Positions 1 through 64,000 of a stretch of DNA of 64,000 bases are shown here, in pieces. Every line of letters begins with the position of its first letter. Positions within the stretch are counted from its first letter, which is position 1. The DNA comes from Cystobasidium ongulense (taxonomy: Eukaryota > Basidiomycota > Cystobasidiomycetes > Cystobasidiales > Cystobasidiaceae). The notes below the pieces were generated by a model, which searched no databases, was not told the DNA's origin, and was given only the letters and a program-made list of their open reading frames with translations. Location: assembly GCA_022835595.1 (NCBI GenBank), contig BQUP01000005.1:434001-498000 (forward strand), written 5' to 3'. The translations under genes were made by a program, and so were the position numbers.

Positions 1-46
1 TGTGCTTCACTGGGTCGTGTCGCTTCCACTGCCGTATTCCATCAAA

Positions 47-2471
47 ATGTCCTCCTCCGTGTCGTCGAACGCCTCGACGGCATGGCAGACTGCTCTATCA
101 TCAGCAAGATCCTCGAATGTGAACAGTAACGTTCAGTCTAATGCTGCCGGTGGTTCGTCTAGCGGTCCTCCTCGCTCGTCCTATGCTACTATGGCCCGGT
201 TGGCCGAAGCTGGCGGCTATGGATCCGCACATCACTCTCACCCTCCTCCACCTCGTCCTGCATCATCAGCTTCATCCTCCTCTTCATTCACATCTTCTCA
301 TGGGTTAGCAGACGACTCATCCTCCGCGAGTGGAAACCGGTATAGTCAACAGGGCTTCCGAAATAGTGCTTCCCACACGTGAGTTTTGACCGTTCCATAT
401 CGGTGCGCGTCCTTGTACCTTGTCTGACACGTCTGAACTTGCTCTACTCTGTTCTTTCATACTACGCTTATTAGTCAATCCTATTCTACTTCAGGCTGGC
501 AAGGAAGTGACAATGTTCGAGAATCCAAGTAAGCTGATTTACTATATCGCCAGGTGGTTTCATCGAAACGCGCAAATATCAAGATACTCATTGCTACCTC
601 CCTCAATGCCCCCCCTTCTATAGCCCACGCTCATCTGCATACGCGACAGCTGGCTCCCGCTCCTCCTCGAGAGCATCCTCTGCAGCACCCTCACCCCCTT
701 CCAACTACGCCAACACAACCCTTGCAAGAACAAACAGCCAGTCCGGCTTGAGCACTAGCGGATCAGAGCACAATGGCTACAGCAGCCGTTCTCATCAAGG
801 AGGACACCTCTCGTCATCCCGTTCGCAAACTTCCATAGATTCAGATGGACCTCTCCAAATTGCCGCTCAGCAAACTGCAGTTCTTCGTGAAATTGCCCGA
901 GCGGTGATGAACAACGTATCAGAGTGGGAACAAGCTTTCAAAGCGGTTAATGTTGATAAAAGAAAGAAAGCCAAGGATGAGGAAGAACTTGCCGCTGGTA
1001 TTGAGGCTCTGGGTTTGAATCCCGATTTAACGGAGCGCAGACAGCCTTCCCGACATACGCCTAATCTGCCTCCCCCTCCCAGTACGGGTGCGTGGACTTT
1101 CAAGAAGACAATCAGTATACCCAGAGGAATGGCGGTAGAGCCAGGAAGCCTGGGTGGTTGTAGTCCGGAGTATCTAGAAATTGCAAATCATGCTTCAAAG
1201 TTATTGCCTTTGAATGCCTTCATAGGTAAAAGACCCAAATTACTCGTTTTAGATCTCAATCAGACATTAGTAACTAGAAAGAAGGCTACCAGCCAAGGCG
1301 CTAGAAACGCTACTCCGCGACCTTATTTGTCTGCATTTTTAGAATACGTTTGTGGATCGGACGAGATTTCAGAGGGTATTTTTCAAAGAAGGTTTAATGT
1401 CATGGTATGTCCGAGTTTCCCTTATTGGTGCGAAAGTCTTAGCTTACATCCGAGCACTTACTAACTGCATCGCTTTAATGTATGCTAGATCTGGTCTTCC
1501 GCCGAGGCAGCTAACGTTCAGACTATGTGCGAGAACATGTGCCTTTTCACAAACGCTGGTACTCAGGCTCCACTGTTAGTTGATCTGTGGGATAGAGGCT
1601 CGATGGATCTTACTCTCGAGCAATTCAATAGCAAATACCCAACAATCAAGGATCTTACCAAAGTCTGGAGAATTTTAAAGTGGGATCCTCTGGACCCGGC
1701 TTCACCCAATCCCGCTCTTCTACAATCCGCAGATGCTCCTGATCACGGTATTTCGTCAGCTGCTAGTGTATCGAGCTCAAGAAAAAGTGACAATGGTGAT
1801 GTCTATCAACCTTCTCCTTCTCCTGCCCCTTCTACGGCATCTTCCACATCTACTTCCTCTACTGCTACCTATTCCAAAAAAGATCTACGATGGTCACAGT
1901 TAGACACTATCCTTATCGATGATACACCTTCTAAAGCATCTCTACAGCCACACAACCACCTATCCATCCCTTCATGGAAGCCACCTAACAAGATAGGCAT
2001 TCCATCTTCAAATGGTCGCGATTCCTATCCTTCCTATAACGGAGGAAAGATGGGGCCGGGAGAGCACAAGATTGATACCTGCTTAGTCCAGCTTGTAGGT
2101 ATGCTAGAGCGGCTAAGATATCACACTAATGTTTCGGCAGCTATACGATCATCACAATTCGAAGGATTAGGAAGAGATGAAAGGGGTGACGCCTGGGCGA
2201 GTGCTGGGTTCAATGTACTTAAAGCAAAAGGTATTAAACCTGTCAAAGATTTTGATAGTACTTGGGCTATCAAAGTCATTAAAGTGAGTCCATCACTCTC
2301 GCTCCTTCATACAATCATATTATGATGAAGGTAGGAAAAGTGATACTTTGCAAACTCGTAACTTCACAGAAAATTACTTCACCGGCTGCTAATGTAGCTG
2401 GGCCTACGGGGTCAAGTACCAATAGTCGACCGCCGTTTGCATCTCCAAGCCTGCAAGTAGGCTGGGATTAG
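47..2471 (+). CDS. FCP1-like (NIF/HAD) phosphatase-domain protein
   Basis: Ser-rich N-terminus followed by an FCP1-homology HAD domain. Visible motifs are KLLVLDLNQTLVTR (HAD motif I, near 1237), RFNVM/IWSSAEAANVQTM across an intron (near 1390-1530), and the distal TILIDDTPSKA (near 1911). Family knowledge: such domains remove phosphate from Ser/Thr in proteins such as the RNA polymerase II tail. Motif I reads DLNQT instead of DxDxT, so the second aspartate (general acid/base) is Asn. A DLNGT-type subfamily is, as I recall, common in fungi, and its activity is uncertain. Introns are supported near 1404-1490 and 2284-2369, and the last exon ends SLQVGWD then stop. The start at 47 opens the Ser-rich exon. 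The join between that exon and the one beginning MFENPS/GGFIETRKYQ (513-560) is unresolved, so the 5' structure is tentative. Confidence 0.75.
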
Positions 2472-3451
2472 ATAGTAGGACTTGTTTTTGCGTCAACGCA
2501 CTAAACCTCGGTGGAACAAGAGTACAACAAACAAGTTTCATTCATCTCCGGAAAGCTTTCTTCCATTATCACTGCATAAGCAAGACACATTGAAGATATC
2601 GCAATCAAGTTTGACCTCAGAGAAGAAAAGAAGGACAAAGAGCGAACATCTGGCTAGGCGTTTGGAGCGCAGTCCACCATATCATACACCCTTTCCGCGA
2701 AATTTGTGCAGACTTCTCTTCAAGCGTTTCTCTCACTTTTCACACCGCGCAAATCTCGTTGCTTGTTGACGAGGAAACCTCCCCTTTTAGTTTTAGTCAA
2801 ACTCTCCAAAGACTCAAGGTTTCGCTTCAGCATCCCTAAGTATGCACGTAAATTGTCGATCAAAACTATCAACTATATCTACATCTCATTCTACTATCCA
2901 ACCTGTCGTTTTAAGTCTCAAACCTTTCCTCAAGGTATGCTTTGATCGTTATCAGTCAACCTTCTATCGAAATCGAGGTCGAATCAGTATTTTTATATGT
3001 CCAACGCCACAAGCTATAACTTTTGAAAAAGTGGATAATCAGTTCCAGTTTAGCAATTATACCCACCTTCGAAAGATCTATCTAATTAGAGCAAGTTTTC
3101 AATGCATTGTAGCGTAGTTTTTGTTCTCATCTGCAAGGGTTCAGTGATTGCTCGTCCGCGCTCGAAATCAATGCAATGTATGCGAGCCTGGTTAGAATCG
3201 ATAGCCGCCAGTGTTAACTAGGGAATTCTTATATCATTGAAACTGATCTGCAAAAGCAGGACCATTGCCTGTTGCCCTAGACTGAAGTCTTCAAAACCCA
3301 AACAAAAACTAAGTACACTGAGAAGCTACATTCTTGTATGTTAAGATAGTTAAAGACGAGATGAAGGTAGTAAAAGACAAACCTCCGTTACGCAAATAAC
3401 AACTGAAAAAGCCTTTACGAAGTAAGGTAGAGAGAGGTACAGCCCTTTTCT
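2472..3451. other. Intergenic stretch with no confident gene
   Basis: This lies between two convergent genes. Short coding-like frames occur near 2520-2760, for example ARHIEDIAIKFDLREEKKDK, but stops interrupt them and no start or splice model joins them. It could be 3' UTR of the upstream gene or a decayed exon. The 3100-3450 part is A/T-richer and I see nothing in it. Confidence 0.4.
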
Positions 3452-4170
3452 CTACTCTTCAGCTTTTGTCATTCCGATTTCACGAGCTTTAGCAAGGTAT
3501 GATTTCTCTCCTTTGGTGCGTTGAGAAGCTGGTTTGTGTTCGATTTCATCTAGGAAAGCTCGTCGCTGTGGTGGGTAAGGATTGAAACAAGGAGGAAAGA
3601 AAACGGTGGCAAACGCGTAGAACGTGAGTGAGCTGATTCAAAGACGACCAAGGTTGGACTGAAAGGCTTTAGACGTACGGGATCGGCCATTCCAATTCTT
3701 GATTTCCAGAAATCGTTGTTGTAGCTGAATAGTTTGCTGTTCTTGTCTTGCGAGACTGTCGGGTGTCCGGTGGTGGGTAAGCACGTGTTGATAGGGGGAT
3801 TTGCAAGGACGGGCAAGCGGGCGTGGGCAGCGTAGACGACTCACCATTGTTCCACGGGTCTCTGATCTTCTTGTTGACTACTACATCTGGGCTGTTTGAG
3901 AGGTAATATCCTCCGAATGCGACGCTGCCTCCAATCTGGGATACCGTACGTAGCCGGGTGAGAGGTGAGCGAGAGGTGCAGGACGCGAGCGAGGCAAGCG
4001 AGACGGGGGTGCGGGTGGAGGTGAGTGGGTGAGACAGGAGCAGTCAGATACATGCAAGCATGGTGAGGATGGACGTAGTAGTGCACGGTGACTGGACTCA
4101 CTCCTGCGCCGACGACGGCAATGAGCGGCCAGAGGACGGTGTTCTTTGCGAGGAAGGCAGAGACGGACAT
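3452..4170 (-). CDS. NDUFA4/MLRQ (B12D-like) mitochondrial inner-membrane subunit
   Basis: Four small exons give about 117 aa: 4102-4170, 3845-3935, 3679 to about 3763, and 3452-3565. The N-terminus MSVSAFLAKNTVLWPLIAVV is a hydrophobic membrane anchor. It is followed by GGSVAFGGYYLSNSPDVVVN and then KKIRDPWNN, which match the NPDV...NPEPWN signature of NDUFA4 (MLRQ). The family is a small one-helix inner-membrane protein, first assigned to complex I and in mammals now placed in cytochrome c oxidase. The C-terminus (FWKSRIGMADP, RRAFLDEIEH, AKAREIGMTKAEE) is longer than the roughly 81-aa animal protein. All three introns keep frame with GT-AG ends. Single-exon reading hides this gene completely. 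Confidence 0.7.
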
Positions 4171-4484
4171 GGTGACGGTTGCTGGGTGTTGATAGCTGGC
4201 AGAGTGTCACTGCTGTAGGTGGAGGTAGCTGTGAGGTGGGTCAAGAGGAAAGAAGAGAAGAGAAGCGAGTCAAGTCTCAACCCCGCGCTCGCCTTGGGGG
4301 CATGCCCTGGGGCTCCAGCTCCCGGCCGGCATGTGGTGGCAAAGACAGAACAGGCCAATCCCCAACAAAGACGCGCACTGCACTGCCACTGTAACTGATT
4401 GCCGGAGTGACCGGAAACCCGAGCAACCAGTCTCACTCTGCTCGAGGTGAACACGCGTCTCACTATGATTAATTCCAAGGCTTG

Positions 4485-5531
4485 CTAGCTACTACTTGTC
4501 TTGAGCTTCCCGCTCTGCAGCAGAACAGACGATACATCTATATTCCAAGTACTTGCAAGCAGTACTTCTTCCTCTAGAACAGCCTTCATTCGAGGTATCG
4601 GCTGCCAGCCTTTGACATGTCAGCTGGCAAAACTGGCTGTTTGAACGTGAAGAAGACTCACCTCTTCCTGAATATTTGGCTACACTACGATGATCCCGCT
4701 CACGCTGATATAATGCATTCGGAATACTTCGATAGCGTAAAGTATGCGACGGAAAGAAGCAGGTAATACGGTCTGGGAAGAGCGCATTCACTACAGCAGT
4801 AGAGTGGAATTCGCATAATGGGGCAATGCAGTTCTGTGATTCCACAGAGCACATACCAAGACCTCAGCTACGTTTCATTCAAAAAGAGTATCAAGCTTTA
4901 AAGAAACTTACGCATGTATTACTCTCTAATATATCAATCTTCTGACTCCCTTTTCCTTTCAATTTAGTGACGCTTCTTAAGCGTTGTCTTTTTAACATTT
5001 GATGATAGCTCAGTCTTTCTTGAGTCCATTCTTCGCAGTCACACTGACTATATTCTTCCAATTTAGCTAGATATGAACAGAGGATCTCCTTCGTACCGGC
5101 TGGTATTGATAGGTCTAGATCGCTGGCCTGCATAGAATGAAATCAGTTCACACGTCGAATTGGCGCATGGATTCCACTCGCCTCCCATTCCGCATCCGCG
5201 TCGTTCATTATGATCTTCAAAGCACAAGATCCAGTAACGCATCCATCAACCCTACGTAGAATAGTAATGAAGCCATCCACATCTTTGAAATATTTCGCTA
5301 ATAGTGTACGAAAGGAATGAGCATAATGAGCTTCGACGTGATGTTTTGTTGTTTTAGAAGTGCGCTGTAAAGATGAGAGGGAGAGTGCGTCTACTTGAAA
5401 AGAGAATAATTTCTGCTAGGAGAGGCTGCAAGGAAGGATTACACAGGGATGAGGTGAGGTACTGTTAGCTGATATACCACACGGTGGCGTCGTATGCAAC
5501 TTACATTCTCCATTATTTCGAGGAAGCTCAT
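4485..5531 (-). CDS. Nucleotidyltransferase-like basidiomycete family protein
   Basis: Reconstructed exons: 5505-5531 (MSFLEIMEN), 5182 to about 5412, 4912-5127, about 4823 down to about 4667, and a last exon reaching 4485. The core reads GCVTGSCALKIIMNDADAEW, then E-ASDLDLSIP, then EFHSTAVVNAL...FFPSHTLRYRSIPNAL and VAKYSGRG. This pattern (G-S-x-A-L, W-x-x-S-D-L-D, HSTAVMN, LTL, KY..RG) recurs in a large family in basidiomycetes that resembles nucleotidyltransferases; the DLD could be the metal-binding pair. Function is unknown. The second intron (5128-5181) starts with GC rather than GT, and no GT alternative keeps the DLD frame. The final exon has two possible readings: read-through to 4492, or a spliced ending in SGKLKTSSS at 4485. 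Confidence 0.6.
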
Positions 5532-6101
5532 CGTGCAGCGACTTGACTATCTGGAAGAGAGAAAGGCAAATTGACATCTTGATTTTTGTATGTTTTCAAG
5601 GCGTGCCTCGTCGGCTTAGCTTTAGGTTGGGAACTCCAAAGTCGTAGTACCCTCTCGGTTATTCCGAAGAGCGCACGCATGATCAACAAGCACTGTCTTC
5701 TCGCGTGCAGAAGACTTGCCATGGTGTTCTCAGCGCTGAGTGTATGCTATAGAGAAATGCACCCCATCACTGTCTCTCAAGAGTATTATTTTCGTAATTC
5801 CATGAATAGCACGTTCCCGCCCCATCACCTTTTCGTGCATATCGAATCGCACCGTCTTTGACTGCACTCCAAGAGCGCGAGAGTCTACAGCGACCAGACC
5901 TGCATGGCATCTAATATCGAACACTATCACAGCGAGCAGCCGCCACGCCAGCTACGAAGCAGCGATAGCAGCTTCAGCGGAGTCGCTACTCGTCTCCAGC
6001 CTTAACAAACCTCAAAACCGTGACATTGTCTTATGAGACGAAGAGACTTGCTAGGCGGGAGCCTGTGGTGAATACACACTTGCGCCCTTCGATAACCCGC
6101 C
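5532..6101. other. Divergent promoter region
   Basis: A 570-bp spacer between the leftward nucleotidyltransferase-like gene and the rightward CorA-type gene. It presumably holds both promoters and 5' leaders. No RNA gene, repeat or convincing small gene was seen. Confidence 0.4.
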
Positions 6102-9100
6102 ATGCCTACAGCGAGGGATGGAGATGGACTGCACATGGAGATGCGGCCTGTCGCGGGAGCTGCGACGGTCACTGTTGCCGGTCATGCTGGTGATGATCGT
6201 GGTGTTGGAAACGCACCTCGGGACGGAATACTGCAGCAACCGCAACAGCATGAAGGGATAGCCTACCCTCCTCGAGTCCATGTACGAGGTATCAGCCAGT
6301 CGTACCATCCAGCACTGCCTTCTACTGCTGGTACGCCAACTGGTAAAGCTCAACAAGCAACCAAGTTTGCACCCTTGCCCGACTCGAGCAGGAAACAGTT
6401 TGCAAGAGACTCGGCACATTCAACAACAACAAACACGCAGCCGCAGCATGAGAGCGACGAAAAACGGATTCAAGGTCAGAGAAAATATGGTTTACACGAT
6501 GGAGGAAAACCTTCGAGTACGGATTCGTTACCTTTACAGCGGGTAACTTCGCATGGACGGGCTTCCGTCTTAGAAATGGATTTAGCAGATGAACCTATGT
6601 CTGCGTACGAACAAGCTGCACCTAGCATGCATGAGCAAGCTAAAAGAAGACGAGGAGGAAATCATCATCCTAGTCGTCGACGTAGGCACACGCCTTCCAT
6701 AGCTTCTAAACAGACAAAAAGGACAGTTCGTTCAAGAGCTGGTAAAGCTATTGAACGAATACGAAGGCGTAGAAATTCTTCCTCTTCCTCTTCTTCCTCC
6801 TCTTCTTCTGGAAGTTCTTCCTCTAGCTCGTCATCTGGAATAGATTGGAGATTCTGGAGAAGTTCCACTGCTTCTTCTGCTACTGATGATAGTTATATAC
6901 CTCCCGAACCTACATTCACTTTATATACACCTAGAATTCAAAGTTCCTTGCTTAGAGGTAGATTTGCTTCTGAGAAGGATTTAGACAATTTAGCAAAACA
7001 TCCTAATGATGAAATACCCCATCCTTATACTAGTAAATCCTCAGAACAAAGAGATAAACATTTAAACAGTGCCGGTGAACCTATTTTACCAGGATTCGGC
7101 GCATCTCCATCACATTCAAATGAAGTATTTGACGGACTTCATTCAAGAACTCTAAATCCATGTTTGGATAGATTGAAAGAATTCTGGTTGGAAAGAGATC
7201 AATCCGAAGGATTAGGAGGCGATCTTGGTGCTTCTCATTCATCTAATCCGCAAGATTCAATACCGCCACATCCAAGAATGTCAAGGTATAATTCGAAAAT
7301 ACCCTCTAGAACACAATCTCGAAGTGGTTCCCCAGACCCTTCTCATCCTGCTACATCGAGGAAGACTAGAGGGACTGGCGCCGCGTGGTGGTTGGATGTA
7401 CAATGTGCCTCGACAGCAGACATGAGGCAATTACGAAGAGTCAGTCGCTTTTTACTTCAAACCTCATTCCAGCATGCAAGCGACAATATAGCTGATCCTC
7501 GATTGCTTATTCACTTTCACACAGCTCATTCCCATGCATCCCTTGACAATAGAAGACATCTTGTCCCAAGAAACAAGAGAAAAGATAGAGAGTTATGAGC
7601 AATTAGGATATTACTTTGTTGCATTCAGAGCGCTGGATGAGACATACTTCAAATATTCTGAAGATACAGCTTCTTCCCTGTCATCGAGCACATCTAAGAC
7701 CTCAAGCACAGAAGGTGTGTCATCCAAAGATGATCTGAGCGACGACGTTAAGGTCGTCTCTTCAGAATCGTCAGATATGAATGGGAACGGACACTCAGTC
7801 GGGAAAAGTGGTAAAACTTCGCCTGAGATACTAGAGAAAGCATTAGCTTCTTCATCGGACGATACCAGGCCGGAGAAAGCAAAGAGGAAGAAAGGTATTG
7901 TTGAAATTGTAGAAGGACACAAAGAGGGAGTCGAAGGTGCTGGTGTTGGTGCCGTTAATATGTATCTCGTCGTTTTTGGTGATGGTATCATATCGGTGAG
8001 TGAAGTCTTTTGAGTAGCTCAACGGTATCCCTACTCTAGCTCACGGCTACTATCTTGGCATATTATAGTTTCACTTCGAGGATATTTCGAAGCATTCAAA
8101 CCGCGTCAAAGAGCGCATTGACAACTTTGGGATAGCCCAGAATATCTCCTCTCGTATGCATACACAGTCAATGCTGGCACGACTCTGGCTGAGAGCTTTA
8201 ACGTTCCACAGACTGGATCGCATATGGCTTAATGGACTCAATTGTCGATACTTTTTTCCCTCTCATCGATTTCATTGAAGCCGAAGCGGACGAGATCGAC
8301 GCTTTCTTAGCGAATCCTTTACGAATAGATGATACGTCTGCCGCAACCGCACCTCTGGGCACAGCTCAAGGCGGCTCAAAATTCATCACTATATCCCGTC
8401 AGCTCCTTCTTAAAATGAGGCCGTCATGGGTGCAATTCCGCGTCGCACAGTTTACACAATTCTTTGGAGTAATAAAAAATACTGCGATTGTTACTCAAAG
8501 AGAAGCAGACTTGAGCAGAATAGGACAATCAAAATCGAAGAATCACAATAAATCGAATGCACCTAAATCATTATCTAATAAAGCTTTAAGAGGTGTAAAT
8601 GAAGATTTATATGATAGGGGTAAAATGCTTACTCGTATCGCGGTATCTCGTAAACTAGTAATGGGACTCTCGAGATTACTCGTTCCGAAAAGTGATGTCG
8701 TTAGAGGACTTAGGAAACGTCTTAGGGATGAAAAGAATAGATTGGGATCGAATGAACCTGGCCAACGGCATGATATTGGTATATATCTTGGTGATTTGCA
8801 AGGTAAGTCTCTCTTCTTGGGCAACAGTCTTAAGCAGCTTTGAGATTGCTGACACTTGCCATTCATGTATATAGACCACATCATAACAATGCAACAAACC
8901 CTCAATTTCTTCGATACTATGTTATCTCATGATCATCCAGCATACCTTGGCGTCCTTCGATTGGCGTATGAAGCAGCCAAAATCGGAAACGACAAGGCTA
9001 TTGTGCGCTTAAACATTATACTTGTCATGTTCTTACCTGTCAACATTTACTGCGGTGAGTCCCTAAACTCCGGCAATTGTATTCCGAGCGGCTTTCAATA

Positions 9101-9318
9101 CTGAATTACCTCGTTGTTCACCAGGTCTCTTCGGTACCAATGTGTACGTTCCACACAATAGGGTAGGGCCAGATGGTCGTCCAGAAGCTCTGTGGGCTTG
9201 GGGCCTCGTCTTCATAGGCGTATTGATTCCTGTGGGCTTGGTCGTAGCGTACGCGTACTGGGCAATTCGTGGCACTCGCAAAAAATATCAGAAGAAAGGC
9301 GTAGCCAACCGGCTATAG
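6102..9318 (+). CDS. CorA-type (2-TM-GxN) divalent cation transporter
   Basis: Six exons: 6102-7439, 7525-7995, 8069-8153, 8212-8801, 8875-9054 and 9125-9318. A long basic and Ser-rich cytosolic N-terminus (poly-Ser at about residues 226-247) precedes the CorA core. The core begins WWLDVQCAS...MRQLRR and continues, across the first intron, with MHPLTIEDILSQETREKIE. It is followed by HWIAYGLMDSIVDTFFPLID, a coiled stalk (SRKLVMGLSRLLV), and two C-terminal membrane helices (RLNIILVMFLPVNIYC and LWAWGLVFIGVLIPVGLVV). Similar fungal proteins (Alr1, Mnr2) carry Mg2+ across the plasma or vacuolar membrane as pentamers. The selectivity signature, normally GMN, reads G-T-N here (GLFGTNVYVP), split by the last intron. 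ATG 6102 opens the frame. Confidence 0.85.
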
Positions 9319-9565
9319 CTCTCCTCTCGCATAATACATAGTACATCATCAGTAGAAGTCTAATCAGTAAGGCTGTATCGTAATATCGCATTTTGGGGTA
9401 GTTCCTTCACAGTTATTTTTTTTCCCCAAATCAATACCAGATCGTTTAAGCACGTTTTCCAACACATTGTACAACTGTATAGAAAGCGAGTGTACACACT
9501 TAGAGAGAGCCACGAGACGCAATCGTGGTACATTACACGCAATGATCAATATTTCGTATTAGCTA

Positions 9566-11086
9566 TTAGACCACTTTCTTCTTCTTCTTGACTTGCAGAG
9601 TATTCACTTGTTTCGGAGGTTCGGGTCGTTTCAACGATTCTGAAGACGGTGCTATGGGGTTGTCTACTTGGACCGACCCTGATACGGTACTATCAACGTC
9701 TTGATCTTTTGCGCCAGTCCGTACGCAGGCATGTTTCAGGTCAGAGCACCACTTGGAGTAGCCTTCTGATGTTTTCTCCAGCGATGAGTAGTTGATATTG
9801 TGAATCTGTGACCATAAGCGTATATAGGCCGAATGTGGGAGTGCTCCAGGGGCTGCTGTCACAAATTGCTTCTTTGATGTATTGTCTCGACTCGATGCGA
9901 TATTGGCGGTCTCTTGCTCAGCGTCTACCGGTGATTCGATGGGTGCAGACCGGTTGGATACTACGACGAAAAAGCCAGCCACATGTCCAGATGCGCATTC
10001 TCCTCGATTGCCCATCACTTCCCAAAACCCATCTATATCTCTTTCGCTGTCCTTTGTAAGGTTCTTTCTTTCTTGATCTTTCTGTTCTTGAATCTCCTTA
10101 CTTCGTAGATCGTGCAGGACAGGACTGGCATCTGCCAATTTACGAATTTCGTCTGCGATCTCGTCGTAGTCACCATCTTGGCCAGCGTATGGCATTGGAG
10201 ACGATGCCCATTCGGTCATCTGACGTGCTTTAGGATCATCCTGGAAAGAAGGTATAAGGTCGTTGATGGTGACTTTGCTGCTGTCTGGAACGGGTAGCGG
10301 CGAACCAGTTTTGGAATAAGGATGGCCATACTGCCATTGCAATGCTTTTGCTTCGCTCGATTCAGGCGCTTTTGATAGCACAGCCAGACTCTCGCCGAAA
10401 TTGAAGCCTCCTAACAAGTAGTATAAATTGACTTCAAGAGGTGTGTGGACCGCCTTCTTGCGAGCTTCTGTTGCAGAACTTCCCAATACTTCTCGCCACC
10501 ATCTACACAAGACATTGTCCGGTAAGACACACTTGCCTTTGTTTTCAATGCTCCCAGGGAAGAGATACTGGTCTTGAGCTCGGGCAAAGACGTGCACTCG
10601 TAAGCTGTTCGAGCCATGTGGCGGATTGTGGAAATAATACTGAAGATACGCGTCTACGAGAACACGTGAAGGTGCTGGAGTTGCGAGTAGGCCTGTAGTA
10701 TCGGCTTTTGAGACGTAGAGTAGGGATGTCGAAGTAGACGGGACGGTATATATCGCAGTCTCGAGTCCGAAGACTGGCACGAAGCGTGCCTCTTTACTGT
10801 CGTTGGCAGCGCTATCTGGCCTGTGAATCTCCATCAGTCTTTATACTTCACGATTGGAACCGGAGAGGACCTACGCGGGCGTGTCTGGGGCCTTCTCTGA
10901 CAAGATAATCAACTCATACTCGACATAAACCTTTGCGTTGGCATCGCTGGCCCATGGAAATAAAGCATAGGATCGTCTAGCCTGTGATCGAAGGATGTCG
11001 AGCTTGAAGGCGCGTTTCCCTCGAGCCTTGATTTTCAGACTTGACAACAGGTGTTCTTTGAGGGTCGCGGTTGCAGTAATCGTCAT
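9566..11086 (-). CDS. RTT109: Histone H3-K56 acetyltransferase Rtt109 (KAT11)
   Basis: Two exons (10875-11086 and 9566-10820) joined by a 54-nt intron give about 490 aa. Landmarks of the fungal KAT11 fold are KARGKRAFKLDILRSQARRS near the N-terminus, TTGLLATPAPSRVLVDAYLQ, and FARAQDQYLFPGSIENKGKC followed by VLCRWWREVL. The family RAQxxYLFPxSxxNxGKHVL motif binds acetyl-CoA. Family knowledge: with the chaperones Asf1 or Vps75 it acetylates new H3 on K56 (also K9/K27) for replication-coupled nucleosome assembly and genome stability. The protein ends in a lysine-rich tail, as in other Rtt109 proteins. It is head-to-head with POP1, only 145 bp between start codons. ATG 11086 was preferred over the upstream in-frame ATG 11140 because family similarity begins just after it. 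Confidence 0.88.
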
Positions 11087-11231
11087 GGTGAACGGCTCTT
11101 CTCCCTTGCAGCTGCCGGTCGATACAGAGCAAACTTGCACGCAGCCTTTTCGATCACGTTTTCGACGTTTACACCTTGCCTAGCAAACAACTCTTACAAA
11201 GTCTCTATGACCTGATAATCAAGACAGCAAG

Positions 11232-14200
11232 ATGGCAGACACGCCAGAAGCTGGTCCTTCGCGGCCCAAGAGAGCCCGGTTCCGCCCTCAAACTTCGAAT
11301 GGTGCGCCTCAGGTCTCGCCTGGATCGCCTTGCCTTGGTCTGTGTGTCTGACAGGTTATGCTACACTTCATACAGACGCAGCCGCCATGAAGGTCGATAA
11401 CGTCGATGTCGAGAAATATGCTCTTGTGAGCATGCTTGACTTAGACATTGTCTTGTTCAAGCTGACGTGCTTAATTTGCCGCCAGTCGAGAGGTATCGAA
11501 ATATCGGCCATGGAGAAGGCAATGAAAGCGTCTAGGTAAGCGAGCTGCCTTAATGCTTCCTAATTCTGCTTACGCCTTCTTCACAGGGATTCTGGAGCTC
11601 AGAGAGCATTTCAAAGTCTCCCTCGCCACCTCCGTCGACGAGCGGCATCACACAATATTCGACGTTTGCCGAAGAGACTGAGAGCGAAGGCCAAATATGA
11701 GGTAATCGTTAACAAGTGTAACCGGCCAGAGGATGGCCTACTGATCTTCAATCTCAGATGCTTCAAGATCAAGCCAAAGCACTGAAGAAACGAAAGTTCC
11801 GGCAGCTACCCATCAATAAAAGACGGAAGCTTCTGAGATTTACACGGCTCGAAATCTTGCACGGCAGACAGCGTAAGTTCACTACTTCGTAGGTTACCAC
11901 TTCGCTTGCTAAAGATGGTCATGATCAGGCGAAAAGGCCTGGCTGGAAACGCACATATGGCATGCGAAGCGAATGAAGATGATAGATACTTGGGGGTATA
12001 GGCTTGTGAGTAACAATGCTTCCTGCAGTGAATCTAGCTCATATATGATGTAGGCGTATACACCTACAGACAAGGCTTTCCGTCCCTCCTACCGGGCATC
12101 AATGCACGGAGTGATCGTGCACGATGCATCCTATTTCCAGACTCTAGAATTCAAGGGCACCTTGACTGATATCAAAGATGTGTTATCAATGCTTTGCGAC
12201 CCTGCTGCAATCCCTCCATATGCAGCAAGGTACACTAACGGTATGCGCGAGGGCCCGATAGATCTCTACCACTGTCAGATGTATCCGAGAGAATACATTG
12301 GGCCGGCTACTATTATCTGGGATACCCTCCCGACCGACACGAAAACGAACGGTCAGCCTATACAAAATAGTCAGACTATACGACGAATGCTATTGCGTTT
12401 TCATCCGAGTATCCTCGGTGCTGTAGCAAATGCCGCTGAGAGCAGCCTACGACATGTGCAGGCAGGCAATCTGCGACGGACACCACCGGTCCCTGACGTA
12501 CTAGACGTACAGGCGAACAAAACCGTTACGAACTTTCGCAGTTTTTGTACCTTCGAGATCACTGGTCCCATGGCAAGCGATACTATCAAAGCATGCCTAC
12601 GCCCAGTAGCGGGAACTTCCCAAGAAAAGTTAGCGGTCTGGAGAAACCTGATGCCTCCGGCGGCCGTGCCTACAGGTACTATCATTTCACTGGATGTACA
12701 AGATCCACGACTTCAGTAAGATCTTCTCTATACCTCCAGCATGGACTTTACCTGACCATTTCTATACTTTCCGAAGCTTCCCGCCCAACCTTCCGAAATC
12801 CGAGCGAAGTCATACGAAATCCGTCTTCATCAAGCCGTCAGAGTCGCTTGCCGAAAATACACGCTTTTGGAATCCTGCATATCGCAAAGACTTGGTCGCC
12901 CCACGGTACAGCAAGCAAGAATTAGACCACCGACGTGCAAAGGTCAGCCGTTCAACACGATCAATGTCGACGTTTGTTGAGATACTAACGCGTGTACGAC
13001 CGATCTTTAGTGCATGGTGCCTGGAACAAGACTTGAAGCTGGGCCCGAGGACAACTCGATTCCTATCATGCTTGTCCAGCGATCGATAGGGCCAGAACTT
13101 GTTGATAAAGAGAAACAAGGGGGATCTGCTAAGAACTCGATTTTTGGCTGGACACTCATTGTACCTTCAGGCTGGGGTAGCGCCTTCTGGCACTCTCTGG
13201 CATTTGCCGACACCCGGATAGGTGGTCTCCGGGAACGAGCTCAGCAATACTTTGAAGCTGGCTGCCCTTCATTTCCTGAAGATTACGCCTGCACGCATGC
13301 ATTCAAGATAGAAATCGACAAGAAGGCGAAAGACCTATCTGCAAGATGGCATCGTACACCTGCTGCAAAGCGTGTCAACTACGCCAAAGTGAAGACAGAC
13401 AGTCCATGGCGCCCAGCCTTCAACGAGATCGTATCTCGAGCAGCCGGCACCTGGAATCAGCCTGTAGTGGATCCCTTTGCCGAGAACTTCTTGCCTGGTC
13501 AAGTAATCCGCACGCGGCCTCCGCGCTCTCCATATCTCGTAAGCGGGCGGCTGCTCCCGAAGATCTTGCCCGAAGCTGTAAAAGTTCTTCGTGAAGGATC
13601 TACCGACACCGACCCCGACCCATTCAAGACAATGCAAACGTTATTCTTAGCGCAGGTAAATACGACCCGCGCAAAACGAGACCTGATCTCAACGGACGTT
13701 CGAATGGCAGATGCTTTCGTTAAAGTTCGCTTGGACCCGCTGTCGCGAGGATCTCCAAAGTATAATGCTATCATTTACGTGCTGACCGAGCCACAAGTAT
13801 ATATCATTCGCGACCAACTCAAGGCCGGTAAGACGAAATATGATATCGTAAGCATGCTTGAAGCACAAGAGGATATTGAAGCCTTAGAAGCGGGAAGGCA
13901 ACCGCCCGAGCGAAGCAATTCTTGGATGGATGGAGATGAGGAGTATGTCTACACGGGCCCGCCTCGATTCGAGACCAAAGTGAGCGATATTCATCTCCCC
14001 TTTCTGGACTTCGAAGCTTTTTTAACCGCGCGCTTCGACCAGGCCCCCCACGTCTTTCCGGTTCCACCACCAGAGCGCATCATTGGGTATATTACGACAG
14101 GAAATATGTCTTTGGCTCGAGGCAAAGGTCAAGGCCTCGGGGCGGTCTCGTTATTCCAACTGGCGGATATCATGGCCATGGAAGACAGAGCCACGTGAGT

Positions 14201-14340
14201 GATCAGTGCCATGTATTCAAGAAGCCCACTAATGACTAGCAATATACAGGCTATTTAAATCCGATTTGAGGCTACTTGTTCTCTTCAAAAATCCTGCAAG
14301 CCAATTTTGCAGACTGGCGACTCTTGATATCCTGGAGTGA
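11232..14340 (+). CDS. POP1: RNase P/MRP subunit Pop1
   Basis: A multi-exon gene of about 850 aa. The N-terminal POP1 domain is clear: RGIEISAMEKAMK, RRAASHNIRRLPKRLRAKA, LPINKRRKLLRFTRLE, WLETHIWHAKRMKMIDTWGY, PTDKAFRPSYRAS. Later come the conserved SLDVQDPRL-HFPPNLPKSE (restored by a 56-nt intron at 12717-12772) and HRRAK-CMVPGTRL (intron near 12943-13009). The POPLD region has NSIFGWTLIVPSGWGSAFW and IGYITTGNMSLARGKGQGLG. The last exon gives ATLFKSDLRLLVLFKNPAS and stops at 14340. Pop1 is the largest protein of nuclear RNase P and MRP, needed for pre-tRNA and pre-rRNA processing. The first intron as drawn (11338-11375) is only 38 nt, so the true start could instead be ATG 11387 (MKVDNVDV). 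Confidence 0.87.
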
Positions 14341-14605
14341 AGTCTGCTACATCTCTGAGGTGAAGTTTTACCTACAAGCAAACTCGTATGAAGTGCCTTG
14401 ATACCCATACGTTCCATACCCCAGGTATAAAATTGTATGCTTTGAGAAGTCCGAAGGATATGGTAGTGAAGAAATTGAACGAATCGTGTTGCAACAATCA
14501 AGCGTAATAGCAGGAGAACAAAGTGTCCTCTGGATGATGAAAGAATTTTACACAACTAAAACACCGTCCGAAAAAATGCACATATTGATCAAATGTCCGT
14601 CTCCT

Positions 14606-16321
14606 CTAATCCGAGCTCCGCATAATTTCCAAATATCTCTGTTCAAACATCTTCCGCTGTTCCGGATCCGGGCACATTTTCGCCAAGTCCGCCTTCATCG
14701 CTTCCCATCTCTCTTGCACATTGTTTTGTGACGGTATACTGGGCAAAGCGGGAGTTGTCTGAAACGTGAAATCTTCCCGTGTCGGTGGTCTAGCTAGGCT
14801 ATAATTTGCAGATCCAGCCGAAGGAGGCGCGTTTCCAATTGCAGTCTGACTCTTCAGTGGGCTTGTGAATCGATTCTGCATGTGACTTCCTCCTCCAAAT
14901 GCCTTAGAAGCCCCTGCAAGTATTTTGTCTTTGAAAGCTGAGTGAGAGGGTTTACGACCAAGTTTGGAAGGTGATGTTTTTCCGAGCGGCGTACCCGATG
15001 CTTGTCTCGATAGGGATGGTAGAGCACTTGCAGCAATGGGAGCTAAGGGGACACTAACGACGGGAGGAGCTGGCGCATTGTTAGGAAGGATTTCCCAGTC
15101 ATCTTCTACGCCACTTTGTGAAGAGGGATGTACAGAGGTAGGTGCATCCGAGGAGTGTGATGCAGAGCTGGCTGCTCCTGCTTGTTCAACTGCTAGATCA
15201 AACAGGCCAAGCGGACTTCCGTTCATCGAATATGCTTGTATGCTTTCAAGCTTGCGGGGTAAACGTCTGGCTGTACTTTTCCCTGCTGTGCGAGCTGTAC
15301 CGAATGAGCCAGTAGCTCCCGTTCCAAAGGCTTTTGGCGTTTGAGGCAGTCGAGGGCCGTTAAAGTTCGTTGGAACTGTCAGGGACGGTCGAGCTTTGTA
15401 GACAAAGTTGCCGGCATTAGAAGAGGTAGAAGCGCGTGCAGTTGCTGTATTCGGAAAGCGGGAAGATCCAGCAGTACCGCGGGTGATCTGCGTAGGTGCA
15501 GATGCATGTGTTGTTGAAGCCGTTTTAGCACGTGATGTTGTTCTATCTGAAGCTAGTTGGCCAGGTCGTGAAGCTGAGCGAGGGAAGGCAGTAGAAGTGC
15601 CGCTTCCCATTTTGGGCGTGGGAGGAGCTATACGCATATTCTTTCGTCCCTTCAGCGGCGAGCCTGTCTGGAATGCGTCTTCGTCTGTAGCTGCTGTATT
15701 GTTTGCTGTGTCTGTTCCAGCAGCGGCGATGCGTTTCCTGGATGAGTCACATGTCAGTGACAATAGCAGGGTATCCTGACGCAGACCCTTGTACGCACCT
15801 CTTCTTTATGGTGCGGTTGATCTCGTCGTTCGCTTGAGTCACCGAGCCAAGCTTGATTGCCCGGTGTGCAGCGAACAGGTCGCAAGCGTGTACCTCTACA
15901 AACTCCCTGACCGTCATTTCGGCGAGAGAGTCGATGAGAGCTGGCGTGATGGCGTCCAGGCGTTGGATGAGCTGCGTACGAGCTATCTCTATGGACCTCA
16001 CGAGCTCTGCTCTGTGCACTCGGACTGTGAAAAGCATGTCAGCTGGTGTATTTCAGAGTTGCCTCGTCAACTGCACCACCGACCTTCGTCTTCGAAGTTC
16101 TCCCTTATGCGGCGCATGTCCTCCTCTCTGGACGCCTTGTTGAGCATGCTCACAGTGCTATCGGATGGGTTCTGCTGCTCTTCATTGCTCCTCTGTCGCG
16201 CCCTGCTGCCGTTGCTCCTGTGGCTTGTTGTTGTGTTTGTTGTTGATGGTTGTCCAGCGGCTGGCTTGAGGCGGGCGGGCGAGCGAGGCTGCAGCAGCGG
16301 GGGCATGGCTGCCATGGCCAT
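14606..16321 (-). CDS. Borealin-like chromosomal passenger complex candidate
   Basis: Three exons: about 16081-16321, about 15805-16029, and 14606-15736. Order in the protein: a low-complexity N-terminus; a helical segment (REEDMRRIRENFEDE, VRVHRAELVRSIEIARTQLI, LIDSLAEMTVREFVE); and a long basic Ser/Pro/Thr-rich tail with PPTPKMGSG, SMNGSPLGLFD and SPLKSQTA. The helix pair and its LxxMTVxEF ending resemble the Borealin/Nbl1 N-terminal domain, and NGSPL matches a motif in the basic region of animal borealin. Borealin joins survivin and INCENP to place Aurora B at centromeres. The match is short and by eye, so another coiled-coil protein is possible. Splice frames hold at both introns (donors GTCGGT and GTGCGT). 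Confidence 0.45.
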
Positions 16322-17350
16322 CGAGATGGATGCAGGCTATTTGCAGCACTGTCTGTTTGATGCGAGGACTATTCCATCGGTACAGTACTATCATCGTCAC
16401 TATGCAGCGTGCTTGCAGGCTGCAGTCCAACGGTGATCGGCCAGATGGGCCACCGGCGTGACGAGCAAGGCCATCTTCGCTTGCTTCCAAATGGTGACAG
16501 ACGCAAATTCCAGTGACTGCAAGAGAGCTAGCACCCATACACCGGCAGGTCATCTGCCTGCTTCTCACCGCTAGCTGGCTGCAACCAAGCCTCATCCAGT
16601 TCTGTCTTCAGTCCGCCAAAGGAAGGTGCAGTAGCGAAGTGACCAAACCGACCGACTAATCCTGAATAAACAAAGGCTCGAACGCAAAGAGACTAGGAGT
16701 GAAAGATGTGGTGTGGGTGCCGGAAGAAAGCCTGTGCCCGTGTCGACGAGGGAGGATTAGGGTGTCCACATCTTGATGCTTCCTTGGATGCCCCGACGAG
16801 GCGCTGGTGCTTGCATTCTGGACTGAACAGACCCATTGCAAGCCTGGGCAACAGCACCCTGCAGTCTAGCATACTAGCATACTAAGCAGAACAGTCCCAG
16901 CTTGCATCCCAGACCGACGGCATTAGACTCGACTCGACATGCTTGTGATCTGGGAAGAACCCAAGCGCGCCGACCAACATCCAAGTCTCAGACTAATTCG
17001 ATGGTGCGAGCGGAGAAGAGTGCAATAATACAAATCGCTGTAGTGCTACGATCATCGGCGATGTCAACAAAGTCTTCAATGCGATAAGCTGAACCTAATA
17101 TAATCAATGTCTCAGGGGATGACCGCTCCCATAAAGCTGTCCGCAGTAATTCTCGATAGCCCCATTTCAGGATGATTGATGCCTCAGGGACTCGCCGATG
17201 GCGATCAATGTTGAGGCTTCGTTGAGTGGCCTGCACCCATGGTGAACATGTTCAAGGTTGATCCTACTAGCCTTGTTTCGAAACCAGTCTATCGCAGTTT
17301 AGTATCAACATAGGCTTGTTCAACTCACGCAACACATCCCAATCGCATCA
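16322..17350. other. Upstream region of the first secreted-family copy, with a duplicated block
   Basis: No gene is supported. The segment near 16560-16850 is a diverged copy of 21390-21660: shared words include GCTAGCTGG, GCAGTAGCG, AAAGATGTGG-like and GCATTCTGGA in the same order. From about 16980 onward the sequence is the upstream block found before the other family copies, including GCGAGCGGAGAAGAGT at 17006-17021 and the CTCAGGGA and GTTGAGGCTTCGTTGAG-like words. Confidence 0.5.
17006..17021 (+). promoter_or_regulatory. Conserved upstream element, copy 1
   Basis: GCGAGCGGAGAAGAGT, 345 bp before the ATG at 17351. The same word lies at nearly the same distance before four other family copies. 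It may be a regulator-binding site or simply the best-preserved part of the duplicated promoter. Confidence 0.4.
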
Positions 17351-18051
17351 ATGTCCAAGCCTTTTCCTCCGACAATTCTGCTAGCCGCAGTCCTAGCACT
17401 GCTTGCTGGACTCACCGGATTTGTTACAGCCCAAGGAATATACCAAGAATTCCCACTCACCGAATACACCTATTGGGGCGATGTCCAAGCTTTCCAGAGC
17501 TACACTGGGGATATTCCAGTAGGCAAGGCCCTTTGCGATACTATTCCGAACTGTATTGGGGTATTGGGCAGTAAGCTTAAGCAGTGACATGCCTGCATTT
17601 TTTTTCTTGCCTTTACGATGTGTCAGCGCTGATATTGGCTGCGACAATCTTACTGATTTCACATCTGCACACGGTTACAACAGCACAAAACCTGGGACTT
17701 CTTCTGCGATACTCGGCGGGTCGAGGCGTCGGAGTTCCTGCAATCTACCAGATCAATTGGAGGTCAGTAACACCTTCCGCCTAAAGTACAAGTGCAGTCG
17801 GAATGTCCTGATATATTGGTTTATGTTTCCCACTTATCAGATACGATGCGACCGAAGGTCCCTCTTGTAGTTCAAGTACTGATCAGTTCGTCGACATACA
17901 AGGTAATTGCCAGTGCGCCTCCGACCAAGTCCAGAATACTCGTTTCGGTTGCACAGTTCCAACCCCCTCTGGTAGCTTCAACAGGAGAAGTCGGCAATTA
18001 GCTCGTACGCGTGTGCAGATGCCAGGAAGGCCGCTTCAACCTCAATATTAA
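17351..18051 (+). CDS. Small secreted cysteine-rich family protein, copy 1
   Basis: Three exons. Exon 1 encodes a signal peptide (MSKPFPPTILLAAVLALLAG...TAQ) and a mature start GIYQEFPLTEYTYW, then ALCDTIPNCIGVLG. A 5' splice site GTAAGC follows, with exon 2 (LGLLLRYSAG...YQINW) beginning after TACAACAG. A second intron (GTCAGT) leads to exon 3, YDATEGPSCSSSTDQFVDIQ, then GNCQCASDQVQNTRFGC. The end is FNRRSRQLARTRVQ-PGRPLQPQY with stop at 18051. Six cysteines suggest three disulfides. An alternative acceptor at CAG before CGCTGATATTGG also stays open here. No known family recognised. The RR dibasic pair could be a Kex2 site. Confidence 0.65.
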
Positions 18052-18875
18052 GCAAGATAGATAGTCTTCAGCCTCAGTATTTGAGTAACGTGCATAGAAT
18101 TTCATCACAGTGTGTGTGACTGCAGAGCTGTCTCGCGTGACATGTAGAAGGCAAATGGACACCTCAGTGTAGAATTCCGTGATTATATCGGCGTCAATCT
18201 GTCTTGAAAAGTATATTGCCGTTTGTGCAAGCACTGTCAGGAAACGAAATGCCTGCACTTCGGCTTCGTCCGCGCGACGAGATGAGAGGCACTTCCAATT
18301 ATTTTCAACTATTTCCCATGTGCTGGCTGTGGCCTCGGCTACGTATCAGGAAGAAGCGTAGACACTCTCCAAATTACGCCACAAGAAGCTCGGCGGAATA
18401 TTCATGGCTGGGGGAGTCTAGCATGCACATGCTTCGGTGCGCCCGTCTCAGCTTGGTCTCACACCAATCAACCCCAAATCAGTCACCCGACGTGGACTGG
18501 CAAGCGAGATCACCACCGACACCCACCGCGAATTTTGGAACAATACAATTATACGAGCGGAGAAGCGCTGCGCAATAATGCGAGTCGCATTGATCGGCAA
18601 TGTCAATAATGTCTTACCTCGATGCTCTGATATGCAAGCGTCGCTGTGTCTGTGGGATGACTGCTCACACGGGACTGTCCTCGTCGAACCTTGGTAGTCT
18701 CTATAGCCTGATGGTCCCTGACTTACTAATCGCCGATACCTAAGGGGGGGTCCTCGCTGGGGTGATTTCCGTTGGGGCACGTACAAAGATTGGTTTTCGT
18801 GCGCATGCTTGTTTCCGTTGACATCATCACACAGCATTTCTATCGCAGTCCATTATCCAACGCACACTCAACACA
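18052..18875. other. Downstream flank of copy 1 and upstream block of copy 2
   Basis: No independent gene. The part at 18060-18420 matches the flanks after copies 2, 5 and 7 in word order (ATGGACAC, GGCGTCAATCTGTCTT, TTCGGCTTC, GCTGTGGCC, AGGAAGAAGCGT, CGCCAC). The part at 18480-18890 is the family upstream block. Confidence 0.5.
18553..18568 (+). promoter_or_regulatory. Conserved upstream element, copy 2
   Basis: ACGAGCGGAGAAGCGC, a two-base variant of the 16-bp family word. It lies 342 bp before the position that aligns with the start codon of the other copies (18895). Confidence 0.35.
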
Positions 18876-19593
18876 GTGCATCCCACTATCAGCGATGTTC
18901 AAGGCATTTCCTCCTACCAGTTTAATATAGCTACAGTGCTTGCACTACTTGCTGGTTTCGCCAATTTCGCTTCAACACAATTCCGTTATATATCATTCGG
19001 AATCGCTGGCGAAGTCACCACAGCCGCAAACACCAGGGGAATCGATAACTATACGGGCGGTTACGCGACAGGCAGGGCTGCTTGCGATGCCACACCGACC
19101 TGTATTGCCATCTTAACCCATGAGCTTGTGCACAGAAACTATGTCTATTCACCTTCACCTTTGTGACACAATTGGAACTGATGCCATTTTGCACTTCCCG
19201 TTCATTATACTGCTATGCCGGCTACAAAAGTTGGAGATTCCGGTATCCTCCTTGCATACGATCCAAGTGGACGGACCGAGTATGGGCCTTCATATGACAG
19301 TATTAATTGGAAGTCAGTAGCACGTTCGAGCTGAGGGGACAATTGCTTGCATACTGTGAATGATGTGTTCTTGTTTCATCAGATACGACGCAACTGAAGG
19401 ACCCTCTTGCAGCTCGGCTACTGATGATCTCATAGGTCCGGGCGTAAACTGTCGATGCTCCGTTGGTCAGGTCCAGGACACCCCGTTCGGCTGTAGAAGT
19501 GCTACCCCCTCTGGCAGTTTCAGCAGGAGAAGCAGGCAAGCAGCTCGAGCGCGCGTGCAACTCCCGGGTCGACCCCTCCAAGCACAGTATTAA
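18876..19593 (+). pseudogene. Secreted-family copy 2, probably degenerate
   Basis: The full three-exon layout is recognisable: leader ATVLALLAGFANFAST, then RAACDATPTCIAIL; exon 2 GILLAYDPSGRTEYG...INW; exon 3 YDATEGPSCSSATDDLIG...QAARARVQLPGRPLQAQY. The start region is shifted relative to the other copies, so an upstream ATG (18876) must be used, which gives an atypical leader. The first splice donor seen in all other copies is not preserved. With about two defects it is best read as decaying, although the rest of the frame is intact and a shortened product cannot be ruled out. Confidence 0.5.
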
Positions 19594-20480
19594 GCAAGGT
19601 AGATTCCCCTCAACCTCAGTATTCGGGTAACATACACGGACTTTCGTCATAATTAGTAAGTGTAGAGCTGTTGCATTTAACATGGAAAAGGACAGTGGAC
19701 ACTACTGCGGAAGGGCGGAAGGGGACGACCGTACATGGCGTCAATTTGCCTCAGAACGTTCCTTGCCGGTTGCACGAGTATTCGCATGCAAAACTCAATT
19801 GCATGTGCTTCGGCTTGCTTTGTGGGACTCCAATTTGACGATGTAGCTAGCCATGGCGGCTGGAGCTCGCGGGTACTTCGTGCAGCACGCCTCTTGCAGT
19901 CGGCAGTATGCTGGCCGTGGCCCCGATTAAGCATCAGGAAGAAGAAGCGTGAATTTTCTCCAATATTGCGCCACCACAAAAAAGGCTAGGCTGAATGCCA
20001 GTCGAAACCTCTGGCCCGCTAGATATGCCAGACTCAGCTTTGTCCCGTACAAATCATTGCAGACTCGGTCACTCGATGTGAAGCGACTGGAAAGCGATAC
20101 CACCAGTGACTGAAGTCGCAAGTCTTGGACCAACAAGGCGATTATGCGAGCGGAGAAGAGTTAACGCAAGTCGCTACGATCGGCCATTTCAACAAAGTCT
20201 TCGAGTGCACTGATATCGATTGTTTGCGCGATGTGTCTGGAGGGATGACTACTTATATGAAACTATCCTCGTTGATCCTGGGTGTTCTCTGTGTGCGCGC
20301 TGATGGTTGATACCTCAGGGAACTGCCGATGGCGATTTCCGTCGAGGCCTCGTTGAATGGTTTTCGACCTTCGTGAGGGTGTGCAAGGTTGATCCTCTTA
20401 TCGTCGTTTCGAAACCATTCTATTGCAGTCACTATCAATACAGACTCATTCAAATCACGCAACACAACTCAATCGCGTCA
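19594..20480. other. Downstream flank of copy 2 and upstream block of copy 3
   Basis: No gene. It carries the shared downstream segment (19620-19990, including TGGACACTACTGC and CATCAGGAAGAAG) and the upstream block of copy 3 from about 20040. Confidence 0.5.
20146..20161 (+). promoter_or_regulatory. Conserved upstream element, copy 3
   Basis: GCGAGCGGAGAAGAGT, identical to copies 1 and 5, 335 bp before ATG 20481. Confidence 0.4.
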
Positions 20481-21187
20481 ATGCTCAAGGCCTTTTCACC
20501 AAGTATTCTGGTAACCGCAGTACTAGCACTACTTGCTGTTCTCATCGATAACGCTTCAGCACAAGGCGTCTACCAACAATTCTCTCTTACGGGAACCAAC
20601 GAATTTGCCAATGTGGGAGTAATTATGCCATACTATGGGCGTATATCAGTAGGCAAGACCGCATGCCTTATGACTCCGAACTGTATCGGACTCTTAAGCG
20701 GTGAGCTAATTCAGTGACACCTCTAACTGTTCTTCTTGACACGCGAGAGCTGATACTCGTGGGCAACCTCCTTCCTCATCTTACAATGCTATACTGGGTA
20801 CATAAGCCTCGGATGATGGGCTTCTCCTAAAATACGAAGAATCTTCCAGTGTCCAAGCTGGTGAAGGTCAATTTGTAAGGATTAACTGGAGGTCAGTAGC
20901 ACGTTCAGCCCAGAGTACAGCTGCTGGAGTACCCTGACTAATACATATTATAACTTTATTTGGTTCTCCCTGTTAGATACGACGCATCTGAAGGTCCATC
21001 GTGCAGTGAAGCTACTGATCGCTTTGTAGACTTGCAAGGCAACTGCCAGTGTGCCTCCGGAGAAATCCAGGACACTCGTTTCGGTTGCAGAGCTCCAACC
21101 CCCTCTGGTAGCTTCAACAAAAGGAGCAGGAAAGCAGCTCGTGCGCGTGTGCAAATGCCCGGACGACCTCTCCAACCACAGTATTAA
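20481..21187 (+). CDS. Small secreted cysteine-rich family protein, copy 3
   Basis: Exon 1: MLKAFSPSILVTAVLALLA leader ending NASA, mature QGVYQQFSLTGTNEF, then TACLMTPNCIGLLSG with donor GTGAGC. Exon 2 after TACATAAG: SDDGLLLKYEESSSV...RINW. Exon 3 after TTAG: YDASEGPSCSEATDRFVDLQ, GNCQCASGEIQDTRFGC, PTPSGSFNKRSRKAARARVQ and PGRPLQPQY, stop 21185-21187. All six cysteines are kept, all splice sites are GT-AG and frames are preserved. Together with copies 5 and 6 it is one of the best-preserved members. The KR pair before SRKAARARVQ is a classic Kex2 context. Confidence 0.7.
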
Positions 21188-21807
21188 GGCAGGTAGATGC
21201 CCATCACTCTCAGTAATCTGGATAACATATATGAAATTTCGTCATGATGTGTAAGTCTACAGATGCGACGGGATTACAACCGTTCATGAATATGGCAGCA
21301 AAATGAGTATAAGCCATGTCAGTTAGCACACGCCAAGGGCAATGTCCAGCGAACCTGCCAGATCATCAGGTTGTCTCCGTAACCGTCAACGCTAGCTGGT
21401 TGCATCAATTCTGACTGGGAATTGTCTCCAATTTGCTGAACAGGCAGTAGCGGAGTTACAAAAGGAACACTAGTAAACCTGAACATACGACATCACGAAC
21501 AGGGAGTAAGAAAGCAAGATGTGGGGTGTGCATAAGCTTGGAGGGACACTCCTAAAGAGCTGAGGACGATCCTGGCGTCTACGATTTGGTCCTTCCCCGG
21601 GTAGTCGAACAGCGTGCTGATGGTAGCATTCTGGATTGAAGACTGTTCAAATTCTTTATTCAATATCACTACCAAGCTTATTTGGTGCAATTAATAATGG
21701 GCAGTGGCAGGTCGGCCTGGCATGATGTGGTTTCTTGACATCAGCCTGTTCGTTTTTTCGAAACCTCCAGTAGATAGAAGTGCTCTTTGGCAACCGAAGG
21801 CAGTCCC
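21188..21807. other. Spacer with second copy of the 16.6-kb block
   Basis: No gene supported. The segment 21390-21660 is the diverged duplicate of 16560-16850. Confidence 0.4.
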
Positions 21808-22080
21808 TTACTTTTCGAAGTTTCCACCGCATTGGCAGAGACCGGACTCGTCACTGAATCCATCAGTGACGCCATCGCAAGAAGGACCGCTCGTAGCGTC
21901 GTATCTGTACAGAGAGAGGCCCGACAAGCGATGACTTGGCGTCAGCACAGGTACATAATGTGTAGAGTGTTGGGCAATATCGTATCTCCAGCTAATTGAG
22001 CTGAAACCGGCTTTTGCACTGGATGATCCTGCAGGATCAGATTTGTATAGCCTACAGTAGCGCAAGCGAAGAATGAATGA
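21808..22080 (-). pseudogene. Secreted-family fragment, copy 4
   Basis: Only the 3' half is present, inverted relative to its neighbours. An exon 2-like piece (LYKSDPAGSSSAKAGFSSISW) and an exon 3 start (YDATSGPSCDGVTDGFSDES, LCQCGG) are readable. The signal-peptide exon and the conserved PGRPLQPQY tail are absent. It is a truncated relic of the tandem expansion. Confidence 0.6.
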
Positions 22081-23181
22081 TCCGTGATGATTGAAGGAAA
22101 GTGTCTATTGAGATCAAGGTTTGGACCCGTGGGGTTAAAGAACGTGATTTAAATGAATGTGGTGTCTTGCAGTAGTCTTGATGGCGTCAATTGCGAGGAG
22201 GATCGGTCTGGTTTGTATCAGTTCAAGCAAGCATAACTCCCCTCCCACTCACGACAAGAGAACTTACCATGGTATCCAGATTGATCTTGCAACACCAGCG
22301 ACAAGAAAGTGAATAATAATTATTATAATGATCAAAACGTGCAAATGGAATTGTCACGGCCGCTTGTCGTGAGGTAACTTCCGTGAGATGACTTCATCGG
22401 CCAACGACGCAGGGCAATTGAGGCATGCGGATCGTGCTTCTCAGCTGCTTCAGGTCCTCATCAGGGACAGAGCACGCTGTGATGGAATCCATTGCCGATC
22501 TTTTTGGGATGCTTCGGCAGGATTTGATCAGCATCGCAAGGCTACCACCTTGCGCGCGCCTTGAGCCTACCCTACAGTACGATGACATGCGCGACCTTGC
22601 CTGCACGAGAGGTCTATGTAGGCTGCAGTGTACTGTAGAGCTGTCGATATCATGCAGATGCGCGGGACAGCTGGAGCCTTCCTATTTGAAAGCGTACCCG
22701 CGAGTAACGACAGTCGCAGTGTAGCGCTAGCCTTAGCTTCAGTCCAACCATTCCAGAGTCCAGAATCAGTCACTCGATATGTCAGTAGCAAGCGAAATCA
22801 CCAACGTCGACGACAGCATCTCCAGCCTCGGCTCAACGCAGCACTGCGAGCGGAGAAGAGTCGCTGATCGCTGCGGTGCGGTACTGCCATCGGCAGTGTC
22901 ACAAAGTCTTAGCTTGATGCACTGATTGTACAATCGATGTCTCTGAGGGTATGACTACTCGCACGAAACTAATCTCGTCAAACCTGATATTCTCACTTTG
23001 CTGCTGATTGATACCTCAGGGACCTGCCAGCTTCGAATTCCGTTGAGGGCTCGTTAGATGGATTTCGGCCTGTTGAACCTATGCAAGGTTGATCCTCTTA
23101 TTGTCGTTTCGAGATCTTTCTATCGCAGTTCACTGTCAACACAGACTCACGCAAGTCACGCAATCCATCACAATCGCATCA
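22081..23181. other. Spacer and upstream block of copy 5
   Basis: 22080-22700 holds no recognisable gene. From about 22740 the family upstream block begins, including CTCGTTAGATGG-like and GCAAGGTTGATCCTCTTAT words shared with copy 3. Confidence 0.45.
22846..22861 (+). promoter_or_regulatory. Conserved upstream element, copy 5
   Basis: GCGAGCGGAGAAGAGT, 336 bp before ATG 23182. Confidence 0.4.
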
Positions 23182-23895
23182 ATGTTCAAGGCATTTCCTC
23201 CGACTATTCTGGTAGTGGCAGTACTAGCACTACTTGCTGGTCTTGCCGATATCGCTTCGGCACAAGGCGTCTACCAAGAGTTCGAAATCACCAGCCCTAT
23301 CGTTATTACCGGGGTGACAATAATTCAGCCATATGGTGGGGATATATCACTAGGCAGGGCCATTTGCAGTACTATTCCAAACTGTATTGGTGTCTTCACC
23401 GGTAAGCTTATGCAGTGCCGCCTCTGACAATTCTGTATTTGCCTTTGTGATGTGTTAGAGCTGATATTCGTGTGCAACCCACTTGCTCATCTCACAATAC
23501 TATACCGGCTACAAAGAGCCTGGCCTCGGCAAAGCCGGCGTACTATTAAAATACGATGCATCTGCATCGCTGCCAAGGACTGAACCGTCCGCAACCATTC
23601 TCTGGAGGTCAGTAGCACGTTCAGCCTAAAGTGCACCTGCTAGTAGGATGTGACTGATTTGATTCTTTGTGTTCGGTTCATCAGATACGACGCCACCCAA
23701 GGCCCCTCTTGCAGCTCACAGTTTAATCAGTTCATAAACGAGCTTGGAAATTGTCAGTGCTCTGTCGGCCAAGTCCAGAACACTCCTTTCGGGTGCAAAC
23801 GTGCAACTCCCTCTGGTAGTTTTAACAAAAGGAGCAAGCAAGCAATTCGTGCTCGTGTGCAATTGCCGGGACGACCTCTCCAACCTCAGTATTAG
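23182..23895 (+). CDS. Small secreted cysteine-rich family protein, copy 5
   Basis: Exon 1: MFKAFPPTILVVAVLALLAG leader to IASA, mature QGVYQEFEITSPIVI, then AICSTIPNCIGVFTG with donor GTAAGC. Exon 2 starts after GGCTACAAAG and reads EPGLGKAGVLLKYDASASLP...ILW. Exon 3 reads YDATQGPSCSSQFNQFINEL, GNCQCSVGQVQNTPFGC, SGSFNKRSKQAIRARVQLP and GRPLQPQY. Six cysteines, about 170 aa. The nearer acceptor (TTAG before AGCTGATATTCG), which resembles the alternative in copy 1, would break the frame here. The acceptor used above is therefore the one that keeps every copy open. Confidence 0.7.
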
Positions 23896-24552
23896 GCAAA
23901 GTAGACAGATGCCTGTCGAAACTGCTGGATGGGTTGACGTACATATAGTCTTGTCAAAATTATAGCTGTAGGGTTGTTTTGCGTAACATAGAAAGTCATG
24001 AGTATTGACGTAACATGGACACTACTGCAGCATGGGCAGGCTGTACTGGCGTTGGTTCGCCTCCGAGTATATTGGTGTTTGCACGGGTAGTCGCGAGAAT
24101 GGAGTTTCCATGGGCTTCGGCTTCCTTTACAGAATTACAAAGCTAGGAAAGTGTGGACGTGTCTGGCCGTTTGGCCGTTTGGCCTGACATCCGCAAGCAT
24201 TTGTTCCGAATTTCTCGTGCAGGTCACGGTATGCTAGCTGTGGCATGGACCAAGCATTAGGTAGGAGTGAAACCCTGTCGATGTTACGCAAGAAAAGGAT
24301 GCGCGGGCTGGCAGCGCATGCTAGCAGCCTCATGTTGAATCGGATAGCATATTGCGTACTAATTTGCTAAGCTTCGCGGAAGTACAGGAGAGAAAAAGTC
24401 TAGTTACAGAAATCCGAAGCACTGTCCATCAATGTAACTCCCTTTTGTCGGTGACTGCCACAGCTTTCAACCATTGAGAGGTGTCTACGCTTATGCTGAT
24501 TCGTGCGATACGACTGTCAGAACAAGGTGGCTGAAGGGCAGCTCGCCTTCCA
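23896..24552. other. Spacer between converging copies 5 and 6
   Basis: The first part (23980-24130) is the shared downstream segment. A short GGCCGTTT tandem (three near-perfect units) lies at 24161-24183. No gene seen. Confidence 0.4.
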
Positions 24553-25273
24553 TCAATACTGGGGTTGAAGAGATCGTCCGGGCATTTGCACACGTGCACG
24601 AGCTGCTTTCCTGCTCCTACTGTTGAGACTGCCAGAGGGGGTTGGACCAGTGCAACCGTAACGAGTGTTCTGGCGTTGACCGGGAGCGCACTGGCATTGG
24701 CCATTTGAGCTTACGAATTGATCAGTAATTGAGCTGCAGGAGGGACCTTCAGTCGCATCGTATCTGATGACAGGCAAGAAGATATCAGTCACATGCCGCC
24801 GGAAATTGCGCTTCAACCTGAGTGTGGAGCTCTACTGACTTCCAGCTGACGCTCTCGTACGTATACCCTGGTACCCCACTGCCATCTTGTTGGTATCTTA
24901 TAAGAAGCCCGGAATCCCCGGCTTATGGAGCCCATATAGCAGGTGAAGTGAGGAGGAGGTCGCACACAAAAATCAGCTCTCCCATACTAAAATCGCAAAG
25001 CATATGGAAACACAGTCAGAAGTGCCGCTGCACAAGCTCACCGCTCAAGACCCCAATACAGTTCGGAATAGCATCGCAAGCGGCCCTGCCTGCTGATACA
25101 TCCCCGGAGTACTGGTCTATTATTTCGAGTCTATTAGGGAAACTGGTGGACCCAGAGAGTTGAAATTCTTGATAGGTGAATTGTGTGACTTGTGCAGAAG
25201 CGAGATCGGCGTGACCAGCAAGTAGTGCTAGAACTGCGGTTACTAGAACAATCGGAGAGGATGCCTTGAACAT
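24553..25273 (-). CDS. Small secreted cysteine-rich family protein, copy 6
   Basis: Exon 1 (from 25273): MFKASSPIVLVTAVLALLAG leader to LASA, mature start QVTQFTYQEFQLSGSTSF, AACDAIPNCIGVLSG, donor GTGAGC. Exon 2 after CTCCATAAG: AGDSGLLIRYQQDGSG...ESVSW. Exon 3: YDATEGPSCSSITDQFVSSN, GQCQCAPGQRQNTRYGC, NSRSRKAARARVQMPG, RSLQPQY, stop at 24553. Six cysteines. The dibasic pair of the other copies is SR here, so proteolytic release of the tail may differ. Inverted relative to copies 1-3 and 5. Confidence 0.7.
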
Positions 25274-26135
25274 TGATGCGCGTGGGATGTTTTGTGTGAT
25301 TTGGATTAGTCTGTGTTAATTGAACTGCAATAGAACCGTTTCGAAATAAGGACAAGAGAACCAACCTTGCACATGTTCAGCAAGGAAGAAAACCGTTCAA
25401 CGCAGCCTCAACCAAGGTTCGAGTCGGTAGGTCCCTGAGGTATCAATCATCAGCAAAGTGAGACAACGAAGGTTTGTTGAGGATAGTCTCGTGTGAGTAG
25501 TCATCCCTTCGGACACATTGAATGGACAATCAGTGCTACAATTCAAAGACTTTATTGACATTGCCGATCGCAGCGACCTCGTATTGATTATTGCGCTCTT
25601 CTCCGCTCGCCTTATCGAGTTGGTACGAGACTAGCGGTCTTGTTGATGGTGCGCTTGTCGTCTCACGAGCATTGCGGTTCCTGATTCTGAGATGATTGGT
25701 CCGAAACAGAAGCTGAGACTGCCGTACCTAGCATAATGGAATTTGTAATTCCATTCCGCCGAATCTTATGTGGCGCAAAACTGGACAAAAATCCACACTT
25801 CTTCCTGATGATGAGTTAGTCCAGGCTACAGCCAGCTGGCTGCCGCTTGTGCGAGAAATAGTGCAAAAGGTAACCTCGAGCGACTCTCGAATCTTCTCAC
25901 CATGGCCAGATACATCTCCCCTTGGGAAGCTTGCAAAAGAAGCCGAAGTGGGTATTTTTTTGGTGACACTTGCCCTGCCAAAATGGCGATGAATGCTTTG
26001 AGGCAAACCGATGCCAGTACAGCCGTCCTCTTGCTGCATTAGTGCCCATGCAGCTTTTCTATGTTGTTCAAGTCCAACTACAGTCACATAGTGTTACCGA
26101 AATGCTGCAAATGAAAAGCATCTATCTACATCTGC
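25274..26135. other. Upstream block of copy 6 and downstream flank of copy 7
   Basis: 25274-25640 is the family upstream block in reverse. 25740-26010, read in reverse, contains the downstream-flank words (CTTCGGCTTC, GGCTGTAGCC, CATCAGGAAGAAG). No gene. Confidence 0.5.
25593..25610 (-). promoter_or_regulatory. Conserved upstream element, copy 6
   Basis: On the minus strand this reads GCGAGCGGAGAAGAGCGC, about 337 bp before ATG 25273. Spacing therefore survives the inversion. Confidence 0.4.
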
Positions 26136-26857
26136 CTAATACTGAGGTTGGAGGGGTCGTCCCGGTAATTGCACACGAGCACGAATTGCTTGCTTGCTCC
26201 TTTTGAAGCTGCCAGAGGGGGTTGGACCTGTGCAACCGAAAGCTGTGTTCTGGCATTGTCCGGCCGCACATTGGCAGTTGCCGTTCAAGTCAATGATTTG
26301 ATCAGAAAATGAGGCGCAAGACGGGCCTTGGGTTGCGTCGTATCTGGTTAAAGAAAGCATATGCAAAACAGACGCTAGCCGCAAAATCGTTCAACAGCAG
26401 ACGTACTGACCTCCAGCTGACGGCCGTGTAACCAAAAGCTACGCGGGTTACGCCATCTGGATCATATCTTATGATAAATCCGGCGATACCGTCCGCTATT
26501 AATGTCAGTCGCCATTTGGATAAGAGGTAGATTCGAATCCCAGAACCTTATCAGCTCTGGTATCCCTAGGACGCCGAGCAGGCCAAGATTTCATACGCTA
26601 ATTGGTAGTTAAACAGGCTCACAATCTAAGACGCCAATACGGTCTGGAATCGTGCTGCAGAGGGCTTCCCCTACGTCCCTGGTTCCCTCGTATTGATCGA
26701 TGATGTTCACGGGGTCAGCAACGTTGAATGGGCCCGTGACCAAAAAGGACTTATAGCTGGATTGTGCAGAAGCGAAGACCGCCGCCATCAAGGCAGCGGC
26801 GAGGGCTAGCTGAACGCTGAGTATGTTAGCGTAGCTAAGGTAGCTACAGCACATCAA
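26136..26857 (-). CDS. Small secreted family protein, copy 7 (divergent)
   Basis: Exon 1 has its own leader (LSVQLALAAALMAAVFASA), mature QSSYKSFLVTGPFNV, then ALCSTIPDRIGVLD with donor GTGAGC. Exon 2 starts after CATTAATAG: DGIAGFIIRYDPDGVTRV...AVSW. Exon 3: YDATQGPSCASFSDQIIDLN, GNCQCAAGQCQNTAFGC, PSGSFKRSKQAIRARVQLP, GRPLQPQY, stop 26136. The exon 1 PNCIG cysteine is replaced (PDRIG), but exon 3 has an extra one (GQCQ), so the disulfide pattern probably differs. The N-terminal half has diverged most, while the tail is unchanged. Confidence 0.6.
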
Positions 26858-27951
26858 CTACGTGATGTTTCAGTAGCATCCGCATACTGTGTGAAGGTAT
26901 TACAGCGGACTGTGTGGTTCGGAATCATGCACCATGTGAGAGACGGCTTCTAGGATAAATGAGTAGAGAACGAAAGAACCCCGTTGTCGAAGTGGAATCT
27001 TAATTTGCAGGATGACTTCAATTTTTTTTTTTGGCTGAGATCTCCTCCACACCGATGGAGCGGTAGGTAGCTACTAAAAAACAAAGCAGGTGCAGATGTT
27101 TTGGTGTGATTGACACCCCTCGAGCCCGTCACATCCTTTGGTGCAAGCGTAACTCACAATGTAGACTCTGCCTAACGCGTCACTGGAATTCGAAACATGT
27201 CTCTCCTGAGTGTTTTGGGCTTTAATGTTCATTGGGCTGACACCACTGTCCACTCGCAGCGCTTGAAATATGATCCAGCATTGCAAACCACGGCGACGAC
27301 ACGAGACAGAACCCATATCTGCTGATAGGTATGGCCTACTGCAACGTAAGCTCCTGGCACCGACTGCACCCCCGCTCGAAAGATTGACTGTGCTGAAGAT
27401 AGCCTAAAAACTGTAGTCGTGTAAGAGTAGTGAGAGCTGCGGGCCGCCCTCCGTTGAGAGAAACCATCTGCCAACCTGATCACACGAGTATAGTAACGCT
27501 ACGTGAGGGCGTACCGGTGTCGTGTCCGTTCCCGGCCGTTCAGGGCTTTATTGATTGATAGATTGGATGCCCTCGAATCTGTCTGCGATGCAATGCAAAG
27601 CCAGAGCGGGCGGCACCAGCTACAGTCAAGAGATAACTTACTGCAGCCATTTGCAGCAAAAGCAGTGTCGGGACGAAGACCTGGCCTGAAGTGCTTCTCA
27701 ACATCGCCTTGCTTCGTCTCTTTCGTGTCTTCCGTTTTTTCAAGACTCCGGTTTCTTAGATTGCCGGACCATGGATTAGTCATCTCCCAGTCGCCTCATT
27801 TGTAAGCCGGACGCCTCGACGAGTAGAAGCCGGAGTGGCAAAAGTCAAGCCCGTCGAATTATCATCTTTCAGAATTTCAAGCATCTCAGCCGCATCCCAA
27901 CCACCTGAAAAGTCCATTGCAGAAAGCTTTCCAGTCCCCTCATAAGATACC
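26858..27951. other. Spacer with no confident gene
   Basis: A pure T run lies near 27021-27033. The open frames at 27229-27483 (minus) and 27499-27783 (both strands) show no family features and no shared splice logic, so none is called. 27790-27951 is probably the cytochrome c peroxidase leader. Confidence 0.35.
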
Positions 27952-29301
27952 ATGAGCACAACAAGCACCGACGATATTCCCGACATTTCGCGGTTCAAAG
28001 GTTAGTCGAGCTTCGTTATCGTCTCTGGCTAGTCTGCGGACAAGGGCAGTGTTTCACCGCAGCGAACAGGGCAGAAGTGTTCACAGCGGGGCATCGACCA
28101 CCAACTAATAGTTGTCTTCCTTCCAAACGCCTCTTAGCCGTACGCGAGGATATTCTCTCCATCCTGGATCAGCCTGAAGTGCGTTTCAAAAAGCATGTAG
28201 AAGCCGGCAACAGCTAGCTCGACGTGCATCGCAGCAACACTCGAGCTAAGGAGCTAACCATACACCTTGCAATTCCTATGATATTCGCAGTATGACGATG
28301 GCTCGGCTGGTCCTGTTCTTGTCCGCCTCGCATGGCATGCTTCTGGAACCTACGACCAGACGACAAAGACCGGTGGATCGCAAGGCGCTGGAATGAGATA
28401 TGAAGCTGAGGGCGGCGACCCGGCGAATGCAGGCTTACAGCACGCACGGGTCTTCCTAGAGCCCGTCAAGGCGAAGCACCCGTGGATCACCTACTCAGAG
28501 TGAGTGATTCACTATCTTTCATGTGCATCATTCGGTGGCGTTGTGCAATCATCGAGCAATCATGCTGATCCGAGATGTACTACTGCCCTTGTTATCTGCA
28601 GCTTGTGGACTTTAGCTGGCGTAGTAGCGATTGAAGCAATGCAAGGGCCCAAGATCCCATGGAGACCAGGGCGGACCGATTTTGTCGATGAGTCGAAAGT
28701 TCCGCCACGAGGGCGCTTACCAGACGGAGCCCAAGCATGCGACCACATTCGCCAAGTCTTCCAGAAGCAAATGCCCTTCAACGACCAAGAAACAGTAGCA
28801 CTCTGTGGCGCTCATAATCTAGGCCGATGTCATTCGGATAGAAGCGGCTGGGAAGGACCCTGGGTGTCGAATCCGACTCGTTTCTCTAATCTATATTTCA
28901 AGCAGCTGTTCAAGATGAAATGGGAAAAGAAGAATTGGGATGGTCCTGTTCAATTCGCCAATAACTCGCTCGGAGAAGAATTAATGATGTTACCCACGGA
29001 CATGGCGTTATTGGAAGACGATTCGTTCAAAGACTGGGCACAGAAATACGCAGATGATAAAGAACTATTTTATGATCATTTCTCGAAGGCTTTTGCTAAG
29101 CTTATAGAACTTGGAGTAGACAGAGTACACAACCCATATGAGGCCGCACCGAAGAAATCGGATGAACCTGGTGCACCTGGTGCTGGTGAAGATGGAGAAG
29201 CACAACCATTGGCTGAAGAGAACGAACAGAAGAAGAAGAGTGCAGTGGTTGGAGGGTGCCCTTTTGTGCCATCTTCCGGCAAAGTCAAAGCGAAGCTCTA
29301 G
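27952..29301 (+). CDS. Cytochrome c peroxidase (class I heme peroxidase)
   Basis: Exons begin at ATG 27952 ([16 protein letters not shown]), then [14 protein letters not shown], then [20 protein letters not shown] from about 28292, then [20 protein letters not shown] from about 28602 to the stop. Distal-site Arg, Trp and His are in [12 protein letters not shown], the proximal His is in [12 protein letters not shown], the electron-transfer Trp is in GWEGPW, and the His-partner Asp is in [10 protein letters not shown]. The enzyme reduces H2O2 with electrons from cytochrome c. The protein starts directly at the catalytic domain without an obvious mitochondrial presequence. It has an acidic C-terminal extension ending [14 protein letters not shown], so it may be a cytosolic or hybrid-type peroxidase rather than the intermembrane-space Ccp1. 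Confidence 0.88.
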
Positions 29302-29670
29302 ATTCTCAGCTCGCCGCCTCCCATAAGACAGCTTTCACCCGAGTAGCTATATGTCCTTTCATAGCAGAGTAGACTGAACAGCCATATATATCCAACAGCA
29401 AACATAGATGTTCTCTTAGCAGACATTTAGATCGTTCGCACTACATCATAGATAGAGATTGCACTTGCAAATTAGATTACAGATTCGTATATTACTCGTA
29501 TCTCACTGCAAACTAGAGTATAGTCCTCTGAGCCTCTGCAGATTACACATACGACGGCGTCGCAATATAGTATCACATTGACTAGTTCAAACGCAATGGT
29601 GCCCATCACTAATTCTGCTAGAGTCAGCAAAGACCAGGTCCTCTGCGATGTAACCAAGCTGATCATTGCA

Positions 29671-31009
29671 TCACAGCAATTTGATGTTGTTCCAGAAGTC
29701 CTTCTGTGTGATGTAAAGTAAGCCGACCTGCCCATTTGTCCTCGTGTTTGACTCAGTCGATTTCCAGCCATGTTCAAATAGTATCTTGGTGTCTTCTTCG
29801 GCTGCGCATGTAGCCCAAAGCCGTGTGCAACGCACTTCCGTCAGGAACGCATAGTGACAGATAGACTTGAGGTAAGGTGCGAGCTCCTGCCATGATAAAT
29901 TGGATTGTCCTTCAAGGTGTATCACTAGGAATCCAAGTGACAATGTCTGTTAGCTGCGCGGAACGGGTGTGTCCGAAAGAATCCATATTTGTACCTCTAT
30001 CATAATCGTTAATTTCGGAAGCGATGATTTCCAATGCTGGGTCCTCTAAGGCCCACGACAATTGTATCTGCAGCGAGAGATCCTTTGCGGTCGCCGAGGG
30101 TGAGATAGTGATCCGTTCCGAGCCTCGAGCGGCTGTCTGTACATAAAGTCGACAATGGTTGTTTGAAGCCAGATCATAGCGGGAGTATACGAGCTCTGGG
30201 GAAGCGAGCGAAGGCGGAGGTCGGGCGGGATGTGCGACTGGTCGGCGGGATCCATTGAAAGACTGGATGGCGAAGAAGGGAAATGCCGGCGAGAGGAGAT
30301 GTGGCTCTGCGTGTTGATATAATTGAAGAAGGAAGGAAGGTGTAACTGGTAGGGAAAGGTCAAGTGGGATGCCTAGATTTATGATTGCCTTCTGGGCGCT
30401 TGGTCCGACTGCCTCAGGGTCAAGAAGGTTTAACCTGAGCGCGTCTTCACCACTTTTTGCTAGAGCTGCAAATAGACAGCAGTATATAGCTTGAGATAAA
30501 CGAGTCGTGTGTCTGTGCGATAATTTTGCTGTTGAAGGATGAACATGCAAGGTCCATTTTGCAGGTATCCCAATCGAAGGTACGCCATCACCTCGTTCAA
30601 GCGTGCAAGCGACGCCATCGTTTACGCAAGCGAAAGCATGTGACCCTAGGCATTCCACTGGAGGACATTCTTCTGATAGAGATGCGCGGAAAGTGCGTCC
30701 GTCAAGTTGTCTTTCCAGGTTTTGAGTATGTGCAGGTGAGCTGGCTAAAGCGACGACAGCAGAAGCAGCCATAGGTTTGATTTCTGGAGTCTTTTCTTCT
30801 TCTTCCTCGTCGTCATATTTGGGTCTCCAATTCATGCTGTATGAATTGCTGAACTGTGTGCCGTTTGTTTTGGTCGGATTAGCTGGCGCGTGTCTTGACG
30901 GTGGTAGTAGACCAGGTATCGGTCCAAGCTTCGAGGTCGAGGGGACAGCTGGCTTGTCGCTCTCTGCGATCTCGTCTAGCTGCGGTTTCCAGTTCATCGA
31001 ATATGCCAT
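29671..31009 (-). CDS. Uncharacterised protein with two YSMNW motifs
   Basis: Two exons: a long one from ATG 31009 to EINDYDRG (about 29994), and, after an intron of about 65 nt, VIHLEGQSNLSWQELAPYLK to the stop near 29671. The N-terminus carries the motif YSMNWKPQLDE at residues 3-13 and again as YSMNWRPKYDDEEEEE at about residues 57-72. The middle part (GIPAKWTLHVHPSTAKLSHR, RLSQAIYCCLFAAL) looks globular. No enzyme motif, membrane helix or signal peptide is seen. I do not recognise the family. The gene is head-to-head with the SFT1-like SNARE, 169 bp between start codons. Confidence 0.65.
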
Positions 31010-31178
31010 TATCGCTGGTTACAGCTGGCATAGGTCCTGGTACAGAGGCAACCTGCAAGACGCTCGAACAGACCAGTCCAAGACCCTCTTGCTTCCTCCG
31101 ACCGAAGATCCGATACTCGCTCGTGGACGTCGAGCAAAGCGCGTGTGGGCCCTTGAAGGAGGCTGTAGTGCAGCATCA

Positions 31179-31694
31179 ATGAGGTGCGCCGTAGCAGCTT
31201 GACGCCGTAACGCGTTTTGCCCTCTCCAAGCTGATATATGTATCGCTTGAATTGCCATGAAGCAGCCGACGTCAAGATGCCAACACCCTCGAGCAGCAGA
31301 ACGATGCGCAGCTCGACGAGCTCCACGGCAAGCTGCGAGCTCTCCATGCTGTTCGTCAACGACACTTGCCATTGTGGTAATGCTCAGCACCCTCTGAAGC
31401 TGCTTATCTGCATGTACAGGTGACGATCGACATCCACAACGACTCTCGCGGACAGAACAATCTCCTCGACACGACAGTGGGTAGACTGAGTTATGCGACT
31501 CGCAACACCACCGCTGACACCGTCTCGGGCGACCTGACCAGTCCAACTCTTTCGACAACTTTACAACATCCCTTACCAGCTCGGCAGGTCGGCTGGGTCG
31601 CTCAATACAAGACCGAAGAAGTCAACCAAGGACTATTGCATATGCAGTGTGCGGTGTAGTAGTAGTTTTCTTCCTCGTACGGTATCTCTGGTAG
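31179..31694 (+). CDS. SFT1/BET1-like Qc-SNARE
   Basis: Four exons: 31179-31183 (only ATGAG), 31263-31350, 31420 to about 31476, and 31542-31694. Spliced, it encodes about 99 aa: MSSRRQDANTLEQQNDAQLD, ELHGKLRALHA, VTIDIHNDSRGQNNLLDTT, SNSFDNFTTSLTSSAGRL, then the membrane anchor IAYAVCGVVVVFFLVRYLW. The length, the heptad SNARE helix and the C-terminal anchor fit Sft1 (about 97 aa in yeast), an intra-Golgi Qc-SNARE. Bet1 is the alternative. No single reading frame shows this gene, since each intron changes frame. Confidence 0.7.
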
Positions 31695-31983
31695 CAGCAA
31701 GCAGTCTTACTCCCCAGCTTTGACTATCCATCGACTCGCAAGTGCAAAAGCCCTCGCTTGATCTGGCCTTCTCTCGCAAATTACTCTGATAATCGGGTAC
31801 ACGTGTAGTGCTATGAATAACATTCTAGATACATACGGCGGGAAACTCCATGTTCCGCCGGCGTCCAGCGGCCGAAGTACTCTAAGACAAATGTGCACGT
31901 GTTTTGAAAGCAACAACAGACTGACTTTGAACAGCACCCACACCTTGAAAATGATACCTGGATGTTGCAATCCTGATAGTCTC

Positions 31984-34900
31984 TCAATCCTCCTCCTCCT
32001 CTTCCTCTTCCTCTTCCACTACCGTCGCTGCCTGCTTGAATGAAGGGCCTTTAGCGGTCTGACGTGGTCGGGGGCCACCCAAGCTAGGCGCAGGGCATTC
32101 TGTCCTGTTCACTCCAGCGTACCTCCCTTCGCCGAGCATGGGAAGGTTAGACGTTCCTACGTTATTGGCCTGTGATGTATGAGAGGCTGTCCTGTGAGTG
32201 GTCGGCGTGCCGTCTGAGCCTGTTGTCGCGAGAGTCGGCCTAGAACTAGCTTGACCGAATCCTCCAGAATACAAGCCCTCTTCCTCATCGACCCATCCGT
32301 CTTCTCCATCACCAGCTTTCTTCTTGAAAATGTCTCTCAATTTAGGTTTCTCGCTCTCACGCTTATTTCGACCATGCGAGTTTGAAGTAAAATGGCTCCC
32401 ATTTGGCGTGCCGAATGGATTGACCACCTTGTGAGCGGCGAAGACTGTCGAGCCGTGAACAGATGAAGAGGAGTGATGCCTTTGATGACTTCGCCCGTGA
32501 CTGTGTTCATTACTACCGCGCCTCTGTGGTTCTGGCAGTACTGCCAACTGCTCACTCATCGCGTCAACGGCAGCGACAGCTGCTACAGTCAAAGCTTGCG
32601 GAGCGGTTTCCGATACGCCTTGGTCACCAGACAATTTTCTCAAAGCTTTGATTCGTTCAAGCTCGACTGACTCATCTAGATTCTCATTCTCTTCTTCCAT
32701 GATCGTTTCTTCACCTTCCATCGGCACCGACAGCGAAGACCTATGGGATGACGCGGAATGAGCAGAGGAATTATTGGAGGCGTTGCGTGAATGTGAATAA
32801 CGATGCTTAGGTGTACTGATGCGGCGTACTTGCGTAACGGCCGGTGTACGTCTGTATGTGGCTACTGGTGATCCGCTGATCATGGTGGAATGTCGCGAGC
32901 CAGCTGAGCTGGATGAGCCAGCCCGAGCATGCCGCTTACGGGTCATATTGAAGGTTTCAAGCGACGCGGGCGCTCCGGATTGTGCTGATGGAGGACGCGA
33001 ATGGCCACGCTCGCTTGTCGGCGTACGTGCACCGTTGGCACTGCCAAAGGAATGCCTACTGGCGTCGCTTCGTCTCCTTCCAGTATGGTAGCCAAGAAGA
33101 GGTGAAGGCTGGTCATGCAAATTCACATGCCTCGCCGATGTCGCAGAATTACGACGCGAAATCCCCGCTGAAGAGGGAGTATTTGAAGGCATCCGAGCTA
33201 TCGGTGGCCTTTGCAAAGGTGAGGGCGCATGCATATATGGTTTTCGGACAGAACCTCCAGCTGTTCTGCTGGGTGAATTGCCAGCGATGGTGGAAGGCGG
33301 CCGGTGATGTCTAGATTTCCTCTTCTCCTCATTGAACCACATCTTGAAGGTCGAGAAGATATTCTTAGACCCGCGAGCTTTGTGGGACACCGAGCCTGAC
33401 GTTTCAGCATGTGATCCGTTTGAAGAGGCTTGTAGAAAGTCCGATGAGCCACTCGGCAGACTGTAAGAGCCTAGACTGCCCTGGGTATCTCGCGAAAGTG
33501 TGGATGCAGCTCCGGGACTGCTCGTCGATAATTGAGCATGCACCAAATCCGGAGTTGAGCTGAGGGAAGGGCTGCTCCGAGGGCTTTTCCTGCTCTCTTC
33601 GACGACATTGGCGTGGTTTTTCGTTGAGCCTATAGAGAGCATATCGTCTGACTTGCTCTCCTTTTGCGGTTCTGGAGATGGTCGCTCTGGTGTGACGCTG
33701 CTCGAAGACACTTTCCGTGCAAAGAAGCCAGCAGTAAGAAGACTGGGAGTCGATCTGCCTCCATCTCCACCGGGTGCCACCGAGTTTCGGTCTTCGGGCT
33801 TTTCCTTCCGCACACCAAGCGCCGTCGTAGCACGCTGTAGCATACTAACGGTACTGACAGAAGCAGACCTTGGCTTGGTTACGGGAGAGCGGCCGGTCTT
33901 TGGCACTTCTCTGCTGCTGCTAGTTTTGCGACCTGCGCCTGCAGAGGTGCGCGAAGGCGATGCATTTACGAACATATTTAGAGTTTCTGTTGACTTGTTC
34001 TGCACTACGGTGCCGCTCGCTCCAGGACGAGTGACGAGCAGAGGGGCAGATATTGATGCGCGAGCACTCCCCGGCACCTGAATACGTTGCTTCCGTGGCG
34101 ACTCTGAATGATCCTGCTCTCCGTATTGCAAAACCTCCATAGCCTCTTGCGACTCGTCTGCTGGTGCCTTGACATTTACTTCCGGCGTCTTGCTAGATGA
34201 CAAGCTGAAGCTGTTAAGCTCTCCAGTGACGCTTCCGTCATGATTTGGATTAGCTCGGTGTATCTGGTGTACTGAGGGAGCTATACTCGACATAGATTCG
34301 CTCTTGAATGGTGCATGAGAAGCAATGTCTTGAGCTTCTTGTTCCCGCTGATCAGCTTTCGATTTGAGCATCCACCATATCGCACTGCTCGAATCGCAAG
34401 CGTTATTCCGGACGGAATGAATCATCTGTCCAGTATCGATACCTAGGGCGCCCAAGCTCTCTAGTAAAGCTTTGTCGCCAGTGGTGGAAAAGACTTGGGG
34501 ATTTGAATGATCCAATAATGTTACAAAGTCAGGCAGGGATTGCTCTTGCTGAAAAGTAAGCCTTTCTGACATTGTGCTTCCGATAGATCGGCGTTTCGTT
34601 CGTGATGGAGTTCGGGAATGCGCTTGCATATGCAAAGTAGGAGAGCCTGGAGGCGCAATAGAATCTCCAATACCGGGAGTTGGTGACGGAAATCGATGTA
34701 ACTGATTGGATGGATCGGCTCCCGATAGCAAGGGCGAAGGTCTGAAATGATGCCCTATAGAGTGCCGCGAATTTGATCGCGTGATTGTAGCCTGAGAAGC
34801 AAGTCGTGGAATGGAGCGTTGCTTGCCACTAGCATTCTCCATTGTTCTCTGACCAGCTGACATGTAATCGCTTGCTCTTCTCTCACTGCTATCTTGCGTT

Positions 34901-36361
34901 TCGGTTTCGGCCTCGTCAGAAGTCAGAGGGGTGTCGGTTCGTGCTGTTTCTGCGCTCAGGCTAGCATCGCTTTCCGTTGTCGAAGCAGCCGAATGCCAGC
35001 TTGCCGTAGATCCAACAGACTCGGTTGTAGAAGGTTCCTCGAGATGAGTGCTCTTTAGCACCTCAGAATCCTGGGGCATAGCGGGCGGAGGCAACATGCT
35101 AGTCGGCGAGTTGGTTGTGTGCTCTTCAGGGATGACTTGATGTAGAAAGTCACCATGTTGAAAGTAATCGTTAACAGATGGGCTGAAAACCGGCGGAGCT
35201 CTGATGAACCAGTCGTTACCCAGTATTTGTCGGATGTTGAGTCGATCTCTGGGTTCCATGCGGAGAATATTGGCTATCAAGTCCTGAGAGTCTGTCCAAA
35301 ACTGTGGCATTAGGAAATGAAGCTGCATTGCTCTTGCTAATTCAGGCCATACCATTGCTCAACCAGGTGGGTACCTCGTAATCGCCAGCCAGAATCTTGC
35401 GCTTCATGATGTCTTCGTCGTCATCGTCGAACGGCAGGCTGCCAGTGAGCAATGAGTAGAGGATAACACCAAGCGACCAAACGTCGACCTCTGCACGGAA
35501 GTAGCACGGTAGTCAGTCAACACAATCGGACTTGATACCTCGAGAAATGGCATGTACCCTCTCCAGTGTACTTTTTACCAGCCAACATCTCGGGTGCAGC
35601 ATATCCAGTGGTACCGCAGAACGTCTCCATCAAGCGTCTTTGCTCAAACTCTCGGCCAAAGCCAAAGTCTGCTATTTTGACATTGCACTTTTCGTCGAGC
35701 AGAATGTTTTCGAGCTTGAGGTCGCGATGGACCACACCTTGGCGATGTATGTATCCCACACCCAAGCATATCTGACCGAATATACGTTTCGTTTCGATTT
35801 CTGTAAGTCTGCCTTTCTCGACGAGGTAGTCGAACAGTTCTCCTCCTGCACATAATTCTGAAACGAGCCAAATATTGTTCTCCGTGGCTACTACTTCGAA
35901 GAGCTGAAGGACGTTCGGATGATGCAGACGGCGATGATGATGTATTTCGCGTGTGAGCATTGACGAGGCCAAGGATGAGCGGGATATCTGCTTGATTGCA
36001 CATCGCTGCGAGGACAGCTTGTGGACCGCGAGGCGAACCTTGCCGAACGAGCCTGTCGAGCGCGTTTGCAGCGAGCAGGCGATGTCAGCAGATGTACAAT
36101 CAGGTTACGAAGGTGTCTGCATCACACACCTTCGCCAATGATGCGCCCGAGGGTGTAGTTGCCGACCGACTTGATCTGCGTCGAAGCGAGCTCCCTGCCC
36201 AGCTCTTGGTAGGCGTTCGAGAGCTGTCCAGCACGTTGCATCAGCCCATCTGAACGGAGCAGAGTCGATTGCTAGCTACCCACCTGCGCTTTCTGGCCTA
36301 CGCTGCCCGAGTAGCTGTGACCGTGGCGGTGGCCTCGGTTTGCTGGACCTCTTCCGTGCAT
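31984..36361 (-). CDS. Kin4-type Ser/Thr protein kinase
   Basis: From ATG 36361: basic leader (MHGRGPANRGHRHGHSYSG), then the kinase domain VGNYTLGRIIGEG-SFGKVRL (P-loop), CAIKQIS (lysine), REIHHHRRLHHPNVLQLFEV, GVVHRDLKLENILL (catalytic loop), KIADFGFGREF (DFG), ETFCGTTGYAAPEML (activation loop and APE), VDVWSLGVILYSLLTGSLPF DDDDED, and DRLNIRQILGNDWF. The EIHHHR...LHHPN signature and DDDDE after LPF match Kin4/Frk1, which in yeast keep the mitotic exit network off when the spindle is misplaced. About 1,000 residues of Ser-rich, probably disordered tail follow, ending in an acidic run (31985-32020). Total about 1,380 aa. Several introns lie in the kinase part, and the tail is one long exon. 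Confidence 0.82.
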
Positions 36362-36809
36362 GGCTTTCGTTGTTCTATCGGGTTGAATGGATGGAGGGTA
36401 TGATAGTGACTTCTTCGCGAGCAATCCACGCAGCTGCACTGGGGGTCACGTAAGGTCCCTGATGGCGACTGCAACGCACACAGTCGCCATCGAAGCGCTG
36501 CAGTCGACCGAGTTGCTCGCGTCGAGAGAGGCGTGCTTCATGGTTCATATGCTGATGGCCTGCAGCTCTAAAGGCGATCGACAAAGCGTAGAAGACGCAA
36601 CGATGGACACAGTAGAGGAGAGCTTTGCGAATGGAGTGGAGCGGCTGTTGTCTCTTGACTTGTAGCGTGATGCACTCGCTTAGTGCAAGTACAAAGCAAG
36701 TCAAGACCAGCAGCAGCGGTGTCGCCACCACCAACGCCCTCCGTATGAACCACCTTGCACCTTTCAAAACACAGCTCTCGTCCAACCCATACCAGCATGG
36801 CAGTGCTCT
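36362..36809. other. Divergent promoter region
   Basis: A 448-bp spacer between the Kin4-type kinase and EXO5 start codons. No further gene seen. Confidence 0.4.
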
Positions 36810-39111
36810 ATGGCTGAGCTCAGCGATATCGACGACGGTGATTCTATCGACTGGAACGAAGCCATCGCTATCTCCCAAGCTGCCGAAACGGCCCGTCTCG
36901 AGCAGTCCACAGTACCACCTCTGGACAAACAGCTTCTGCCGCCATCAACACTCGGTGACAATTCCATCAGCCCGACAGACGAGGATATTCTCTTCCTCTA
37001 TGACCTCATTGATACGAGCCAGTACATACTCGTCAACGACGATGGACAGGACATTGAGGATCTAGGAATGAAACAATCTCTAAGACCGGCTGCAAGGACC
37101 CTGTTCGAACAATTCAGGTGAGCCAAGGCCCAGCTCGTGGTGGGTGTGTCTACTTCTGACTTGGTGCCGCCTTATTTTCGGTTCCAGGAAGAAGAGAGGA
37201 TTCTTGTCGGTTACGGACCTCAGTACGCGATGCTCTCGGCCACAATCATGAGTGAATCGATTCTGACGCGGTCTCAACGAACACAACAGCTGCACCATCA
37301 GGTTGGTGTGAAGTCCAATATGCCTACTCCCTTGCCGGCAGACGCGATCTCAAGCCTGAGAAACGGGTGCGCAGTACAACGTCTACTTTGTAGATATACA
37401 GCTAACGCTGCATGCTTGTACAGCCTGAGATTATCGTCACCGCCTCTGGCACTGAGATTAAAGTGAGTTTCTGTCGCATACCCAGTACACAAAGATTGGT
37501 CAAGCTGAGTCAGAGACATAGGTAAACAAGAAAATTGCGGTTTTACATGAGAAGACTTTGGAGAAAGGACGTCAGGTTCATGCCGTACTTGAACGTGAAG
37601 TACATCCGGAACAGATTCTAGTACACACCGACTCGAAAGTAGATCGTTGGGGTCTAAGGTCAGTCCTCCATCACCGTGCAATAAGGACCTTCTAACATCT
37701 TACTTATCATGCCATCTTTCAGACTGTTGAACCAGATAGTCAGCTTGGTCACCCTACGCGATGCTGGCAAAGCTCGCGAAATACCTATATTCGGCTTCTT
37801 CAACGATGTATTCGTAATGGGTGTTATGGATGAAATTGAAAAGCGACCTCTGCCGGAAATTGATAACATATCGAACAATAAGAAGATGGAGCCGGCTACG
37901 AGTGCTACGAAAAAGATTACTGATTTCTTCAAGACTTCAACGCCAATTATACGCAAACCTACGCATGGCTTTTACCTTGTAGATTCCAAAACTAGAGTCA
38001 TGCCTTATCTACCGAAGAAAGAGTACACCGTAGCCGTGAGTTAGAGAGAGTCCTCTGATTGTAGTCCGAAACGTCTTAGCTGATGATCCGCAACAGTCAC
38101 GCAATCAATTAATGCTGTATAGATACCTGTTCAACAAGCACGCTACCGATTCATTTGATTGGAATGGATTATGGACGCATATTAAACTGAAACCAGAAGA
38201 GACATTATCGCGTAGCTTTCTAGACCAAGTTAAAGTGATATGTCTGGGCGCAAACCTTGAAGATATGCTTCATCTAAATACGATCGGGCAATTAGCGGAA
38301 TACTTGAGAGATTTACATCTTGAAATTGGGTCTTTGCAGGATCAACTTGAGCTCGTTTATAGATGGAGAGGCTCTTCCCATTCAAAACGACGGCGTACCC
38401 GAAGTAAAGGCGCTAGGAAGGGGTCGAGTGAAGCCGGACAGAGCGGAAACCAGCAGGATGATTCTGCCTTGCAAACTGCCATTGCTGCAAGCTTGAAGGA
38501 CCAGTCCGGAACCGCTGAGACACCTATCGCCTTGGATGACGCCGTTCCAACGGATACGAAGGTGTCAGTCGACGACTCTGGCATGTTTGTCGACGGGCCA
38601 GCTCAAGAACGTATCCGAGCAGAAAGTACACCGAGTCTGAGTCTGAGCGCAGTGGATCAGGCACCGCTGCCGCTCGTAGATACAGAAGCTTCTCAGGCCA
38701 CGCCATCAAGCCATACATTGGACTCAGAAAGATTGCCTTCTTCAACTCCAATGGATGTATGGGAGATTGCTAATAAAGCAGAGGTGATTAGCGCACAGGA
38801 AGAAGGTAGTATTATCGGGACGGAGAAGTTTCTGTACAAGGAAGAAGACATGATAGAGTATGTTCAGAACACGCTCGCTTTTTGGAACGGTCGCGTAAGT
38901 CGCTGCATGAGACCTTTGTGCAGTCAGACGCGTGCAGTTACTAATCTTGTACTTTTAAATGTGTCGGCAGGAACCAAAAGGAGTCAGACTGGATGAAACG
39001 AACAAGTGTCGGACCTGTGAATTCCAAGATGGATGCGAGTGGCTCGCTTTGAAAGCGGAGGAACATAGATTACGAGCTAGAGAAAAGCGTATGGCGAGAG
39101 AAGCGACCTAA
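36810..39111 (+). CDS. EXO5: Exonuclease V (Exo5/Dem1), Fe-S single-strand exonuclease
   Basis: An acidic N-terminus (MAELSDIDDGDSIDWNEAI) leads to FLSVTDL-S-WCEVQYAYSLA, the Exo5 start signature, restored by an intron with donor GTACGC. Next come EKTLEKGRQVHAVLEREV, RLLNQIVSLVTLRDAGKARE, IPIFGFFNDVFVMGVMDEIE (nuclease core with metal-binding Asp/Glu), TRVMPYLPKKEYTV, then SRNQLMLYRYLF after an intron. The C-terminal exon has TNKCRTCEFQDGC. Its three cysteines plus the one in WCEV would bind the 4Fe-4S cluster. Exo5 degrades ssDNA 5' to 3'; in yeast it maintains mitochondrial DNA and in animals it acts in nuclear repair. An insert rich in Ser/Asp (about 38390-38760) separates the core from the Fe-S tail. 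Stop TAA at 39109-39111. Confidence 0.87.
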
Positions 39112-39852
39112 ACTCGAATGTCTCGTAAAGAGCTGGGTGGTTAGTATCCAGTATTGTTGTGATGATATAATAGATGGGAAACCATTGCTCTTGCATGCCA
39201 CTTGAAAATCGATGATCGGCGCACCCTCTCAAGCCATTCTGTCGACTGTTGCTCTTTGACACAGCGACGATACCTTGACAAGTACGCAGAACAGCCGCTC
39301 CAATAACGCACGTCTTAGAGCTCCGGTGCTACTGCGGTCTCCTGCATTCTCTGGTGGAAGCAGCGCACTCGGCGGGTGCCCACAAAGACCACTCGTTCAC
39401 GAACCTTGACAACTCGAGCGGCTGCACTTGCAATTGCAGGGAGGATACCGTTTCCGCAGTGGTCTGGTCAGGAGGGCCATGCCCAAAGCAGACGGATCGT
39501 ACGGAAGCACTTGCTGGGATATCATCACACACGTGGCTTTCCTGCTGTCAGGCGGAGACTGCGAGACAGCATGATGCCCCGCCTTGCACTGCAAATACGC
39601 GGCCAGGATCGCGATACAGGCTGATAGACGGTCGCTCTAGACCTTCTCGACGACAAAGGCGGGTGTCTGGAGCAAGAAGCAGGGCAGCTTTGGTGCTGTC
39701 GTCCATGCACAGCTTGCCAGGGAGGGGCAGCGGAGACGAACACTTGCCAAGCTTGTGGGAAGCTGATAGGTTGCGTTGTGGGCGCCGTCACCTCTCTCCC
39801 TTCTCTTCGTCGTCCTCTCATTGTTGCTGACAACGCTCAAACAACTCTCATA
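39112..39852. other. Intergenic region before the metalloprotease
   Basis: About 740 bp with EXO5 3' flank and the metalloprotease promoter. The overlapping frames on both strands show no protein features. Confidence 0.35.
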
Positions 39853-41384
39853 ATGAAGGTGCAAAGCTTCGCTTTCATCGTCTCTGCTGTCTGCCTGGCT
39901 CATGGACTAGCCATTAATCCAGCTGGAGAGGATGGAAAACAGCTCTTCAAAAGGAACAACTGGGGAACTGATGTCAAGTCCCATACTCCTTCGTCTTATG
40001 CTTCCCAACCTCACCCGACTGGAGGTCACGACAAGTCTGGAAAAAACTGTGACGATAAGAACAAAGATGGGAAGGGCAAAGATAACGAAGGCAAGGAGGG
40101 TAAGGATGGTAAAGATGGCAAGGACGGCAAGGGCAAGGACGGCAAGGAGGGAAAGGATGGTAAAGATGGCAAGGACGGCAAAGGAGACGACGGCAAAGGC
40201 AAATATCCAACCGAAGTCGATTCCCCCATCGACTTGCCACCAGTCGGTGTACCAGTCAATAAGCCTCTCCCTCAATTCGACACTACACCTACGGTACCGC
40301 CTAACCAAGACGGTGATATCGATGGAAGCCTAATTGAAGAATATGATCCCCGTGTAGTCCTTGTTGGCTCATACATCGAACGCCTAGCCAGACAGACCGC
40401 ACCTAAGCGCATTATCTTTGCGGGGGATGTTGGGGCGGTGTATAATGAGCAGGTATGTCACAGAACAAGCCTTTCTTGCTGTTGTAGTGCGTGCAGACTC
40501 GCTAACAACACCTTCACTTCCCACTACATTGATAGAATGCTGTTGATATCCTACCCGACGATTACTGTATCCCGGAGGATGCTCGGGAGTATTATCAAGA
40601 TTTTAACTGCACAAACTATCGAGGAGGTTACGATCCTCAATCAGATGACAGGAACCGCAAATCACGCCGAGCTATTGAATTTGGTACCTATGCAAGAGCC
40701 GATCCTCAGATTTACCGCTGGCGTCGTGGTTCCGTAATCAGTATCAGCGTTCAGCGAAACAACAAGCTCGTCCTTATGAACCTTAACGCTGGTATCGCAG
40801 GCGCTACACCTGCCTATGTCGCAGTGCGATCTTCCGAAATCACGGCAGCAGCGATGAGCAGAGCGTATAGACTATGGAACAACGCCAATATTGGTGTCAG
40901 ATTTGAGTGGTCGATGGATCTGGGAAGATCTACCTACTTGACCCGCACTGGTGGAGTCAAAGGAACTGCTCTGGCCACTGCTGATTTCCCAGCTCAACCA
41001 AATGGTTATCAACATCTCGTCACTGCTTGGGATGTGATGCTCGAACTGGAATGGCACCCCGTAGGACCTAATATCTTAGCGCACGAGCTTGGACATGCTC
41101 TTGGTCTCGACCACAATGACGCGACAGACGAGGTCTATGAACTCTGGGATGGAACAGGTGACTCAATTATGGCCTCTTCAGTCAGCTCCGACACAAATGT
41201 AATCACTGCGATCCCACCTAGAGACAGAGAAGGTACTCGCATACTATACAACGAGATGAGCCCGCCTAGCACAAACCAGAGGACAGTTGCTATCCTTAGA
41301 GCTCCACAAGGACCCAATCCCATTCCACCTGTATTCCGCCCTAAATGCAGATGGAACGTACTCGGATATTGCGTCTATTACTAG
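39853..41384 (+). CDS. Secreted metzincin-type zinc metalloprotease
   Basis: Two exons, 39853-40452 and 40536-41384. Signal peptide MKVQSFAFIVSAVCLAHGLA, then a likely propeptide with a dibasic LFKRNN site. A Lys/Gly/Asp repeat follows (about residues 75-118), then DSPIDLPPVGVPV. The catalytic domain carries the zinc motif HELGHALGLDH (HExxHxxGxxH) and a downstream DSIMAS that would be the Met-turn. It ends in a Cys-containing CRWNVLGYCVYY. Family knowledge: metzincins (matrixin/astacin-like) cleave extracellular proteins. The second exon, out of frame with the first before splicing, starts NAVDILPDDYCIPEDAREYY. The glycine-every-third pattern is reminiscent of collagen but lacks proline, so it is more likely a flexible, highly charged linker. 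Confidence 0.82.
40090..40191 (+). repeat. Two-unit 51-bp tandem repeat inside the metalloprotease gene
   Basis: Units 40090-40140 and 40141-40191 both encode GKEGKDGKDGKDGKGKD-like 17-residue blocks and differ at only a few bases near the end of the second. Smaller 6- and 9-bp GGCAAGGAC words lie within each unit. Confidence 0.75.
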
Positions 41385-41687
41385 GTTCACCTCCTTGCAA
41401 CACAGCGCTGCAAGTTACCTCCATTGAGAGGGCGCACAGAACACCACTTACCTTGCATATGTCATTCGATTCGAGACTAAACACGCAAGAAAAGGAACGA
41501 GACGGCAGTGATGCATAGCTTGAAAAGAGTCGGGCAAGAGCGGTATAGGTTTTAGGGTAGGGTCAAGGACATTTTAATTGCCTTTTGTGTCGTTAATCAG
41601 AGGAACACCCTTGATGTCAGAAATCAAGCGGATTGAGGCTCGTATACATTTCGCGGTCATCGCTGCTTTACATTGTTCTCTGCCTTC

Positions 41688-42967
41688 TTAGCCTTCTAAC
41701 GATCCAGCTGCATATTCGTTATATCGTCCTCCGACAATATCTGCACGGTTCGCCATATCGCGAATTTGTTGTGTCTCTTCTCGAGATAGCTGTACTTTGA
41801 GCGCCTGCAAACATTCTTGGACGCCTTCAGGTCTCGTAGAGCCAGGAATAGGGTGGATGCCCTGTGAACACAAATGTCAAATTTGTATCAGCAGCTTGAT
41901 CAGGGCGGGTTGCGTACCTCCCACTGAGCTATCTCCCAGGCTAGGATCATTTGTACTGGTGTAACCCCTTTCACTTTTGCGAGATCACCTAATTTGTCTA
42001 CAATGGCGAGGTTTTTCTCGAAGTTGCCGGGCTGGCATGAACAGAGTTAGGTTGTATCAAACCATAAATATACAGCGTCAGCCTACCTTGAAACGATCTA
42101 ATGCTTTACGGTGATCACCCTCTTCGAGATCGTCGGGACTTCGTAGCTGGCCAGTTAGGAATCCTCGACCTAGAGGACTGTAAGCCGCAATAGGGATATT
42201 AAGCTCCTTGCATACGGCGAGAACGTCGTTATGTTCGATGTTCAAAGACCATGGGGAATATCTATGGCCAGAGATATATGAGTGGGAGACCTGTGCACCG
42301 TATTAGTGATACGACTTACTCGACTTCAACAGCAGCAATCGGGGCAACTTTCGCTGCAGCTCGTATAGTTTTAGCTGAGACCTCACTCAGACCAATATCA
42401 CTGAAATGACCTTCGTCACGGAGCTTAAGGAGAGTCTTCATAGCATCTTCGATAGAAGTATTCTGATCCACACGTGCCATTTCGAATAGGTCCATTTTCT
42501 TCTTGCCTCCGAGAGTCTCATTGATAGTCGTGACTGATGCCCGCAAGTTTTCCTCCGATGCATCAGGAGCGAAAGATCCTCTAGCTAAGCCTCCTTTGAC
42601 GGAGAGATAGGTTTTGTCTACGTATTCGGGGTATTTATCGTAGAACCGCGCAAGGAGACGGAGATTTCGGGTAGGATCTTTCAGGGGTTCATTGCTGTAG
42701 AATTCACCAGAATTTAACATAGTACACCCGTTGTCGACTGCCACCTTGATGGCTTCGAAGGCTTGTTCGTCCGGGATCTGCAGAGACACGTCAATCTATG
42801 TTGCGAGTGGCGGTATTTGTAGACAGCTGGGCAACGTACCTCTTTAGGCGTCCAGGTACTTGAAGATCACGCGTTAACTTGCGGGACATGTTTGTATCGT
42901 GTCTAGTGAACCGCTCTTACAAGTTCATCAGGCCATAGCCCAGTCGTGAGCTTGTTGGGATGGGCAT
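41688..42967 (-). CDS. Aldo/keto reductase, pyridoxal-reductase-like
   Basis: The start is ATG 42967: MPIPTSSRLGYGLMNL, then a 54-nt intron, TWTPKE, another intron and IPDEQAFEAIKVAVDNGCTM. LGYGLMNLTWTPKEIPDEQ fits the family start and decides this model over the ATG near 42890. Further motifs: LNSGEFYSN (catalytic Tyr), YVDKTYLSVKGG (catalytic Lys), NIPIAAYSPLGRGFLTGQL, WEGIHPIPGSTRPEGVQEC and the cofactor-binding LSREETQQI. Yeast-type relatives reduce pyridoxal to pyridoxine with NADPH; substrate specificity cannot be read from sequence. It ends GRYNEYAAGSLEG. Divergent from TRM61, 262 bp apart. Confidence 0.83.
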
Positions 42968-43229
42968 CGAGACGGTTATTTGAAGGGAACTGGGGAGAAT
43001 GTTGAGGATTCTTGGCAAGCTAGGTCAAGTCTGAAGGTAGTGTTAAGTAGTGAAGAATAAGAAGAAGAAGAGAGTCTGCAGCAAGAAGCTCATTTAAGGC
43101 CTTCGCCATGTAGGTGATCGGTCGGACGTCGAAGACAACGCCGACAGCGAGGCAGCTTGCGTCTTGTTTTCGGACATCCGACAGCACAAGACTCTGACGA
43201 CGCAGTTATAGCTGTCGTACGCTCTCGGC

Positions 43230-44999
<1,770 letters not shown>

Positions 45000-45480
45000 G
45001 TATAGCTAGATGCGTATATATCGTTGTAATCAGATAGTCAGCAGGTGAGAGGATAGATGATCTCGACCGAAGAAGGACGAACGCAGTGGCAAAAAACTTC
45101 GGTTCGCTGGGTCAACATCGACGCTGACCCACGCGCAAGCGCAAGTTGCCTTTCTCCCACTCACTCGCTCTGAGAATTAAAGCAATCGTCATACGCATAT
45201 AACCAACTCCATCACTTACATCTCACGCTACCGCTGGCTCTCTCCTTCTTCCCTGCTTTCCCTGCAGACTGCGCTCAGCTAGGGCGGCCCGAGCGCTGCC
45301 ATCTGCGAACACTTTCACAACGCATTAGCGAACCTCGGACTGGGCACTCCAGCAGAATACCAGCGACCGCTTCCCGCTTCATCTATCACAAGATCTCAGT
45401 CCCTTGTCCTCTGGCTAATCAAGAACGTTGTTACTTTGTGCCTGCTCTCGCCTGCCTTCCCTCAACTACCTTCCCTCAAG
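45000..45480. other. Promoter and leader of the short POT1-like gene
   Basis: About 480 bp, pyrimidine-rich towards the end. An in-frame ATG at 45436 could extend the downstream protein by 15 residues. Nothing else seen. Confidence 0.35.
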
Positions 45481-46718
45481 ATGGAAGAAGACGAATTCCT
45501 CCTTCAAGGTCATGTCAGAGAATTCCGTATCTGGACGACGTCATTTATCAACTTCACTTTCAGACCAATACGCGCAAAACCGAACTTACAGAATATAGTG
45601 GAAAAAGAATACGAAGTCTACCTACGGGGCGCATGGGCCTCAAATTTCGCAACCACCTTTCAAGGAGATGGCATCCTTCAGAACCAATTGTGGATATCGG
45701 TCAAAGGAGCTCAAGTGAGGCCGGAAGCGCCACGCCATGCTGAGCTAGAAGACGGCGCCCGCCCGGACATCAACGAGATTGTCTTTAATGATGGCATTGA
45801 ATGCTGGATGACATACGACGGTGAAAGAGCAGAGAATGGGCGGCTGTCCGTGAACTGAAACATCACAGATTTGTCGCACGTCCCCCTGGGACAAGCCTGA
45901 CTTCCCGTGTAAGCATCTGCTCTTATCCGGCTTGCATCATGAGACACAACCCTCCTCATATCTTTTCCTTTTCCAGACAGGTTCGATTTACTATACAGTC
46001 AAGTATCTCAGAAAGTGCAATGAATCTTATCGTGACGTCGGTGTCATCGCCGTGGCAGTAGACGACATCGGTAACGTGAAAGAGGCCGGTAAGAAAGAAC
46101 TTTACTAACATATTCACATTATGGTGCTGAACTAAGCGCTTCCGTGATGGTTAGTTCGTGGATATAACGCCACGGTACGACTACTGGACACGTCGATACT
46201 ATCAACAAGTGCCGACGCTTGGCTCGAAGGAGACTGGCTAAGTGTCAGTTTCCTTAACACGAGAGCCGACACTTTTCCGAACCTGAAGAAGGGAGATGTT
46301 GTCCTCATACGAGAAGCCACTGTAAGCGCTGTTTACACACACTCATCGATATGAGTCTGAAGCGAGCTTTCCTCCCAGACTATAAATTACGAAGCACACA
46401 CAAGACTTACCCTTTTTTCGCACCAGACATGCGAGTGGGTGGTGCTACCCATAGAATCTCTACACTATATACAACAAGATCGACCCAACGTCCTCTCAGA
46501 TCAGGCATTCATATTCTCGCCGAATAGGATCGCACTTGACCCCGATGAGAAAGCGTACATGCAGCGTATGCTGTTGTGGTCCGCCGCTCAGCTGAATTTG
46601 GCACGAAAGGTGAAACTCCCGTTGCTCCTCCTGCGCAACGATAGAAACCTAGAGATACCCACTAGCTCCCGCTTAGGACTATGGACTGATGAAGGAAATG
46701 AGGGTTCTACAGGCTGAT
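45481..46718 (+). CDS. Short POT1-like paralogue (N-terminal OB folds only)
   Basis: About four exons. Domain A: FLLQGHVREFRIWTTSFINF, YEVYLRGAWASNFATTF, IECWMTYDG. It aligns with the N-terminal domain of the gene next door (FVLGTVERI...VVLRGSW...VEFWVTP). Domain B: CNESYRDVGVIAVAVDD, VRLLDTS, WLSVSFLNTRADTFPNLKKG, DVVLIREAT-TCEWVVLP. It aligns with the telomere-binding OB1 of POT1 next door (TYLNSSKEYFPSVERGDVLL). Shared MQRMLLW/MQKLALW helices follow. It stops at 46718, where the neighbour continues with two more OB folds. The first intron's donor is uncertain (45797 or near 45851). It could bind telomeric ssDNA without the TPP1-interacting C-terminus. Confidence 0.65.
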
Positions 46719-47072
46719 AGTGAGAGCTGCGATCAGGTTCTCGAAGCAACCCAAAATGACAACGAGTGAACAATTAAAGAAAAAAAAATAGGATATGGGA
46801 CGGAGTTCTTAGAATGGTCGAAGGTAGCAGTCGTAGTTTGGGAAATCAGGAGAAGGTGATTCGACAGTGTGGCATACTGCAAATATGTACAACTTGTAGT
46901 TGGAAAGCGTGCTCCTCTCGCTGCAGCCATCACGTGATAGAACACGACTCCAGCTCGCTCAGAATGTCTTGTCTCCTTCTCATGCGCTTTACGACCGCGG
47001 GCTCATGAACTCGTACCAGCCACATGATATCCTCCATCGCTAAGGATACACCACGCCTAGTCGCATTTTGAC
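46719..47072. other. Spacer between the two POT1-like genes
   Basis: 354 bp, presumably terminator of the short gene and promoter of the long one. An A-rich run lies near 46779-46790. Confidence 0.35.
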
Positions 47073-50000
47073 ATGCTTCGAAGCAAGCGGCCGCTCGAGG
47101 CAATCGATGTCAACAAGAGTCGAAATGGCAGCAACAGCAGTTCGGCAGACAATACGCAAGCAAACGTAAAGTACAAGAGGTCAAAGCCTCCACTCCGGTC
47201 CATCGATGCTGCATTAGCTCGTGCGCAAGATGTGCGCTCGACAATGCTGCCCACCGCAGATGCGCGCCGAAAAACACTTGACCAGAGCATATTCGTCTTA
47301 GGCACAGTGGAGCGCATACACCACGATGCGGAACAGCAGTCCATCTCCTTCTTCCTGCTTTCACAGAACGACGCGTCTGTGGAATATGCGGAGCTTTCGG
47401 TGGTTCTTAGAGGCTCTTGGGTGAATACGCATCTGGCAGATGGAGCTCTCAAGGAGAACAATTCCATCGTTTTGGCCTTCAAAGAAGCAAGCATCGGAAC
47501 CTCGGGTTCAGACGGTCATAATAGCAACAGCAGTGCACCTCCGTTCGAATTATACCTCCTCTTCGACCGCGGTGTTGAGTTCTGGGTGACTCCTAAGCCT
47601 ACTTCCGTCGCGCTCGCGTTACACACTGCTGGGCGCTCCGACTGGAAGCATTACAAGCTTTTTTCCAAGGCACAACATAGCGATAAAGGTATCGTACGGG
47701 CACCGGCTAGCGAACAGTCGAGTATACGAGGCCTACTTGCAGATGGGAATCGTCAAGATTCTAGCATTCTGACCAAAAGTGAACCTTCTACGGGGGAATA
47801 TAACAGAACTAGTTCAATAGAAGATATCACCAAGGATGTCGAAGAAGCGGCAGCCCAGCATTGTCGAACGTCACCGCCAACAGGCATTACCCAGATTGAA
47901 GGAGGATCCCCTTCTCAGCTAGACAGCGTGAAGTCAGAACTCCATGCCTTCCCCAATGCCTTCAAGAATCTCAATGTGAGAACTACTCGCCTGTCTTAGA
48001 TCGCTCGCTCTGACGCTACTACACTAAACACATTGACAGGGATCGGAATTTGCGCCAGTTTCGAAACTCCGAAGGTTTGGTCTCGTACATAGCGATGTCA
48101 ACGTGATTGGTGTAGTGATCCATGACACCAACAGAGTACGCGACGCCTGTAAGTGAGCGTTTCGTGTGTGACGGTTGTCCTTCATGATCTGACTTTCTGT
48201 ACAGCCGGCGGGAAAAACATCACTATCAGGCTAGTTGATCCGTCAGTCGGCGCTGCGACCGCGGATGACTGGCACTCAGGTCTTTGGCTGGGAGTAACAT
48301 ACTTAAACAGTTCCAAGGAGTACTTTCCAAGTGTTGAGAGAGGCGATGTTCTCCTGATCAGACTTGCCAAAGTGCGTCCTTCAATCAAACCGCTCATCCA
48401 GTCGACGCTGATCTGTTGATCGCAGACCGTCGACTACCTGGACTACACTAGGCTTTCAGTGTTCTCGGATCAAGTGTGCGATTGGGTTTGCCTGCCGGCC
48501 GACTCCTTGAAGGGACTACCGGAAGCAGCTCTCTTCAATCCAATCCATATAGATGCCTTCCGAACATGCCCAGGTGCAGATCGACCCGACGAAGTGGAAC
48601 GAAAACACATGCAAAAGCTGGCGCTCTGGGCCCGAGAGCAGATAACCACCTCATCCAAAGATACGTGGGCGCGCACCCGAGACTTGACAGACGATCTAAG
48701 CTTCAAGCAGGAGTGTTCTGTATGGACGAATAATAACGCACCAGACGGTCCGCGTCTCTTTATGGATCTGAGTGTCCCGCTTGAAGCGAAAGAGACTGGA
48801 CCATTCGACTTCGTCGGCAAGGTAGGCTCCAGGCTACTTAATGGTGATTTCCAGCTAGAGCTGACATTGTCTGCAAACATAGGTTGCTGGTCGTGCATTC
48901 CAGAACCCTAGTTACATCGTATTGTACGTGACAGACTACACCTCAAATACCGCATCGTGCATCGAAAACTACTTCGGTGGAAGAGACGATACCATGAGGT
49001 CCGATATGCTTCTCAAGGTACTGCTTTGGCAAAATGAGGCTTCTGACGAAGTCGTGGAGGGCGTCTTCGATCTACTGAAGACCAAGGACGCCGTATTCTT
49101 TTTCAAAGGCTTGCGAGTGAGACAAGTCAGCGGTGGTCTGAACGCAAACGGTCGCTTGAACAAGCCGGAATTCGAGGTTAAGGTGTTGCCTTCTGACCAC
49201 CCGCTGCACCTTTCGTTAACAAAGTAAGCCAAGCCATTCGTGTTCTGCATTGCAGCCTAACACTGAATACGGTCTTCTCAGACGGGAACTAGACTACATG
49301 CAGAAATTCCAGCAAGAGGCGGAGAGTGGCAGCGTAGAGGCCGCTAAGACGGGACCCGAGGGTTCCACCTCACAATCACGCACTGTCCCCGCTGTTGTCG
49401 CCGATACCGAGAGCTCGCGTTCAGCGTGTGTTTCACCTGGCTTTGAGCAGGATAAACCTCTCGTTCGTTTAGCCGGTCTGCGAGCGCCTGCAGACCTGCG
49501 CGATCCAGCAGCATTCTTTGACTGCGCATGCGAGGTAAGCACACCCCCGAACTTCGATAGCTTGGCAAATCCTGATGCCAAGTGTGTCACAGGTCGTCGA
49601 AGACGTATATACAAACGAAATGCGTTCCATGACTACAGTCCACGTAACCGACTTTACGTCGAACGAACGCTTTTGGCAAAACTCAAATCACCCAGATTAC
49701 CCTAGAGCCCGAATAATATTGCAGATATCGGTCTTTGGTGACACGCAACGACAGAAGGTATCGACACTTCGTCAGGGCAATAGGGTTATTTTGCGAAACA
49801 TTCGGTGTAAACTCGACAAGCAGGACAATTTGGAAGGACACGTAGGCGAGCGAAATCTCTTCCGTGTAGAAAAGCTTCCCAAGGAGCACGAACATTACAA
49901 ACAGCTCAATGCCAGGTCGGTTTCGTCTTCCCCTGTGCTGCTTTTGGCCTTGCTAACTTTACACCTTCTCCTGGTTAGCCGCATTGCATGCCTAGGCGGA

Positions 50001-50792
50001 GGTCAGCTAGATGCCGCTGAGACAGCCACTCCAGGTATGACAGTCATGCCATGAGTCGAAGCTACTATACCTGACCCTAGAAGTGTTTCCAGTAATGCAC
50101 ATCGGTCCCAGTAAGACCTTCGAAGGCGTCGCCTGTAAATTTGCTGGTTATGCCGTCGACAATGAGATCCTCCAGCCATTGTCGCTAGACCGCGAGAAGG
50201 TGTTCCGTTTGCGAGGGAGGGTAATCGAGTACAGCCCGCGTCAGCTAGACCAATTTCTAGTGTCAAAGTGCACTTCCTGTAACCGACAGTGAGTGTACAT
50301 CCTCAGCTTCGCACGAACTTAGTCAGTTGCTGACATTTCATTTACATAGCTTAGTCAAAGACGAACGTTTGTGTCGCATGTGTGACGATGGTGTTGTAGG
50401 CGACAGTATTACCCGCCAATGGTGCTTCTCCCTGCGTATTGAGCTGGAACCAAACGCTTGCAACATTGAGTTCGATCCTATTGAGGCCAAGCGGGCTTTC
50501 TGGGTGGTAGTGATAGAGGGCGAGGATGATACGGTATGCCTTCCATTATCGTCACTGCCTCTGATAATGTGGACTGATCCACGAACAACAGGTGTTCCTG
50601 AATGGCCTCGAACCCAAGGAAGAATCAGTCGAAGAGGCTAGTCGGCTCCTCGAGCAGCTTGTCAGTAACCCATCTGGCAACGGTACAAATCCAATCTTCG
50701 ACTTTTGCGTGAAAAAGACTGCTGGTCAGAGGATACTTCTGTTGTGCGATACAGCATTACGCCGCAATAATGTGACTTTGCCATGGGTGTAG
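47073..50792 (+). CDS. POT1: Protection of telomeres protein POT1 (multi-OB-fold)
   Basis: About eleven exons, roughly 1,000 aa. Order: a charged N-terminus (MLRSKRPLEAIDV), an extra N-terminal OB-like domain (IFVLGTVERIHHDAEQQSIS, VVLRGSWVN, VEFWVTP), telomere-binding OB1 (FGLVHSDVNVIGVVIHDTNR, NITIRLVDPS, RGDVLLIRLAK), OB2 (YIVLYVTDYTSNTAS, VFFFKGLRVRQVSG), a further unit with VHVTDFTSNERFW and RQGNRVILRNIRCK, and a C-terminal OB with a zinc site (FLVSKCTSCNRHL...ERLCRMCDD) as in POT1C. POT1 caps the telomeric 3' overhang and, through TPP1, controls telomerase. Splice sites are GT-AG with frame kept at every junction checked. The extra N-terminal OB fits what I recall being described for some basidiomycete Pot1 proteins. 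Confidence 0.78.
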
Positions 50793-50886
50793 GGTACGAA
50801 ACATGTAGCTTTACGAGTTAAAAGGTAAATTGGGGAGTGAAAACGATGTTGTGTACTTTGCAATGCGAAATGCCTGTGCTTGCTGC

Positions 50887-51944
50887 TTAAAGTTTCTTGA
50901 CCTGATCTTGCTGCCATCCCAGCTGAGCTAAGATGCCACCGACTGGGTCTTGTTGTGCATTCACAGAGCGCTTGCCTGCGACATCGGTTATGAAGCTGGT
51001 TAATCGAAAGTCAGTCTCCGTCTCCCTCAGGCGGGGAGAGGTGGGCGCATGCTTACTCCTCAGGCCCGCAAACAATGATCTGTGATCGTTTACCTGCTTG
51101 AGGCTTGCCAACTAGCTTTTGGATGTCTTTGTAAGTCATTCGACTATATAGAGTATGCATGGAGACACCTTCAGTTGAGGGAAGTAATGGCAGCAGGCTC
51201 TTCTCTGGATTTGAAGCGGAGTATACTAGCTTGATGGACTTGGGGAGACTTTCCCTTTGGCTCAACATCTGGATAAGAGGTGTAAGACCTGTTCCGCCAG
51301 CGATCTAGAAACAGACAGTTACCAGACAATTAGTTTGTAGGCTTTCGATAATATGTGGAAAAACTTACGAAGATCAGATCATCAACCTCCGGAAGCGTCC
51401 ATGTTCGGACAGGACCTCGAACCCATAACTGATCACCCGGCCCTTGTCTATGTACATATGAAGATACTTCTCCATCTTTATATCGCTTGACGAGCAACTC
51501 TATCGATCTTTCATCGTCTCCTTCCGGCTTAAAACATTCTAAGCTCAACGGAGTGTAAGCTCTTTGTATTTGCAGTTCTGGCTGTCGAATGTATATCGCT
51601 TGAAGAGGTGTATGTGGTGGTTCTGGATATATTGATACTTCCGGTAACAATTCTTTAGGAAGTGATAAAGAAACGATAGAGCTATCTGAGGTTATTGGCT
51701 TGATCGCTCGTATTGTCAGTGGCGTAAAGTATGAATAGGATAGAGGTTGTCGAGAGGTTGATGGATCCTGCTGCCATCGCCAGCCAAGGTAACCAAGGAC
51801 TCCGGTACCAGAAGCTAAAGCCAGTGTAAGAGGGGCGCCTCGTTGTCTTGTCGAAGAAGTCTTGCTCGTCAAATAGCTTCTTTGCATATGTCTTCTGCCA
51901 AAAATTTGGCTACTGCCAGAGCAGGCTCGACGGGTCCAGGGCAT
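50887..51944 (-). CDS. Mitochondrial NADH-cytochrome-b5-reductase-like flavoprotein (CYC2-like)
   Basis: Three exons. The N-terminus MPWTRRACSGSSQIFGRRHM is Arg/Ser-rich like a mitochondrial presequence and is followed by the membrane segment LTLALASGTGVLGYLGW. FAD-binding motif RAYTPLS (RxYTxxS), FAD loop GEVSSYVHRQGPGDQLWVRG, NAD(P)-binding GGTGLTPLIQMLSQ and VCGP, and the ending GGILAQLGWQQDQVKKL are visible. Fungal Cyc2, which supports heme attachment to cytochrome c, has this plan, as does Mcr1. ATG 51944 was chosen over 52058 because it opens the targeting sequence. Confidence 0.72.
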
Positions 51945-52165
51945 CGTCAGATAATGTGCGGCCTTCAGGATTATAACGAAAGTTGTAGGTAAAATGAAAG
52001 CATTGTCTGAAGTATATCGATGCTGCTGAGGAGAGAGAGAGAGCTGGGAAGCAGTCAAAGGGTGGCCATCGATTCACTTGGGAGGGCTTGTCCTTTAGTG
52101 TGCTCGCCTCTGGCATACATTATGGTTCGCAAGAGTGAAGCAAAAGTACATCAATAAGTCAATAC

Positions 52166-52325
52166 GACGTGGTGGCCGAGTGAGTAATTCGCTTCAAGCA
52201 CATTACAAGTTCTATCGCTTACAATCATCTCATCATCAGGTGGTTATGGCGACAGTTTAGAACAACCACTTGGTTCTTACCAACTGTTGGGATCTCCCGC
52301 GCGAGTTCGAATCTCGTTCACGTCT
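52166..52325 (+). tRNA. tRNA-Ser(AGA) with two intervening sequences
   Basis: Acceptor strand GACGTGG (52166-52172) pairs with TCACGTC (52318-52324), with one G-U. TG, D-stem GCC, D-loop GA/GTGGTTAT, D-stem GGC, G. Anticodon stem ACAGT pairs with ACTGT; the loop TTAGAA(A) gives anticodon AGA. Variable arm GGGA-TC-TCCC as in class II Ser tRNAs; T-arm GCGAG-TTCGAAT-CTCGT. A roughly 19-nt intron follows position 37 and contains GTTCT, which pairs with AGAAC as in normal nuclear pre-tRNAs. A second, 60-nt insertion interrupts the D-loop (52180-52239). With both removed, the tRNA matches yeast tRNA-Ser(AGA) in every arm. The discriminator base is T. Confidence 0.8.
52180..52239 (+). other. GT-AG intron-like insertion in the tRNA D-loop
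   Basis: A 60-nt insertion starting GTGAGTAATT and ending CATCATCAG, with a C/T-rich 3' end and a CTTAC-type branch candidate about 20 nt before the end. GTG flanks both sides, so the exact junction may slide by up to three bases. Size and ends match the spliceosomal introns of neighbouring protein genes. It splits the A-box region of the internal promoter. Confidence 0.65.
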
Positions 52326-52329
52326 AATC

Positions 52330-52333
52330 TTTT
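52330..52333 (+). terminator. RNA polymerase III terminator
   Basis: A TTTT run five bases after the tRNA discriminator, as expected for a transcribed tRNA gene. Confidence 0.6.
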
Positions 52334-52612
52334 ACACCGTTCGACTCTGCATCTTTACTTTTCTTCGAAGCTTCTACCCGCAGTGAGCGGTGCACACCTT
52401 TTTATCTGTTTGCTCGTCTTATATTTATACTCCTCACGTTGTCATGAAGTGCGTGTCCTCTGCCGATCAACGCGGCCACATCCGCGGAACGTTAACAGGC
52501 GAGGTGCCTGAACTACAACGTCAGGGAGTCGCGCTGCTGAGGGATCTTCGGACATGCGTTTGCTTCTTGACTTTGATTCGCTCAATTCAGCATTCTTTTA
52601 GAAACTGACACT

Positions 52613-54066
52613 ATGCCTAGCATCAGTATGGACTTCAAGTGTGCCGTAGTTACTGGCGGAGGTGGCGGTAAGTCCGAATCATTCTCGCCACCATCACACG
52701 CCAGCTAGCAGTTCTTACTCATTCGACCGTGTACCAGGCATTGGCAAGGCCATTTCACAATGGCTTATCAAGGAAGGCAAGAAAGTAGGCTGCCTCTGAT
52801 GAGAAATGCAGGCTAGCCACCCATGTCCAAGCTGATGGGACGTACCTCGCACTCGTTGGCTTGAATCTATACCCACAGGTCATTATCGTAGGAAGAACAG
52901 AATCAACACTACAAGACAGCGCTAAAGAAATAGGCGCAACTGCCTACTATGTGCTCGATACGGGAGATATACCTGCTATCGAGCCTTTCGTCAAGAAGGT
53001 TATATCTGATCATCCTGAGGTTGACTGCCTCGTAAGGCTTTCAAGTCCGAACGATATGTGGTTAAGCTGTTCTTCACTAAATCGTACTCATTTCTTCTTT
53101 CGCATTTTAAAGATAAACAATGCAGGTGTGCAAAGACCACTTGATGTAAACAATTTCGACTTGAAGAAAGCAGATCAAGAAATTGCCATCAACATTTCTG
53201 GACCTATGCATCTAGCAATGGGCTTCTTAGACCATTTCAAGGTGCCTCACTAATCTAACAGCTTGTCGGAAGGTATGCTCATCAAAACATGTGCCTTCCT
53301 CTTCGCAGAGCAAGCCTAGTGCGACCATAATCAATGTCGGCAGCGTTCTGGGCTATAATCCAGTAAGATCAGAGCTTGCATCGTTCCATAGCGGGCTTGT
53401 AATTGACTAAACATTCTTGATACCTAGTTTTCTATCATCAATCCAGTAATTGCTATCCCACACGCGCTGACGCCTCGTACTTGCTCACGCATGCTTGCTA
53501 TCTGACAGGTATACAACGGTACTAAAGCTTTCGTACATTTCTGGACTATGAACTTGCGCACTCAGCTGAAGAATAGCAACATCCGAGTTGTAGAAGTTGC
53601 GCCACCTACAGTAAGCCCATCATCGCTTCGTTGCACATATGTGTTTGAACTGTTCACTTGCTGATTTCGTCTGCCATCCAGGTTGCTACGGACTTACACA
53701 GGTACGAGAGGCAGTCTATCCGCCAAGTCTCATTTACTGTTTCGCCAAACTTGTTAACTGATACAATCTATCTGCTGTACCATTCATAGAGAAAGAGAAG
53801 ATCCAGATGACAATAAGAAAGAAAAAAATGAGAACGCCCTTTCTGTTGATGAATTTATGGAATACTTCTCCAAAGGAATGCATGAGAATAAGGACACTAT
53901 TGCGGCTGGCATGGCTATTGATATTGTTGGTGAGTATTACAAGATTAATACTGGCTCATGGCACTAGTGACAGAGACTGACCCTGGTATGCATGTTCACA
54001 GACAAATGGTATAACGCTTATGGACAAGCTTACGCTAAAGCTGCAGATGGCTATCAACCGAAATAA
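52613..54066 (+). CDS. Short-chain dehydrogenase/reductase, DltE-like
   Basis: Many small exons, about 270 aa. ATG 52613 opens MPSISMDFKCAVVTGGGGG-IGKAIS, the TGxxxGIG dinucleotide-binding motif. Then VIIVGRTESTLQDSAKEIG, INNAGVQRPLD (NNAG), ATIINVGSVLGYNP (catalytic Ser), VYNGTKAFVHFWTMNLR (YxxxK), VVEVAPPT-VATDLHR, and a C-terminal DKWYNAYGQAYAKAADGYQP. The first strand, the NNAG-x-Q and the VAPPTVxTDL segment fit the DltE-like oxidoreductases, whose substrates are mostly unknown. No signal or membrane segment. Confidence 0.8.
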
Positions 54067-56462
54067 AAGGTGTTCCAGCTTAGGGGCGCGCATCAGGGTG
54101 TCAACGGCATACATGTTATATTATCAGTCGTTCTTGCAGAGTCTGTTTGACACGACGGCCCTCATATGTAATGTTGCAAAGGCTTGTGGAAGCGACAACA
54201 TAGGCATGTGGAGAAGGATCTTGCCAGGTCTGAGACCCAAGCACAGCGTAGCGCTCTGTCTCTGACGGTGTTTTGTTCGATTTGGATTTAACTTTGGACA
54301 TTCGAAGATGTGAGTGTGCACGTGGGGCTCCCGAATTGTATATCAGGACGAGATCCGCCTACTTTCCTGGTGATGCTACCAAGTGCACGCGCAATGCTGA
54401 CACTGACTGCAAGCATGGTTCGGCGCGTCCATTTGCGTATCAGTACTAATGTTACAAGTGTGAATCAATACTAACGATACTTGTAGCTAGTCCTACACGC
54501 GGAGGCTACCCAGATATAGAAAGCAGATTACCACTAGGATAGGGACTTCACGCGAGTGTCTTGTCTGGCATTAGACCATTACCGTACACTATTGGATGAG
54601 CCAATCCTAGAGCCTCTCGTACTTTCACCCATTATCCTACGACCAGCGCATTGTTGCCAGTACCAGCTAACGGTAGCGGGCGTGCATTGACCGCAATAGA
54701 CTGTGCACAGTTCCTGCAACGACAATCATCTTTTGAACTGCAACAGATCATGTCCGAGTCGCGTTTGCTCTCTGTACCAACTTCCTCGCGTCTGACTTCC
54801 ATTCGACGCAGCTGATAGCGAACTCAAGAGGACAGCCAAAGGTGTCTGGCGCGAATCTCGAAGAACGGTATCATCGCAGGAAACGCGTAGCTCAAAGGGC
54901 CGATACCTTGTCGCATTTGTCTTGCAACTCAGTCAGGAACTGCGTGCGTTTCTCCCCTCCAACCCAAGCTTTCCCCCGGTCAAACGCAGCTGTCGGATAG
55001 CGAAGAACACCATTTCCACGTTTTTGGGTGGCCTTTGTTGGTGGGTTATTCCGGGGAGAAAGCAAGAAGGATCATTCTCTCTTGCAAGAGGAAGCTGTTC
55101 TGTTCTCTTCAGCTACGCGGTTGTTGTGAGAAGCTACACTGCAGAGTGACACTCATAACTCTTCTATCGGTGCGCTTCGCTGCTGCTCTTGCTGGTCGAA
55201 AAGCTACGCTTGCCACTGGCGAACCAAGCGAAGCAGTGCAGCATACGAAAGTGGGTCCCGACGGCCTATTCAGCGAACAGTGTTCTGGTGCTGCTGTCGA
55301 GGTGAGTGCTGCCGCTGCTCGGTGCGTGGATGCGAACCAGGCACTGATGCTGGCATTCGACGTGATCGCGGCCTCTTGAAGGCAATCATTCAATCCATCC
55401 TCATCACTACTCTACTACTACTGTTGTTGACAGCAAGACACAAGCACACATCCACACTTCAGATAATAAGATAGTCCCTGCAACCACTCCCCTCGATCTG
55501 CCAAATTCACGCAGATCTGCTCGCCCATCGAAACAGGCGCGCTGAGCACATCAGCGCGTGCCTAAGGCTGTAATCCTTCGTCCGGCTCTGGCAGCCTGAG
55601 AATTGGAGGCCACGCGCGCAAGTGACAGGACAGAGGCACATCGACATCGACATCGTGCGTCGCATCGTACCACCAGAGGGTCGTCAGGCAAGTGCTCCTT
55701 GGGCTCCGACGCACCGTGTGCTTTCAGATTCACTTTGAGCTCTCACGCCGCGCTATCGCAAGCAGCAACACCCGAACGACCAAGCGTGTTGTTGCCTTTT
55801 GGACGGGAATTCCTCAAGCATTAGCATCATCGAAGAAACGCGTTTTTGTTATTTCAAAGAGCTGAAGGACAACAGCGGAACACCAGTAGATAACGAAAAC
55901 ATCAAGACAGCTTGTTCATTCAAGCCCTTCTGCACTCGTTCTCGGCCCTTAAGCATTCCAAGCAACTCACCCCCGGAGGGTGCACTCAATCTACATCAAA
56001 GTTGCAATTCCGACAGGGTGGCATTGCATATCAACTGTAACAATTATTAATACAATTACATTCCGAAATTGAAGACGACGGTCAAAGGACTTAAAGAGTC
56101 TACCTCTGTGCCGAGTACAATTACAACACCCACCAGGTTTTCGGAACTCTTCATTTACACAACAAGCAACACCTTTCAGCGCGCCTCTTCATTTCGCATA
56201 CAGCGCAAGACACGACTACTGTACTCGCCTGGTGTGAGGAAGCGAATTTCCTTCAGACACACGGTCTTTCCTACAAGTTTGCTAGACTGCTTTCAGTACG
56301 CTGGCGCCAATAACGACATCGTCACGCGTTGCGAGATCGCGTAATTGTAGGATTCGCAAACTGGCATCACGAATCGCAACGATACTAGACGAAGAGCAGT
56401 GGTACGCGTAAAGATAACATCCATTGCTGCGCCTGTAATAAGGCAACTTCGTTACCGCCGTC
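54067..56462. other. Long intergenic/leader region before the RasGEF
   Basis: About 2.4 kb without a supported gene. Several short frames (for example 54922-55149 and 55035-55379) lack protein features. From about 55800 the sequence is A/C-rich with several short ATG frames, which fits a long 5' leader with upstream ORFs for the RasGEF gene. Confidence 0.4.
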
Positions 56463-59400
56463 ATGGCGGCCAACACTACCTTCCCCGCGCCTGCACCAAC
56501 CACGATCAAATCGAGCTTCACCTTTCCAGCACGACCATCGCAACAGCAGCAACAAACACAGCAACAACCACAGCACTCCTCTCACTCTACTTCAATAGCG
56601 CCGTACACTTCACACCATTCAACAGCGTGTGGTCCATATTCGTCACGTGAAACCTACACTCATGCCACGCAAAACTCCATTTCCAACCTTTCGCGCAAAT
56701 CATCAGGATCAGGCTCATCAGGTGATCCATTCGCTTATGATAGGGCTTCATTACGCGGGACATTGAACCCGACCAGGCATACTCCTCGCTCCTCCATTGC
56801 CTCCTTGAATGGCGTGCAAGGCCCTGCGAGCACGACGACTTCCCCTGCTCTGTCGAGTAGCGGAGCAGGAGATCGTAATAAGGAATTACCACCACCACCT
56901 GCAGTTTCACCTGTGAAGAACCATGCTGTAGCGACAACGAATCCGCACGAGACGCAAGAACAGAATGTCTCTCCCCTTCCAGTACCTGCGGAATATGTGC
57001 AAGCACTACATGACTACTCAGCTGCTCCTACAGGTGGAAGTGCGAACATCTGCCTTTCTTTCCAAGCTGGCGACTTTATCAAGGTCTTAAATAGAGATTC
57101 AAGCGGTTGGTGGGACGGTGAAATCAACGGAACGCGGGGATGGTTCCCTTCAAATTATGTGGTCAGTGGCACTCTCTTCTCGTGTATAGTTCAACACCAG
57201 ACAGTATTCTGACCTTGAAATTCTACGCACAGGGATCCGATGTATATGATCTCGCAAGCTTGCCAAGCTATGCAAATGCCCGATACGACGCTAGAAACGC
57301 CAATGCAGTCGCCTCTACATCCTCTGAACCCATGCGAAGGGCCGCAACCACACCAGCTACCATGATGAGCCAAAGCAGTTTCGGCTCAAATGATTCTCGA
57401 CCAGACACACCAGCTTTCGATCCCTCACGACGTCCATCATCGCAAGATACAGTCACTTCAGCAGTCGTTCATGCGATTCACCTTATGCAGACTGCAGTTG
57501 ACGCAAATCGAATATCACACTTTCGTCCCGCTTCTTCCTGCTTTGTAGTTGCTGTGAAATCTATCTTACACGCTACTGATACACTTGCGAAAGACTCAGT
57601 TATCTTACGAACCCATCTCACCCTCGCTCGACAAAGGAAACAAATTCTTTCGAACCTAGCCAATGTTATGACTTTGGCCAGGAACGCTTCCGGAGAGAAT
57701 ATGGATATAATGTCAAGAGCGAGGGATACAGGTCTAATGCTCCAAACGGCGCATGTGGCATTGGACAATGTCGAAAACTTCCTGCACATCGCAATGCAAT
57801 GCGGTGTCGACGTGCCAAGCCGAATTGAGACCGATCTAGACGACAGACAGACACAAAGAATCTCAAATATGCAGAACGTTTCTACGCCTAATCTGGATGC
57901 ATGCCTTCAATTTACTCACACTTCGAATGTAGAAGGAGGCAGCGATCTATCGTTCTTAACAGCGAAGCCTAATTCTGGGGCCTTCTCGACTGGTCTACAT
58001 CGTGCTACCCCTTCTTCATCAAGTAGCTCTAGCAAGTCATTGCACAAGACACGGAGTCTCTCTGATATGAAGAACATTTCGAAGAGGAAAATGTCGGAAG
58101 TCAGTAATGTGAGCAACGCCGGGTCGTCTACAAATGGTGCACCAACCTCAAGCAGTGCTAGTGCAGCTCAGCACTACGCTTTCTTAGGCAAGCCACCTTC
58201 ACCTAATGAGGTACCTCGGCGACCAGTACATCAAACCCAGCGGAGGCCTTCAATCCCTGCTGCGTATGCTGCCACTATGCCTGCGCAAGTTTGGCAACCA
58301 AATGATTCAGTTAGCTCTTCAGCTTCATCGCTTGGCTCCTCGCAAGGTGCGCATACACCGGTCGATACAAGTGCACCGCAGCAGCCGACCGAAGTGTATC
58401 GAACCCTCACACTCATTCACGACCACCTACTCTCCACCATTGCGGCATTCATTGGACACGTGCACGCACACTCTCGAACTTCCCATTCTTCCTCGTATGC
58501 CCACCTCATTGACATGACTAGAGAATCTATTGAGCGTGTTAGAGAGACGCTCCTCATCGTCGACGTAGTCATTGCGCATCCGGCACTCTCAAGCTTTACT
58601 CGCGATCTCAAACACCTCGCTAGATATAGAGAAGCGCTGTATTTAGCTACAACAGCTCTTGTTACTGCAGCACGGAAAGCCACAGCTGCACTCGCCCCAG
58701 ACCTCACGGACGAGTCGCTCATTCACGATCAGGAGGAGGAAGAGAAGCAAGAGCTCTTGAAAGCCGCTACGGGTGTACTTCGAGCGAGTGCAGATTGTGT
58801 CAACTCAACAAAACCTCTGCTTCTGCGCCGTCGTGGCAGTGATGCTGCTTTTGTGATTGATCTACTTCAATCCACTTCGTCTGATTTGTCAAGGAGCAGC
58901 TCTGGATCCACAGAAGCTCCTCTAGACGAAGATGCAACTGTCCAAGTAACAGACTCTGGCGTCGGGTCTGAAGACAATACGCATATGAGTGGTGGCAATC
59001 GTGAAGGCGACAAAGGCAGACATACAATCTCGATGTTGGCTAGGAAAGCGACTAGCCTTACGTGCATGCGTGAAACACAGCAGCGATCAGGCGATGAGAG
59101 TCACCTGGCTGATCTGTCGCTTGAGAATGTGGAAGACCTCACTGGCGACGAATACGAGGATGCGGATGAGAGCCAGCAGAGTCGGTTGCAAGCTGATCTA
59201 GAGGCCGTCTGGCTTCAGCAACAACAACAAAAGCGTCGCGGCTCACAATCTGTGCCGGGTTCTGCACGTAATTCCTACCAGTTCCCGCCATCCGAAAACC
59301 CATCCACGGGAGAGCGTTCGACTAGCAGCCTGTCGATGCGCAGGGGCATGCCTATCCCGCCAAACCTTACAATACAAACGCGTTATCCTGCTCTGAAAAA

Positions 59401-61621
59401 CAGACCGCCAAGTCTGGGCGCAATGTCCGCTACTTCAACAGTCACGTCCGTTTCACGAGACAAGAACGCTACCCCAGGGCCTGGGCCGTTGGCCAGATCT
59501 ACTGCACCTTCTACCGAACCGAAGAGCGCCAGTTCAGTATCTACTACCAGCTCCGACTCTTTCAAAGCTGGTGGAGAAGCTATGTCTCGAGACGAATCTT
59601 CGAGAGGATCAGCCGCAAGCACAGCAACATCTTCTTACCGCTCGGGTGTTTCGGAGGCCAACACCGCGGACACATCCCCAAGATCCTCATTGGTGTGCCC
59701 TTCTCCTGCGGAAGACAGGGCAGACTGGCTGTATGGCGAGTCAGCTGCCTTACCTGCTGGGAAACGTCCTTCCCGGACTGATGCGTATCGAGCTCGGTCC
59801 GGCTCTACCCCGGACAGAGTCGCAGCTCTTCGCATATCGGAAGGTGCTAGTGCTCCATTCTCGCCGCTCAGCCCGCGTTCACCGCATATGCTGTCGCAGC
59901 CGGAAACGGTCACAAACAAGAATTGGTTGCTAGAGAGGGATTACGAGCCCAAGGAGTGCAGTTTCAATACCGATGGCAATGTCACTGGCGGCACACTGAA
60001 ATGCCTGGTTGAACGCATGACGCTGCATGATCAAACGATAGATGCCAGCTTCTCGACAGCGTTCTTCCTGACATTCCGAATGTTCACCACACCGGTTGAG
60101 CTCATGAACCTCCTCTTCGCCCGCTTCAACATTGTTCCGCCAAGCAACGCAACCCTCTCCGAGGTAGAACTTAAAATCTGGCGAGAACAAAAGCTGACTC
60201 CTGTCCGCTTACGAATATATAACCTCTTGAAAACATGGCTGGAAAGTCATTGGCGGCCAACTACCGATCTCGTCATCCTCGATACTCTCATGACATTCGC
60301 AAGGGAAAGCATGATGCCTGTGATGCCTGCAGCGGCACAGCGCCTCGTTGACCTGTTGCAAAAGCGAGCGGTCGTGACGCAGGTCATCGAAGGTGGCCGT
60401 GCCAGGACTCTGACACGAGTGGCCTCGACAGACAAATTCAAAGCCGGCAAACCCGTATTCGATGGTATTCCTCTGGGTTCTGCCACCTCTCCTGGTCCTG
60501 GTTCGCATCTGCCTCCATCACCAATCCTGTCTAAGGGCCTCTTGAACGCACTGCGCACACCGCCTTTTGCTCCGAATACTATTCTAGACTTTGACCCTCT
60601 AGAGCTTGCCAGACAGTTTACCATCCTAGAATCACGGCTGTATTGCGCTATTCTGCCCGAAGATCTCATCGGACAGGAATTCGGCAAGAATGGTAGCAAT
60701 CGGTCAGCCAACATACGGGCAATGAGCTCTTTGAGTACGCGCATCACAGGTTGGATCGCCGAAATCATCCTCAGCGAGCAAGATGCAAAGAAACGATCAG
60801 GCTTAGTCAAGTACTTTATCAAGCTTGGAGATGTGAGTTGAAGTGCGTTCGACGGTAAAGCTCATCTGACTGACTCGGTTGTCCTTTACAGCGATGCATG
60901 CTGTTGCAGAATTACAATACGTTGATGGCCATCTTGGCAGCGCTCAATTCCTCTACGATTGCCCGTCTCAAGAAGACTTGGGATGGATTGTCAAACAAGC
61001 ATAAAGCGACCTTGGAGACATTGCGCAAAACGACAGAACACTCCCGCAACTATGCACAATATCGGGCAACCATTCGCGCTGCCGTTGCGCCGTGCTTGCC
61101 GTTCTTAGGTCTGACCCTGACCGACTTGACTTTCTGTCAAGACGGCAATTCAGCAGAGCGTGCATCGCCATTAGACAACAGCCTCCGCTTGATCAACTTT
61201 GATAGGTATCAGGTAAGCTGGACAGGGCACCTGAGCAACACATCGGACCTCTCTGACATTTTGCGCATGATCAGAGAATTGCCAAGATTATCAACGATGT
61301 TCAACGCTTCCAAGTCCCTTATAATCTCACCGAGGTTCCCGAAGTTCAGAGCTTCCTTCAGAATGGTGAGTTATACTGCAATTCTCGAGCTTGTCCGAAG
61401 CACGGCTGACTCTGTGCCAACTTTAGCTTTGAAGAACATTGAACATGGAGGGGACCCTCAAGCTTTGTACCGACGAAGTCTCGTAAGCTGCCACCCGCCT
61501 TAGACGGTTGAAACAAAGCTGACTTCCGTGGCAGATGGTGGAACCCCGAGAGCCAACTAGCGAGTACCACGGCCCGCCGCACAGCGCCGGGCTGAAAGAC
61601 ACCTTCAATTGGCGTATCTAA
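56463..61621 (+). CDS. SH3-domain Ras guanine-nucleotide exchange factor (CDC25 type)
   Basis: Exon 1 (56463 to about 57160): a Gln/Ser-rich N-terminus, then an SH3 domain (EYVQALHDYSA, LSFQAGDFIKVLNRDSSGWW, RGWFPSNYV). Exon 2 is very long: GSDVYDLASLPSYANARYDA, a helical region (HAIHLMQTAVDANRISHFRP), Ser-rich linkers, then the RasGEF-N domain (CSFNTDGNVTGGTLKCLVER, DASFSTAFFLTFRMFTTPVE) and the start of RasGEF (ILDFDPLELARQFTILESRL). The last exons hold LLQNYNTLMAILAALNSSTI, CLPFLGLTLTDLTFCQDGN, LINFDRYQ and YNLTEVPEVQSFLQN, ending FNWRI with TAA at 61619-61621. It activates Ras in nutrient and morphogenesis signalling upstream of adenylate cyclase. About 1,560 aa, typical of Cdc25. Confidence 0.88.
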
Positions 61622-61879
61622 CAGGCCCGACTCGACGGAGAAGGAAGAAAATACGGTCCTTGATTCGAGCAGTACAGTCAGCAGTAGAATTAGCCAGAAC
61701 TTTAGCCCTCTGATGATGTTTCAATAGTACACGCTTGGATATTTATCACCTGATGTAGCCCTTACTTTATTTATGCTGGGTCAGATGCAATGCTACACGT
61801 TTCAAGATTACGCCAGCGAACCCTCATCTGCCTGCCTTCGATAAAGCTACAAATCAATGTGGAAGTTGGAGTATAGAGC

Positions 61880-64000
61880 TTAGAGGCGGGAGATAGCCTC
61901 TTGTTCTGGTCCAGTGGGTACACCCTCCCCTTGCACGACCAGTCGCTTCGTGCGTTTGTATTTGCGTACAGAAGCATCTTTCAACCTGAAAGAATATGGC
62001 TGTCAGCAACACTTTCTGCGTTTATCAAGAAGTGTCCTACATACCATTTGCCAGTACGAGCGAATTTGGCCTGATAAACGCCTCTTTCGCTCATACGATC
62101 ATTCTGCATGTTCGCTCTCTGCCGTTTGAACCATGTTGGCTCGGACTTTTCCTCGTGCTCTTCAACACCGATGGCTCCTGTATCTTCCCACTTTTCTGTA
62201 TCTCCACTTTTATCTAGGTCGCCATTTTGATGATCATCTTCGTCTGCGATGTCTTGCGACTCTTCCGCTAGTCCCCCTCCCTCTTCTTCCTCCAGCGTTC
62301 CGAGATGAATCTCGCCCTTAGACCTGCTTGGCTTATCTGCTGCTGCTTCATTGTAGTCTGCTGGTGCTCGTGCTTGGCGTGACTGGTCTACCCAACGCTG
62401 CCTTTCTACTCTGTGAGCGCGAGTCGACTTCGTAAAACGCGCCGAGCCTGCTTTGCGCTCGCCCGCCTTCACAGTGTACTCGCGCATGCGTAAACCTTCT
62501 AGGAGAGAGGGATCGGCAACATCACCAATCAGGCTGCTGTGTCCCTCAGATAGACCTCTACTAAAGTGCATAGTGACATCTAATATTGGCTTTCCTTGAT
62601 CCGAGGCTTCCTGCTTACTGGCTTCCAAAAAGGCGCCAGATCTCGCCTCTGTATCAGCGGCCTTCTTGGCAGGCAGCGATTCGTCTAAGCGCTTGATAGA
62701 TTCCAGCTCCAGCAAGCCGGCAACATTATTCTGTCGGCGCCTGGAGAATGAAAAACAACTTTCGTTAAGAATGGTGATCGGATTGACCTGATAAACAATC
62801 TTACCTTTTCACATCTGGCCCATCATACAGACCCACACGCACAGTATTAGTAGTATCGTCATGCAAGTTGGTGAGCCACACCATGCCTTCGCTGACGGTA
62901 TTCGATGGCATCAGTTGGTGGGATGTGGTCTGAAGCCGGAATTGTATTGCCCGCTGATATCTTCGTAGGACGGGAAACCGTAGAGGGGGGTCAAAGTGCC
63001 ATTCAACTGCTCACATTCATTCAGCCTTGTGCACGGTCTTTTTTGTTGTAGGGCGCTCTCACCAGTGCCAGACTCGTCTGCTGACTCAACAGATGTGGTC
63101 GTGCGACGTTTCCCGTTCGAAAGTCGAATGTTGATAGACCCTTTGAAATCGCTCGGGAGATTGCGAGCGACGATTTTATCGAGCATGACGTTGCCGATAT
63201 TCCAGCCTTTCAAGGACTGAGGAAGAGATAGATCGACCGGCATGAAAAGCAAAGAAATTCGACATCGACCGGTACCTACGAAGTTTTGACAATCAGTGGG
63301 TGCTTCCTGGAAGGTCAAAATATGGACTAACCGATTCCTCCCAAGATAGGGCGCCAAGCTGCAAAAACGATTTTAGCGTGGGGAGTGCAATATTCCCAAG
63401 TCCCACTGACCTGTTGCTTGTGAAGAGGATGTCAGCATATCTGCCAAGCGCATCGCAATTACGCCGACTACAGCATCTTCCTCTGTATGTTCACGAATAA
63501 TCAGCGAAGCCGTAGAAGTTCTTTTACCAATGTCATAGCTCACCTCGTTCTCTATAATCCATGATAACGATGTCAACCCTGGTTTTGGTCCAGTCGCGAC
63601 AAAAGACTTCTGTTTTGGCATTGATGTATGGGGAAGAAGACATTCGCTTGAGGCGGGTGACGTATAATTGCTCATCATTAACGTACTGTGGTAGGTAAAT
63701 GTAAGCTAAGCATCCGGCCTCGGCGTAGAAGCGACATACAACTTGGGCGTATGTAGAAGGAGTATGCGTGTCTGATCCATGCTTTCCCCTCATTGAGCTT
63801 CTTTTGATCTCCAAATCGGCCATCTGGTGTATCTGGATTGCTAGTACCCCGCTTACTTGCTCCGAAGCTGGTGGCAGCTTGGCGTCCATCTGCGACATAT
63901 AAAGCTAATTATTAGCCACTGCAGTCACACACAACTCGCGCCTCTTTCTTACAGTCTCTCTGATTCGGTCGGCGACTAAGGACATGCATGAATTAGCCAG
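61880..64000 (-). CDS. C2-domain (Mug190/tricalbin-like) protein, 3' part
   Basis: Runs off the right edge, so the N-terminus is missing. Order within the window: LANSCMSLVADRIRET, then MDAKLPPASEQVSGVLAIQI; a C2 domain (HQMADLEIKRSSM, LYVTRLKRMSSSPYINAKTE, FCRDWTKTRVDIVIMDYRE, DAVVGVIAMRLADML); and a second C2-like stretch (GTGRCRISLLFMPVDLSLPQ, GWNIGNVMLDKIVARNLPSD). The charged C-terminus has VERQRWVDQSRQ, WFKRQRANMQNDRM and VYQAKFARTGKW, ending PTGPEQEAISRL with stop at 61880-61882. Fungal Mug190-type proteins pair a lipid-transfer SMP-like domain with such C2 domains at ER contact sites; the SMP part would lie outside the window. Confidence 0.6.

Follow-up and report, generated by a model that had tools for sequence, protein, structure and literature searches.

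In teaching, the splicing of tRNAs and that of mRNAs are presented as distinct systems, each with its own substrates and, to our knowledge, the spliceosome has not been described as a tRNA-processing machine. U6 (and U2) introns have been described in Erythrobasidium hasegawianum and Rhodosporidium dacryoidum. The available parts of two papers describe D-arm introns, T-arm introns and several introns per gene in the tRNA genes of Cyanidioschyzon and of the Guillardia nucleomorph (PMC4090602, PMC3978253). The former is a review of tRNA introns which, in that part, regards D- and T-arm insertions in eukaryotes mostly as pseudogenes, sets algae and nucleomorphs apart and makes no mention of the spliceosome. 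For Cystobasidium onofrii, a genome of 20.99 Mb with 48.8% GC, 58 tRNAs were predicted according to the accessible section of its description (PMC10422843). None of the papers listed in our searches of the open-access literature describes, in its title or the opening of its abstract, tRNA genes with spliceosomal introns.

The gene that we describe lies in a window of 64,000 nt, by which we mean the whole stretch of DNA analyzed. The initial annotation had described 52166..52333 as a tRNA-Ser(AGA) gene with a 60-nt GTGAGT..CAG insert in the D loop, whose arms pair once 52180-52239 is removed, with an anticodon-loop intron retained and a TTTT terminator behind it, and we found the sequence as described in all these respects. 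Its parts, in window coordinates, are:

52166..52325, plus strand: tRNA-Ser(AGA) gene from nt 1 to the discriminator, with two introns of unlike type (sequence, ARAGORN, stem pairing)
52166..52179, plus strand: 5' exon, nt 1-14, the acceptor 5' strand and the first half of the D arm
52180..52239, plus strand: GT-AG intron of spliceosomal type, 60 nt, between nt 14 and 15 (ARAGORN with the insert deleted, deletion ranking, signal scoring)
52180..52185, plus strand: 5' splice site GTGAGT of this intron
52218..52222, plus strand: its branch motif CTTAC, with the adenine at 52221 and 18 nt from there to the intron end
52237..52239, plus strand: its 3' splice site CAG
52240..52325, plus strand: 3' exon(s), nt 15 to the discriminator
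52259..52261, plus strand: anticodon AGA (ARAGORN, stem pairing)
52263..52281, plus strand: conventional anticodon-loop intron, 19 nt (ARAGORN puts it 1 base further)
52305..52313, plus strand: T loop / B box core GTTCGAATC
52330..52333, plus strand: TTTT, Pol III terminator of the gene

A comparison of a tRNA finder's calls with and without the insert, suggested in the initial annotation, was made with ARAGORN. On native DNA it calls no tRNA, neither in the local stretch nor in the entire window. Once 52180-52239 is deleted, it reports a tRNA-Ser(aga) whose anticodon loop holds a 19-nt intron (score 110.8), and the acceptor stem pairs 7/7, the T stem 5/5 and the anticodon stem 5/5. Rfam at E<=10 gave no tRNA in window positions 51400-53200 and three weak unrelated matches near the gene; no intron family matched in the same interval, and a group I or group II self-splicing intron was rejected for this insert. 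Since 25 deletions share the best ARAGORN score, one of them being the GT..AG version, structure alone leaves the exact ends of the insert unfixed, and its GT-AG reading is secured by the other split genes, for example Lys(TTT). The genome (19,773,046 bases, 19 contigs) has one Ser(AGA) locus. A plasmid search gave no match. Regarding protein-coding sequences, an Rtt109-like ORF (window 9566-10840, minus strand) shows 68% identity with a protein from Cystobasidium minutum and 84% with one further protein. The named matches of a peroxidase ORF, at about 55-66%, come from Pucciniomycotina, Ustilaginomycotina and other groups, and none of the 120 matches listed bears the name Cystobasidium.

An oddity of one gene is ruled out by the same arrangement in 17 further tRNA genes. 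We recognized 43 nuclear tRNA genes in the 19.77-Mb assembly, a lower bound, as the sites examined were the tRNA-looking ones among the matches listed. Eighteen of them, covering 17 isoacceptors, hold 24 GT-AG introns of 55-67 nt outside position 37/38, and 25 further genes are uninterrupted by such introns. The insertion sites, assigned by hand in canonical numbering, are listed below; the 13 genes with one site have a single intron.

7/8: Ala(TGC)
10/11: Arg(CCT)
13/14 and 25/26: Trp(CCA), two introns
14/15: Ser(AGA) and Leu(TAG)
D loop: Arg(TCT)
19/20: Leu(TAA)
19/20 and 24/25: Leu(AAG), two introns
22/23: elongator Met(CAT)
23/24, 28/29 and 61/62: Ser(GCT), three introns
24/25: Cys(GCA)
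25/26: Phe(GAA)
26/27: Asn(GTT) and Gln(TTG)
28/29 and 46/47: both Ile(AAT) genes, two introns each
28/29: Lys(TTT)
32/33: Thr(TGT)

An anticodon-loop intron is also present in 12 of the 18 split genes by hand assignment. The two Ile(AAT) genes are near-copies, which reduces the number of independent introns to 22: their exons are identical at 74/74 positions, intron 1 at 46/63 with GTAAGC and TACTTAC kept, and intron 2 differs at 2 of 65 sites. The introns of Ser(AGA) and Leu(TAG; L091) share, besides the site, a common tail, CTTACAATC..ATCATCAG; perhaps a single insertion predated the split of the two genes, or the likeness arose by convergence.

As candidates we took T loops with a T run behind them (20 + 20 + 13 short stretches and some later ones) and read those in which the T stem paired; the T loop being the search handle, the set of split genes is skewed to intact T loops. 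The Rfam tRNA model matched at least 24 places at E<=0.001 and at least 32 at E<=10, with 63 of 554 first-look candidates scored, and D-arm matches together with partial model matches led to four further GT..AG-split genes (L048, L030, L025 and L023). GTNAGT directly after a T loop (29 rows, control 73) gave one tRNA, the known Ser(GCT); 20 other places with GTNAGT after a T loop had no A box, and three further stretches, partly read, gave no working tRNA. Kept outside the 43 are a mitochondrial-looking tRNA (L019), a third Asp (L102) and a second Gln (C9:333622) that are masked or unfetched, the relics L106, L164 and L029, and ambiguous places (L117 and its inverted twin, L095, L101, L110, C1:2326254 and C3:1826675/1829169). 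The Met relic L106 (C7:1002114) is broken and lies 4 kb from the Met gene L105 (C7:1006152), with a common, inverted downstream flank; L164 (C8:454870-455062) is a 3' Phe tRNA fragment with trailer; it sits beside the complete gene, in the vicinity of a AAAAAAAATTTCTGTGC motif that occurs repeatedly. Among the candidates examined we recognized no gene for Tyr, Gly(GCC), Ile(TAT), Val(AAC), Pro(AGG), Ser(TGA) or Arg(TCG/CCG); these genes may be interrupted beyond our search patterns or lie outside the matches examined. The isotypes of the uninterrupted genes were assigned by hand, and ARAGORN labels four of them differently:

L010: Ala(tgc) by ARAGORN, Ala(AGC) by hand
L018: Cys(aca) by ARAGORN, Arg(ACG) by hand
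L021: Ile(gat) by ARAGORN, Ala(CGC) by hand; without T33 on the hand reading, and the least sure
L024: SeC(tca) by ARAGORN, Leu(CAA) by hand

The GT and AG ends were imposed when the introns were chosen and are thus present in 24/24 by selection, and introns placed in loops can shift on structure alone. The remaining signals, none of which was used for the choice, are given against a background of 20,000 sampled GT..AG pieces. A CTNAY branch motif occurs in all 24 tRNA introns (background 0.215), and in 16 of them 17-19 nt separate its A from the intron end. Also, 20/24 have A at +4 and G at +5 (background 0.061), the combination of both features with CTNAY is likewise found in 20/24 (background 0.019), and YAG closes 23/24 (background 0.45). 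In a deletion test on the 13 single-intron genes, every 35-110-nt piece of the 200 nt before the T loop was removed and the products were ranked by ARAGORN, blind to sequence. Of the 8691 deletions scored for Lys(TTT), exactly the GT-AG piece came out first and without a tie, a result independent of our choice. A GT-AG piece was best or joint best in 5/13 genes (Lys(TTT) alone; Ser(AGA), Leu(TAG), Cys and Met tied) and close to the top in four others (Arg(CCT) rank 3, Ala 5, Phe 9, Leu(TAA) 19). The assigned intron of Thr ranks 89, and in Asn (506), Gln (11) and Arg(TCT) (78) the best GT-AG piece differs from the assigned one. In some genes structure alone fails to settle the ends; the signals outside the choice do settle them.

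Regarding mRNA introns, a first set of 690 ORF-selected candidates was discarded as too impure for a consensus. The comparison set consists of 67 mRNA-type candidates picked by GTNAGY, branch motif, YAG and a length of 48-80 nt, so that only the +3 base, the composition and TTTT can be fairly compared; the tRNA introns fall within the length range of these candidates, itself limited to 48-80 nt. The +3 base is T in 9/19 GTNAGY tRNA introns vs 1/67 of the mRNA-type ones (Fisher p 2e-6, the Ile near-copies being counted twice), and the G content is 12.5% vs 22%. Pol III introns may have a 5' site preference of their own. No unusual folding of the introns was found (mean z -0.2).

GT-AG introns were also found in another small RNA gene, likewise of the Pol III class:

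C1:2352880-2353420, minus strand: U6 snRNA gene (L161) with two clear and two probable GT-AG introns

It was located by a U6 model match at C1:2353058-2353147 that scores below the model cut-off. Compared with the Rfam consensus, the layout reads TGGAACAATACAG / a 64-nt piece, GTTAGC..CTAAT..CAG / AGAAG / a 60-nt piece, GTTAGT..TAG / ATTAGCATGGCCCCTGC. The two clear introns flank AGAAG of the catalytic region, beside the ACAGAGA region, and the second lacks CTNAY. Two further GT-AG pieces, 64 nt upstream and 60 nt downstream, are probable introns. The downstream one holds GTTCAAATCCC, a B-box-like word; a paper title cited in PMC10484740 mentions a B-box match in Schizosaccharomyces U6 introns. 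The 5S rRNA genes are not split, seven of eight matches being full length at 119 nt and the eighth having masked letters.

A possible explanation for the tRNA introns is that they are ectopic introns of the kind found in red algae and nucleomorphs, cut at a bulge-helix-bulge (BHB) by a relaxed tRNA endonuclease. The D-arm, T-arm and multiple introns of Cyanidioschyzon and Guillardia provide a precedent, endonuclease-type introns occur in this genome as well, and 3 of the 4 BHB core pairs can form at 7/24 junctions. However, the full 4-bp core forms at 0/24 junctions and none of the 24 introns lies at 37/38. The universal CTNAY and the frequent +4A/+5G are features for which an endonuclease has no need, and U6 holds GT-AG introns of equal size. 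We consider this explanation very unlikely, and the spliceosome is our preferred agent for the removal of these introns. In this sense, the proposal of the initial annotation that Pol III transcripts meet another splicing route is strongly favored, with 24 mRNA-type introns in 18 tRNA genes and further ones in U6.

We also considered whether the tRNAs lie within Pol II transcripts, for example in 5' UTRs, and are spliced there, the tRNA being a side product or the product of a second route. The initial annotation had raised unusual transcription too, and part of that idea stands, as an uninterrupted A box is missing in several genes: it is split in Arg(CCT), Trp, Ser(AGA), Leu(TAG) and probably Arg(TCT). 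In addition, the tRNA of the window ends about 290 nt before the ATG at 52613, which opens a gene that is dehydrogenase-like by eye. On the other hand, a T run follows within 40 nt in 18/18 split genes, a count partly ascertained since B box and T run were the search handle and T runs helped to find many of the genes. The B box is kept, its edge being a split site in Ser(GCT). TTTT is a stop for Pol III, and it occurs in 0/24 tRNA introns and 0/4 U6 introns, though these are T-rich. Dinucleotide shuffles of the 28 introns contain 6.5 on average, with 0 in none of 1000, and 9/67 mRNA-type candidates contain it, a rate at which 0/28 has a chance of 0.018. The absence of TTTT is consistent with Pol III transcribing through the introns. 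The Pol II route thus appears highly improbable to us, and Pol III transcription is the reading that we follow below.

An upstream TATA as a replacement of the split A box was rejected, there being no enrichment in the intron genes (9/18 vs 10.3 in shuffles); in the intron-free genes a TATA-like motif is found in 17/25 vs 13.9 in shuffles. GC often comes after the T runs of Pol III genes (TTTTTGCTGG-like), including that of a 5S gene in L166, and GTTCRANNCN{12,42}TTTTGC has 79 matches vs 37 in the reversed control (some sites counted twice). The GC after the T run is possibly a terminator or a 3'-processing signal.

With the introns removed, the products look like tRNAs. The acceptor stem pairs 7/7 in 17/18 genes and 6/7 in Ala, whose T-T mismatch is the same, by eye, in the uninterrupted Ala-like L021; the T stem pairs 5/5 in 18/18, and the anticodon stem 5/5 in 14 genes and 4/5 in Met and Trp. 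For the anticodon stems of Leu(TAG) and Cys, the anticodon intron set by hand was one base off, and ARAGORN's own setting calls both correctly. ARAGORN recognizes a tRNA in 17/18 spliced products and gives the hand isotype in 13, with a different anticodon placement for Arg(CCT), Leu(AAG), Thr(TGT) and Trp. The product of Arg(TCT) is uncalled; its GTCTAT site leaves a 12-nt D loop and is the least certain of the 24 introns. A search of the 19.77-Mb assembly with the 17 spliced precursors, placed end to end, gave no uninterrupted gene for any of these isoacceptors; each of its 22 first-look candidates was scored, and masked letters escape such a search. The matches were exon pieces at the split loci, the uninterrupted Lys(CTT), Ser(CGA) and L021, and the 3' Phe fragment. 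By hand assignment, GT-AG introns interrupt every gene that we found for Asn, Cys, Phe, Trp, Ile and elongator Met, and therefore the split genes cannot all be dead. Under the ARAGORN labels of L018, L021 and L010, an uninterrupted gene would exist for Cys, Ile and Ala(TGC); neither L018 nor L021 matched the interrupted Cys or Ile gene in this search. That the interrupted copies are pseudogenes and the cell relies on intact copies elsewhere, in line with the prevailing view of D- and T-arm insertions and with the three relics seen by eye (L106 for Met, L164 for Phe, L029 for Ser), is scarcely credible against conserved stems, Ile exons kept while intron 1 drifts, and intact copies found for none of these isoacceptors, among them Ser(AGA), whose uninterrupted genes the initial annotation had named as one of two marks of a pseudogene.

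Taken together, we hold with high confidence, on the basis of the sequence, that the Ser(AGA) gene works, that its insert is a spliceosomal intron of the U2 type, belonging to a set of 24 or more in 18 tRNA genes, and that its Pol III transcript would be handled by the spliceosome before the tRNA endonuclease acts on it; tRNA making in this fungus very probably needs the spliceosome. We infer the transcription, the splicing and the order of steps as follows. Transcription by Pol III would cover the entire gene and end at the T run. GTNAGT, CTNAY and YAG would be recognized in the nucleus by the spliceosome, which would excise the GT-AG intron or introns before the cloverleaf can form. The joined RNA would fold as a pre-tRNA and then shed leader and trailer, and the tRNA endonuclease and ligase would then remove the anticodon-loop intron, where present. 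The tRNA endonuclease requires a folded tRNA body.

We also think it likely, with good confidence, that tRNA processing in this lineage cannot do without the spliceosome. Roughly 40% of the tRNA genes, or more, sole copies of essential tRNAs among them, would carry 1-3 spliceosomal introns, in most cases in addition to one of endonuclease type. As U6 is split too, translation and splicing would be mutually dependent by way of Pol III transcripts. Reverse splicing into Pol III RNAs may be the source of the introns, which would then be a record of intron gain outside mRNA. If this is true, one RNA would often require both splicing systems in a fixed order, and spliceosomes would be efficient on Pol III transcripts that lack a cap, are very short and have exons of as little as 5 nt. 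Intron gain would become testable, tRNA exons being short, constrained and easily compared, and the insertion sites across Cystobasidiomycetes could separate reverse splicing from insertion at the DNA level. Additionally, the tRNA sets of such genomes may look incomplete, because split genes are overlooked or cut short here by ARAGORN and by the Rfam tRNA model.

Among known systems, the fungal U6 introns (S. pombe, Erythrobasidium and Rhodosporidium) resemble those described here in combining a Pol III transcript, a GT-AG intron and spliceosomal removal. Here, however, the hosts are tRNAs, spread over many unlinked genes that hold as many as three introns, and most of the same RNAs would also undergo a second kind of splicing. 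Cystobasidium is the nearest named relative of the genome; Erythrobasidium hasegawianum and Cystobasidium minutum are both Cystobasidiomycetes, and the class from which U6 introns have been described is probably that of the split tRNA genes. The introns of fungal U3 snoRNA (PMC5832005) are similar as well: with GT-AG ends, a CTRAY-like branch and YAG, they interrupt a small RNA that is structured. U3 comprises a single type of gene in which insertion sites are few, unlike the tRNA set found here. The tRNA introns of Cyanidioschyzon merolae and algal nucleomorphs share the positions outside 37/38, the several introns per gene and the large share of tRNA genes affected, according to the parts available of PMC4090602 and PMC3978253. 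Those of C. merolae have a BHB and use the tRNA endonuclease, whereas here we found spliceosomal signals and no full BHB core. The canonical eukaryotic intron at 37/38, itself found in two thirds of the split genes (12/18, hand assignment), differs from the GT-AG introns in position, length and signals. In this context, we regard the genome-wide extension of spliceosomal introns to tRNA genes as real and, as far as we found, unreported, with a solid anatomy from which the splicing is deduced.
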